Assembly: GCA_947034885.2 (NCBI GenBank)
Contig: OX344751.2
Coordinates: forward strand, 46,157,082-46,221,081
Reading direction: 5' to 3'
DNA length: 64,000 nucleotides
From: Thuidium tamariscinum
Taxonomy: Eukaryota > Streptophyta > Bryopsida > Hypnales > Thuidiaceae
The notes beneath the pieces are model-generated. The model made no database searches. It was not told the origin of the DNA and saw nothing but the letters and a program-made list of their open reading frames with translations. The translations under genes and the position numbers were made by a program. Shown in pieces: positions 1 through 64,000 of the stretch (the first letter of the stretch is position 1; each line of letters opens with the position of its first letter).

Positions 1-9
1 GGTGTAAAA

Positions 10-742
10 GGGTCATTGCAAGAAAGACCGACCGATTTATGTAGCGTTTTCCATAGTACTGCTGAAATTTTCGGGAGTACTGTATAATTAGAAAAACAAT
101 TTTTTTAAAATGTAAAAAATATGTTTTAGGTATATACCTCTAAGAAGAAGGTACCCTAGGAAGGAAAAGTGTAGGAAAATTCTCTAAGTAGGAGAACTAG
201 AAAAGTGCAAATTTTCATGAAAATAGGTACTTTGACATTTTAATTTGTACAAAATAGGAAAAAGAATTTTTTTTAAAACTAAAAATTGGCAATTGGGGAG
301 AACTTTATGATGAAGAGATTTCACCAAAAGAATGATCTCAAAACCATCTTAAATGTTCAAAAGTATGCACGCAAGGGAGGCCTGTTCACGCATATGTAGA
401 GGAAAGAGAATAATGATTTTTAAGATTTTCTTTAGTAGAAACATGCCTACCTAGTATGGGAATAGGCCACAGAAATTTCAGCTTTAGATCATCAATTTTG
501 GATGCTTCCCAGTACTAAAAACCCCTAAACCGTAAAGTGTGACAAATTAGCTTAATTGAAATTTAATTACAAAATGATTTTTGAAAATTTCTGAAAAATA
601 AGGAATTTGATTGCTGTCATGTTAGAAATCTTTAGCCAAAATTTCAAGTTAATATGGTTCATACTTTAAAAGTTATAATCAATAACAACTCCGTCATTCA
701 AATTGTGACGCAAAATAGTACCGGTCTTTCTTGCAATCACCC
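10..742. mobile_element. Non-autonomous DNA element, family A, copy 1
   Basis: The left end reads GGGTCATTGCAAGAAAGACC and the reverse complement of the right end reads GGGTGATTGCAAGAAAGACC, so the terminal repeats differ by one base in 20. A diverged copy lies at 23360-24086. Both copies also share internal blocks, such as the motif AGTACTAAAAACCCCTAAA and a TAGGAGAA(C/T)TAGAAAAGTGC block. There is no coding potential. The superfamily is not assigned because no clear target duplication is visible. Confidence 0.7.
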
Positions 743-1310
743 AAAATGAGGTTATTTGACATACTCTTGAGATAAGGCTAGTACATGTGGTGTTTGTCTC
801 ATCCACAATAAAATGGTAAGGAAAACACTCTAAGAGAAACATGCATTGTGACTAAAAAATCCAATTTGTCATGTCAAGTTTACTTTGCTTCAAAATTGAA
901 ATACAAACAATTTAACTTTCAATTATTGAAGAGCTACCTTTCAATGCTTGAAAATACTTTTCAAGTTGCATTGAATTTTCAATGAAGAAGAAAAGTTCAA
1001 TATGTACAGATGGAGTGGTAAGAGTTAGACTAACCTATGTGTCTATAGTGAACTTTACTTCTTACTAGAAACGTCAAATGCACTTGAAAATCCTTTTAAG
1101 GACTAGCTGGAAGTTGGTACCTTGAAATTGGGGCCAAAAACAAAGTCAAACTTCATACCACACCACACTCTAAACATCCATTTCATCATGCATTTGTCAA
1201 ACTTGGCTATGGTTGACCATTTGTGGGTCCTTGCCATTGGACACTCTAGTGGACCTCCAATAGCTAGTCACTGTGTTTAGGGTGCTTGGAGAGCTACCAT
1301 AGGGCTACTC
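743..1310. other. AT-rich intergenic stretch with a short hairpin
   Basis: No gene. Around 985-1063 two imperfect arms (AAGAAAAGTTCAATATGTAC and its approximate complement) could fold. The loop contains GAGTGGTAAGAGTTAG, which resembles the arm of the hairpin at 7549-7697 and suggests a shared foldback family. Confidence 0.35.
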
Positions 1311-1966
1311 TTAACCCCTAAATGCCCAAGGCCTTTCCTGAGCTTCCTAGAATTTGTTCTAAATTGAACAAAATGCCAACATTTTGATAAGTTGTATCAA
1401 TTTAAAAAAAAATTGTAATTGTATAAATTTAAACTAGACATGTTAGAGATTGTATAGGAAAAGAAAACACAACAATATCACTTATGGAGTGAAAAATTAT
1501 AATGTTTAACCATAAGGGTGTTAAAATTGCAAAAGTGATGTAAAGTGTTTCTATCTTCTTTTTGCAACTCAAATTTGAAAAGTTTGTGACCAAAAAAATA
1601 TGAGGTTAAAGGGCCTAAAATGCATATCTCCAATCAATTTATGGCTTCTTAGAATCTACTCTACAATTTTTGTAAATGAATTTTGGATGTGATTTTTTCT
1701 CCAAGATCTAGTGTATTTGAGGCTCATTTTCAAAAGTTCTCAATACTACATAATGTCAAGATTGCAATGGGTACCCTTGCACAAAATCTTGAATAGAAAA
1801 TTCACTATCATTCATTTTCTAGATCAGATTTTTGACACTGAAACTAGACTTCTAAAAGAACCTTCCAAAAATTTAAACTCCTAAAAATAGAAACTTTGTT
1901 AGGTTTTATTTTAATTTGAAGTTTTGCAAACTCTAGATTCTGGTGCCTTGGGCATTTAGGGGTTAA
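1311..1966. mobile_element. TTAA-flanked non-autonomous element 1 (piggyBac-like ends)
   Basis: TTAA is present at both ends. The terminal inverted repeats are perfect over about 22 bp including the TTAA and start TTAACCCCTAAATGCCCAAG. No open frame of note. A 636-bp relative in opposite orientation lies at 15234-15869. TTAA targets and ends starting TTAACCC are the known hallmark of piggyBac elements; the superfamily assignment of this deletion-type element is inferred. Confidence 0.8.
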
Positions 1967-2459
1967 CAATGGAATCTCGTAATCTTCGGCTCATCACTTT
2001 AGTGATAGTGGCGCATCACAGTTTTCAGAAAGCATGCATCCAGTTGTCTGACTGAAACACACGGAGTGCCTCTGAGTGCAGTGATGAAGCGATTCTTGTC
2101 TCTTCCTCCAGGACATGAGTAGGTTGATCCCGTGAGGCTTCATGATTCTCAGTAATTCTAAGCAAAGTTCTGAACTTGTTCAAGGCCGGGCAAAGCAGGA
2201 AGAACAAGAAAACGGTCGAAAGGAAAGGAAGATTCCCGCCTGCTTGAACAGTTAAGCCCAAAGTTCCGTCGTTGACCTCAGTTGCTCCAGATCTGCGTAG
2301 TCGACCTAAGCTTAGTAGTCTGTCTTCGAGGTTAGGTTCTCCTGCAATTGAAGGAGGCGCAGGAATGGGGGCATTCCAGCTTTTCTTCCCCAAATGAAAC
2401 GCCTGCCTGCGTGCACCAAGACGGTGTGCGTTCGGTTGTTTCCGACAGCCCATGCATTC
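1967..2459. other. GC-richer single-copy flank upstream of the GATL island
   Basis: This runs from the right TTAA end of the upstream element to the GC-rich promoter. It holds a 142-codon minus-strand open frame (2025-2453) that I do not recognise. It has no clear domain and only one hydrophobic patch (FLSTVFLFFLL). It could be chance, or the remains of a divergent transcript sharing the promoter island. Confidence 0.3.
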
Positions 2460-4119
2460 CCTTCAGCGAGGAACTAATGCGAGAAGTCTGAAGTGGCAGT
2501 GTCCTCCGTGATAGATCAGAACCAAAGCTGTCTGGGCTCCGTCCAACGGGCGAGACCGGAAGGTAGGCAACTTAACTTCTGCGAGTGAAAGGGAAAGGGC
2601 CAGGGAAAGGCGCGAGGAGAAGGAGAAAGCCAAGGCAAGGAGGAGCGACTGCCCTGGGCAGACACGTGCCGAAGAAAGACAATCATTCGCAGTGGGGCAT
2701 AGCGAAAGCAGGCAAGTGACAGGCAGGCCGAAGAGCGGAAAGTGGGCGCCACGGAACTACCTTACCTCGGTGGAGCCGGCAATATAGGTCGCGGGCGACG
2801 AATTGGCCGGTAAAAGCTGGCAAGACGGACGGAGGAACTGCGCGACGGAGCGGACGGAGATGGCCGAGCCAGGTCGCGGGTCGAGGGGTCTGGCTAGTCT
2901 TCCGTCAGTTCCCGCGGGCGGGCCCGCGGGCAGGCTCCCCAGCTGGCCCACACGCTCTCCCTCTTCCCCCCCTCTCCCGACTGTCAGACGTCTCCCAGTA
3001 CCGCGTCGTCCAGGTCTCCATTTCCACCCAGCTGCCTGCAGCAGGAGTAGCACAAGCAGCCCAGCCTCCAACTTTCCCCGCTAGCTGTGCTCCAGTGCAG
3101 AACTTACCTCACCTCTTCGTCGCCATCGCCGAGCCTCGCTCCCCTTCCTCTCCTAGACTCCTCTTCTCGCTCCCTGCTTCCCTCCCCCTTCGCGTCCTCG
3201 TCTTCTCCACCGTCGTCGTCGTTGTTGTCGTCGTCGTCGCCACCCTGCGCATCTCCGGGGGCATCTCTGCCATTTTCTTCCCTTTCCGCGTGCTGCTGTA
3301 TTTGAGGACACGTTCCGTGTGCGCCAGCTCCACAGTTTCTTCCATCTGGTCCGCATCCCACGTCCAGACGCGGACGCGTTCCATCTCCCGTGACCTTGTG
3401 CGTCATATTTTATCAGACGGAGTTGGAACTTCTGCGATTGAATCCTAGTGCGCTCGGATTACCTAACGGTTATCCGTGAGATCAGGAACGGGGAAGTGGG
3501 TGGGTGGGTGGGTGATGGATGGGGGACTTTTGACTGCGCGTGTTGGTCTTCTTGTTTCTCCTTGTATTGTACAGAGATTTTGATTTTTTGTTTCGTGATC
3601 CACACGGTGTGGTGGATGTGCGCCCGTCATTGTGGGTCCATAGTCGGGTTGTGGACAGAGCTAATTCTTCTTTGATGAGAGAAAGCTGAAGGGCTCTTGC
3701 GAATCTTCGAAGGGACGCATTGTTCTGCGGTGTTATGAATGGGAGTCAGGAGAGTTGATTTGCTACCGATGGGCTGCACCGAACTAGGGAGTACAAGGTC
3801 TTGATGGAATAATCTGGAGCATCATCTTCAAGTTTGCTGGATTCCGTGCGGAGTAGCGGAGGAATTGTTGATTGCGAGGGATTGCCGAGCCTGCGAAGTG
3901 GATGAAGTGGGGCATCAGACAGAATCGAGAAGGCAAGAACCGTGTTCGATGGATTTGAGATTCAGGTGGCAGTTGGCATTGTGATCGGCTTGGGGCATTG
4001 CGAAGCACTGCACGCTCGTAGTGTTTCTTCACTGGATCACCTTCTTCAGTGCCGCTTTCGGGGTGGGGGTCGAGTCATCCACCAGCGCGAAGGTCTCGAA
4101 TATTCTTAGAATTGCAGCC
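2460..4119 (+). promoter_or_regulatory. GC-rich promoter and 5' leader of the GATL gene
   Basis: This segment is much richer in G+C and CpG than the AT-rich surroundings. It includes a long pyrimidine-rich stretch (about 3095-3290) with a GTC/GTT trinucleotide run near 3212-3240. Short open frames on both strands here look like by-products of low stop-codon density, and none resembles a known protein. No clear TATA box is seen, so the transcription start is not located. A pyrimidine-rich tract ending TTGTACAG at about 3573 is a good 3' splice-site candidate, and GTGAGATC at about 3476 a possible donor, so a short 5' leader intron is possible. Several ATGs (for example near 3737 and 3801) lie before 4120 and could be upstream ORFs if transcription starts far upstream. 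Confidence 0.5.
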
Positions 4120-5256
4120 ATGGTGCACAGCAGATCGGACAGTAGGATTCTAGCATGGTCAGTGGTGGTCCTCACTTTTTCCTCCTTAGTTTCTGCAATA
4201 AGTTCCTCCCCATTCGACTTTCCGGCAAGGGCCGAGCTGCACTCAGAGCCTTTCTCCGAATCTCAAGGTCCGGGATCTCAAGTTGCGTCAGAGCCAGCAT
4301 GGCCATTATTTAGAGAAGCACCGGCATTTAGAAATGGTAGACAATGCGCCTTTGTCAACAGAACCGAAAACGAATTAGACCATATATGCGACCGAAACTC
4401 CGTGCACATTGCAATGACTCTTGATGTGAAATATCTTCGAGGCTCCATGGCTGCCGTTTTCTCCATCTTGAAGCATACCGCATGCCCGGAGAATGTTATC
4501 TTTCACTTCTTTGCCGCGAACCGCGATGAGAAGTTGCGATCTCTCATATTTTCCACGTTCCCTTTCTTGAGATTTAAGGTGTATCACTTCAATGAGGCAC
4601 TGGTGAACTCGAGGATCTCGCCGTCTGTGCGGCCTGCGCTGGAACACCCATTGAACTATGCACGCAGCTATTTGTCGGATATCCTGGAGTCGTGCATTCA
4701 GCGAGTTATATACTTGGACTCCGATCTTATCGTGGTAGACGACATTGTGAAGCTGTGGGGGACGAAGTTAGGCCCTCATGCCATCGGCGCTCCGGAGTAC
4801 TGTCATACAAATGTGACGAAATATTTCACTGATGCGTTCTGGAGCAACAGAACCTTGTCTCGCACCTTCGACGGCAAGAAGCCTTGTTATTTCAATACTG
4901 GAGTTATGGTGATGGACATGATGAAGTGGAGAACCGAGAATTATCGTGCGGTGATCGAGCAGTGGATGGGAGTGCAGAATAGGTCGAGAATATATGATCT
5001 GGGTTCGCTGCCCCCATTCTTGCTCGTCTTTGGAGGATCGGTTGAGCCAATTGACCACAGATGGAATCAGCATGGTTTGGGCGGAGATAATCTGGAGGGT
5101 AAGTGCAGGCCACTGCATCCAGGTCCCGTGAGTTTGTTGCATTGGAGTGGCAAGGGCAAGCCATGGATCCGAATTGACCATAGGAAAACATGTCCTGTGG
5201 ATAGCCTCTGGGCCCCTTATGACCTTCTTCGTCCCTCCGCATTGTCGTACCAATAA
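4120..5256 (+). CDS. GATL-type galacturonosyltransferase-like protein (GT8 family)
   Basis: Predicted 378-residue glycosyltransferase family 8 protein of the plant GATL group (the PARVUS/GLZ1 type). By family knowledge these act in the ER/Golgi in pectin or xylan synthesis, with a nucleotide sugar as donor. Seen: a hydrophobic signal or anchor at residues 10-26; HIAMTLD at 96-102; LNYARSYL at 178-185; the metal/nucleotide-binding DxD in YLDSD at 198-202; [12 protein letters not shown] at 255-266; [10 protein letters not shown] at 295-304; [12 protein letters not shown] at 313-324; and the C-terminal HWSGKGKPW at 341-349. Possible N-glycosylation sites lie at N80, N231, N243 and N287. The length fits the family, as does the single uninterrupted exon. 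The frame stays open upstream to 3985 and a GTG lies at 4021, but the ATG at 4120 has a strong plant context (GCAGCCATGG) and directly precedes the signal-like segment, so I chose it. Which GATL clade and which acceptor cannot be told from sequence alone. Confidence 0.95.
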
Positions 5257-6430
5257 GACTGTCTAGGGGTGTTAAGAAGCGAAGGAGAGACTGACTTCAG
5301 TTGCAGCAGCATAGATTCTGAGGTTGGAGTTGTACAATATTGCAGAATTAGGGCTTTGTGTCCGACCGATTGGTCGGGTTCTCACAATTCTTTTCTAACA
5401 GATATTTAACAAATAAGTGTGTGAGCACGCATACGCACTAACTGTAGGGCATCGTTCACGTAAGTGAAAATGCTGTCTCGAGAGCAGAACCTGGGAAGGA
5501 TAGTTGGAAGATGTTTTATCACATGAGTGGGTTTTGTATCTCGTGCCTAAGTTTTGGACACCATAGCAAGCGGTGACATGTGCGTGGGGTTAGTGAAGCG
5601 CAAGCCTGCGTGCTGTGGCCCTAAGTCGTGTTTGCTGAGTGCTTGTAGCACGAAACTCTGGCTCTTACTTTGAAGAGCTTCATGTCCCTTCTGGCAAAGA
5701 TGTATAAATTTATAATGGTACCAATGACAAGCATTTCGGCTATCCGTTTCCATCCTATTTCATATCTGCGCCCCTTTCTTGAGCCTGTATGCCACTGTTC
5801 TACCTTCTAGAGTCATTTGCATCCTCGCCTGCCTGTTGGAATCTTAGGCTTAATTTGGAGTAGTCTTGGTCGGGAGTGTGGCCTTTCTTGGACGAATTTC
5901 ACTCCGGTCTTCGGTGTTCCTCGTGGGGATCTGTCTGCTGAGGACTAGTTGCATATCCGAGCAGGTCTTATTTTTCAACGCAGGGAATTCCCGGCTGGGG
6001 CCTGCGGAGTGGTTCAATGTCCTGGCTGATGGTCAATCTGTCGGTTGCAATTTCTAATGGATTGCCGAGACCCCAATTGGACGTCGATGGAGGGATCTAC
6101 CGGGGGCGTGGGATTTGGTGGTGCTTACTGGTACTCGATAACTTATGGCCTGCCCCTTCGTTTTCAACGTTGCAACAATGCAATCTAGCTTTAATTTTAG
6201 ATTATCTGGTGGAGAACTTTGACGTGAACTGAGTGCTCTTCCAGATCTACGACGCCTGTATTTCGGGGGGTTGCCTGGCAGCCCAGTCCAGTTCGACCTT
6301 GAGCATCTTCCGTTTTCAGCTCTGTCCCTCTCATCCCGCTGAAGTAGTCCGATGAGCGTTACGAGAGCGTGAAAAATTTGGCTCTTTTCATCCTGGGCTA
6401 AACAACGGCAGTCATTACCTACCACTGATA
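5257..6430. other. 3' flank of the GATL gene, no further gene recognised
   Basis: Mixed-composition, apparently non-repetitive sequence that must include the GATL 3' UTR. No clean AATAAA lies close to the stop; weak candidates are an AATAAG at about 5412 and AT-rich TATAAATTTATAATG at about 5702. Short open frames (for example minus strand 6054-6425, 123 codons) have no recognisable domain. The sequence turns strongly AT-rich after about 6430, which marks the end of the island. Confidence 0.35.
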
Positions 6431-6953
6431 ATCAAAAAATGAAAAATTTGTGTTCACACTGGAATGAGAAACCTCAAATTGGTCCAGGGAGGTCAAGAGA
6501 TGAAGATCTATTTCCTGAGGGGACCACTGTCCGTATGGGGCAGAAATTGGTAATACCTGTCATTTTCTAAAGCAAACAAATACAAATGAAAAAAAAGTGA
6601 TTTTGTGATTTTCAACCTCCAAACCTTTTTGTATGGTACGGTGGAATGTGTTCGTAAAATTTCAAAAAGTTTGACTACATAGATAGTAAGATTTTGAAAA
6701 TTTGAAGTTCAAAAACAATTTTTTATTTCTTACCTTTCTTAACTCCTGAAGAGACAAAGGGTCCACTTTGGATCTTATACGAAAGTAGAGAGGCTCTACT
6801 GACTTTACAATTTGGAAATTTCTTGTATGAGATTTTTAGGAAAGATGTAATTTATCCTAATCAACATGTGAAGGTTTGTTTGATGTCATTTTCATAAATA
6901 TTGAAAAAAGTTATCAGTTCTGTAATTTATTTCAATGTCAAACAAGGCATTTA

Positions 6954-7015
<62 letters not shown>

Positions 7016-7548
7016 CTTTAAATTTGGATTTAGAGTTTCTACTACAACATTATAGAGGCACAAGTTAAGTAAGTGGCTAGGCCTAGTGAGAGTCATAGCC
7101 CCATGACAAAATGGTTGATCACAACCAAATTTCACAAGGAGACAACCAAATGAAGTGTCTTGGGCATAGCACAATATAGGGTTTGATTATCTTCTTGACC
7201 TCAATTTTGAGGTATTGACCCCTAGTTATCCCTCAAACAAATTCAAGACTAATGCGTAAAAGAAAAAACTTGACACCATTAGCTTAAAACAGAAAAAAGT
7301 TTTAAAAAATGATTTGCCGGGTTTTTCCCTTGGTTCGATGTACTGTTTCCTCTCTATCGATGGAAATTGTCCATTTGTTTCAAGAAGAAAAAAAATTCAA
7401 GACTATAAATTCTTTGTTTTTTAAGGAAATGGATTGCTTAAAAATATTACATGTACAATAAAATTTCCTTTACTTATATTAAAAAGATAAAGATGAAAGA
7501 GGACTTTTAACTTGATTTGAAATTTCAAGTTTGAAATGAAGGTTACCA
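6431..7548. other. AT-rich stretch with one TTAA-type end and a (TA)n run
   Basis: A TTAACTCCTGAAGAGAC motif at 6739 resembles the left ends of the TTAA elements, but no matching right end was found. A long (TA)n microsatellite lies at 6958-7013. The small open frame crossing it is an artefact of the repeat. No gene seen. Confidence 0.4.
6958..7013. repeat. (TA)n microsatellite
   Basis: About 27 uninterrupted TA dinucleotides. Confidence 0.95.
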
Positions 7549-7697
7549 TATATCCATATAGAGTGGTAGGACTATAGGAGGTCACCTAACCTATGTGGGA
7601 TATATAAGAGTCTGAACTAGTGGAAGCTCCCATTATTTTATGCTCTCGTATATCCCACATGGATTGAAGACCTCCTACCCCCTTATGTAGATATAGT
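7549..7697. repeat. Foldback hairpin, about 150 bp
   Basis: The arms at about 7549-7611 and 7640-7697 are imperfect reverse complements. Matching blocks include GTGGTAGGA...AGGAGGTC and TGTGGGATATA, separated by a short loop centred near 7624. It may be a small foldback MITE or a source of small RNA. There is no protein. Confidence 0.6.
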
Positions 7698-8312
7698 GAG
7701 TTTTTCTTCTCAATAGGCAATTCAAACCAATTTGACTATATTTGTAAACAATCAAAGGTAATCATTTTTTTTCATTTGAAAACAAATGAGAGGTGAATTA
7801 TTCATCAAAAAATTGAAAATTGAATCAATTAGGGTTCAATTTCTAAGAAAACTAAAATATTTTTTGGGGTTAAAATGTGTGTCCCTCTTGTCATGTTGGA
7901 TTTACTATTTTGTAATGGGGCAATTAACCGCCACACGAGCTAGCCACATCTAAAGAACACACCAAACATTGTGATTTTGTACCTCTCTTATGCACAAGCC
8001 GTGAAGGATGTTCTTAGTTTTATAAATTAATTGAATCATAGAGGTTCTTATTTATTCCTTTAAAATCTTTTCAACTCCATGAATTGAAAAGATATTATGA
8101 ACTTCAATTTTAGTTTTTAACTTCAAAATTTCATTTTGTTTTTTTAATCTTAGTTTCATTCTACTATGTTTGTCGTGGCTTCCTTACGCCATTTTGTTTG
8201 ACTTTGTTTCAATTTAGTCAAACTGCCTCAAAAGCGTCCCATGGATGCAAAATGGATCATATATATGGCAATACAAATATCCCAAAGATCGCCCTATAAA
8301 TTAGCAAAAGAT
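7698..8312. other. AT-rich intergenic, nothing recognised
   Basis: Stops are frequent in all frames and no repeat boundary could be set. Confidence 0.4.
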
Positions 8313-8573
8313 TTGAGTTATTCGTAAAGTACACTAAACCGGGGTTTAAACCCATGAGTTTGTGAAAAATCGGTTGAGTTAAAAAAGTCGAAATAAAAGT
8401 GGGTATGAAACTTATTTTTCCATCAAAACGGTGCCTAAAAAAGTTAGGTCCCTACTTTTGAAGTCGTGTGGCATAAGTATCTTGCAAAAAAGTTTGACGC
8501 TTCAACTATAGTTGCCTTCTCAACTTCAAAAAAAGTCATGCCCAAAGTGGAGGGGACTTTACAAATGACTCAA
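8313..8573. mobile_element. 260-bp MITE, copy 1
   Basis: The terminal inverted repeats are TTGAGTTATTCGTAAAGT at the left and, reverse-complemented, TTGAGTCATTTGTAAAGT at the right. It is highly similar over its full length to 26246-26511, sharing for example ACCGGGGTTTAAACCCATGA. It is non-coding. Flanks of this copy show no clear target duplication. Confidence 0.75.
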
Positions 8574-11227
8574 TTGTCAATGGAATTAGCATTTTAGTTT
8601 TTTCCTTCTCAAAGTATTACCTTCTACTTTATTATTTTCTTAAAGATAAATATTAAATATCTTTCGGTTATTTTTCTATATATTATTGACTATTTTTCAA
8701 CATATTGTCTAAATAACACAAGTTTTGTTGACATATGTGTTCTTTCCAAAAATATTGAAAGACAAAACTTCACCTTTAAGAAAGGCTAAAATACCTACTT
8801 TTGAAGTTTTGGCACAATGAACTTGCAATTGGTGGTATTCTTATTTAAAATTTTTGGAATGATATACTAAAACAAATTAACTAGAAGATTTTGCAATTGA
8901 AGTTGTTAAAAAATAAATATAGACGAGGATTTTAGATATGCTTTTAAATAAAGCAATTTTGGACCTCAAAACATCATAGAATTTTGAAGATTAAAGATGA
9001 TTACCAAACTTTCATTGCTTGAGATGTTTGCATTGTTCAAGGTTTTTATTGCCCATTACATACCAAATCATATTACTCATATTCTTGTCAGATCATACAA
9101 ATAAAAGTGGGATTTAATTAATAAAAGAATTAGAAGCTTGACACCATATTCCTAAAAATCACTTAGTATAACTCTTCATCCGAGCACCTGATTGGACAAA
9201 ATATAATTTCTTGCAAAGAAGGTGCAATCACAGCTCATTATGTCAAAAAATTTAAGACATTCATTCAAAAGAATCTAGTACGTGGATTTTTATTGTCCCT
9301 TTAAAGGAGAATCGATCTTGAAGAGACCAACAAACCTAAATGTCCTTGCATTCAAAACTTACATACATCTTGCTGAAATCTGCAACTTTCAAGATGATCC
9401 TTATAGATGTTTGATAAGAGAAAATTAAATATGAGAAAAAAAATTAATTTTAAAATTTTAAAAAACAATTCATTAAATTATTGCAATTACAAACTCTATG
9501 TGTTAGAATCCAAAATACAATATTGATTATTATTATTTATTTATTTGAAAATGATTATTTTTAAATTTGAATTACAAATAAAGTGTTTTTGATCCTAGCC
9601 TTAATTTCAGAATAAAATTCCTTGATAATTCCTATGCACATATTAATCATAATTAAACTAACTCTGTTTTCACATTTCACTCTAAAAAATTTAAATAAAT
9701 TGACTTTTGTATAAAAAAATTTGAAAAAATTAGCGTCTATAGATACTATATTTGGTATAAAAAAAAGGTAAGTAATTTATTAGCTTGACAATGATAATGA
9801 CAATGATACAATGAGCAATGAGGCCAAAAGAGGCATTATGTCCTTGCCCATTGTCATTGAACACCCCATTCCACCCCGCATGTACTAAAAGAACTAAAAA
9901 TCTAGGGCCGTTGATCGATTTAGCAAAAAAATGAGCCTCCCTTTCAAGACCGTCAATTTGGATGATGTAGATAATTTGATGACCATTGATGGCATCATCC
10001 TCCAAGCTAAGGCAATCTAGGTTGTCTAAGGTTGGCTAGGGTTTGAAACTCTGAGAGCTCATTTTGTTTTTTTGTTACATCTACCATGTTTCTATGTTGC
10101 ATGTTGATCTTTGAGGTTTTGGGCCATTGCCATTGCTGGAGAGGGGAGGAGTTTGTTGGGGTCGTTTGAGGTTGTAGCTGGTAAATTCTTCAACTTCATA
10201 TCCTTATAAATTCTTTATAAGTAATTCTATAAAGTGCTTGTAATCATGAAATTGAATGTTGCTTGAGTGGGATAGAATTGAGGGATAGGAGTTGATCTAT
10301 CTTGCTCAATTCTAAATCAATTGAAGTTTTGTAATAGGCAATTACAAGAGTTGAAGTTCCCTTGCCATAAGCCACAATTTGTAGGTCTCATTTTTCTATA
10401 ACTAAAATTGAGCTTGTTGAAGATGACATTGATCATGCTCTAAAATTCTCCTTAAGTAAATTTTGGTGCTGAGAATTTGTTTCAATACATAAACTTGACA
10501 AAGATCTTTATTGATAGTTTTTGTATTGTTTGATTTTCATTGGGAATGCATACATTCAAAGGATAATTTTGAATTATTCACCCCTTCCAACTTTCATATT
10601 TATACCAATTCAAGCCCATTCTTCATAAATCAATAGACTTGGGAGTACAATTTTCTTAGTACGTGTACAATCTTTGTATGTAGTATAGAATAGTTTTAGG
10701 TCTAAAACCTAATGTATTTTGGATGTTTGTTCCTATGCCTTGTTTCTAAAACTGAATGTTCATTGTCTTGTATTCATTGCAGACAATAATGAAGTATACA
10801 AGTCCTGCAAAAGCATTGGTTGCAATAGATTTGAAGGTGTTTTTATTAAAAAAAATCATCTCTCAATAATCTCTTAAGTTTCTTGGATCAATTTACAATT
10901 ACAAAGCTCCATTGTGAAGATTTTAGGGTTGTTCAATACTCTAAATATTTTAGGGTAGTATGCCTTTAGAATCTTTGAATTTGAAGTTCAATAGAAAAAT
11001 GACACCTCCACACTTTTCTTGATTTGTATAAAACTTGTACAACCAATTCATAGGAAAATGATATGTTTACCCCTTTTGAAATTTATGGAAAAGCTTAACA
11101 ACAATTGACATAATGCCATATGTAGAATTTTTGGAAATTATGTTAGTTTTTCTCTTAAATCAACATTTTCTCACACAATGTAATGTGATCAAAAGATGCA
11201 ATAACTGCATCTTCATTATACTAATAA
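8574..11227. other. AT-rich intergenic, no gene recognised
   Basis: The longest open frame (minus strand 9730-10005, 91 codons) has no recognisable domain. It covers a segment (CAATGAGCAATGAGG...AAAAGAGGCATTA, about 9811-9840) that resembles the ends of the MITE pair at 19381-21262, so it is more likely repeat debris. A short motif, ATTTATTAGCTTGACA, near 9775 recurs at about 13470 and 13510. Confidence 0.4.
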
Positions 11228-13464
11228 TGGTACGTTCACACCGGGAGTTACAGAACCGTAATTAGTTAAATTATGCAATCCCCATTTGGAAACTGTACAA
11301 GAATGGGCTGAAGCTGGGGTTTGGATGGGGTCCAAAGGTGGACTGGACTGGGCTCGAGTTTTTAAACTGGATTCAATACTGTTGTAGTCGCTGCACTTTG
11401 CTTTAATTTTTAATTTCTAAATTCTTTTAAATCTGAAAATTTGGAGCACATTATTTGTATGTAGCATGAGTGGACATTTATTTCATATACAAAGATGGAA
11501 AAATGTGCTTAAATATAATTTCCAAAATTGAAATTCTTTTGAATTTTGATAGCCAGAAAGTGCTCTTCAACAACAACCAATGTCCAGAGTCTTCTTATTC
11601 CAATCATTCAAGAATTACTTATCCTGCTTAGTACTTCCTAATTTCTTACTCACTAATTTGAGACATGTGTCATCATTTTATTAGTCCCAACCTTGAAAAG
11701 AACTAGAATAATGCATTCCAAGCCTTTATTAGAAATATTGTAGGATCCTTGTAGGGTGATTATCAAGCACAGACTATAACAGTAGAAGGACCCATTTCTA
11801 ATTGGTGACCCATCTACAATCAATAAGATATTATATTTGTAATCAAGGTTAGAACAAATTTCCATTTTGTCCTTGAAATGCATGTCTGTGTACTTTTCTA
11901 AGATTTGGACCGAAATGGCAAATAATTGAGTAGTAATATAGGAAGCTATGAGCCACAAATTGAAGTAGTTATTAAATGATTTAAATTGGATGACATTAGA
12001 TGTTGATTACGGGTGAAGCCAAACTTTCGCTTTTCAAAACTCATAGTATTTTCAATTCAAGAGAAAAATTATTGAAAATCATTGCCATCCCCATCATTTC
12101 TATCAGTGCATGTATCGAAATATTTGCTTAATCAACCAAATACTATTTTAGATTATGTCTGCATGCCACAATGGTTATAGAGTGCAACAATGTGTACAAA
12201 GTTCTTGATATTTGCTACAAATTTCCATATTGAAGAGATAGGTAGAGAAATTACAAATTGTAAAAGGTTGTTGTACACCACCCATCAATCAACAATTTGA
12301 TCCAAACTAAGTGCCTGTGCTCTACATTCATTTCACGATAGTCAATTCATGTCACATTTTATAAACCATACTCTATGCAACAAATTTGATGGATTTTTTT
12401 CCAACATCATTATGTAGAACTACAATCAATTTTGAATAGAGTAGTGAAGCTATTAATAAGCATTGACATGGAAGAAAAGACATGCATTATTTTTGAGAGT
12501 GTACAAGTGCAATCATCACAAAGCAAAATAGTCTTTACATTTTGTCTATAGCTTATAGCATTGCTCATGACAACCTTTTTTTATCCTATAATGATAGGGT
12601 AGTCATTGTGCATCAACCTTTTTGAAACAATGTGAATCATCTACCTAAAAAAAGTAATCATTGGAAGTCACATTTCTAAGCCAAAACTCTCTTTTTATAC
12701 ACAAAATTCTAAGGATAAGCAATTGCACTTTTGTTTTATATAAAAGGCTACTATGTCATCTATTGGATACTTAAATTTCACAATGGCTTATTGAGTTAAG
12801 GTTGCAAACAAAGCTTGGTAATATAATATTTCTATTTGTATAAATTTCAACTAAAATTTTGTCTTACTACTCCCAAAATTTTCATTCAATTTTAATATTT
12901 TAGTCTTCTTAATTCCTAAAGATTCAAAGTTTTGAATTGAATTAAAAAATTTCTTGGCAACTTCTTATGATATCAAATTTTATTGTCATTTTTATAAATG
13001 GTTTTGAAAGTGAGGAAATATATCAACTTTCTTAAAATACAATTTTGATTTGTATCAATGTCTAAGGCAAAAATAATGCCCTTCTAAAGATACAATTTTA
13101 GAATCTTCATATTTTTCATCTTTGTACATGGGGGAATTTCCACTGCCTTATGCTACATGCAAATAATGTGCTCCAAATTTCCTAAATGATTGGTTACTAG
13201 TGGCTGAGCCATTCTAGATTTGAAAGCTCTGCCACGTGTAGGATATTGGTTATAAATTTTTTTTAAAGAATTTAGAAATTAGAAATTAAAAACAAAGTGC
13301 AGTGACCACAACAGTATTGAACCCAGTTTAAAAATTTGAGCCTAGTCGAGTCCGCCTCTGAACCTCATCCAAACCCCAGCTTCAGCCCATTTCCAAATGG
13401 GGACACCGTTTGACAGTGTAATTTGACTACTTATGCTTCTGTAACTCCCGGTGTGAACGTACCA
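11228..13464. mobile_element. 2.2 kb DNA transposon with long inverted arms and TAA target duplication
   Basis: The terminal inverted repeat starts TGGTACGTTCACACCGGGAG and is perfect for 28 bp. Imperfect similarity then continues for roughly 300 bp at each side; for example GGGCTGAAGCTGGGGTTTGG near 11305 matches its complement near 13375. TAA flanks both ends (11225-11227 and 13465-13467), as expected for PIF/Harbinger-type insertion, though long arms also occur in other superfamilies. The interior is mostly non-coding, with one fragment at 11653-12110 that is also found at 17830-18160. Confidence 0.75.
11653..12110 (-). pseudogene. Decayed open frame shared with 17830-18160
   Basis: The minus-strand frame (101 codons, 11653-11958) contains LIASYI, MHFKDKMEICSNL and LLIVDGSPIRNGSF. 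Plus-strand sequence at 17953-18160 gives the same peptide pattern (LIASYF, MHSKEKMEIHCNL, LSIVDGAPIINSS) across one frame change, and nucleotide similarity continues upstream. Conservation of a peptide between two diverged copies suggests descent from a real transposon protein. The pattern faintly resembles the central part of hAT-type transposases (DUF659 style), but I do not assign it. Confidence 0.45.
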
Positions 13465-13628
13465 TAAGTAGTTTATTAGCTTGACATTGAAATCAATAAA
13501 GGAATGCTAAATTTATTAGCTTGACAGTGGTAACTTGATTGAAGTCATTGCCAAAGGGTTCTTTGGATTTTGAAAACAAAATTGTTACTTGAGACTTGAA
13601 GAATTTTCATGCTATTCTCCATTGCTAT

Positions 13629-14036
13629 GGTAGAAGGCTCAGAAACCGCTCATCTAAGGGCTGGTTCGCATTTTTACAGTATTTCTTTAGATGGGAACAT
13701 TTTTAGCTCATTTTTCAGACCAAGAAAAATTGATGGAAAATCTAGCCCAAGTGGTTTCATATTTTTTGAAACATTATTGAATTACTTATGAATTTTCAAA
13801 GGAGATGTGTCCTAGGTCCCTATTTATGTTCCTAGGTCCTTCATATACTGTTCAGTTGCAATTCTAAAGAAAAAAGGAGAAAGCAAAGACAATGATTTGC
13901 TCTTGCGATAAAGAATGCTTTTTCCTTCACTTCATTCAATGACTCGTGAGGTCAATTTATAAACTGCATCATGTCCATTCTACAACCAGTTATAGGGGCG
14001 GTTCTTAATGCCCGAACTGTTTTTGGGCCCTCTACC
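13629..14036. mobile_element. 408-bp repeat, copy 1 (recent)
   Basis: Nearly identical, base for base and in the same orientation, to 45883-46290, with only scattered substitutions. The ends are inverted-repeat-like: GGTAGAAGGCTCAGAAACCG at the left and, reverse-complemented, GGTAGAGGGCCCAAAAACAG at the right. Very low divergence compared with every other repeat here suggests recent mobility. A 60-codon open frame over the left part is probably spurious. Confidence 0.75.
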
Positions 14037-15233
14037 TTACTTGCACCTTCTGAAGAAATTTGAAATTAATTGGATTGTTTTTGTTGTATTTTTCAATAGA
14101 TTTTTTTACTTAAATACAAATACAATCTAGTAGAGATATAAAACACTTTTCTTTTACTTTTAATTCATAGGTTTACAATCTATTTCTTTAACATAAATTT
14201 TTTTTCCACATACTGTAGAAGATGCAATTTTTTCATAAGAAGTCAAAAAATTAGAATCTCATCTTTTATGAAAGTATTCTAAAAAAATTAGAATGTTTGA
14301 AGAAAGCTTTGGATCATTCTATTTTGTTTGATAAAATGAAAGCTATAACAAGTTTCATATTGTAGGCAATTAATGTACATTTTGAATTTAAAAATTAATT
14401 AAAAAAACTAAATTTTGAAGTTCTATTTTTAGACTAAGTTTTGGTATTTTTCAATAATTTTGAGAAAAGTATCAAGAGCAAATTTTTTTAATTCTTAGTA
14501 AAATATAATCATCATTAGACTTTGCAATTTTAATCTTATTTTCGATTACAAGGAATTTAGTGCTTTTAGAGAACAAAAATTTAAGATTTTCAAGTCTTCA
14601 TTTTCAAAATTTACAAAAGATACAAATTTCTCTAAGAAATATATTTATCTTCTAGAATGTTTATATATTCCATTTGTCTATAGTTAATGAAATTATCCAT
14701 AGTTATAATTTTGACTCTATTTGTGCAATTCAAGTTAGTCCATTGTGGTAAACTTTTTTATCAATCCAAAATGTATTGACTATTTTTTGGAAGCCATTTC
14801 CCAAATTCATGGGTTCAGTTTGAGTTCACCAAACTTCATTTTGGTGGTTGCAACATTTTTGGATTGTTTCTTCTTCATCCAATGTTTGTCTTCAATAAAA
14901 AAAAATTGTTGAATTATATTCCCTTTGAAGCTTGGTTATTGTGGTAAAATTTTCATTTCAATCCAAATCATTTTGAACTTTTTGGAGCAATTTGAAGTTC
15001 AAAATCTAAACATTTTGGGATTACAACAAACTTCAATGACTTGTTTCTTTTTCATACAATGTCTATTTTCAATAAATAAAAAATTGAAATTTTGAGCATA
15101 TTAGTCTAGTTTGTGAGGTTAAAATTTCATGTCAATCTAAGAAGACATGAGTGGCTCAAAAGCATCTTAGTAGGATGTTCAATATAGATATGTTTTTTGC
15201 AACTTGGCAAATGGCTTCCATAAGCTAACTTAA
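14037..15233. repeat. AT-rich repeat related to the element at 25921-27167
   Basis: About 14700-15225 matches 26040-26760 in the same orientation, including internal blocks of roughly 190 bp that recur (ATCAATCCAA..., GGAGCAATTTGAAGTTCAAAA, then GCTTGTTTCTT). It appears to be an older relative of that TTAA element, into which the element at 15234 then inserted. The part before 14700 shows nothing recognisable. Confidence 0.55.
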
Positions 15234-15869
15234 TTAACCCCTAACTACCCAAGGCACCAAAATCTAGTGTTTACAAAACTTTAAAGTTAAATAAAACCTA
15301 ACCAAGTTGCTATTTTTAGTAGTTTATATTTTTGAAAAGTTCTTCCAGAAGTCTAGTTTTAGTGTCAAAAATCCGATTTGGAAAATGAATGATAGTGATT
15401 TTTCTATACAAGTTTTTGTGCAAGGGTACCCATCGCAATCTTGACTCCCCGTAGTATTAAGAGCTCTTGGAAATGAGCCTCTATTTATACACTAAATCTT
15501 GGATCAAAAGTCACATTCTAAATTCATTTAAAAAATTTACAAAGTAGTTTTCAAGAAGCCATAAATTGATTGGGTTATACATGTTAGGCCCTTTAATCTC
15601 ATATTTTTTTGGTCACCATTGTTTTAGATTTGACTTGTGAAAAGAGGATTGCAGTTCTAACACCCTTATGGTCAAACATTATAATCTTTCACTCTATAAG
15701 TGGTATTGTTGTGTTTTCTTTTCCCATGAGATCTCTAACATGTCTAGTTTGAATTTGTACGGTTCCAATTCCAAAAAAATTGATACAACTTATCAATATG
15801 TTGACATTTTGTTCAATTTAGAGCAAATTCCAAGACACTCAAAACAGGCCTTGAGCATTTAGGGGTGAA
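15234..15869. mobile_element. TTAA-flanked non-autonomous element 2 (inverted copy of element 1)
   Basis: The left end is TTAACCCCTAACTACCCAAG. The right end, reverse-complemented, is TTCACCCCTAAATGCTCAAG, so the right TTAA has mutated to TGAA. Over its length it is the reverse complement of 1311-1966 with moderate divergence; examples of shared blocks are the GGGTACCC(A/T)TCGCAATCTTGAC and CACCCTTATGGT regions. Confidence 0.8.
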
Positions 15870-16160
15870 GCAGGCAGGCAGGCGACTGACAGGAGCCTGC
15901 CTTGCTCCATATCCTGCAAAATTTGCTCACCTGAGTGCATTCAATGGAAGAGGCAGATCCATGACCTGCATGAACAGATAAGTGAAGTTCAATGAGCTCG
16001 CTGGCTGCAGGCGGGGTCGCGGGGACGGATGAAGATGACTCACTCACAACAGCAACTGAATCTTGATGTAACAAGCTTCTGTTAACTCGGTGGGGATTTG
16101 GAAAATCCAAATCCTTCAGCTACGTGAAGTTGGAGTGGGTGGGACCCAGACTTTTTTTTT
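15870..16160 (-). other. GC-richer exon-like patch, unidentified
   Basis: An 83-codon minus-strand frame (15859-16110) begins MDFPNPHRVNRSL and includes SESSSSVPATPPAA, in a patch far richer in G+C than its neighbours. On that strand a CACTCAG/GTGAGC donor-like site follows, and TTATCTGTTCATGCAG looks like an acceptor. This could be a captured or leftover gene exon. I do not recognise the protein. Confidence 0.3.
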
Positions 16161-16430
16161 GGGGGGGGGGGGGGCAATATGGTGCCAGATTGCACCATTC
16201 CAAAGTAAATGTCTACTTTTTGCTAGATAAAAGTAATCTTTGTTCGTCAGAAATTCTTCATTTTTATTCAAAACATAGATGAAATTGTCAAATTTGGATG
16301 AAAAAGTGCATGGATATGATTGAAAAGTGTTTTTTGTTCAAAAAGATGGATGAATGGAGATATACAATGTTTCACCAAATTTTAAGTGGTTGCCATCTTG
16401 GCACTTCCTCAAAAACTCCAAAAAAAAAGG
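16161..16430. mobile_element. Repeat family C, copy 1, next to a G-homopolymer
   Basis: About 16185-16425 is the approximate reverse complement of 22385-22645. Shared blocks include GCCAGATTGCACCATT, TCCAAATTTG and GGCACTT(C/T)CTCAAAAA. A T-run followed by a G-run of about 15 lies at its left edge. Confidence 0.6.
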
Positions 16431-16960
16431 GCTGGTGGGGCCTCTCTGTTCATCAGTTTGTTTGTGTGGGTACCTTGCTGAATAAGTTACCGTGGAAAAG
16501 ATGATGATGATATGGTATTCCAAGGTAGTTGTTCACCAGAAATTCTCAGAGCCGTCACCGGTCTCCACAAAGGTTGTGCATCATAAGACTGTATCATTTG
16601 AGCTGGGATACTTTTTGCATGGCAAGAGAGCAGGAGGATGGAGGGGCCAAGGGAAGGGAGAAAGAAGACTTCAAATGGAGGCCATCTGTGGAGTCCCTCA
16701 CTTGTCATGCTGAAACTCCATCATTCAAATGACCATCCCCTGAAAAGATGGCTTCCCCGCCTTTCAAAAATTGAGAGCCATTGATTTTTGCATTCAGTAG
16801 CCCATAGAAGGAAAGCCTTTCTTTTTGTGAAGTCCCCATCACCTAATTTCATCTGACATTTCTTGAAGTTTGCAACTTTAGTTACTGAATGGTGTGGAAT
16901 ATTTTACACCATTTCATTTGCTGGGAGGCACTGTGACAGGCTGCTACTGAATGTTATGCA
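16431..16960. other. Mixed-composition stretch, no gene assigned
   Basis: Short overlapping open frames of 61-73 codons on both strands (16487-16732) have no recognisable domain. Confidence 0.3.
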
Positions 16961-17400
16961 AAAAATTCACCCCTTTTAAATGCCATTGATATTTTAAAAA
17001 AACACTTGGGATATGAATATGGATACAGACATGAGGTGATACGGATTTGAATATGGATATAGACTTTGGCATATATCCCATATCAAATGTCAAACCTCAT
17101 CCCACTTGAAAATTACAAGTAGGAGGGTAGGGGGGAAGTGAGTTCGAATTAATTTAATTTTTTTTTAAAATTTAGCTAATTGTGGGTGTGGATGGGGGTA
17201 AATCAATTTAAAAAAAAAATTTAATCACACTTTTGAGTGGATAGAAACTTCTCCATACTATCTACCCAAAAGACAGGTCACTATCCCTTGAAAAGAGGCA
17301 TACATAGATCTTGTCAATTACATACACACAATATATACATCTTAAAAATAAATAAAGAAAGAAAGAGAAAAGAAAAAAAACTCATTCACCCACCTACACC
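16961..17400. repeat. Degenerate arm with TATGGATA-type subterminal repeats
   Basis: It contains repeated ATATGGATAYR-type motifs, then GGGAGGG and AATTTAATTTT tracts. The same order is seen in the arms at 19381-19936 and 20776-21262, so it is probably a diverged relative. The boundaries are uncertain. Confidence 0.4.
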
Positions 17401-17829
17401 CCAAGACTAACACTATAACAACTTTGATATAGGTACAATGTATGGAATACATACAAATATGTTACATAGAATATTGATATAGTACAATATATGCATATAA
17501 TACAATATGTTCATGGGACATTACAATGTATGCATATAGATATTGAATATGGTTGTTAATTCCAAATCCTTTGCAATTAATCCAATAAAGTAGACAAGGG
17601 TTAGAATTGTCATTATATTTGGCTATCCATCAAGCAATTGTCATCCCAAATTTGTTGCAATAACATTTTGTCTGAAATGTTGGTAACTTGTAGGCATTGA
17701 TTTGTTTTAATAAATCAGACAAGTAGATAACAAACTATAGTAGAGGGATCCTTAAGCGATAAAATAAGCACATCTAAACATGGTCTAAGGTAGTGTAAGG
17801 CAAAACAAATATTATTAGAGGTGCATTAA
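17401..17829. other. AT-rich intergenic, nothing recognised
   Basis: ACAATATATGCATA-like motifs recur near 17490-17540. No open frame of note. Confidence 0.35.
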
Positions 17830-18160
17830 CAAAAATGATGGGGATCACAAAAAATTTGGTAATTTTATCTCTTGAATTGATAATACTATAAATTTTGAAA
17901 GGCAAAAGTTGGGCTTGATTCATGACCAACTAATTTAGATCATTTAAAAACTATGTTTTTGCTCATTGCTTCCTACTTTCTTGCTCACATATGTATTATT
18001 AAATTATTGGTCCAAACCTTGAAAAGCACAAAAAAATGCATTCAAAGGAGAAAATGGAAATCCATTGTAACCTTCATTGGAAATACAACACCTTGTCGAT
18101 TGTTGATGGGGCACCAATTATCAATAGTTCTTCTACTAGAATCCCTCCTCCCAAATGTAG
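17830..18160 (+). pseudogene. Decayed open frame shared with 11653-12110
   Basis: Plus-strand frames 17953-18204 and 18036-18224 together mirror the peptide at 11653-11958 on the opposite strand, with one frame change near 18036. Upstream nucleotides (AATGATGGGGAT..., CTCTTGAATTGA) also match. It is broken and not expressible as it stands. The family is unassigned. Confidence 0.45.
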
Positions 18161-19380
18161 CAACAATTGCTTTCCCGCCCTTTCTTTGGAGCATCTTGGA
18201 TTGAAGGGAGAGCAGCCTTCATAGCATTGGGGAAAAGATCAAATTATATAAACTAAATAATTAGAGGCTACATCAAGTGAAATAAGTCTGCTAATGGACT
18301 ACATACATGTGTCCAATTTATAGCTTTGTAGCTAGTGTTTGAATAATGATTTTGCCATAAAGCTGCACATCTTTTTCCAAGTTTGTTGAATGACTACATA
18401 AATTTGTGGCTTAGGACTCAATGTGGTGAGAAATTCCAAAAAATATCAACAATTTGATTTCTAGTGATAAAAAAATCCCAGGGAGAAACAATTTCTTTGT
18501 TAAATCAAGAATACCAAAACATAAGAGTAGAATAATTATTGTTGTCATCTACAAGCTTGTGAACTTTTGAAGCCCTTGACAATAATGAAGGTAATGGAGA
18601 TAATGAAGCAATGAAATGCGCTTTTTTAAATGCTAGGGAAAATGCACTTATGCACCAACTATACCACATTTCTACTACATATCTTTCCAATAGAAGATAT
18701 TTTTCTCAAAAAAAAAGAATTTGAAGTATAAAAAATCATAAGACAAGCATCCCTTCTCCCAAGTGCTCTAAGAGTTTGTTTTGAACTTTGCCCTTCACCA
18801 AATTTATTGTTGAAGATATTTCCTCATCCACCGTAGATCCCAACACTATGAAGGCAGTCAATTGAAAAAACTTAATATACTTCAGGATTATTCTTCAACA
18901 TTGGATTTGCACAAGGGCACAAGCAAGTGAGGTGTTTACAATATAGAGTAGTTGCATAGCATCCTTTGAATTGTGCATAACATCATAACATGTTTGAGAA
19001 TGATTGATTGTGAATTCAAGTCATTTCCATTTAGCATTGGTGGCACTCTATTCTCAACTTTTTGGCATTGTTGTATATCTTTGGGTGGCAAAATTTTGCC
19101 TTGATGATGTTGAAATAATCCTTAAAGATTTTTTAGCCCTTTTTTATCAACCAATATTACATTGTACCTAGTGCATCTATGGTGTGAATGGATGGAAACG
19201 AGATTGTCAATTCATCATATAGCTTCTATATTGCATTTACTAGTACAATAGAGGCCACATCAAAATGCGAAGTTTCAAGTCAAGGCTTTCCAATGTTACA
19301 TTCAAAGATGTTGTAACTATCTAATTTTCAGTTTAATAACAAACAACTATTCAAGCAATAGTGACCAAGCAATTGGAGTT
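18161..19380. other. AT-rich stretch with scattered decayed reading frames
   Basis: The minus strand is intermittently open (18505-18690, and about 18950-19260 with many stops). This suggests old transposon coding sequence, but nothing is identifiable. Confidence 0.3.
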
Positions 19381-19936
19381 GACACACAATGTACTGAAAA
19401 GAGGCAATCAACCTGTTTGATTAATTTTCCTTGACCCTCTTCATCAAAAAAATTGACAACCGTTGGATTTAAATTTAAAAAAATTCCACCTGCCCTCTAA
19501 GAAAAATCAACAACCATCAAATATGGATATGGATACCGGATATGAATACTAAATATGGATCCTACTATTGAATATAAATACTGATACTAGTAGAGAATAT
19601 ATATATCCATACTAGATATTGATACAGATATGGACACTAATACTAAATATGGATATGATATACGATTATTATACCATCTATCCCATATCCATTGCATTCA
19701 AGCCCACCTTGTGAGAATTATAATGAGGGGTGGAGGGAGGGGCGTTTTAAAATTTGTATTAAATATTAAATATTAAATATTTAAATCAGATTGGAAGAGG
19801 GATGGGGTGGGGGGTCGGGTGGGATTTTGAAATAATTAAATTTAAATTTTTTAAAAGTTTTTGAGCTCATTGTGATAGTTTGTCACAATGACAAGGACAA
19901 TGAGCTCAAAAGAGGCAGTTACTACCTCTACAGTCC
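19381..19936. mobile_element. MITE family D, left (inverted) copy
   Basis: It starts ACACACAATGTACTGAAAAG then AGGCAATCAACCTG, and ends AGGCAGTTACTACCTCTACAGTCC (two parts). It is the reverse complement of 20776-21262. The inner part carries GGATAYGGATA-type repeats and a hairpin (TGAGCTCATTGTGATAG...GACAATGAGCTCA). Confidence 0.65.
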
Positions 19937-20775
19937 AACATCAAAACAATCTTTAATTACAACAATCAACAATAACTAATTGAACAATAAAATTTATAAA
20001 TAAATAAATAAATAAAATTCTTGGTTTCTTATAAGTATAAAATCTTGACTAATCAAAAAAAATTTACAAAAGCCTTACAAAGTAAGCCTACCTATGACAT
20101 CCAAACCACCTATGAAATGCACATAGAGAAGTACCCATTGGAGTCTTATATCAAGTTATGAGAAACTTAAAAAAAAATGTGATTAGGATTATAGTAGTCT
20201 AATTTGTTGCCATAATCAATGCTTTGGGAGATGGTTATAAAATTACTAATAACTTTTATAGGACCCTTACACCTTTCTAATGTAAACTTGCTACAATTTA
20301 TTTTTATTCCTTTGTGTCATGACCAAATTAGAAAATCTTGTAGCCATATTAGAAAATGTTGTGTTTACATTAGGTGGTAACATGACCATTTTGTTGATTT
20401 GGGGTTAGTCTAGGGATTTTTTGGGGCCAATTGGTCATTGCACTTTAAAAATTCATAAAATTTTCATATTTTCTCCAAAAAATATAGTTTTTGTTACTTC
20501 ATTCATTTATCACATTTGTCTTTGCATGGAATTAAATTTTTTTTGCTAATGGCAATGGGAAAAACTAATCATTCTATTATAGGCAAATTTATATTGAGGC
20601 ATCTACAAACCTTAGAGGCAAATATGGAAGCAAAATAGTGAAGGTGAAGATTTACCTAAAAGACTTGAAAAAAAGAAACGGAATGAAGAAAGGAAATTGA
20701 GAGTCTTAAGTGACGAGAGTTTGTAGCACAAATGGATTGGAGAGGTCATATGTCATGCACATAGTAAGACTTATT
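19937..20775. other. Spacer between the inverted MITE copies, with an old coding fragment
   Basis: About 20110-20425 is the approximate reverse complement of 48395-48700. Shared blocks include GAGTCTTATATCAA and GGTGGTAACATGAC. At 48357-48626 the matching segment is open on the minus strand, but here it has stops. Confidence 0.45.
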
Positions 20776-21262
20776 GGACTGTAGAGGCAATAACTGCCTT
20801 TTCTGAGCTCATTGCTCATTGTGTGACAAAATGTCACAATGAGCTAAAAAACTAAAAAAAAATTTAAATTTAATTATTTTGAACCCCCACCCTCACCCCC
20901 ACCCCTTTTTATAATTCTCACAAGGTGGGCTTGGATGCAATGGATATGGGATAAATGATATAATAACCGTACACCATATCTGTATTTAGTATGAGTGTCT
21001 GTATCTATATCAATATCTAATATAGGTATATATGTTCAGTACTAGTATCAATATTTGTATTCGGTGACAGTATCCATATTGGATATTCATATCTAGTATT
21101 TGTATCTAATATCTATATTTGTATTCGATGATTGTTGATTTTTCTTGGAGGGAGGGGTGGGATTTTTTAAAATTCAAATCCAACAGTTGTCAATTTTTTT
21201 GCTGAGGGGGGTTAAGAAAATTAATCAAACAAGTTGATTGCCTCTTTCTGGTACATTGTGTG
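20776..21262. mobile_element. MITE family D, right copy with target duplication
   Basis: It is flanked by the direct repeat GTAAGACTTATT (20764-20775 and 21262-21273). The 9-12 bp length suits a Mutator-like insertion. The ends are GGACTGTAGAGGCAATAACT and, reverse-complemented, ACACACAATGTACCAGAAAG. Confidence 0.7.
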
Positions 21263-21379
21263 TAAGACTTATTAGAAGAGACCAATGAACTCTTAAAGCA
21301 TAAATGCTTGACCTCTACATTCAAAGATTAGTGACATGCTTCATCTTCAGTACATTGTTTGAATATCACTTCAGGACAA

Positions 21380-22331
21380 TTAACCCCTAAAGCCCTGAAC
21401 AATGTTTTTTGAGATTATAAATTTTTTGGGCAGCTCACTACGGATGGATTTTTTATTTTTTTTCTTTGAAATTTTGATACAATGTGTGCCCAAAGAGTAG
21501 CTTTAAGGCCCAACAATTTTCATAACTTTTGACTTCACGGTTAAAAAGTTATGGCAGGATATGTTGTTTTCTTTACTCAGCGGGCATCCCGGGCAGCTAA
21601 AAAAACTTCTTCAAAAAAACTTTTTTTTAGAAAGTAAAATTTCAAATTAGTTCTTTAAGTTTATACAAACATGAGAACGTTTGAATCAATCCATTCCGAT
21701 CAATGAGTCAAAAGTTATGAAGATTTTGAGTTTGGGGTAGTTTGTGGCTAGTTACAGAATCTTTACAGTACAAAAAAAGTTTGAAATTCTTCATTTAATT
21801 CAATTTTTCATATTTTTGGAAAAAAAATAAAAACAGAAGATGTGGATTGTTTATTACAACATTTTAACCATTGGAATTGAAAATTTTCAATTCCATGAAT
21901 AAAATGTTCACAATTTAGTATTTTGGCTCATTTTTTACTTCTTTCTACTTACTTATTTTTTCCTATATGTTGTACACTTCCAAATGGTTTGAAATTTTTT
22001 GAGAATGTAAGCAACTTGCCTTGAAGTATGAATTCAAAGGGTAACCACCATTTTGAATTTTTTTCACACAAATGTGACCTTGTGAAGTGCAGCTGCCCGG
22101 ATTTTCGCAGGGATAAAAAAACAATTTTTGTCAATTGAAATGCTTATATCTTGCAATCTACATGGTGGAAATTTCTGAAATTTTTTCCACATGTTTACAA
22201 ACCACCTTACTACAAGATCCTACGGTTACATGAGTCAAAAATGTGTTTTAAAAAAAAATTGCACTTGTATTAGAAATGGCAATTTTGGAGCATTTTTGGT
22301 GAGAACATAGTCAAAAACCTTTAGGAGTTAA
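21380..22331. mobile_element. TTAA-flanked non-autonomous element 3
   Basis: TTAA lies at both ends. The left end is TTAACCCCTAAAGCCCTGAA and the right end, reverse-complemented, is TTAACTCCTAAAGGTTTTTG. The interior is shared with 40553-41381 and 57638-58612, for example the CAGCTCACTACGGATGG, GAAATGGCAATTTTGGAGC and GTGAAGTGCAGCTGC regions. No coding capacity. Confidence 0.8.
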
Positions 22332-22384
22332 GACAAATGAACAAAATCTTCAAGATACCTATGACCAGCCTATTTTTTTTACTT

Positions 22385-22645
22385 TTTGAGAAAGTGCCGA
22401 GGTGGCCATCACTTCAAATTTGGTGAAGCATTGTATTTCTATATTCATCCATCTTTTGGAATTGAAGACACTTTTCCATTACATTCACACACTTTTTCAT
22501 CCAAATTTGGCAACTTCATCCATATTTTAAAGAGAACTCAAAAATTTCAGGCAAAAAAAGACTATTTTTTTCTGGCCAAAAGAAGACATTTATTTTGCAA
22601 TGGTGCAATCTGGCCCCATGCTGCCGGAAAAAAAAGGGCTGCCCA
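22385..22645. mobile_element. Repeat family C, copy 2 (inverted)
   Basis: Approximate reverse complement of 16185-16425. The 105-codon plus-strand frame across it (22386-22703) is not conserved in the other copy, so it is not called as a gene. Confidence 0.55.
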
Positions 22646-23055
22646 TGACAAGCCTCAACAAACTTTAGAAGACATTGAACAGCCCCATTGCATGGTACAA
22701 TGAAAACCAAATCAAAGTGGCAATGTAAACTACATTAATAATGGTACAAGTTTGTAGTGATCTCATTGGCCTTCAAATCCAACAGCGTTTTCACAAAGTC
22801 TAGTTACCAGAATAATTAAGATGACAAGTCGGTAAAAATTTACTAAAATATTGTTTATATAGCTAAAAGGATCAAGTTAGTTTTATATTATAAGTAGATT
22901 GCAGGTACTCAATTTTAATCAATGATAATATTACTAAAAATTTGTCCTTAATTTAAAGTCATTGATTACTAAATTAACACATTATCATCTAAATTTTAAT
23001 GAGATTTTTTATTTCACTTGTAAAATAAGATATTACAAGGTACTAAGGTTTTTAG
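22646..23055. other. AT-rich intergenic, nothing recognised
   Basis: No open frame or repeat boundary seen. Confidence 0.35.
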
Positions 23056-23186
23056 CACTGGTAGAAAATCGGCCCAATTATGTTGTTTTGGTCATATTGA
23101 TGATCAATAGATTTCTGTTGATTAATAGAAATCTATTGATCATCAACGCAACCAAACAATTGAACTGGGCAGAATTTCTTCTAGTG
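23056..23186. repeat. 131-bp hairpin with CACTA-like tips
   Basis: The inner 20-bp arms are perfect complements (TTGATGATCAATAGATTTCT at 23097-23116, with its complement at 23127-23146) around a 10-base loop. Imperfect pairing extends outwards to CACTGGTAGAAAA at the left and its counterpart TTTCTTCTAGTG at the right. It is probably a small CACTA-tipped MITE. A small-RNA precursor is the alternative. Confidence 0.6.
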
Positions 23187-23359
23187 ATCACCATCAACCA
23201 TGCATTAGGTGAGGAGCTTAAATCTGAAAACTTGCACTTTCATCAAAAATACATATTGTATTTTTATGTAAGTCCTAGACACCAAATTTTTTTGTAAATA
23301 TTTTAAAAATATCTTACCTTTGATTAGGCAATCTCTAACTAAACATTGCACTTAATGCA

Positions 23360-24086
23360 GGGTGATTGCGAGAAACACCTGTCCATTTTGTTGGGTTTTC
23401 AATAGTACTCATGATTTTTTGGGGAGTACTTTAAAATTAGAAACCTAATTTTAAAATTAAAAAAATTGGATAATGTATACACCTTTAAAATAAAGGTAAT
23501 GATTGAAGAAAATTTATAAAAGAATTATCTAAATAGGAGAATTAGAAAAGTGCCAAATCTCAAGAAAATAGGTATTTAGATGTTTAAATTAGTAAAAAAT
23601 AGTAATAATAAGTAAATACAAAAAATAAAAACTAGCCATTTGCAAAAACTCTATAGAAATGGTCATTCACAAAAAAATACACCAAAATAATATTTTATAT
23701 ATTTTATAATACGAGTAGAAAGAAACTCACTTTGAAGACTTCCACATTGCATAAAATTAACTATTTTTAAAAATCCTTCTCTATAGAACTATAAATCTTT
23801 GAACAGAGCATTTTATCCAAATTTCATCTCAAAATAATTCAGAAAAGGTACTCCTTAGTACTAAAAACCCCTAAATTGCAAAGTGTGACATTCAATTGGG
23901 GTCTATTTTTGGATGGTAAACTATTTTTGAAAATTATTAAAAAGTTCAAGAAGGTGTATGATAGTTATCAATACCTTTCCTATAAATCTTGAGTCATTTG
24001 GAGCCAAAATACAAAATTTATGGTAAAAAAGAAATCAACATGCAATGTATGACACAAAATAGTATAAGTATTTTTTGCAATCACCC
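23360..24086. mobile_element. Non-autonomous DNA element, family A, copy 2
   Basis: The left end is GGGTGATTGCGAGAAACACC and the right end, reverse-complemented, is GGGTGATTGCAAAAAATACT. It is collinear with 10-742 and of nearly equal length (727 against 733 bp). It abuts the transposase remnant that starts at 24095 and may have truncated it. Confidence 0.7.
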
Positions 24087-24094
24087 TACACCAC

Positions 24095-24834
24095 ATTTTC
24101 TCTTATAGTGGATATTCTACCAAAATTCTCTTACAAGGATCTAGAAGATTAATCTAATGTATTGCAATATACCTGATTATCTTTGCACTTCTTATCCCCA
24201 TGATCTTAGTTGGAGTTTGAAATTCCAATTGTCTTTTCAAAAAAGTCTTGAAGTATCCATAAATTGCTTTTAGTAAGTCTTCAATTTTATTCACAAATAC
24301 AAAGGTTAAGAGGCCTTCACTACCAAGTTGGCATATGAGCAATGTAATAAACGCCTATCATGTGAGTAGCCATGCTCCTCTATGATTGCTTGGTGGCTTT
24401 GTTTTTTTGCCTTTGAAACACATTCATCCCATTTACTCCAAAAAACATAAACTTAGACAACACAACTTTCTTGGAAATGTTTTTTGTCCTTGTCAAAATG
24501 TTCATGATGACCTCTATAATGTTGTCTACTAAACCTTTTCCAACCATTGTCTATAATTTCAACAACATAAAAGATTAGACATAGTTTGATAAGATACATG
24601 TGAATTGATAACACAAGTGACGCTAAATAATTGGCAAGTATACAAGGCTTTTCTAATCTCCTCTAGAATACTATTGTAAATGCTATTACCAATAGTAAAG
24701 GCATCAAATGAGATTGAAGCCTTCAAGGAAATGCTTCTTCTTCTAAAGATGACAAAATGAATATAATATATGTTGAGTATTTGGTGTTGATGTTGAAGTT
24801 GAAGCTTTATTGAAGCCTGACAATGTAGATGCAC
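24095..24834 (-). pseudogene. Decayed hAT-like transposase fragment
   Basis: Reading the minus strand gives, in order: an EEIRKA block (residues encoded near 24650); a block ending SKFMFFGVNGMNVFQ (near 24440), which resembles the conserved DG..vfQG site with Asp changed to Asn; then KIEDLLKAIYGYF and KRQLEFQ (about 24210-24275); and finally LLDPCKRILVEY (about 24110-24145). This order matches the central and C-terminal part of hAT-like (TTF/BED zinc-finger-type) transposases, where the last block is normally tRWisll.PlkrvlaeY. Stops and frame changes break it in several places. The C-terminal dimerisation region is missing and the neighbouring element at 23360-24086 begins right there. It cannot be functional. 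Confidence 0.55.
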
Positions 24835-25920
24835 TCTAAACTTGACTCACACTATCTACTTAAGTAAAGTCTTGAAGGCTTTTATGGAGGATGAAAATGG
24901 GAGTTGTTATTGTGTTGCCTTTTATACAAACAACAAAGAAGCCGTGCTCATTAGCTAAAGGCCCAAACTTATTAGCCACTCCCAAGTCATGAAAATTCTT
25001 ATATTCAATTTGGCCAACACTCATTAGGGGTGATTTGACAACATTGGAAGACTATGAGGTTATCTTGAGTTTTTAGATTGTAGGAACATACTACATCAAC
25101 AATTTGATTTGGTTGAAAGAGGATCATATCACAAAATATCATTTAAAAAAATTAAAATTATTTTTAATTTATTTTTAAAATATCATTTCAATTTTTTTTA
25201 ATACTAATCAATATCCATATTTCCTTACAATTTTGAATTTTTTTGAAAAAAATTCAAAAATTCAAAAATTTGACCATTATAGGCTAATTTACAATTTTTG
25301 AACAATGCACAGAAGAAACATGGGAACAATGCCAAAACAACCCTCCTTTGCCTTCAAATCCCTTCTTATAGAATATTCCCAATAATAAAGAGAAATAAGA
25401 ATAAGAATTCAAGACAAATGGCATGAATACCAAAACAAAGATTCATGACAAATGACATCTAAAAACACATTTCAAGTACCTACTATTTTACTTTCTTTCT
25501 TAGAAGTGTATCAATAATACAAATCAAAGTGGTTGAAAAATGAAAAAGTAGATAAAGAAGAAAAAAGACCATATTATATACAATCTTCAATGGCAACAAA
25601 CCCCAAGCACAATATTGCAATGAGTGTGATGGTAGAGTTGCAATCTAAAGGCACTTCTAAACTTAACTTTTAGCAGTGTGCCTTCTATTGTTGCCACAAT
25701 CAAAATCAAAGTAAAAATAAATTTAATTTTTTTAATCCATGAAATCTTTGAAATTAAATTATTTTCTCACTATGCATTAGAGTGCATCAGAATGCCACTT
25801 AACAAAGTATGTGCACCGCTTCTTATCAAGAACTTTCCGACAATACCAAGAGCACAACTTGGAGACACACAATTTGGGAGATCTCAATATTTAAAAAACA
25901 AAACAAAAAAACAACATAAC
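24835..25920. other. AT-rich intergenic, nothing recognised
   Basis: It may contain more N-terminal debris of the adjacent transposase remnant, but nothing is recognisable. The 94-codon plus-strand frame at 25678-25962 runs across the boundary of the next element and is not supported. Confidence 0.3.
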
Positions 25921-27167
25921 TTAACCCCTCAATGCCCAAGAGGCCAAAAAGAGGCCTCATAGAGTTTTTGGTCAAACTCAAAGTCCTATAAATTTTTAAT
26001 TTAATTTTCAAATCCAATAAAATTTATTGGAAAATTTGCACACTTTCTTCTAGTTTGTGTAATAAAATTTTCAAATCAATTCAAGATGCCCTGATTTTTT
26101 GGAAGCCAATTGAAGTTCACAACTTCAATTTGAGTTCAACAAATTGCATTTGATGACTGCAACTTTAGAGGCTTTTATCTCCTTCATCCAATGTTTGTTT
26201 TCAAATAAAATTTGTTGATTTTTGTTTCTCTTGAAGTCTAGTTGTTTGAGTTATTTGTAAAGTACTCTAAAACCGGGGTTTAAACCCATGAGTTTTGTGA
26301 AAAAGCCGAATGAGTTAAAAAAGTCAAAATAAAAGTGGGTATGAAATTTATTTTTCCATCAAAATGGTGCCTAAAAAAGTTTGGTCCCTACTTTTGAAGT
26401 CATGTGATATAAGTATCTTGCAAAAAAGTTTGATGCTTCAACTATAGTTGCCATCTCAACTTCAAAAAAAGTCATGGCCAAAGTGGGGGGGGGACTTTAC
26501 AAATAACTCAATTGTAATAAAATTTTCATATCAATCCAAGTTGTCTTGAATGTTTAGGAGCAATTTGAAGTTCAAAACCCTAACATTTTAGGATTGTAGT
26601 GAACTTTGGGGGCTTGTTTCTTCTTCATATAGTGTCCATTTCTATTTGTATTTTTTGAAAAAGTTGTGCATACTAATTTTATTTATGTGGCTAAAATTTC
26701 ATATCAATCTAGGAAATTATGAATAATTGAGAAGCATTTTAGTAGAAGGAGGTTTAGCTTTAGCTCTATTTTTTGCAACTTTTCTTTCTATTTTTTGACA
26801 TTTCAAATCCATTTTGTAGATAGATTGACTCAATTGAATGAAATTTTCTTTCACCAATGTATTTTTACGTTGGTTTTGAATTGCTTTGTAGTCTGAAGTT
26901 TTTTTCATTTGAGTAGGTTTAGAAATCAAATTTCACCTCCAAATGTGTTTTTAGGAAAATTTCAAAATGCATTTTCAACACGAAAACATCAAAATCTTGC
27001 AATCTATATGACCAAATGACTCCAAATTTTGTATATGTCCTCTGCAACATGTACATTACAAGATTGCTTGGTTGAGATTTGTATAAATGAATGACATTTA
27101 GATCTATAAGGCTTCATCAGCAAAGATGCTTTTGTTCTTTTTCAAGCCTTAGGCATGAAGGGATTAA
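25921..27167. mobile_element. TTAA-flanked non-autonomous element 4 with a nested MITE
   Basis: The left end is TTAACCCCTCAATGCCCAAG and the right end, reverse-complemented, is TTAATCCCTTCATGCCTAAG. Its interior resembles 14700-15225. The 260-bp MITE at 26246-26511 is inserted inside it. Confidence 0.75.
26246..26511. mobile_element. 260-bp MITE, copy 2 (nested)
   Basis: The ends TTGAGTTATTTGTAAAGT are perfect inverted repeats over 18 bp. It is flanked by TTGT on both sides (26242-26245 and 26512-26515). The related sequence near 14945 lacks the insert and so serves as an approximate empty site. Confidence 0.8.
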
Positions 27168-27549
27168 TCCCTAAACGAGTTAATGCCGGGCGGGTCACTG
27201 TGCCAAACAGCAAGCATCAAATACAATAGAATTGAGCACACACCGGGGAGAAGACCACCTCACCTTATCCCACCTTATAATAAAAAGATGAAGTCAATGT
27301 AGCACGAGTCACCTAGAAGGGAAGCCTACAATCAAAATTAATATTAGGCAACTAGGTTCAGATACCGTGTTCAAAGAATCTTGGAGTTTCAATAAATCTA
27401 AGTTTACTAACTAATGCTAATTTTGTACCTCATAATGGCACATGAGTTTAAGTCCATGAGAAAAAAAAATTAGATGAAAAATGTTTTTTTTTCCGTTCGT
27501 CAGATTGATTTAATCTCATTCATCAACCAGGAAGTGGTGTCCATGTCAT
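27168..27549. other. Spacer between two TTAA elements
   Basis: Mixed-composition sequence with a few short GC-rich words. No gene or repeat recognised. Confidence 0.3.
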
Positions 27550-27553
27550 TTAA

Positions 27554-29359
27554 CCCTAGAGCGTCAAGTCTCAATTGACAAATGCCGAGCACACTAAAGA
27601 GGTTGAAATGTGCTGATAAGGATGCGCAGAAGGTGTTTGAGAGAGTTAGTGAAGTAGCTGTATGATCTCGAGAGTTTGCCCATCTAGATCATAAAAAAAA
27701 AGGTGGAAATGAATTAATACTAGAGAGATGGAAGATCATGAGGTTTGACCAGTGTCACAACGGCATTGACTTGAATGGGCAAGTTATGACGCTGTGGAAG
27801 ACGAGCCAGTAACTAGCTTGTCAAAGTTCAGAAAAATCAATGAATAATTGCTAAGCACTCATAACAAAATCTGGGACTTGTTGACAAGAAAATCTTGGGG
27901 AGAAGTACATTGTGGTGATAAAGGAAGACCTTGCAATGCAACTGTATTTGAGAAGACATGGATTTCTAAGAATTTGTCATGTATTTGCCCAGCCCACTCA
28001 CTGCTCGATATTGATTATCATATTATATAAGATGCATGTGCGGTCTGACAGCGTGCAATAGTTTTATTGCAGAAAAGGAGTAATATAGTAGCCCCTTTTG
28101 GATGGAGTGAGGTTAGTCAACATCAAGCAACTGTCGACCGTTACAACGACATGAATCTGCATTCCTTCTTGGGAAAAGATGATGGCCACTAGCTCCGTAC
28201 TAACTGTAGTCTGCACTAGGATAGATGAGAATTAGAAGAGAAAATGAAGTCAGCCGCAATGGAAATACGAGTTCAACTTCACAAACATAGGTGCTGTTCC
28301 ACTGACGTGCATCTGTGAATAATGGCGGCATTACAACAAAAAATTGTCAAAAAGGCATAGTCTTTGTGATGCCTACACCCATGATATTTACAAGATTGCA
28401 ATGGCAAAAGTTGTCAATCTAGGACGGAAGTGCTAAACAATACATGATGGAATCATTGGACACCACATACATTGCCCACTCAAGGCCCGTCAATGCTTTC
28501 TGTGCACTCCATATCGACGATATGCCTTCCTCCCTCTGTAGTGATTGAGGATGCGTTATTGATCATTGTACAACTACTCACAATGGATCTGGAGGTTCAA
28601 AAAAATATTCTCACTGATTTCCATCGAAGAAGACATGCATTCCACAACATTATTACTTGCTTGTCACATTGACCACAACTATAGTACACTTGAAAATTTT
28701 AGTATATTTGGAGCCTTGGACAACAAACCCACGATATAAAGAAGTGCATTCACATTAGTGAATACATGTATTTGAGCTTGACAACAATGCTAATGCGAAC
28801 CTCGTAACGCAGACTGCCCAATTGTTGCCAAAGAAGGACTCCTAATTCGTGAGTTCTCCATAACATTGTTTGCTATAGCAGTTGGTCGGTGTGTCACAGG
28901 TACACTCACCTCATAATGCTAAAACATACACGCTGCCTCTTATATAATATTGAATTCAATGAATTTTCCATTCTTCATGCAAGTTCCATGCCACTCCATC
29001 TTCCGAGCGCCATCTTTAAGCATGCTGGAGATCATGCGGCATGCATGGCTTTAGTGACTTAAACAAATGTAGCTGCTTCAAAAGTAGTCACCCATGCATA
29101 AGAGGATTTTCAGCTGCAGTAAGAGACTGCGAGTTCCCAGACGCTGGGAATGCATTGGGAACTCTGGGAACGCGATGCTGATGTGGTCGAGCGACTGCCA
29201 CGTCAGAAAAACATATTTTTTTATTAATTTTAATTAAATATTAAATATTTTTAAAATATTTTTTTGAAAAAAAAAATATTTTTTTAAATCATTTTTTCTC
29301 TCTTTAATACATTCTGAAGTTTTTTGAAAAAAAAAAATTTAATTTTTTTTTTGCAAAAT
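27554..29359. other. Left interior of the piggyBac element
   Basis: No protein recognised. The short frames at 27848-28030 and 28472-28672 have no domain. Near 29125-29170 the word TGGGAAC and its complement recur several times (GTTCCCAGACGCTGGGAA), which may mark the edge of a secondary insertion ending near 29400. Confidence 0.35.
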
Positions 29360-31150
29360 TCAAAAATTCAGACCAGCAGGGTGCTGGTCTGCAGCAGTGG
29401 GAACAATTTCGGGGAACACCCTGAAACGGTCTCTTGGGGGCCCAGAAATCCTCTTATGGTACAAATATATACCTCCACATTGCTCACAACTGAAATTTGT
29501 CCACTTCGTGGACATGCAAAAGCGGCACTTTTTCCAAAGCGGTGTGCAAATGAGATTGTGGACCCCCAAGGTGGTCTACTGATACTTCAAAACGCAACCA
29601 CATTGTTCATGCCACGACTTACAAAGCACCTTATAAAATAAGAGGAAGAAATCGCGACGTGGTTTAGCAAGCACCACTAATCGCTCACAGATAGCGTCGT
29701 ATAAGATGAATGCATTCACAGCTAAAGTATCCAAGAGATAAAACAAGACACATTGCCACCATTTCTAACTATGTGTTTGTGTAGAGTAGGAACCACACAT
29801 TTGATTAGCGACATTGACATTGCGCATAAAGTCAGTATAGCCTTTGTGGATTGGGGACATCTCAATTTGCTCCTTGATACCACAAACTCTACAAGTAACT
29901 ATCAACCACAATTCTCCCAATCAAGGTAGAGGTGTGAAAAAAGAAGACGACAACAAGACAAGTCGCATGTCCACCCACACAACACAACTGGTCTTCCTAC
30001 TGCATTTGCCATACTATAGTACTTTGAGGTTCTCTAGCGAACCGATGGCGTTGTGACAAGGCTCTCGGTAAGCCTACTCGGTTTTTCATAATTGTTCCCG
30101 TTGAGAATGTTCCAAGAGTTGCTAGGTCCACGGTTAGTTAAACAAAGGAGAAAAAACAATTAGTCACTACAATATGGCCTATTCCATGCAGTCCATCCAT
30201 CAAAAGCATGACAACTTTGTAGGTGGATTTTGCTCCCCAAGGCCCAATTTTATGTCGAGCTCCTTTTCAAGCCTTGCCAATATAGATGTCAAAGTCATAC
30301 ACGTACTTTTTCTAGGCATCTGCAATCACTGTAACAAAACATGGTTAAAAAAATTGCGTAGAAATTTTTTTGTAGTTTTTTTGCTACATTTTTTGAATAC
30401 CTTTCCATTGACATATGACACACTTCCTAACTCTAGAAATTGTAGTAGAAAATTGTTGCTAAAGTTGGTTGTTCACTACGCGTAACACGTAAAAAAAACG
30501 TGGCAAAAAAAAACACAAAAATTTTCTATGCGGTTTTTTTCAACCATGTTTTGTTATAGTGAGTGCTCTTTTGTCCACGTCATCTCTACATACTCTCGGT
30601 AAAATATGTGGGCAAGAGCCTTCTAGCTTGGTAGTCGAGGGCAATGATTTTGTGGACGTGGATTGTTGGCATTGTAGGCAACGAATGTGGGAACTGCTAT
30701 AGGTACGCCTTGAATTCTGCTGACAAAGTCCACAGTAGGTCCACCTCGTGACAGCCTATTCTAAGGTTGTTAGAAGTAGCCACCACTATCAATTGCATGT
30801 CCATGTGGCAATGGTAGAGATGCTTTCAAGCTTGTGTCAAGTGGATTGGCAGGTAAGGGATTTGCGCAGGTTCTTGACATCCACTTTGGCACACTTGATG
30901 TCGACACTGCTACTTAGTGATCGACAAGAACGCAACACTGACTTTCTTCAAGCATTGGCACTGCAAATGAATTAGCTGACACTTGGAACATCGTTTGAAA
31001 TTACTCATCATTACTGTCATAAAGTAGGGTACGCAAGAACGACGCGCTAAAGGCGAGAAGAATGTCGTCACTTTTGTTGGGAATATGGGGCGTCCACTGG
31101 CATTGTAAGTCCGCTTATGGTGTTGGAGGTGGAGCAAGGACGCCACAAAC
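29360..31150 (-). pseudogene. piggyBac-type transposase (DDE_Tnp_1_7) remnant
   Basis: Minus-strand motifs run in the order expected for the family. Near 31000-31100 is a possible N-terminal block (YFMTVMMSNFKRC). At about 30270-30313 is YVYDFDIYIGKA, then GPWGAKSTYKVVM. At about 30136-30190 is GIGHIVVTNCFF, which matches the usual vvtDNfFt with Asp replaced by Asn. At about 30060-30130 is DLATLGTFSTGTIMKNRVGL. At about 29690-29850 is FMRNVNVANQMCGSYS, matching GGVDvaDQm with both Asp changed to Asn, followed by KWW and YLLDTLAVNAFILYD. At about 29450-29535 is a Cys-rich tail (CRFCMSTKWTNFSCEQCGG). There are many stops and frameshifts. The segment that should hold the first catalytic Asp is not recognisable and is interrupted by the insertion at 30327-30561. 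The enzyme is clearly dead. Confidence 0.75.
30327..30561. mobile_element. 235-bp CACTA-like MITE inside the transposase remnant
   Basis: The inverted tips are CACTGTAACAAAACATGGTT and, reverse-complemented at the right, CACTATAACAAAACATGGTT. Pairing continues into A-rich tracts. It interrupts the transposase between its N-terminal part and the YVYDFDIYIGKA block. Confidence 0.75.
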
Positions 31151-33794
31151 TTCTCCTTCTCTCATGTGAGACGGTGATGCTAAGCTGTCAATGTGGTGTA
31201 CGCCCGTAGCTGCAGCAGCAGATTGGAGATGTTGCTCATGCCTCAAAGACTGATAGAGTACAGGTTGTTGAGGTGCATGCCTATGTCGTCGAAGAGGTGC
31301 TATGAGCACGATAGTGTAGGTGTTTGATGACTCCACTGGCATGATCGAAGACGGTGTTTCAGATGGTGATGTCAATTCCTTCAAATGAAGGATGTTGGCG
31401 GTGGTACCTTTTGCAGGGATTGCTTTATTTACCATAATGTATTCTACTTATCTCTATGGAATGAAGAATTCTTGTCCATCATCAGGGAGTACAATGTACT
31501 GAAAGTTGCTACTCCACACTATCAACGTAGGACTGAATTGCTAAACCACCATCACCCATGCCGCTCATAGTACGATAAATTGAGCATTGTATGATGGCAG
31601 AACACCGTATTCTTACCGGAATGGGGTCAACAATGTTGCGAAGAAAGATGTGGTTAGTGCCATTGCCAAGTATGTACACTTTGCCTTCCCATGATAATTT
31701 TGGGCTGAGGCCTAAGGCATGAGGGAAGTCGCTTGTCATGGATGTGTGCTGTCTGTCTCCATAACCTTGATGTGGACAGACTTCTGAACTTGGTGTCTAT
31801 GATGCCACCGTTGTTGGCATGCTTCATTGAGCCATTTTGAAGGTGTTGTGGCCTTTGTTGATGCATCCCATCTACACAACTTTTGTGTCTACTTGTAGTA
31901 GGTTGGTTTAGGTCGTTGCGCCTCTGTATTGGTAGTTTTGAATGTCTTTTTGTTTGGAATTGAGGTCCATGTACATTCATTGCGCATGATGTCTCCTCAT
32001 TTCTGTTGATCGTACGAAAAACTTCCTCCCAAAGAGTTTCCTTGGGGCTCCGTATGCTCGGTAGTAGGGGTGACCTATTCATTTGATTCATGTATTCTAT
32101 TGTTTGGCTATAGGTCGTTGCAGAGGACGTTGTTCACAACAGCACTGAACTCGTTGGGATGGCATTCTGGAATTTGCTCTTTCCAGCCAAGGATTCTGGC
32201 AGTGTGATATCGGAATAAGAAACATGAGCCTCTCGGACTATCTATTCTTTTAACTCTTCTCCTAACCGCTTTCTACAGCAACATTCTTTTATCAAGCAGT
32301 TTTAGAATTTTCCGTTTCTGAGCCTGCGATGCTTCTATCTCAGTGGTCCACTATAGAATAGCTAAGTGGATAGAATGTGATATACAGCTTGTACTTAGTG
32401 AAGTAGCCATGACATTAATTTTCGCGTTTGTTGGTACAACTATGAAGATTGGTGAATCAAGAACATACTTCTCAATTTTGTGGTACCAAGCATGAGGCAA
32501 CTGATATCAATTTACATGTGCAGTGTCATCAACTGGAGGCTACTACTAGGACGGAATCAGCACCGCATGACTTCAATTGAAATAACCTTGTCGGCCTTTA
32601 GGACTGCAACATATTGACAAACCATATTGTTGACATACAAGAACCAATGTATTCACAGTGATGGAAGGGAGGCCACATTCGGCAATGAAAAGGTAGAAGA
32701 CAAGTTTCACTAAACGAAATTACTGATGAGGATATAACAAATTATTTTACAAACCTACCATTCTCTTTTATGGACACTGCAATATTGTCTAAGGCTTATA
32801 TGCTTTCAATCTCTTTTGTAACAAAGCAAAACCCTATCTATTTTGCATTCTATTACTAGTCATGGAAAGCAAGCACCTGATTACAGGCATTCGTGAGCTT
32901 GAATATTGTAAAAGAAGTTGTATTCAGGATTCCCAAGTGGAGGTTGGCAAAAGAGGACCATTAGGACACTAGGACATGCATGTATGTTGATTTTTTTCCC
33001 CAATTCTTCTTCATTACTATTGATTGAAATTTAAGAATCATAACTGCAATTGAGGATAGTGACAGTACCTACACATTTAGATGAGGGTTAGTAGCCATTC
33101 TTTCATTGGAATAATAATTAGTCAAAATTACTTTGCATAGAAAACATTTATTCATGTCCTGCACAGGCAATTACAGTAGTGCATGGGCTGCCTCTTCATG
33201 GCGTTTGTACATTCAATTACTTCCATTTGTGATTGTACAAAACAAAAACCTTTAAAAAAATCTACATGTAAAGGAGCACTACTGGTAATTTTAAGGTCCT
33301 TCATTTACAAGCGCCATTTCCTTAGGCAAACGCCTAACCACCAAATCCAAAAACTCGTAATATAAAATAGTTTATTATATAGTCACTGCCATGCGGCATG
33401 GTATTGTACAAGTTTGCCTTTATTGAAGTGCCACATAATAAAGTAGATCACTATATTTTATGACATTATCAAAGACTATACTTCCTTTTTTTAACAAAGA
33501 ATGCCGAGGACTATATTTACTACCCACCACTGAATTTTGCAAGGACCCTTCCAAATTTCATATCCTTCCACGCCGGGTAGTGCCAAATTTTTACCACATA
33601 TTGACATGTCTTTGATCTATTATTTTTTCCTTTTGTTTGCAGTCCACAAAATGAGTCATGTAACCACCAATGCCATTACAACCCAGCACCACAATGTCAC
33701 AAAAAATGGCAGATGAAAAAATGTATTTCTCTATCCTCTATGATCAGCTAACTTTGGTCATCGTCCATTTTCTAGACGTCAACACACTCTAGGG
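31151..33794. other. Right interior of the piggyBac element
   Basis: The minus strand has open stretches (31115-31435, 106 codons; 31654-32091, 145 codons). They are rich in Ser, Pro, Gln and His and could be the disordered N-terminal region of the transposase, but no motif proves it. The part from 32100 to 33790 is stop-rich with nothing recognised. Confidence 0.35.
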
Positions 33795-35258
33795 TTAAGA
33801 GTTAAGGTATAGAACCAACTCTCCCTTCAAGTTCAACAACACTAGGATGTGAGTATGTGAGCGTGAGCCTAATAGTGGTGAGCGGGGATTTTGTGAGCCT
33901 AGAGCCCAAAATTTTAATATTTGATATATTTTTAAGACTTTTCTAGTTAAAAGATCAAAAGATTGATTTTTTTTCCATCAAAATGTACTATATTTTGAGA
34001 ATATAACCTTTTACCGTGGGACCTATGACCGTGAATTTTAGATTCAAAAGCTTGACAAGTTGATGTTATTGCAAGTTTAAAATTTATATTACATTTTGAG
34101 AGGCCGTCTCAAAGTAGGTTAAGTATAAATAATTTAGAGGCACTTCTAAATATGAGAAGAAGATAAATGAGATGATGATATTATAGGGAGTAGAATGTTT
34201 TATAAATAATAATAAATTCTTTCATTGCAACAAAGAATACATATTGAAATTTGAATAGAATATATTGCTACTAAATTTTGGGAATTTCAAAAATAATATA
34301 CCATGGGTATTATGTATGTACTTTATATGTGCTAATATCTTTCAAATAATTCTTGTTCATTCACATGTCCTAATGATTACAACAATAGCAAGCACTTGTT
34401 TTCACTTCATCTAAAGTGGTGGTGAAAATACAGATGAACATGTCTATCTTACAATCTAATTACAAAATGCATAATCAACAAAAAATGTAATAAAGGTGTT
34501 TGTAGCTTAAAAATATGCCACACTTTCAAATGGAAGTCCCATTTATTCTTCGAAAATGGAGACAAGTATAAGTTGAAAATTTGCAAAATATAATGTTAAG
34601 AACCTTCTAATTAGGGTCTGTCCCAAACAAAGCATATTAAGTTAGCCAAATCTATGCAAGGAACAAAATTCACCTTAATAACATTATGTTTGCAATAATA
34701 TTTCTTGCACTTTCCTAGTGATTGCATTGATTTTTGGTGAATGCCTTACTACTCCTATGAGTTTGCTTGCCATTCAAAATGAAAGGGATTTTTTCAACAT
34801 GTATTGGTTAAAGATGAATCCACTATATATAGTCAAAAAGCCTAAACAAGGTGTATAGACATCGAAGTGACATTGGCTTGATGAACTGTAAGTTGAACCC
34901 AACTTTTTTAAACTTAATGATTTTGGTATATGTAAGATTTTTATTAATAAAAACATGCTAGACCTTAAGGATCTTGGGTTGGTACCTAAGAACATGGAAA
35001 TGCTTAGATTCCATGTCCCATTTTGCAATTTGGTTTGAACAAAACTAAAAATCTTAAGTTTGAAATGTCATGCTCTTATACTCACACTTCTGCCTTTTTC
35101 AAATAGGGAGGAGTAGAAGGTGTACTAGGCTTAACAAACAATAATAATCTTGTATATGGCCTATATGTACTTTTGAATGGCTTGACATTGTTACCTTAGT
35201 TTGTGTGAATTTTTTTCTATATATATGCAATTTTGATGTATTATAATCTTTTTATAGA

Positions 35259-35534
35259 TTGACTATGAAGCATAATCATATTGAACTTTATAATTACAGT
35301 CCCGAGTTGCACTCTAGCAATGGCCAACCTAATTTGAACCCGAGGATGAGAGAAGTTAACTTTATTGAGGTGATGAGAATCACTTTTAGAACTGATCAGA
35401 AGATCCAATTTCCTTATATCAGACCAAAATACTTCTTCTCCTTTCAAGTGCGGAATTTAAGTACAAATGTGCTCCATTTGAAGCATCTCATTGAGTGCAT
35501 TTGCAATTCTTTTCATCTCCAAATGCCATTATAA
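35259..35534 (+). pseudogene. Unidentified open frame inside the 6.2 kb element
   Basis: 91 codons starting MTMKHNHIELYNYSPELHSS and including IRPKYFFSFQVRNLS. No recognised domain. An open stretch in such AT-rich sequence hints at former coding, but a chance frame cannot be excluded. The opposite strand is also open here (68 codons), which weakens the case. Confidence 0.2.
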
Positions 35535-36689
35535 TTTAGAAATTTTCATATCCTATTTAATTAGAGAGGCATTTTCTAAGAATTTCTTTGCAAATTTAAG
35601 CCCTATAGTTGCTTATGTACATGAAGGCTTAAATTTAGTCATCACACATGGCAATTAATAAGGCCAACCCAAGTTTTTAAGAAGCTTGCATTCATCTATT
35701 GTGGATTGTTTTTTCTAAGTTGTATATTGGAATGTAGACCAGCTAGGTCTTTTATTATCAATTTTTGCAAAGATGATCATGAATGAAGTCATTATTCAAA
35801 TAGATTGCAACTTAAAGTGTAAAGGAAGGAACAGAAAAACATGACAATAAGGTAATATTGTTTTCATAAATCTATCCTATTGATGGTATCAAAAGTCTTA
35901 AAATGCAAACAAATCATTTAGCTTACAAAATTGTTGATTATAATGCAATTCTATAAAAATACCACTAAGTTTTGATTTCAAACTATATACATCTTATCTA
36001 CTTTAGATATCAATATTGCATCCTTCTATTACCTACAAAGTTAAATATGTTGATTCTACAATTCTTTAGTGATCAATAGCTTTTCTACATCCTTATCCAT
36101 TTTTGTTATTTAATAAAACAAACAAGCTCTTTTACAATCTACCATTGGAACACATAGATCCTTTGACTAATACACAATGTAAATTGCAATAAAGTTGGCT
36201 TGAGCATTATTACAAGTGAGTTCTTTATACATTGAATTTGACACCTCACTTTCTACATGACCTTATTTAAACTATGGCAAAAATGAGTCGGCAAAAATGG
36301 GTTAGAAATGCCAAGGAAATTTGGCATGTCCAATCCCTCTCTGAATTGTGTCCATAAATTTTGATTGGAGTCTTAAAATCTAAAATGGATTTTTGGAAAT
36401 GAAATTTAACTTGAATTAGCAACTTTTATTAGCTCTAAGTTTTCTAAAAAAAGTTAACTACTATGCCAAAATGAGGTCTAAAGTTCTACACTAAACACAA
36501 TTCCTCAATTAAATTAACTAGATATGAGAGGTTGAGCTTTTAGTAATCTTAATTTACATATCACATATCAGTTGTTGTATCTCCTACCATCCCTTTTGTA
36601 TAAAGAGCTTGTCTTCTCAATTAAATTCACTCACAACAAATGGCTTGGAAACCATGTAAGGTGGTGGCTCAACATTGTTACTTCACTAT

Positions 36690-37320
36690 AAAAATGCTAA
36701 GGTTTTTTACAATGCATTTAATTTTTTTGCCTTCCTAATGGATAGCCATTGACGGCCACACTATTTTGGATCCAAATTTGTTTTCAATGAATGTTAAAAA
36801 TTGATTAACTTCTACAATTTTTCTGCCCTTTCAATGGGCAGCCGTTAACAACAATGCTTTTTGAACTTAAGTTTGCTTTCAATACAAGTTAGGAATTGAT
36901 CAAATGCTGTAGTTTTTTTACCTTCTAAATGGGCAGCCGTTAACGGCTATGGTTTTTGAATCCAAATTTGTTTTCAAGGAATTCTAGAAATTAGTCATCT
37001 ACTACAATTTTTTTACCCTTTCAATGGGCAACCGTTACCGACAATGTTTTTTGAACCTAAATTTGCTTTCAATGAATTTAGGAATTGATAAAATACTATA
37101 ATTATTCTACTTTCTCAAGAGGGGGCCATTAATAGCTATGGTTTTTGGTTTCAAGTTTGTTTTCAATACATGATAGGAATTGATCAAATGTTGTAATTTT
37201 TCTACCTTCTCAATGGGTAGCCGTTAATGGCCATGATTTTTGAACTCAAGTTTGCTTTTAATATATGCTAGGAATTGATCAAATGTTACTATTTTTACAT
37301 TCCTAGTACATAGCCATGTT
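36690..37320. repeat. 95-bp tandem repeat array, about 6.5 units
   Basis: The anchor word GGGCAGCCGTTAAC and its variants start at 36741, 36836, 36931, 37026, 37121, 37215 and 37309, so the period is 94-95 bp. Units also share TTTTTGAA(C/T)CCAAATTTG(T/C)TTTCAA, then AGGAATTGATCAAATG. One unit holds the palindrome GCCGTTAACGGC; AACGG is the core of some plant MYB sites. Confidence 0.9.
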
Positions 37321-37735
37321 TAGGGTTGCTTCCAATCATTTGGCCAATCCCTCACACAAGCAAAGATGTTTGAATATTGGATGTGATTTACATTTCATTT
37401 TTGGATTACATTAGTCATTTTTATAGTGCATGACAACTAATTACATTTGAACATCATTTCAAAGATTTTTATCAAGCAAATCTACAAAGACAAAGATTAA
37501 ATGTTACACTTTAGCCTCTTTATTTTAATCAACTATAGTTATAATTGCATAACTTTTTGAAGATGGAAACCATGAAGATTCTTTTGTCTTGAGTAGTTGA
37601 AATATCAATTGAGGGCAATTTCAAAAATCAATATTCCTTTATGTTATATGAAATCTTTCCAAGTTGTAAGGTTGTTTTTTTAAGAATGATGTTGCGAATC
37701 TAATTACACACTTTGTTATTTATTGTTATATAGAA

Positions 37736-38044
37736 ATGAGTATATTTTTCTATATGGCCTTGGAGAACAATGAGGAGAAGATAATAGATGTTATGGATGT
37801 TATTATTAAATCAAGGAGTATCAATTGGATGCAAGCAAAAGTTACAATTCATATAAAATTGAAAAAGGATGAAAGTCTCAAAGTTTGTTTAGCAAGACGT
37901 TTATGGGATGGGATGGCAACTACTATTTGCACTTTAGACAATTTACTATTATCAATTGAGATCATGCAAGCTATTTCACATGGCATTGTATTGTTGAAAG
38001 TATTGTTTAGGAAGTCATGGCGGACATTGCAACTCTGTGAGTAG
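37736..38044 (+). pseudogene. Unidentified open frame (possible element protein)
   Basis: 102 codons including ENNEEKIIDVMDVIIKSRSI and a charged, helical stretch (IKLKKDESLKVCLARRLWDG). It ends at a stop followed by AT-rich sequence. I could not match it to a family. It lies inside the 6.2 kb element and may be part of its lost protein, together with the stop-free segment at 38541-38703. Confidence 0.3.
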
Positions 38045-38540
38045 CATTTCATAAAGTCAATTGGTAATTTCTTTCTTTTATTTTATTTTATCAATTTTCA
38101 TTTCATTTGACTTCTTAGTCTCTAAAGCTTGTTTAGTTTGAAGCATTGCCTTAGAAGCTTATAATTACTATAAATCCTTTAATTCTTGAAGTTGATTTAG
38201 GGACACACAATATCTTCTTTAGCTCTATTTCTATGACAACTTAGTTATGTAGAAAGATAAATGGCAAGCTATAAAGGGGTACTCATGAAAAATTTGAGAT
38301 TTTCATGAAGCTTTTTTTTCATTCCTTTAACATTGTAAAGGTGGTGTTGTGGCAAACATGACTTCCTCTATATATGTATTGTAATTTATAATATTGAAAA
38401 ATTGTGTTTTCTATTTGATTTTTTTGATTTTTTTAATCAACACTTCAATTTTGATGTTTTCAAAATTTTAATATTGTACTTCATCTAAATTCTTTTATTA
38501 TAGCAGCCTTTTCATCTAATTGCTATAACTCAGTATAAGG

Positions 38541-38703
38541 GTGTAAAGCCAAACTCTTTGATGAGGTACTAAAGCCTCTACAAGGAATACAAGCATCTAC
38601 AATTGTTGTCAAAACTCTTGATTTTACAACCACACATGATGATATAGAGATTGATAATGTCTCTCTAATTGAAGACATTACATTATTTGACTTATATGAG
38701 TAA
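38541..38703 (+). pseudogene. Unidentified stop-free segment
   Basis: Plus-strand frame without stops that reads KLFDEVLKPLQGIQASTIVV, continues through an acidic stretch (HDDIEIDN) and stops at TAA after DLYE. It has no ATG at its start, so it would have to be an internal or last exon. Family unknown. Confidence 0.25.
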
Positions 38704-40019
38704 AGTTTATCTATATGTTTTCTTTTCAATAATTTGATTGTAAGTCTATAATTTGTAGTTTAAGTTGTTATCACCTACTCTAATATATAGTTTGTTGTTT
38801 GTGCACTTGGATAAATCCATTGCTAAAGCAATCCCTATCTTTTTATTGTCATTGTGAATTTCTTAGAAGTCCATCTCTCAATTTTTGCAGCTTCTCTATT
38901 TATATTGAAGATTTAGCATCAACTTATGCTAATATTTCTTCTTATTCATCTTTAATTTCTCTATCACCTTATAGATCTTAGAAATTTTTAAGTATTTTTT
39001 TTAATTTTGAACTTAGTAATGTGAGTTAAATAATATTTTGATTTATTTTCATGATTTGATATTTGATTTCTATTGCCTTTGCATATGTATAATGTGGCAA
39101 CCATTCTATGGCATGGCTTAAAAATTTAATCTATGCCCAAATTAAACAATAAATCATGTATGAACCTTGAATTGCACTACACCACTAAAATTCAAAAACT
39201 TTCTCAAAGCAAAGTTCAACTTGGAATTCAATGAAATACTACCATTGGACTCATTATATAATTTATTTATTTTAAATGATTTTTCTCTTTAGAATTGATA
39301 AACCTAAAGAAGAATAATTCAATAAGGAGGGGCATTGACTTGAAAACTCGTTGTTTAGGTCATAGGGATTAATACATTTATTTGGTATATAGTATATGAC
39401 TACTATATTTTAAATAATTAGTGTTCAAGATATTTTGTTTTTATCTAAAAGTATATTTATAAAAATAAACAAAATAGATGGACCACTTCATCATTCAAAT
39501 TTACATGAAGGCCAATGATGAAGACTACATTGATCACTTAATTATTCAAAAGCATTGTTCATGATTTCATGTTTGTAATGTTTAGACCTTTTACTTTTTA
39601 ATAGATTTAGGTTTGCCCGCTTTATAGCCCACTCTTGTTTTTCTTTATATTTTAAACTTCATAAATGTCACCCCTACCATGGTATTACAATGTATCCTAG
39701 TTTTACGTTTACGTGCTCTACAGTGAGACATTCTAAACAACTTCACCTATTTTCATTGTGTAGTAGCTTATATACACTATCTATATTGACTATATCTCAA
39801 TTTTAGGAAATATATTGGTTCAATTTTTTGGTACAAAATTGTATAGTGGCATATTCATTTATTGTTCATTTGGATTATAGATCCTCACATTTAATTCCAC
39901 GGTCATAGGGACCCAACAAGTTTACAAATTTAAATGGAAAAAAATGGAGGCTCACAAGCTCACAGGCTCATAGGCTCATGCTCACATGCTCACTTACTAG
40001 CATCCATGCTTCAAGTTCA

Positions 40020-40552
40020 CTCTAGACTTGTACGATTATGACAAAACAATATGATTACCATTATAGTTTACAAATGCACATTTATTTTTTTGAGCGTGCT
40101 AAGATAACAGGATTGAGTAAAAATCTCAAATGTTTTCATTCAAACAAACATACCATCATCTTAGTTGGCTTCTACTATAGAAATGCATAAGCTCATCTTC
40201 AAGATATGGGACCACCAAGCCACTCCCAAGCAAGCTTGCAATGAAAATTAAATCACCAACCTTTGAGTTTTGTGGCCTTTTGGCTAAGAAAACTAGCTAA
40301 AAATAATCATTGCTTAGTGGAGACCAATAACAATGAAAGGATGAAACCTTATGCACCATTCCATTCAACATGCTAAAAAACAAACTCCATGGAGCAATTT
40401 TAGAGATCTACCCTATGTTTGATTCAATTTTGTATATAATGTAATTTAAGGTCTAAGTCAATTCATCTTGAAATTAAAAATTAAAAAATTAAAATTTTTA
40501 CATAATTTGATTAATGAAAAAAATGACATTTTGCATAGTTTTAGTTCCCAAA
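40020..40552. other. AT-rich intergenic, nothing recognised
   Basis: No open frame or repeat boundary seen. Confidence 0.35.
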
Positions 40553-41381
40553 TTAATCCTTAAATGCCCAAATTGCATATTTAGGCAATATAGCAATTTT
40601 GGGCAACTCACTATGAATGGAAATTTTGTTTTTCTTCTTTGAGATTTTCACACAAGATGCACCCAAGGCCAATAGGTTTAAGGCCCATCAACTTTCAATA
40701 CTTTTGAGTGCATAGTTTAAAAGTTATTTTAAGATATGTCATTTTCAATGTTCTGGGCAATTCAAAAAAATTCTCTTAAAATCACTTTAAAAAAAACAAT
40801 TTAAGTTTAAAATTAGTTTAATAGATTTGTATATATGAGCTAAGCATTGAATTATTCCATTTTGAGTAGTGAGATGAAAGTTATGAGGAATTTTAGTTTT
40901 GGGGTAGTTATGGATTTTCTACTCTAAAATAAAGTTTGAAGTTCTTTATATAACTCAATTTTCAATATTTTGAAAATATTAAAATATTGGGTGTAGATTG
41001 TTCATTACAACATTACAACTATAAAAATTGGCATTTTTCAATTAAATATATAAGTTACTAACAATTTGATATTTTGAATCATTTTCTACTTATTATTTCT
41101 TTCTTATATATTGTACAATTCCAAATGATCCAAAAAATTTCAAGCATGTAGCTAACTTGCTTTTAAAAATGAATTCAATAAGTAACCATCATTTTGGATG
41201 TTTTTTTGCACTAATGTGAACTAGTGAAGTGCAATTGCCTAGTTTTTTTGCATGAATCTTTTTATGTATTTTCTAAAAATTTGGACACATGTAGCATTTT
41301 TAGAAATTTATGCGTTTTCTAAAATTTAATACTTCTACTAGAAATGGCAATTTTGGAGCATTTTGAGGAATATAGAGTTGA
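40553..41381. mobile_element. TTAA-type non-autonomous element 5
   Basis: The left end is TTAATCCTTAAATGCCCAAA. The right end is degenerate (ATAGAGTTGA). The interior is collinear with 21380-22331, for example the GGGCAACTCACTATGAATGG and GAAATGGCAATTTTGGAGCA regions. Confidence 0.65.
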
Positions 41382-41639
41382 ATACATTTACAAATTAAAC
41401 CACTAGTTTCCACATACAAGTGTTGAAACTAATGTAGCAAGTACGATACATTACTTGTGGTTTTTTAATGATAAAAAGAATCCTATCCTATTCTATCTAT
41501 AGGATCCTATATAACTTATGTGGTTTCTCCATGATTGAGGAACACCGTTTTATTATCAATTTTTTGAATTTATTGATTTATTCTACTAGTGTAGTGTATG
41601 CGACACTACTTTGCGGAGGTGGCACTATTTTGAATAATT

Positions 41640-42829
41640 CTCGGCACCTAGGAATTGTTCTGATCCTCTCCCCATTTCCACCAGCACTGTCTGTCCTGCC
41701 TCCAAATCATGTCCAATTCTGAAGCCTGCATGATTGGCCTCATTGGTGCAGACTTTCCTCCTTGAGCATCTCTGAAAGGGAGGAAGAGCTCCTCCAACCT
41801 TTTGGTGAGGTTGCATGACTTCCTTTCGAGTCTCCCCATCCCGGAGATCCTTGGTGGAGGCCGTCGGCACTCGGCAGGGGGACTGAGTTGAATGCCGGTC
41901 AGTTCCCTGCTTTGTGTCCTGCGGCCCTTCTCTCTCATCCCCTTGACTTGAACGGAGATGGAATGTGAGAGAAGAGAAGGGAAGTTCTCTTCCCAACAGC
42001 CTCTGCCAGAAGCGGAGTGCACCGAGCAGTCCATGCCAATGTCACCACGTGGGTGATAATCAGGGTTGTGGGTCATGAATTTGGAATGAGTTGCGTTGCA
42101 TACGGTTGCAAGGCAGCCCTGCCTTTTCTTGAGACTCGGGACTCGGGACGCCAAGTCCCTTCCCTTCTGGGGTCTGGACAGCCCTCTGGATGGATCCACA
42201 GCCTTCCCTTCCCAGATTTGAGAAGGGCTGCCTGCCTCCCTGCCTGCGTCTCCTTCAGCTCTTGTGCAAATGATCGAGTTGGGTTTGAATTGGAGGAAAC
42301 GTTTCTGGAGGTTTCCACTGCTGACTCCTGGCCGGGTACACCCAGGTAACCCACATTAGATATGCTGGTCTCCCGAGTGGAGTGCCTGGTTTCCCAAGTG
42401 TTGGGGAAGACTTTCATGTGGCCCAGCCAGTCAGCAGCCTTGCCATGTGGAGGGCCTCATTGGAGAAGAAGGCTTGATTGCGGAGAAAGTGCAGTGCCGG
42501 CCACGAGGTGAAAAAGAGGCAATTGGACTGGACTGCACTGCACAGCACAGGCAGATCATGCACTGTCCTGGACTGGACTGCACAGGAGCTACAGGCTCAC
42601 CTTCCCTTCGGAGAGGCCCAAGGGAGGCAGTCTCCTCATCATGGAGCTCCGACTGGATGAAAGGGAGAGAGTATTGTACGGAGCCAAAAAGAGACTCGGA
42701 GCAAAAGGCTCCCGTCCGTCACTCATGCCAACAGCTAAGTCAAGTGTGAAAACAACAACTGCGTGGAAGCATGATTGAGCTGCAGAGGCTCAAAAGAAAA
42801 GGGGGAAAAGAAACAAAAGCAGGAGGTAA
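41640..42829. other. GC-rich island without a recognised gene
   Basis: Sharply GC-richer than its AT-rich flanks, with overlapping open frames on both strands (minus strand 41648-42199, 183 codons; 42073-42417, 114 codons; plus strand 42017-42349, 110 codons). None resembles a known protein and several overlap each other, as expected for low stop density. Repeated CTGGACTGGACTGCAC words occur near 42525-42590. It may be a gene fragment, a promoter or CpG island, or sequence carried by transposons. Confidence 0.35.
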
Positions 42830-43238
42830 GAGCATCACCACCCGCCTGGGATTTTGGATGACTTGTTAACAGGCGCCTGCAAATCGACCCCACCCGTCTG
42901 GCATAATGGATGGCCTGTTCGTTGGAGCGGCCTGCAAGTGCTCTCCGCTTGGCAAAACGACCTCGTATTGCAGGCCAACCCACGGCCTGCTCATGGCTTG
43001 CAAAACAGAATGAGACAACCTGTTTCCGCGATACCTGCGGCACTCCCCCGACTTCAGTGTGGTTGTAGGCTACCGTGGTTGTAGCTCATTCGGAGTTGAG
43101 GCCCCCAACTCCGGACGAGAAAAATCAACGTCGACCTGTTTACGGTGAATGGGTGTGGTGCAGCTCACCACCTGACTTGAAAAGTGGATGCCTCTGCATT
43201 TTGCAAGCCAGCATTTTGCCAGGCGGGTGGTGATGCTC
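42830..43238. mobile_element. TAA-flanked MITE 1 (PIF/Harbinger, Tourist-like)
   Basis: The ends GAGCATCACCACCCGCCTGG are perfect inverted repeats over 20 bp. TAA lies on both sides (42827-42829 and 43239-43241). It is GC-rich and non-coding. GAGCATC tips with TWA duplications are known from Tourist-like MITEs. Confidence 0.85.
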
Positions 43239-43347
43239 TAACAAGGCAGGACGGGAGACCAAGCAGACCTCAAATCAGATCACCCCAACCCAATTGCAAC
43301 CCAGACTTCCAGATGCAATCCCAGGCAGGCATCCCAGTGGAGAATAA

Positions 43348-43722
43348 GGGCATCCTCAATGCATGCAATATAAACGCACTGCTTCAATGCACTCGACATC
43401 TCTCATGTTACTTTTAAAGCCGCGGCATTTCTTGGCTCCCACTCAGCAAAAAATGGCCTTTTGTTGTGCCCTCCAAACTCCTCTGCATTTATCTGACAAC
43501 ACCAAGAATAGTGACAATTCAAGATCCTCCTCACTTCACACACCTTTGCATTCTATTTGTTGTCGCCACTTCAGCAATAAGGAACTAAAGCCGAGCCTTT
43601 GAAGTTCTAGGTATTGTCCCAGCATTGAGGCACTTGCGACGGCAAAGAGACTTAGAAGAAAAAGGGAACGCGATTGTTTTTGTTGCAATGGCATTTTGAC
43701 ATGCGAAGGATTGAGGATGCTC
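43348..43722. mobile_element. TAA-flanked MITE 2 (PIF/Harbinger, Tourist-like)
   Basis: The left end is GGGCATCCTCAATGCATGC and the right end, reverse-complemented, is GAGCATCCTCAATCCTTCGC. TAA flanks both sides (43345-43347 and 43723-43725). It lies 109 bp from MITE 1. The short frames across it (43363-43602) are not supported. Confidence 0.8.
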
Positions 43723-43725
43723 TAA

Positions 43726-44466
43726 GATAAGGTATGCACATAGAACACCTTTCATCAACACTCCCTAAAATGAGACGCCTACATTTAGACCAAGAGACAT
43801 AACATTTTTTTAGATAAGGCAAAAAGACTCATTCTCCGACCTATTTCTATTCTTTGTCTCTAGACTCACCTAATTATGTTCATAGACTTAGCTTAGGTGA
43901 TTGTGTCTTTGACAAGCTAAACATTGATTTGTTGATTCATCTGAAAGCCATGTATATAATTTTGATTAGCTAACAATTAAATTTAACAAAGTTCTAATTT
44001 AGGTGCACCTAGCTATATGACAATTTCAATGATTTAGGCAACTAATACTTTAAAAAATCATCGAAATTACATACAACATTCGAAAAATCTAATCTTTTTT
44101 TTAATATTCATGATTTTCACCCGCTACTAATACTACGAAAATATTATTATTAGAAAAAGATGCCTCCAACTATGCTAAATTCCTTATATTAAGAGTTTTA
44201 AGTGCTTCCACCTTAAAGATTATAGAAGAGAACACTATCAAAACACCACAGCAAATGGATGTAAGTTAATTGGTATTCGGTACACCTAGAGATAAGACTT
44301 CAAAAATTCACAACTTATTTGTATGGTGTCGAAGTAATGCACATTGTAAAGAAAACATGATCCATTTGTGTCAAAAATAAATTAAAGATAAATAAAATAA
44401 TGCATGCTACATTGTATTGGAATTGTTTTTTAGTAGCTAATAAGATCTAATAATTACAATCTTTCT
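43726..44466. other. AT-rich intergenic, nothing recognised
   Basis: No open frame or repeat boundary seen. Confidence 0.35.
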
Positions 44467-44985
44467 TTAACCCTAAAGCAATTTGATATCCAATTTTTGA
44501 ACAATGAACAGATTTATACTCTTGTTTTTTCTTATTATTGCTTGGATGAAAGTCTTCCTAATTTATAGAGATATTTTATGAAGTTGTTGTCCTATCTAAG
44601 GGTTGGATTTGGTGTTACTAAAGTATATGTTTTTTCCTAAATTACAAATTTGGATGTATATCTAGTGGTTGACCAAGCCAAAATTGCATTGGTTCTAATT
44701 TAAAATCGGATTTGAAAAAATAAGGTCATAGATTTATAGGCCACAAAAATTTCAAAAATTCACTATATCAAGAAAACCTCTCAAGTCATTTCAAATCCAT
44801 TTCAATAAAGTTTAATCAAATAAATGACAATATTTTGCTTGTAATTGAATTGAGAAGGAGTTTTGGAATTCTCCTTCAAAAAATTAATGGAAATATTGGT
44901 GATAGCACTATTGAATTTATCTATATCTATATCTATATGTGTGTATTTCAATTCCAAATAAAGATTTTGGACATTTAGGGGTTGA
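44467..44985. mobile_element. TTAA-type non-autonomous element 6
   Basis: The left end is TTAACCCTAAAGCAATTTG. The right end, reverse-complemented, is TCAACCCCTAAATGTCCAAA. The right TTAA is mutated to TTGA. 519 bp, non-coding. Confidence 0.6.
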
Positions 44986-45882
44986 TAATAATAAGCATGC
45001 TAAGTAGTAATTAGTGACAATTATAGATGCATACACTCTAGTGAAATTGAACAAAGATTTGCATTAACCGAATTTCTATGGAATTGAAGTTACAAGGTTG
45101 GAATTGAGTTGAAAATTCACTATTGTATAGCTTCAATGAAAACCACAAACTATAAAATTTCTATAAATGGCAAAAAATTTATTCATTGCAACCTCGCAAA
45201 ATAATTAAGAGGGGGCTTATTAGAATCCAAATAGACAAGAAGAATGCTTTATAGGAATAACTATGGGAAGCTTTAAGGTATTTCTGCTTTGATTGCCTAT
45301 GATGTACATTTTTTTTCTTTTTCAATGATGAATTGATGATTTGACCAATAACTAACTTTGTGAAAAATCCTATGATTTGTCATTCTATTCCAAATATAAT
45401 TGTGACTTCAACCAAAATGTAAATATGTACAACAAACAAGCTAACATCAATGAGTGGTTTTATGTATTTCTTAGATCATAGATTTGTAAACTATATGTTC
45501 TAAACTTTTAATTCAAAAATTAACAAATCACAATTTTCTAAATTTACATTTTAAGTATTCAAACCCCGGGGGGCACTACTTGAGATGTTTGTTGTTCGTG
45601 TGCGATCAAAACCTACAACCTCTACTTTATGTCCTAAAATTTAAAGAAAAAAAAAAGAAAAAAATATGAGTAGATTTTCCTACTTTCAAAGTTTATATTT
45701 TGAATTATTGATATTTTTTTCTTGTTAATGATGATTAGTTTTAAATTTTGAAGTAAAAAGATATACTGTAAAGCTAAAAATAACTTTCACACCCCTATTT
45801 TATGTATTAAAAAAATGTCTAATAAATGAAAAAAAAATCCTAAAAATTAGCTTCCTATTGAAAGTTTATTTTTCTTGAATAA
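44986..45882. other. AT-rich intergenic, nothing recognised
   Basis: No open frame or repeat boundary seen. Confidence 0.35.
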
Positions 45883-46290
45883 GGTAGAAGGCTTAGAAAC
45901 CGCTCATCTACGAGCTGGTTTGCATTTTTACAGTATTTCTTTAGATGGGAACATTTTTAGCTCATTTTTCAGACCAAGAAAAATTGATGGAAAATCTAGC
46001 CCAAGTGGTTTCATATTTTTTGAAACATTATTGAATTACTTATGAATTTTCAAAGGAGATGTGTCCTAGGTCCCTATTTATGTTCCTAGGTCCTTCATAT
46101 ACTGTTCACTTGCAATTCTAAAGAAAAATGGGGAAAGCAAAGACAATGATTGGCTCTTGCGATAAAGAATACTTTTTCCTTCACTTCATTCAATGACTTG
46201 TAAGGTCAATTTATAAACTGCATCATGTCCATTCTACAACCAGTTATAGGGGCGGTTCTTAATGCCCGAACTGTTTTCGAGCCCTCTACC
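45883..46290. mobile_element. 408-bp repeat, copy 2 (recent)
   Basis: Same length and orientation as 13629-14036 with very few differences. The 60-codon open frame seen at the left of copy 1 lacks its start here. Confidence 0.75.
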
Positions 46291-48356
46291 TTACTTGATG
46301 CATTAGTCCTCTTAATGTGATCTCCATAAATATTTGAGTTCAAAAACATGCCAGTTTAGTTCATTTTTCAACCTCTTCTAAAAAACACATGACATGTTCT
46401 TTAAGATTAAATTTTTTGGCAATAGAAGCCTATTGACATTTTTAAACAAAGCTCTGAATTATAGGTTGAAAGTATACTTTATAAAAAAAGTATTAGGAGG
46501 TTGTAGATGTCACTTGAACACACATTACCAATTCACCTTCTATGTAGTGCATCCCCTGAGTATTCAAAGCCTTTAAAAATTCATTATTTTGAAATATCAA
46601 CATTTCAAAACCATTAAATCTTCAATTTCTTGTCATTGGTCATGCAAAGAACATAGGAGCTTTAAATTGCATCTTTGTTATGGTGAATCTCTTAAATATA
46701 TGAAATTAGAATTAAATTTAAATGATGACCTTTAAGTTTGTATTAGTTTATGTATTGAAGTATATAGAACTATTTGTACATCTTTGAGCAACCTTATGTC
46801 TTTTAAGGTGGAGGTGCATGACATTCTTATAAGCAATATATCATTACATTTTTCGAGACAATATTTTTTTTTCCAATTCCAAAATATAACCATAGTCAAT
46901 ATGTGACACCAAAATTAAGAGGAATAGTTATAGCATTGTATTGCCAAAAAAACATTACTTTTGAGCCAGCATGAATAAGGCTTTGAATTTTGAAACTTTT
47001 GTAGACAAAATTCTATTATTTTGAAGCTACAACTATGTTGAGTTCTGTTTGTCATTTTGTATATTGTTTCTTAGAATTACAATGTATAGGATTTCATTCC
47101 CTTTGAATTTTGTTATTTTATCTAATGCATTATATAATAAGTTGTTCGAAGTATGTTCCATTAAATTAGACCCTCTTTTTTTGCAATACTTCAAATTTAT
47201 ATAATTTTATAAATGCAAAATGCAAAATTGCTAGATATAAAAAATTTAGAATTACAAATTAACAATTAATAATTTTTTTCACAAACTAAATTTTCTTAAG
47301 AACTACAAATGGAGTTGATTTTATAGTCTAGAAGAAAAAAAGACCTAGTTTGCAAATTTATTTTTAATGAATTAAAAAAAATTATTGTTTTTTCCTTCAA
47401 TAGTAAAAAGAATGAATCCCTCTTGAGAATCTTATGCCAAAAAAATTGTTCCTTCATTTCCAAAATGATCATTCTATTGGCCTAAATTTTCTATACCAAA
47501 ATGATTTTTTTATTGCACTTTGCAACATTGTGCAATGACCAAATTTGGCTTTTGATTGCTATCTAGGATCAATTAAACAAATTCAAGTAGTAATTTTCCC
47601 TTTGTTCATACAATCATCAATTGAAAGACAAATAAAATGATTGAAAGGATCAATTGAAGTCTGAAATGAAGTTTTGGAAAGTGAAATAGAGGTCTACACA
47701 CAGTCTTGGCCTACATTAATTGCCTACGAAATGACCACGTCACATTCAACATTTAATTGTCTACTAGTGTTCCCAGAAAATGCTCCCCAAATTCCACTAA
47801 TTAGTACTCTCAATATGCACCTTGAAAAGGGCTCTAAAACTCAAAGTTTTAAAATGTTGTTTTTAGCCTTAATCTAAAACATTTTAGTCCAATAGAAAGA
47901 CCATTTGGGAAGAAAAGGAATACAATTTTTTTTTTGAATTTCTTCATAAACTTGTTAAAACTTGAAACTTTATCCTCAAAGTATACAAAATTTAACTACA
48001 TGCCACAAAATTTCAAACATTATTTAATTTATTTCAAACCAATAATAGAATTTTTTTCAAAATTTAATGATCAATATTATTTATGTACATCTTTCACCTC
48101 AAAAGGGTCAATTTTGGATTTTGCACTCCCCTTCAAAATCCCATTTGAATGCTTTTTATTTTCATTTTTGTAACAAATGAACAAGCAGAATTGCATCATC
48201 AAAAACAAATGAAACAAATAGGCAAAGTACAAAAGTGCCAACTAAAATAAACTTGCCTATAATACATAGAATCAGTGGCTTGTCTTATTGCCATTAGAAA
48301 AAAAATTCAATTTTTTCTCCCTATACACAAACAAATGTGGTAAATGAATGAAGCAA
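46291..48356. other. AT-rich intergenic, no gene recognised
   Basis: A few open frames of 60-79 codons (46394-46576, 47674-47877, 47934-48173) have low-complexity composition and no domain. Confidence 0.35.
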
Positions 48357-48700
48357 TCAAAATTGTATCTTTTGGACAAAGTATGAAAGATATGTATATA
48401 TATATAGCTCCACAAAATCAACAAAAAGTGTTTCCATAGTTGTCATGTTACCACCTAGGGTAGACATGATATTTTCTAACATAACTACCAGTATTCTTAA
48501 TATAGTCGTGAGTGGTGATATGAAAGAATACAAAAATAACTTTTCATGACAAATTTGAATTGTAAGTGTTTTATGACAATCAATAGTGATTCCATGATTA
48601 TCTCCCAAGACATTGATTATGGTCACTAATCAACCTAATGTAGTTTTAATAATCCCATCTATTAAAAAAAGTCTATCATAATTTGATATAAGACTCTAAT
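48357..48700 (-). pseudogene. Transposon-derived fragment, inverted relative at 20110-20425
   Basis: The minus-strand frame of 89 codons (48357-48626) includes INVLGDNHGITIDCHKTL and MSTLGGNMTTMETLFVDFVE. The related sequence at 20110-20425 keeps traces of the same peptide (NALGDGYKIT) with stops. Family not recognised. Confidence 0.4.
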
Positions 48701-49580
48701 GGGTAATTCTCTAGGTCTTTGTGAGAGGTGGTGTCCTTTTCACATGCCAGCTTATGGAACGCTTGATGCTTCATCTTAAAATTCTGTTGTTGGTGTCTCG
48801 ATAGTCCGCGTTGGGCCCCACATGTTGGAGTTGAGTACCTTGTTCACTTATCACTTGGCTATCGAAGTCTTCGACAATTATTGGTTTTCTGTGCGGTGCA
48901 CTTGCCTCCTCCCTTCAGCTCCTCCTTCCAATTCCACCCTCACGTGCCTTCTGGTGTCCATTTTTCTTCTTGCATGAGCGTGTCCGTTGTAAGCTTATCT
49001 GTTCGCTTGGATTCATTGGATAACTTCCATCCAGGGAGGAAGGATGGAGCAGCCAGCCAGGGGGGCAAATTGGCAATACTGTAGTAGGCTGAGTGTTTTC
49101 CTACCTTGGATTCCATCTGGCTCTCATCACCAGGCTTCCCTGACTATCTCACTGGCTGCATCCCCTCGTGTTCTGTGACAATCCACTGTTTCAGATATAT
49201 TTGATGCGGAATCTCCTTCAATTATTGCCAGGACTTGCTCAAACATGACGTGCTTTCCCAATTCCCTGGGCCAGACGGCATGGAGGGGCTCAACTTATCT
49301 TAACGTCCGCTTATTTTAAGCTGGAGCTTACCACCAACTGCAGGCAGGCACAGGGTTATCCGGATCCAAGAATTTTTGGAACTGAGTGCTGGCTGTGGGA
49401 ACAGGAACCCACCCTACCTGGGGGAGTGGGGGTCACCTCAACGTTGCCGTGTTGGAGTAACCTTACTGGCTCTCTTCTGTTGGACACAGACCTGGCATCA
49501 ACTAACTTACGGTGGAAACACCAAAAACCATCCAAATAAGGAATTCAGCATAGTTGGAGGCAGCTTTTTCCTAAAATAAT
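48701..49580. other. GC-richer patch without a recognised gene
   Basis: Mixed composition with short plus-strand frames (48881-49084 and 49376-49579, both 67 codons) that match nothing I know. Like the islands at 15870 and 41640, it may be a gene remnant. Confidence 0.3.
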
Positions 49581-51292
49581 ACTTTTTTTAATAGTAAAGA
49601 GTGAAAATCATGGATATGAAAAATAAATAAATAAATAAATATTTTTTAGATGCTATATGTAATTTCTATGATTTTCCAAAGTCTTGGCTTCCTAGACCAT
49701 TGAAACTGTTCAATCAATGCCCCCAAATTTGAACATTGTTAAAATCAGTAGTGAGCCAATCAGGTTTTGATATGTGTCCTCAATATGTGAAAGAATTAGA
49801 GCCAAGACTAGCCAAGCGTTCGGCTAGACTATAGGGATGGTTTTAGATGAGTCAGGGGTCCAATGCAAGGTACATGTGTGGTATTGGATGTTTCTCCCTT
49901 ATGGGTTTCAACTCTCTATTTCCAAATCTTATCTATAACCCTATTCTCACAACACCCTAATGACATAGACAAACATTTGTTTGATAAAAGGGAGGGGGAA
50001 GGGGTGGTGCCTATGCAGACCCATGGTTGGCCAAAGAAGTTGTTTGGCTAGGCAAACCTAGTTGAGTCCAATATAAGTGTATATATGTATATGTGTGTGT
50101 ATATATATGTATATATATAATTTTGTTTCATTTTTCTTCTATATAGTATTTTCTAACAATAAAACAAATACCATTGTTCACCTAAGACAAAGACTCATAG
50201 TCACATTGTTCTTGTTCAATTCAATTATGCCTTTCAAGTAACTTACCATATGCAATCATTTAGTTACTTTCAATTTAATTGAAGAACAGTTTTCCAAAAT
50301 GCAACTTCTTACATCAGGTCAGGGTGAACTAGTCCCCTAGCTCAGCCATACCAAATCATTCTAGGGGTGCAAGGAACAATAGAAGCCCCGAATTTTGAGC
50401 CCAAATAATCTAACTACCTTTCTTATCTTGTTGGGGGCCTCTAATTGCAAATATGAATTTAGAATTTGCAAATTTTGTTGTGCGTAGATAATAAAAAATT
50501 TCAGCATTTTCTTAAGTAGCTGAGCAAAGCGGCCTGACATCGATCACATGCAACTCTAATGAAGGGAAGGGAAGGAAGTAGGTAAGAACATCCCTACGCC
50601 AATGCATGATATGATGCAAACTTGATATATGTCCGGGCCCGGTCATTTTAATTGCCCATGGCATGTACAATGAAGCCAAAAAAAGACCACACCCAACAAA
50701 ATTTGATGATGGCTTGGCCAAATGGAGAGTCAACTCGGTATGATTTTGCTTGGCATTATTTTCAAGATTTGAGGCACTTGGGAATAGATTAAGCTTTTGC
50801 CTTGTCAGAATCTACTACAAGGCACCTTGAAATTTGAAAAAGTTTGCTTCCCTGTGCTTGTTGGCTAAATTGGAGTGGGGTAAATTCTTTTTGGTTGGGC
50901 CAAGCTTCCTTGATTCCACAGCAAGTAGTACCTAGCCGAGCCAAGTGTGGGTATGCTCTAAAGTAGAACTCTATAAAACGGTTCATTTCAGATAGCTAAT
51001 TAGCCTTGTATTTTGATAAAGTCAAAATTTTCAATTTGAGTTTGTTTTTTCTTATGGGTAAGCACTCGAGGATAATAAGATTTCATACTAAATCTTGATT
51101 CATTAAAGTAAAAAACAAACTTTTAATGAAGATTTTGAAATTTCTAGGATCTTTCAAGGTCAAGATTCGAAGAAATCTTGCAATATTCATATTGGAATAA
51201 TCTTAAAAAAGATTCAGACTACTCATTGTGAGTTCTATCACTTTATTTTCATGCTATGCTTAGTATAAAGGTAAAGACATTTCATACAAGAT
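49581..51292. other. Intergenic with simple repeats, no gene
   Basis: An (AAAT)n run lies near 49618-49640 and a mixed TA/TG run near 50077-50120. Short frames at 49863-50051, 50512-50733 and 50789-50986 are unsupported. Confidence 0.4.
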
Positions 51293-51437
51293 TTAAGGGC
51301 AAAGCACCCATTCCCGTCCTTGTATCCAAAACCGTCCAAATGTAGCACGGGTGCACATTTTTCTTTGAAAAATGTGCACCCCTACTACATTTGGACGGTT
51401 TTGGATACATGGACGGGAATGGGTGTTTTGCCCTTAA
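51293..51437. repeat. 145-bp near-perfect hairpin bounded by TTAA
   Basis: Two arms of about 70 bp (51293-51363 and 51367-51437) pair with only a handful of mismatches around a three-base loop near 51364-51366. The tips are TTAAGGGCAAA and TTTGCCCTTAA. Shared arm words include CACCCATTCCCGTCC and GTATCCAAAACCGTCC. It may be a tiny TTAA-targeted MITE or a small-RNA precursor. Confidence 0.85.
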
Positions 51438-51693
51438 GGTCATTTTGAAAATTCTTCAAAAGACAAATATAATGTAATTGCAAGGTGGAGAGGCAAACAT
51501 TTTTTATACTTATCCTTTAGCAAGATTTCATATAAACATAGAAATATGGTGACTATTGTTAAAGTCTTTTGAACATGTAAAAAAATCTTGAAGTTCATGA
51601 TCTTTTTGTTGAATTTGCATGGCAAAAAAAATTCATGTATTGATTATATCCTACTATGTTGTAATCTAGATTTGATAGTTAAAGCAAAATCCA

Positions 51694-51720
51694 TTAACCC
51701 CTAAGGTCCCATTGTGCCCT
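51694..51720. mobile_element. One-ended TTAA-type terminus
   Basis: TTAACCCCTAAGGTCCCATT resembles the left ends of the TTAA elements. No convincing right partner was found downstream, so the element is either truncated or interrupted. Confidence 0.4.
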
Positions 51721-52860
51721 CAAGGAACAAAATTGATTTTGGTTAGGCTCAAGACTTAGTCTCAATTTTTACACTAAATTTATGAACTTTTTTTAGATTC
51801 AATTTGATAAGAACTTTGTAGATATGCAGTTTTTTTAATTGGAAGTAAATTTATAGTTTGAAAGTTATGTTTTTGTTTGTTTTTTTAATTTAGAAAGATG
51901 GAATGATTTGGATATAAATTTTGTGAGTGATTGGGAGGAAGACAAGTGCTGGCACCAACCTTGAGTATATAATAGGCAACAAATTTAGGAAGGTCTTGTA
52001 GCAAATTGGGCAACCACTCAATGGCATACTAGTGGTTGGTCAGGAGTGGAGGCTCAAACACTGTAGAAGGGTAAGTCGCTTGGCACAAGAACTCTACATA
52101 TGTGCCTCTCTTGCATAAATAAATTTGTAACATTAAATTCAATTTCAAAATTTATTGATTGATTTTACATTGTATTAAAGAATTCAAGAAAAAATTTGAA
52201 TGGCAATCTATTGAGCTGAAAGAGCATCAATACAATGTAAAGGTAAGTCATCAAAAGAATAAGAAAAAAAAAGGAAAAATTGGACCATCGCCTTAAACTC
52301 ATTGAAGACAAATTGTAAACATTGCTTGTGCAACAACATGAGGAAATTGCAAGAACTAGTCATTAAGGTAATTTGTCAAATGCTTAGACATTTGAAGATG
52401 ATATCCAATTATTGGTCACTTCCAACGATGAATTGAAATAAAAAATAGAACAACAAGTGGAGTTCATTTACTATATATTAAAGAATGTAATTTGGCAACA
52501 ACTTGAATCATCTCCATCATTTTCACTTTTCCACATGTATGAATGGCAATATAATGCTTTTATAGAGGTTCAAGATTTGGAGAAGGGTGCACCACTGCAC
52601 CGTTGACTCTTGAGTCATTTAATAGAATATGGGATGTAGCAAGAGTAACTGTTAATCACAAAAATTTATTATGTGAAATGCTAGTGCATGGAGATTTATA
52701 CTTGCTCAACTAGAAGGTATTGTTTTATCCAATGGAAGAACAATGTATCCAAAAGTGGCAATAACTACCAATTCTAAAAAATTTAAAATTTTAATTTGGA
52801 TTTAGTATACTTGGCATGTTTTCACAGGCCCAAGAATTTAAAATTTAAAAGTGTAAATTT
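51721..52860. other. AT-rich stretch with decayed plus-strand frames
   Basis: The plus strand near 52570-52740 is largely open (SFNRIWDVARVTVNHKNL) but broken. It is possibly transposon-derived and is not identified. Confidence 0.3.
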
Positions 52861-53280
52861 TTTTTGGGTGCACAATCACTATGCATCCAAAAAAAATTTT
52901 AATTTTTAAATTTTAATTTCCCTCCCCCCCCCCCCCTCTCCTCTTGTAATTTTTTGAAACCAACTGATTGACAAACATTATGGAACAAGTGATCATATAT
53001 CTATATTCGTATCTGTATTTGTATTTGGACTGTATTTAGACCGTATCCATGTAATCCATATAGTATATGTAGAGTATCTATATCTATATCTATAACTAAA
53101 TGGTTCAGATTAAATCTTACATGATCAATGGCTTGGAAATTTTTGAGAAATCAATGGTGATTACAAAGGTAATTTTTTTTTAAATCAATGGTTTGTAAAT
53201 TTTTTGAGAGGGGAGGGGGGGGGGGGCTAATTAATTGACTTGGGAAGTACACCACTTTTCGTCACATTGTCACATTGTTT
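52861..53280. repeat. Degenerate arm related to MITE family D
   Basis: It contains TATCTATATTCGTATCTGTA-type repeats flanked by C-runs and G-runs, then CTAATTAATTGACTTG and GTCACATTGTCACATTG. The same order is seen in 20776-21262. Confidence 0.45.
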
Positions 53281-53418
53281 TATCCAATTAGAGATGTTGG
53301 AGCTCGGGCTTTATTTTTATTACAAGGAGCTAGAAAAGTAGCTCCATGACCTAAGGCAAAATGATCATTGAGTGGAAGAGATAAGGAAGGTCCAAATAGC
53401 TAATTATAGGCTTGCATT

Positions 53419-53739
53419 TTGTCCAAATTGCTCATTTTAAACAAGTTATGCCATCGATGCAAAATTGAGTTGCAACATATCAACAATGCAATTTGCACAT
53501 TAAGTACGAGAGGAGATATAAGAATTCATGAATTGATGGCTAATTGTTTGGAGCAAGAAGTGGTGGCAAAGCATGGCAAATTGACAAATACTCATTATGT
53601 TTATAATTTACAATTGACATATGAGCGCTTAGAGAAGATAATTGATCAGACTTACAAAGAAGAGGTAATTATACCAGATACTAAGGAGACAAGCCAATTG
53701 ACCATGCCACCCACCAAGCCATGGTTGAATGGATTGTGA
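53419..53739 (+). CDS. Hypothetical open frame, probably repeat-derived
   Basis: 106 codons with a TTG-type start, including CHRCKIELQHINNAICTLST and a charged C-terminal half (LQLTYERLEKIIDQTYKEEV). An open frame of this length in AT-rich sequence is above background, but there is no recognised domain and no ATG in a good context. It lies between a MITE arm and a putative LTR, so an origin in a broken retrotransposon is possible. Confidence 0.25.
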   Translation: MSKLLILNKLCHRCKIELQHINNAICTLSTRGDIRIHELMANCLEQEVVAKHGKLTNTHYVYNLQLTYERLEKIIDQTYKEEVIIPDTKETSQLTMPPTKPWLNGL

Positions 53740-53740
53740 T

Positions 53741-54742
53741 TTAAGTAGTGAATAATTGAAGACTTGTTTATCATATCATATGAGTATATCGGATTGAACT
53801 AATTCTTGAAATCTCAAACTTGTGATGAATTGTGTATTGAAATAAGAAAAGCTAGAGACAATATATATTTGGTAAGGTGATTGGGTGTAGATATTCTTGT
53901 GTTGGGTTTAGTATACTACTTGTTGTATGTGGGTATGATTGGTATTATCAAAATTATTAAGTGTCCATTTGTTTGGGATTAGAGAGCCTTGGATATTTTT
54001 GAATAATGAGATGAAGACCAATTGATAAGTATTAATATTTTTCTTTAGGTATTGACTTGGGCTATGAGTAAAGAGATAAATTTTTGGACAAACAGTTATG
54101 TTATTGTATGTAGTTTAAGTCCTATGATTAGGAAAATGTTTAAAGACTTGATTGAATTAATTGTGTGCTGTATGGAGATAATTTTGATCTTACCATGACA
54201 TTGAAATTAATTGGGGCTTAGTAACAATTAGTTGTAACAAATTGATTTATGACTACGATATATTTATCACTTATTTCATTAGTGATTAGGCTAATTAATT
54301 AGTGACTGAGACAAATTGCCAAATATCAACATAACCAATAATTAAGGAATTGTTCAAAATTATAATATATGCATATATGCAAATGATACTCATCTATGCA
54401 TTATTTAGATCAGATAGTGCATGCATAAAACAAATTGTTGGTCAAATTTGACAAATTGCCAATATTTCTCCTAGGATACTAGATAGGACTGAGACAACAT
54501 TCATGCAACCATAGCATTAAATAAAGGATTGGTCATCAAATTTATGCCCTTGGAAATAAGAATGAAGCCCAAAATTCCCATTAAGTTGTTATATTCTGTG
54601 AAATTAGTTAATATATTTCCTTTTATTCTAAAGTGTATGTGACTTTAGCTACAACACGATAGACTATTTGACTATTCCCTAGATTTGAACCCCTATATTA
54701 TAGTCCTATGTTTTGGGAAAAATAGACAAAATCTAGACTACA
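53741..54742 (+). mobile_element. Probable 5' LTR region of a decayed retrotransposon
   Basis: The end is placed at CA (54741-54742), just before the primer-binding site. The LTR start is not determined; no matching 3' LTR was found in the window, so the extent is a guess. Confidence 0.35.
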
Positions 54743-54763
54743 TTTTGCGCCGTTGCCAAGGAA
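54743..54763 (+). other. tRNA-Asp-type primer-binding site
   Basis: TTTTGCGCCGTTGCCAAGGA closely resembles TGGCGCCGTTGCCGGGGA, the complement of the tRNA-Asp 3' end that primes many plant Ty3/gypsy elements. The CGCCGTTGCC core is exact. Confidence 0.6.
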
Positions 54764-54816
54764 TTTTGAATGTTAGGGGATTGATGACACATAGACTTCA
54801 TTAAGATTTTTTTTAA

Positions 54817-55439
54817 ATGGCTTATTGTCAAGGTAGTTGGAATGGCCAACCAAAAATTGTGAGTTTAGACTTTGAATATGGAAATAAAATAGAAAATCTT
54901 GAGAACTGTAATAAATTATTATCAAGTGAATTGAATAGATTAAAATTGAATTGGAATAGACTATTTCAATCATTTCAAGGAACAAAAGTTGAATTAGAAT
55001 CTTCAAAGAAAGAAAATATGCTTTAGAGGAACAATGGCAACATGAAGATTTCATCATTATGAAATTGCAAAATCAAGTTATTGATGGTATAGTCAACAAA
55101 AGTAAATCACATAAATATGAAAAAGAAAATTTGGGTTTGTCTAAAGAGATCAAAAAATTGAGTTTGACTATAGTCTTATTGAAATCTTCATTGGCTAATT
55201 TCAATAATGAAGTGGAATGCTTGAAAGGAGAGGTCAAACTTGTGCAAAGTAATTATAGAGAAGCTCTTGAATGCAAAAGCAATATTGCAAAAGAAAAATT
55301 TGAAAATTTGAAAAATTTGAAAAACATTCAATTGCAACTAGAAATTGTTCTATATTCTTTAAAAGATGTGACATATTGTGGGTTGTACTTAGAGTGGATA
55401 GTGAGGAACCATGTCAAAAACAATGAAAACCATACATGA
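54817..55439 (+). pseudogene. Broken coiled-coil protein, likely a retrotransposon gag remnant
   Basis: Two plus-strand frames (54817-55026, 69 codons; 55059-55439, 126 codons) belong to one ancestral protein of roughly 200 residues. A one-base change near 55018 puts a stop into the first frame, while the sequence between them stays open in the second. The protein starts MAYCQGSWNGQPKIV about 55 bp after the primer-binding site and is rich in Leu, Lys, Glu and Asn with heptad-like spacing (ENLENCNKLLSSELNRLKL; LGLSKEIKKLSLTIVLLKSS). Position points to gag; there is no zinc knuckle, protease or polymerase downstream. An unrelated decayed gene is the alternative. Confidence 0.45.
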
Positions 55440-56883
55440 TTTATAGAAAGGATATATGTGTCAATTTTCCATTGGTTGTAAAAATTTTACACATATTTTA
55501 AAAGAGATATAGTACCCACTTTTCTATTGAACGTAAAACTTTTACATTCAATCTACAACCCTAATTTCTTCAACAACTTTGTCTTCAATAGCATGTCTCA
55601 TTCTCCTTAGTTGTCCCTTCATGCTCCTATATTGTCTACAAATGACAAAGAAAGCATCATAAACACAAAAACAAGTGAATAAAAAGCATTAACAACAAGA
55701 ATGACGAAGACAATCAAATAATAATAATAATACAACTATCATAAAATGTCAACATTCAAAATTTCAAATATACTCTAATACTAAATTCCTTATTCAAAAC
55801 TCACAAGCACTTCATTCTATCACAATTCAATTGAAAGAATCAACATACTTACAAATGGAGATACAAATTGCCGAACCCTAAATCTTCTAATTCACCTCCA
55901 CATATGACATGCAGTGATGCAAATTGCTTAACATGACATTGTAGTGCAAAATCTTTTTTTACATGCATCAAATTGGTTTTCTACTTTCGAAAATGATATC
56001 AAAATTACTGAATTTCAAGCAAATACAAAACAATAGGCAGTTGGCTCTTCCAAAAGAATATAATACCTAACATCTTAGTGAAACACTTAATGTCCTATGT
56101 TTCATCTTTGGCCTACTTTTTGTATTTTGGTTTGCTTTGTCTCCTTCCATAAAGAGCTTAGTGCTGTTGGCTTATTGCACAATAAGAAAAAATAAAAAAT
56201 CATAGGTCTTAGCATGTTGCATTAAAAATGGCTTTCAAAAATTAAAAACTTCAAATAGTACTTGCAAATATTGCTTGTTGAAAGGATCATTGCCATGACA
56301 TTTGAACTCTCTTTAATGATTACAAAGAAGAACATATTCATCACTCAAATGTACTCTACATTAAGTAGCAAGAACAAGAATAATTAAAGCAAGAGCAATG
56401 ATCATGTACTAATAGGGAAGAAGATGTTAAAAAAAGATTTGAATAATCAAGTAATGTTAAGGAAAGAATGTGCATCCTTTAAACATTAAATCGTATATTT
56501 GTAAAACCTTTGATTAGTATCCTCCCACCAAAATCTTTTCATCGGTAAGAGGGCTCCAATGCACCGTGGATGGTAACCATCAATGGCCACAAAAATCTTT
56601 TCATACTTTGCAAGGAGGGGGGGAGAAAAGACACAGTTTGTAAACACCATAGATAATGACATATCAATGTGACACTTCAAATACTATAGTTCTATTATCT
56701 TTTAATCAAACGTCAATTACAAAAAGACAAAATATTGAGAAAAAAAGAAATGTAAAGATCTTTAAGTTGACTTGTATGAAAAGTTTGAAAAGTCTTCAAA
56801 GAAAGTGAAGGAAGTTTATGAGGATTCAATTAAGGTATAGCAAAATGATTTGTACAATATTTCTAAATTTAGAAAATACATGA
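55440..56883. other. AT-rich intergenic, nothing recognised
   Basis: Short minus-strand frame 56486-56680 (64 codons) has no domain. No retrotransposon polymerase motifs were found after the gag-like remnant. Confidence 0.35.
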
Positions 56884-57453
56884 TTAACCCTTTAGTGACC
56901 ATGGCTGATTTGGAAGGTGGGTGCAATTTCTGTACACAATTGAAAAGTCCCATTTTGTAAGCACTCTATGGATGTAATTCAAAATCAAAGTTTATGAATT
57001 GGTTCTATAGAAAAACTCCTTGTACCAAATAAAAAACGAAAGTGATTCAATGGTTCACATCCTTGTAATTAATCTTCAAAGATTGATGTGTTGCAAACAA
57101 CCTTTGGCACTGGTGCTAAATAAGGTTTGCTACAATTGGGCATAAATTTCACTAAATGCTTCAAGAATTGATCCTAAACCTTTGAACTAGTTCTTTCACA
57201 CATATGAGTAGTCATCTTTTACATTCATTATATATTTTATTGCAATATTTCACATGTGCCACTTTTTTTGCAATTCAAGTTTGGACAAGCGTAGCTAATG
57301 CATTTTTTTGAAATTGGCTTTATTAGGAGTGTACAAAGATGCTCTAATTGTATTGTTCTTAGGGTTTTCTGAAATGAGATGTTCTATGAACAATAAGAGA
57401 CAGAAAGTTCAAAAATCAACCAAAAACTATTTGAGCAGTCACTAAAGGGTTGA
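56884..57453. mobile_element. TTAA-type non-autonomous element 8
   Basis: The left end is TTAACCCTTTAGTGACCATG. The right end, reverse-complemented, is TCAACCCTTTAGTGACTGCT, so the arms match for 17 bases with one change in the TTAA. 570 bp, non-coding. TTAACCCTTT is also the tip of several animal piggyBac-derived elements. Confidence 0.75.
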
Positions 57454-57547
57454 ACAAAATAAAAATTTAGATGTAGTATTGTTGTCAAAAGAAAATGAGA
57501 GTACAACGCTTTTTTGTGCTTCATTGAAACACCAACTCCAAAAATGT

Positions 57548-57592
57548 GAATAATAAATAAATAATAAATAAATAATAAATAAATAATAAATA
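57548..57592. repeat. (AAAT/AAT)n simple repeat
   Basis: Three to four units of AATAAATAAATA in tandem. Confidence 0.85.
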
Positions 57593-57637
57593 GTTCCAAT
57601 CAATTGAACAAATAATCATTGAAAACATTTTTCAAAC

Positions 57638-57915
57638 TCAACAATGCAAAAGCCCTGAAGTGTGTTTTTTAGCAACACAAAGATTTTATGCAACTCATTA
57701 TGAATGGAGTTTTAATTTTTTTCTTTGAAATTTTCACACAACATGTATCAAAGGAGTAGCTTTAGGGCCCAATAGTTTTCATAACTTTTGACCACATGAT
57801 TAAAAAGTTATGGTGTGATATATTGTTTTCTTTGATTAGCGGGCAACTTGGGCAAGGAAAAAACTTCTTTAAGAAATTCTTTTGTAGGAAATAAAATTTG
57901 AAATTGGTTTATTAG

Positions 57916-57949
<34 letters not shown>

Positions 57950-58612
57950 GTGGAAAGCTTTGAATAATTTCATTTTGATTAATGAGTCAAAAAATTTGAG
58001 GAGTTCTAGTTTAAGGTGCTTTGCGGGTAGTTATAGAATCTCTACTCTACAAAAAAAGTTTGAAATCCTTAATTTAATTTAATTTATATATTTTTGAAAA
58101 AACATTAAAACATTGAGTGAGATTTTTTACTACAACATTACAACCATTGGGATTGAAAGCTTTCATTTTTATAAATAAACTATTCACAATTTAATATTTT
58201 GAATCATTTTCTACTTCTTTCTACTTGCTATTTTTTTCCTATATATTGTACAATTCCAAATGATTTGAAATTTTTTTCAGCATGTAGAGAACTTGCATAG
58301 AAGGATGAATTCAAAGAGTAAATATCATTTTGAACATTTTTTCATATAGATGTGCCCTTGTGAAGTGCAGCTGCGTAGATTTTTACAAGGATAAGAATTT
58401 TTTTTTGTCAATTCAAATGCTAATATCTTGCAATCTACACAGTGAAAATTTCTGAAATTTTTTCTACAACTTTTCAACTACTACCTTATTACAAGACACT
58501 ATAGGTACATGTATAAAAAATGTTTTTTTCCTAAAATTTTGCACTTTGTGTTAGAAATTGCAATTTTGAAGCATTTTTGTTAAAAACATAGTCAAAAACT
58601 CTGAGGGGCTAA
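57638..58612. mobile_element. TTAA-type non-autonomous element 9
   Basis: Collinear with 21380-22331 and of similar length, with a degenerate left end (AAAGCCCTGAA retained) and a right end that reads TTAGCCCCTCAGAG when reverse-complemented. It includes a short TA run near 57920-57948. Confidence 0.65.
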
Positions 58613-61600
58613 ATATTGATGAAATTTTATCAAAACAAGACTACACAATTTCTAAACAAAAACTCAATGTAAATTTAGATGGTAATTTTAACTCCAAAGA
58701 AACTCAATATTTTTTTCAAGATGAAATCTATACCTTAAAGACAAGTAGTTTGTTTTGTTTTGTTTGTTTGTTTGTCATGGTGAGATCTCCCAACCTGTGC
58801 ATCCCCTGGTTGCGTGCTTGGTACCGTTGGAAAGCTCTCGACGAGGAGGAATGCACAAGCTTGATTTCGTAGCATTCCGACTTACGACAAGAAAGTTATT
58901 GAATTTTTAATTTTTAATGAATTAAAAAAGTAGAAGCTACTTTTACTTTAGTTCTGATTGTGGCATCGGCTCATGCACCACTAGTATATATTATTACAAC
59001 TACTACAATTCAACAAATTCAAAAATCTTAAAAATCATTCTTTTATGAAAGTGGAATGTTTGGAAAATAAGAATGAATCTTAGAATCATAAATATTTAAA
59101 AATAGAAGAAAAAACAATATTCAAAACTCATTATATTATTAATAAATTTAATGTGATTGAACTTTTTGAAAAAGATAAAAATTTTGCATTTTTTTAATTT
59201 TTAAACAGAAAATATTTTAAAACAAGAAAAGCATGAGATCATTGAAGATCTCAATATCATAAGAGGATTAATAAAGGCACAAATACATTCTTTGAGCCAC
59301 TATCAACTTAGCAAAGTATAATTGACTTGTGATTTTTGGGCAACTTGCTACACTCAACAAATGTGCAAAGTTTTATATGATTTTCTACAACAAATATATC
59401 TAGCATACTAACCAAAGTGCCATTTGGCATTGTGTTATTAAGTTCAAACTTCAAAGGTCAAATAATCAAAATTGTTGGAATGAAATTGAGATGTAAAAAG
59501 AAATGTGGTAGACAAAGATGCTCAATAGAAGATCAATTAAGCTAAACATCAAAAGCACCATTAACAAGGATCTCAATGGAACTAAGTAAGGGGCTACATA
59601 CTTAAGTGTTTTTTTGTTTTGTTTTTACTATTTGTCATTTGTTTTACAAAACAAAACCAATTCTTGAACTCTTTTCACATTTGTAGTAGATAACAGGCTA
59701 ATTGTCATTGTATACGCTTTGGGTATAGAGAATTCTATAAAGACTAGATTCAAAAGGTGGTAAATCCTCTTGAGTCCTTTCAAGGCAAATGATTGTCTTG
59801 TTGCCTAGATATAGGTTCAACAATTTGGCATCCTCTTGAACTTCTCTCTTAATTTTGATTTTGAAGTAAAATTATCATTTATCTATATAGTAATCCATTT
59901 TTCAACAAATTGTTGTATGTAAGTTTGTTTATTGTAAATTTTTGAATGATGTATAATTAAATTCAGTGATTGGATTGTTGTATATTTGTGGCTAAGAATT
60001 GGTCATATGAACTTGTAATTAATTTCATTATTCTTGAATTTTTGTTTGACTTTTGTGTTTGATTTCATGATCTTTGACAATTGAAATGGAAAATGTGTGG
60101 AAACTATAGATTGTTTTGTATAAATTATTTTTTATTTACAATCTTCCCTATTCCATTACAAAATTAGTGGTGAAGAAACCTCTACTATTATACTACAAGA
60201 AAAATGGACAATACCATCAAGTTTTTTTTTACTTAACAATCTTTAATCTGCATTGGAATTTTCGAGATTTGAAAAAATTTAGAAAAAAAATTGATTGCAA
60301 AAAAGTGTAGTATAAATTGTCACAACAAAATTGCACTGTAGAATTTGTTTTAAAACTATTCTAAGTCTCTTGAAAATTGATGGAGGTGCAATTAATATTA
60401 TTTTGATCATATAAGATTTGGAAAAATTAAAATTTGTAGTGCAAAAGTTTTTCACAAACAATAATCAAAATTGTATGAATTTTGTAGGTAGTATATAAAA
60501 ATAACTTTTTCCTTTCCTTCAAATATTGATTTCATCTAAATTATATTGTCACAAAATATTTACCACATATTCACATACAAGCTAAGTGCAAGATCTTGTG
60601 GTGAGATTTCACAATAAATTGTATTTCTATTCTCATGGCTTAAGAAAGTTGCAATTTTGGTCAATTGAGAAATGAATCAAATAGCTACTATCAATTCAAA
60701 TTCAACTTAGCTTTTAGCCAAGTTAGATCTATATAAATAAATTGTCTATTGGTTTAGTCCATCAGATAGTGACTATGGCATCAATTCTTTCACTAACTAT
60801 GGTTTCTTAATCTAAGTTTTCAAATCTTATCTACAATTGCATTCACATTGTACAATACCTGGGAGCTTTCAATCAGCCCCCTCAATTTTGCCATTCCAAA
60901 GAGAATTGTAGAATATATGATATTATTGACATTTTTTGTTTGGTGTTATTAACATTGAAGTATTATGCAATTTCAATAAAAAAAATATACCAAATTTGGA
61001 TTCCAAAACAACAAAACTCCATTTTTGATTAATTATTTCATTAAATTTTAATGATTTTACTTAATAATTCATTGAAAAATATTGATGGCACATTTTCTAA
61101 ATTTGATTGTGGAAATATGTAAGAAATACCTATACACACATCTTTTTTTTAATAAGCATCTCCAAAAAATATTTAGAATTTCCTCAAAATAGTTTCAAAA
61201 ATTAGGATTATAATGTTCAAATTTTGAAAAATAGTTATTTCTTCACTCTAATTTGATTTTGTCAAGGCAACTATACCTTCATGGTCAAATGTACAAAATT
61301 AGTCTCAGTGTGAAGGTCAAATAGAAAAATATAATTATAACATAGAAATATTCATTTTTCAAAATTTGGACATTGTCACTTCAACCTTTGAAATTGTTAT
61401 GAGGAAATTCTAAAACTTCTTGGTGATGCTTTTTAAAGAAAAAATGTACATATGGATGTTTTCTACTTATTTATGCAATCAAATTTACAAAATTTGTCAC
61501 CGATGATTTTTAATCAATCATCATGTAAAACTATGAATTTTTAAAGAAACAATTCATCAAAAATAAAAAATTCTTTTTAAAAATCCAAATTTGGTATATT

Positions 61601-62171
61601 TGATTAGAATTGCAAAAAAATTGAGTGTTTATAATGCAAGACAAAAATGCCGTTTATTTTCTATACTAAACAAAAAATAATTGGGATGGCAAAATGGGGC
61701 GGACAATTGAGAGTTGTTGGATACTGTACAATAGAATTCAAAAAAGGGTATCTAATTGACCCCCCTCCTTCCTTGTTGGATTGGTTGGATGTTTGTTCCT
61801 TGGCCAATTGGTCAAATGAGAGGGATAATTTTAATTTTTGATTTTTAATTTTTCTTGTATATCATTAATTCAACATTTTCTTTGTTTAATTCCATAGTAT
61901 TTAGTACTAGTAAAGAGAGATTGTTGTTGCTTAGATTAGAGCCTAAAGATTAGACCATTATTGTTTAATTCTAATATTTTGCCCCTAGCCGAGCTTTTGA
62001 TATTCTCATGGTTGAGGTTTAAAGTGCATATATCATATTTAATAATGTGATATAAACTTTGCACCACATGTATCACAAAAATTAATATCTAAAGAGATTC
62101 TTATGGAAACATTTCTTATACATCTTTAATATGTGACATATGTGAAGATTATACAATCTCAATGCATTTTG
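58613..62171. other. AT-rich intergenic with one GC-richer patch, no gene
   Basis: The patch at about 58780-58900 (GGTACCGTTGGAAAGCTCTC...) stands out in composition and resembles leader or LTR-flank sequence of plant retrotransposons from general memory; this is a weak inference. The rest has only short frames without domains. Confidence 0.3.
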
Positions 62172-63474
62172 TTAACTCCAAAAGTCTCAAAGTTTGCTTG
62201 GGATTTTGAGTCCAAGGTTTAAATGGATTCAATTTTAGACATGATTTTCTAAAACAAAATTTGAAGATAGAAAATGACATTAGCTTTGTAGGGATACAAT
62301 TTTTAATTTCAATTAGGATCTGGAAACAAAGTTGGGCCACCATAAATCTATGAAGGAAATTTTTGTCATGAATTCATAGGGATTGGTTTTAAAAAGGGGT
62401 TTTATTGATCTCTACCACAAATTTGGTTTTAATATTTCATGAGCTTATAGGTTGATTTACCAAAATACATATTGAGATCTCATTGGAAATTTGTGTCTAT
62501 AAACAATATGGACTTTGACCGCAATAAAGGTTTAGAGATTACTTTGTATTTGTACACTAAATTATTTGTAAATACCTTACATGAGTATGCTTGAAGGATA
62601 CACGATTTGAATGGAAGATTCACATCATTCAAAAGTATAAGACCAAAATGACATGGCACAGTCTTAATCATATTAAATTCTGCGTTCCCATAGTAGTTAT
62701 GTGCTCCCTCAATCTAGGAACTTGTAGTCTTCCGAAGGCCTCAAATCTCTTTTTATGCACTAATCTCAATATTGAGATTGTTCTAGGAAGAAAATGGAAA
62801 CTTGTATATCTCTTGAAGATTATGAAGATTAAGGTTCAAATCTAAATCTAATACATTACATTATTTTGTCAAGAAGATGCAATGATTGTTACAAAATAAG
62901 ATTGAAGCTCTCTAACTTTCACAACACTAATTGAAATAGAATGAATCAAAGTTTTTTCAATAGAAAAAAGTTATAATCTATAAGTTTAAATAAAATTTTA
63001 ATTTGAAGTTTTTTTTGGTTTCCCTTGTTTAGTGAATTATTTTTTGAGCTTAGAGTTGCTTAACTTAATTTTTGGGCACCAATTGTAATAAAAATGATAT
63101 GTCTTTAATGTATTTCTATCTTCAAAAGAAATATAAAAAACTATATAAAAAATTGAAATTATAAGAACATGTCCAAACTTCTGAGTGTTTTCAAAAATGA
63201 TACTAGGAACCTTAGGAAATTAGAGGATTCAAGTTTGACAATTATGTATAACAAGGTACAAAAAAAGTTATCCTAGTCATACGAAACATAGAACTCATGC
63301 ACTATATCTATCCAAAGTTTTGAAATTTCTTTACAAATTTCCACACTTGTTAAATGTACAATTCTATAGTTGGATATGCAACAATAGTATTTTATTCATT
63401 TTTGCACTTTGCACTAGAAATGATAGTTTCAAGTGGTTTTGAGTAAAATATAGTCTTTAAACTTTTAGGATTAG
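62172..63474. mobile_element. TTAA-type non-autonomous element 10
   Basis: The left end is TTAACTCCAAAAGTCTCAAA. The right end, reverse-complemented, is CTAATCCTAAAAGTTTAAAG. Near the right end, TTGCACTAGAAATGATAGTTTCAAG resembles the same position in elements 3, 5 and 9 (two parts: TTGCACT...AGAAATG). About 1.3 kb. The short frames inside are unsupported. Confidence 0.55.
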
Positions 63475-64000
63475 ATACAATATCCATTTTCTATATTATA
63501 TAGATAATTACGAGTAAAAAATGATCAATTATTGTGTACTTTAAAGCATTAAGTATTGGACATTCACATATATGATAATAGGAGAATGCAAACATGTCTC
63601 AAAAATACATTATTATTATTTTTCTATCCATGTAAATATTTATAAATTCTTATGTTAGTTTTCAAGCATTTATATAATAGAGGTTTCTAATTTTTTTCAA
63701 TTCACTCTATAGTAAAAAAGGTACAACTATATTTTACTTTGAAATTTGAACTATCTTGTAACGGAGATTTTGCCTACTTGACAAAAATCCCAAGACAATC
63801 AATTAGGGGGTTATTTCTATGGAAAGGTCAATAAGTCTATTGTTTGTGTGACTAAGGTCACAATTATTGTATGTTGAATATTTATTTATGTCGTTTTTGT
63901 TTTTATTGTTAATTAAAATAAACCCAAGAAAAATCTCAAATGTCAAATTGTTATAGTTCACAAATCCGATGCTATTTTATAGACCTTATGTATGGCGTCA
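63475..64000. other. AT-rich intergenic, nothing recognised
   Basis: No open frame or repeat boundary seen up to the window end. Confidence 0.35.

Follow-up and report, generated by a model that had tools for sequence, protein, structure and literature searches.

An inactivated piggyBac transposon in a bryophyte-like plant genome, and its relatives

Introduction

Does this stretch of a plant genome contain a piggyBac transposon, and if so, is it a stray copy or one of many? A first-pass annotation of the window (the whole stretch of 64,000 nucleotides analysed here) had described a decayed piggyBac transposon in an apparent land-plant genome. The ends of the element, a protein profile match and siblings elsewhere in the genome agree with that description. 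We are confident that the element is what remains of a plant piggyBac transposon, now dead, and that this bryophyte-like genome carries numerous relatives of it, some of them recently mobile.

The annotation also held that piggyBac is seldom described in land plants. This is fair, but not absolute. A 2022 review of transposable elements in land plants, in the text available to us, has six TIR superfamilies and does not use the word piggyBac (PMC9033089). However, PiggyBac is among the superfamilies given as present in all groups studied, land plants included, in an excerpt of PMC4438587, and a repeat table of the fern Ceratopteris, in the portion of PMC6890710 at hand, lists 1230 PiggyBac elements (122 kb). 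Two other papers were dropped as sources: in PMC10619864, considered for moss piggyBac, the word is just "piggybacking", and in PMC8232201 it appears in a reference only.

Results

Ends of the element

We found that the window element has a TTAA target site and an inverted repeat at each end (Table 1), as the annotation had claimed. The terminal sequence is TTAACCCTAGAG plus three further bases, and the two ends are 93% complementary. Both repeats start with CCCT and have one mismatch; they are 15 bases long with the TTAA and 11 without it, slightly below the 12-19 bp that PMC10175614, in the part seen, quotes for the superfamily together with a CCYT start. CCCTAGAG and its complement occur at only two sites in the 64 kb, and these are the two element ends. 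When the locus was resampled with a first-order Markov model, 3 of 200 resamples contained a TTAACC..GGTTAA pair matching at 9 or more of 12 positions.

A sibling of 6729 bp (L041), located at another place in the genome and with the same kind of ends, aligns with the window copy in blocks (58-69% identical), both ends matching. When the window element was compared to L041 with 1 kb of flank on each side, the alignment began exactly at 33798 and overran 27550 by 7 bases. Because the flanked alignment stops at the element ends, these ends belong to a mobile unit. Genome-wide DNA matches that stop at 33798 were discounted as boundary evidence, since the query itself stopped there.

Table 1. Features of the window element (positions in the window)
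Feature	Position	Strand	Remarks
Whole piggyBac-type element	27550..33798	-	6249 bp, 5' end at 33798; TTAA and inverted ends; L041 alignment
Left terminal inverted repeat, TTAA target site at 27550-27553	27550..27564	+	14/15 complementary to right end
Element 3' part, without recognised coding	27550..29096	-	27550-28646 aligns 63% to L041 5709-6810; no Pfam match in six frames
Second nested MITE, ends CATAAGAGGATTT	29097..29458		362 bp; 13-nt arms, 100%; interrupts Cys-rich tail
Transposase C-terminal part and Cys-rich tail, other frame (profile 294-470)	29447..30004	-	115.1 bits; 3 stops; Asn in place of third catalytic Asp
Middle part of transposase catalytic domain (profile 179-316)	29931..30335	-	102.6 bits; 4 stops; Asn in place of second catalytic Asp
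Nested palindromic MITE, CACTG...TAGTG ends (CACTA-like)	30327..30561		Inverted arms 32 nt, 91%; ends read directly from sequence
ORF1 domain remnant	32087..32377	-	37.6 bits, E 5e-13 with 8-family profile; 3 stops inside
Right terminal inverted repeat, TTAA target site at 33795-33798	33784..33798	-	14/15 complementary; flanked L041 alignment begins exactly at 33798

Remains of the transposase

Minus-strand transposase blocks had been reported in the order of the family, and the motifs are at the positions described. The annotation had staked its claim on a match to Pfam DDE_Tnp_1_7 (PF13843; cut-off 22.4 bits), and there is one. A single-frame piece scored 44.6 bits (E 1.6e-11); two minus-strand frames joined scored 76.6 bits (E 2.8e-21) over profile positions 167-349 of 349, that is, the C-terminal half only. 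Among nine minus-strand pieces tested singly, only the middle transposase piece was above the cut-off. A profile built from relatives matched two minus frames (the two transposase rows of Table 1), and its best match in the other four frames had an E of 1.9. The joined decayed piece by itself found little: in a phmmer search of the PDB its best match to piggyBac had an E of just 0.33, and none of the 570 candidates in a search of a large protein database was a match at E 0.01.

The window copy is dead. Of the three catalytic aspartates (DDD), the first is deleted and the other two read Asn: VTNCFF in place of the VTDCFF of L041 and of a further sibling, L043, and RNVNVANQ in place of RGVDVADQ. 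L043 has all three aspartates and is 55% identical in protein to the middle part of the window copy (over 120 residues) and 67% identical to the C-terminal part (over 183). Both L041 and L043 are themselves broken copies. The Cys-rich tail of the window copy aligns with those of relatives, interrupted by a MITE. Without a catalytic DDD, the window copy is assigned to the piggyBac superfamily by descent only and not as a working member; nothing that we found contradicts that descent.

Deletion and nested elements

Compared to L041, the window copy lacks ~600 bp (L041 3440-4047) that hold the N-terminal half of the catalytic domain, including the first catalytic aspartate. Because of this deletion, there is no trace of that half upstream of the MITE by Pfam, by tblastn with 129 proteins or with two profiles. 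The annotation had called the element decayed, and the stops and a frameshift bear this out; the N-terminal catalytic half, in addition, is missing altogether and not just decayed. It had overlooked two nested MITEs and a conserved domain upstream. Comparison of the junctions with L041 places the palindromic MITE at the site of the ~600-bp loss. The 362-bp MITE has 39 further copies elsewhere in the genome (95-99% identical).

On this reading, the window copy is an old insertion that lost ~600 bp together with its first catalytic aspartate, and that acquired two MITEs, stops, one frameshift and C-to-T decay; we infer the relative timing of the deletion and the MITE. Pairwise substitutions between the window copy and L041 are asymmetric (479 vs 255, in a comparison without an outgroup). 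A third sequence, L042, was tried for polarising the changes, and the counts were set aside: it carries a ~5-kb insert and aligns poorly three ways (42-44% identity with L042). In those counts, C>T plus G>A changes amounted to 0.243 per site in the window copy and A>G plus T>C to 0.12; the corresponding values for L041 were 0.139 and 0.164.

Relatives across the genome

A first look at the 363-Mb genome gave 659 piggyBac candidates. All 116 that were scored were above the Pfam cut-off, with matches on each of contigs C1-C10, and 74 of these 116 places had no stop within the match (counted by hand). We examined nine families, whose cores are 34-74% identical to each other. Each of the 10 long loci tested had TTAACC-type inverted ends, with TTAA at both, and these loci cover all nine families; at one locus (L035) several end pairs compete and the exact ends are uncertain. 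The ends of these other families start with CCCT, CCCC or CCCA. In the resample control, run on nine long loci and the window, 0-3 of 200 resamples gave such a pair.

All three catalytic aspartates are invariant across the nine-family alignment, as are several cysteines and one histidine in a C-terminal Cys-rich domain. The nine-family profile matches the solved piggyBat and piggyBac structures at 1e-49. For a database relative, P0125 (not the window copy), an AlphaFold model with a pLDDT of 85.4 matches 6x67 at 4.7e-25 (TM 0.66 and 0.72) and 9c0f at 3.5e-24; this relative is predicted to have the solved piggyBac transposase fold. Another database relative, P0154, has 91 matches in the genome, with 40 in the top group (452-551 bits, 44-53% identity) and the next at 439.5 bits.

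One family comprises 11 copies, each 5096 bp long, of which at least seven are identical; the other four are 99.94-99.98% identical. All 11 have TTAA at both ends, and their left flanks (56 bases) are at most 41% alike, that is, near-identical copies lie in new surroundings. Such copies are therefore probably recent movers, and intact ones may still move.

A conserved domain upstream of the transposase

We found a conserved domain of ~125 amino acids (ORF1) in eight of the nine families, in L041 (49.7 bits) and in the window copy, the last two with the same order and strand. Such a domain in piggyBac elements is new here. ORF1 is probably part of the transposition machinery, either an exon encoding its N-terminus or a second protein.

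It is unlikely that ORF1 is a chance or passenger reading frame unrelated to transposition. It does lie in a different frame from the main ORF in seven of eight families, searches of Pfam and the PDB gave nothing credible, and it was found neither in family L032 nor in the 120 transposase relatives searched. However, leave-one-out profiles recover it in 8 of 8 families (1e-10 to 1e-54), and it precedes the transposase, with both on one strand. Within the overlap between the two ORFs, 4 of 15 family pairs are alike in the ORF1 frame, compared to 0 of 15 in the main frame. Programmed frameshifting, considered for the +1 offset of ORF1 and the main frame in seven of eight families, was dropped: the overlap shows no conservation of the main frame, and four of the families are closely related. 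The chances are about even that this bryophyte genome has a large, long-established piggyBac clade, several families of it still mobile, made up of two-part elements in which ORF1 acts with the transposase.

Host and origin

The host is a land plant, as the annotation had surmised. The window contains the plant GATL gene it had noted, nearest among named proteins to that of Sphagnum, and the assembly has 27 matches to NAC plant transcription-factor domains. Contamination or an assembly chimera with animal sequence, which the annotation had named as a ground for doubt, has a negligible chance of being the explanation: we found no evidence in support, the window sits within a 47-Mb contig, one NAC domain is ~0.5 Mb away on C3, piggyBac matches occur on every one of C1-C10, and 39 other scored places carry the MITE that is nested in the element. 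It is only slightly less far-fetched that the locus is the pseudogene of a domesticated, host-serving gene. Domesticated piggyBac genes do occur in other eukaryotes, but the window copy retains TTAA and its two inverted repeats, L041 has ends of this kind at its own site, and the siblings are dispersed and not at one fixed locus. These observations contradict domestication for the window copy.

The annotation had left open an old plant lineage or a transfer. piggyBac is widespread, especially in metazoans, according to the portion of PMC10175614 seen, and the organisms named among the best 120 of 396 database matches are animals only, with no named-plant proteins among them. Even so, a recent single horizontal transfer from an animal into the plant lineage, followed by spread, seems quite improbable. 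Three named animal matches are just 30-34% identical to L032, compared to 34-74% among nine families of one genome. In a tree in which the named proteins compared were these three from animals, the nine families group with 24 database proteins in a clade (100/99) that contains none of the three; the window copy falls in the same clade as a further, tenth lineage. It is because the families and the window lineage share a clade without the compared animals that a single recent transfer is disfavoured. With the tree composed in this way, an ancient transfer into the plant lineage, from fungi, algae or oomycetes, is possible.

Discussion

Functional relatives of the window copy most probably transpose in the manner of piggyBac. 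Their transposase, RNase-H-like with three aspartates and a Cys-rich domain at the C-terminus, would bind the CC-starting ends, excise the element at TTAA, presumably seamlessly, and insert it into another TTAA. A bryophyte-like genome has many intact elements of a type seldom reported from such organisms. Given candidates by the hundred, several families that are intact and copies that hardly differ, piggyBac would be a working plant transposon, and the genome would offer native plant enzymes for inserting and removing DNA without a scar. The history of piggyBac in plants, inherited or transferred, would become testable. If the ORF1 domain takes part in transposition, it would be an addition to how piggyBac works.

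The plant elements share TTAA sites, the DDD catalytic domain and the C-terminal Cys-rich domain with piggyBac from Trichoplusia ni (PDB 6x67; nine-family profile E 1.2e-49), and the inverted ends of piggyBac itself also start with CCC. They share the catalytic domain with piggyBat (9c0f), a bat element (profile E 9.9e-50); its Cys-rich tail aligns weakly (8.0 bits). Unlike either, the plant elements have a conserved domain before the transposase, and the window copy is dead. The plant elements retrieved are 4.9-7.9 kb long, and their main frames span 628-1214 codons from stop to stop, compared to 594 amino acids for the 6x67 chain.

Teratorn, a piggyBac-herpesvirus element of medaka, also has a piggyBac transposase and a TTAA target, according to the part of PMC10175614 available. 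In contrast, we noticed no viral genes in the plant elements read, and in viral contigs scanned with the family profile, 77 stretches fit a pattern and none encodes a relative. Like the plant elements described here, the PiggyBac elements of Ceratopteris are hosted by a non-seed land plant. Those are known, from what we have of PMC6890710, by a line in a repeat table, whereas here families, ends and intact copies are described.

Decay of the window copy

We found a piggyBac-type element with recognizable ends in the window (see table). The first-pass annotation had proposed TTAA-flanked ends, and these were borne out. Terminal inverted copies beginning TTAACCCTAGAG bound the element, with 14 matches over 15 bases; 3 of 200 Markov resamples produced a pair of this kind. 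The 8-mer CCCTAGAG is restricted to the two element ends within the 64-kb window. When the sibling element L041 (C1:40078250-40085250; 6729 bp, ends TTAACCCTGGAGCG) was aligned to the window copy with 1 kb flanks, the alignment began exactly at 33798 and overshot 27550 by only 7 bases, with aligned blocks 58-69% identical. A further TTAACCCTGGAGCAC end begins ~130 bp past the L041 element (L041:6942), as if two related elements lay side by side.

Features of the window and of the L022 element (L022 positions are those of that element)
Feature	Position	Remarks
Window copy, piggyBac-type element	27550-33798	minus-strand coding; inverted ends, L041 alignment
Palindromic MITE, 235 bp	30327-30561	CACTG/TAGTG ends; in place of missing ~600 bp (L041 3440-4047)
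Second MITE, 362 bp	29097-29458	interrupts Cys-rich tail of window copy
GATL-type glycosyltransferase gene, intact	4117-5253	Glyco_transf_8, 176.8 bits in frame 3985-5253
L022 upstream ORF	638-1492	
L022 main frame	1017-4085	

The same annotation had read a decayed transposase on the minus strand, and the Pfam piggyBac domain DDE_Tnp_1_7 (PF13843) does match there, at 44.6 bits in a single frame and 76.6 bits in two joined frames (E 2.8e-21; profile 167-349 of 349). A profile built from relatives matched two minus frames (102.6 bits, profile 179-316; 115.1 bits, profile 294-470); the best match in the remaining four frames had an E of only 1.9. Transposase matches start at ~30335 (one of the 25 best shown starts at 30422), and none of 129 queries, comprising 120 database proteins from the listing and the cores of the 9 families, matched upstream of 30567. 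That is because the window copy has no counterpart of L041 3440-4047, which codes for profile positions 1 to ~178, including the first catalytic Asp. The palindromic MITE found there is flanked by AAT and AGT, so its target duplication is imperfect at best. The second MITE has 39 other scored copies in the genome, 95-99% identical. It probably accounts for the bulk of the 2682 first-look candidates obtained in the genome with the whole element as query, since the 3.2-kb part lacking it gave only 12.

The second and third catalytic Asp are Asn in the window copy. L041 is also broken: its full catalytic domain is spread over two frames (342.8 and 200.3 bits), it carries a frameshift, and there are two stops each in the catalytic part and in the upstream frame, ORF1. 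Another sibling, L043, keeps Asp at all three places and has one stop within its catalytic stretch. From L041 to the window copy there are 479 C>T or G>A differences versus 255 in reverse, an excess that would fit methylated, silent DNA. Taken alone, the window copy is a dead transposon of an ordinary sort; what makes it interesting is its intact relatives and their extra upstream domain.

The window is C3:46157082-46221081 of an assembly of 363,211,507 bases in 19 contigs. The best named matches to the GATL gene are from Sphagnum (69-74% identity), with one Camellia entry (60%) ranking among them; database entries without an organism name reach 96%. A NAC domain search gave 27 matches here versus none in 14 control genomes. 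We call the host bryophyte-like and infer that it is a moss. The earlier finding of a decayed piggyBac element in a land-plant genome is confirmed, and its interpretation supported.

Intact families elsewhere in the genome

A PF13843 search of the genome gave 659 first-look candidates, and all 116 that were scored passed the cut-off of 22.4 bits (245-276 bits; C1 to C10). These 116 places do not include the decayed window copy, and 14 control genomes gave no candidates. Loci were fetched from the top scorers, so the sample is skewed toward intact copies. In the nine families examined, whose cores are 34-74% identical, the catalytic Asp, several tail Cys and one His are invariant. TTAACC...GGTTAA inverted ends enclose the ORF in all 10 long loci (nine families; 4896-7936 bp), with several competing pairs at L035. 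In one family, represented by 11 copies of 5096 bp, at least seven are identical and four are 99.94-99.98% identical (the sole gap of one, L030, is at the edge). Because the copies are near-identical, all have TTAA at both ends and their left flanks are dissimilar (at most 41% alike), the sequences point to recent transposition, not duplication of a single locus.

P0154, a database transposase near the window copy in our tree, gave 91 matches in the genome (89 of 770 candidates scored). By hand count, 40 form a top group (452-551 bits, 44-53% identity), nine of them without a stop inside the match; copies of the L039 and L032 types fall below it, at 440 bits or less. On these scores, the top group would represent the window copy's own lineage. 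Searching with DNA from 30567-33798 recovered 11 further matches, 66-92% identical, spread over 8 places; a P0154 match lies within ~3.1 kb of four of these places.

A conserved domain upstream of the transposase

In eight of the nine families, an ORF upstream of the transposase (ORF1) encodes a conserved domain of ~125 aa. Leave-one-out profiles recovered it in each of the eight (1e-10 to 1e-54); it was not detected in L032. The window copy (37.6 bits) and L041 (49.7 bits) retain it. It was found in none of 120 transposase relatives, searched alongside 120 GATL proteins as a negative set, and had no credible match in Pfam or among solved chains (best E 0.15).

In seven of eight families the main transposase frame is shifted by +1 from that of the upstream ORF, and in six the two overlap. 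When these six families are compared pairwise over the overlap, 4 of 15 pairs are alike in the ORF1 frame, against 0 of 15 in the main frame. The +1 relation may reflect coincidence, splicing or frameshifting. Most likely the domain belongs to a longer transposase as its first exon, or else it is a separate helper. The main frames of L022 and L040 have a similar ~40-aa stretch between ORF1 and the catalytic domain (AHV..E......K.L.L...DG.I...C.GAV.R), which may resemble a Tudor/SH3-like fold; Pfam gave no credible match at this stretch of their N-terminal parts.

Relationships to other piggyBac transposases

The nine-family profile matched piggyBat (9.9e-50) and piggyBac (1.2e-49) in the PDB, as did a predicted model of the database relative P0125 (pLDDT 85.4; 3.5e-24 and 4.7e-25). 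A database search at E 1e-5 found 396 proteins. Among the best 120, three name an organism (wasp, spider and stick insect); all others come from jgi, lgn or ena. Transposons are often masked in plant annotation, so the lack of named plant proteins in the best 120 is not proof of absence.

Our tree had 46 rows: the nine families, the window copy and 36 of the 120 proteins, hand-picked for length and spread. The clade (100/99) that holds the plant families and the window copy also takes in 24 proteins without an organism name, which may be plant or otherwise; the three named animals lie outside it. The window copy sits on a long branch (1.42) and groups (100/99) with P0154, P0157 and P0183. The tree contains no named fungi, algae or oomycetes and thus does not fix the origin of the plant families.

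Among the papers listed in searches of the open-licence PMC literature we found no description of bryophyte piggyBac families by title or abstract; because that was the scope, we claim no priority. One excerpt reports PiggyBac in all groups, land plants among them (PMC4438587), a fern table has a line for it (PMC6890710), and an excerpt of another account leaves it out (PMC9033089). Mariner-like elements of the moss Physcomitrium are described in part of one paper as nearer to fungal ones, a lead for transfer (PMC7466625).

Other features of the window

A GC-rich region at 41600-43100 (0.496 in 42001-44000) has several overlapping ORFs of 116-235 codons; none of four tested matched Pfam at E 0.01. 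A tandem array with units of 95 and 189 bases (73-78% matches) lies at 36764-37296. Three dispersed repeat pairs, 13626-14043/45880-46297 (97% identity), 21389-22331/57649-58612 (77%) and 1310-1966/15234-15870 (82%), are perhaps other young and old transposons.
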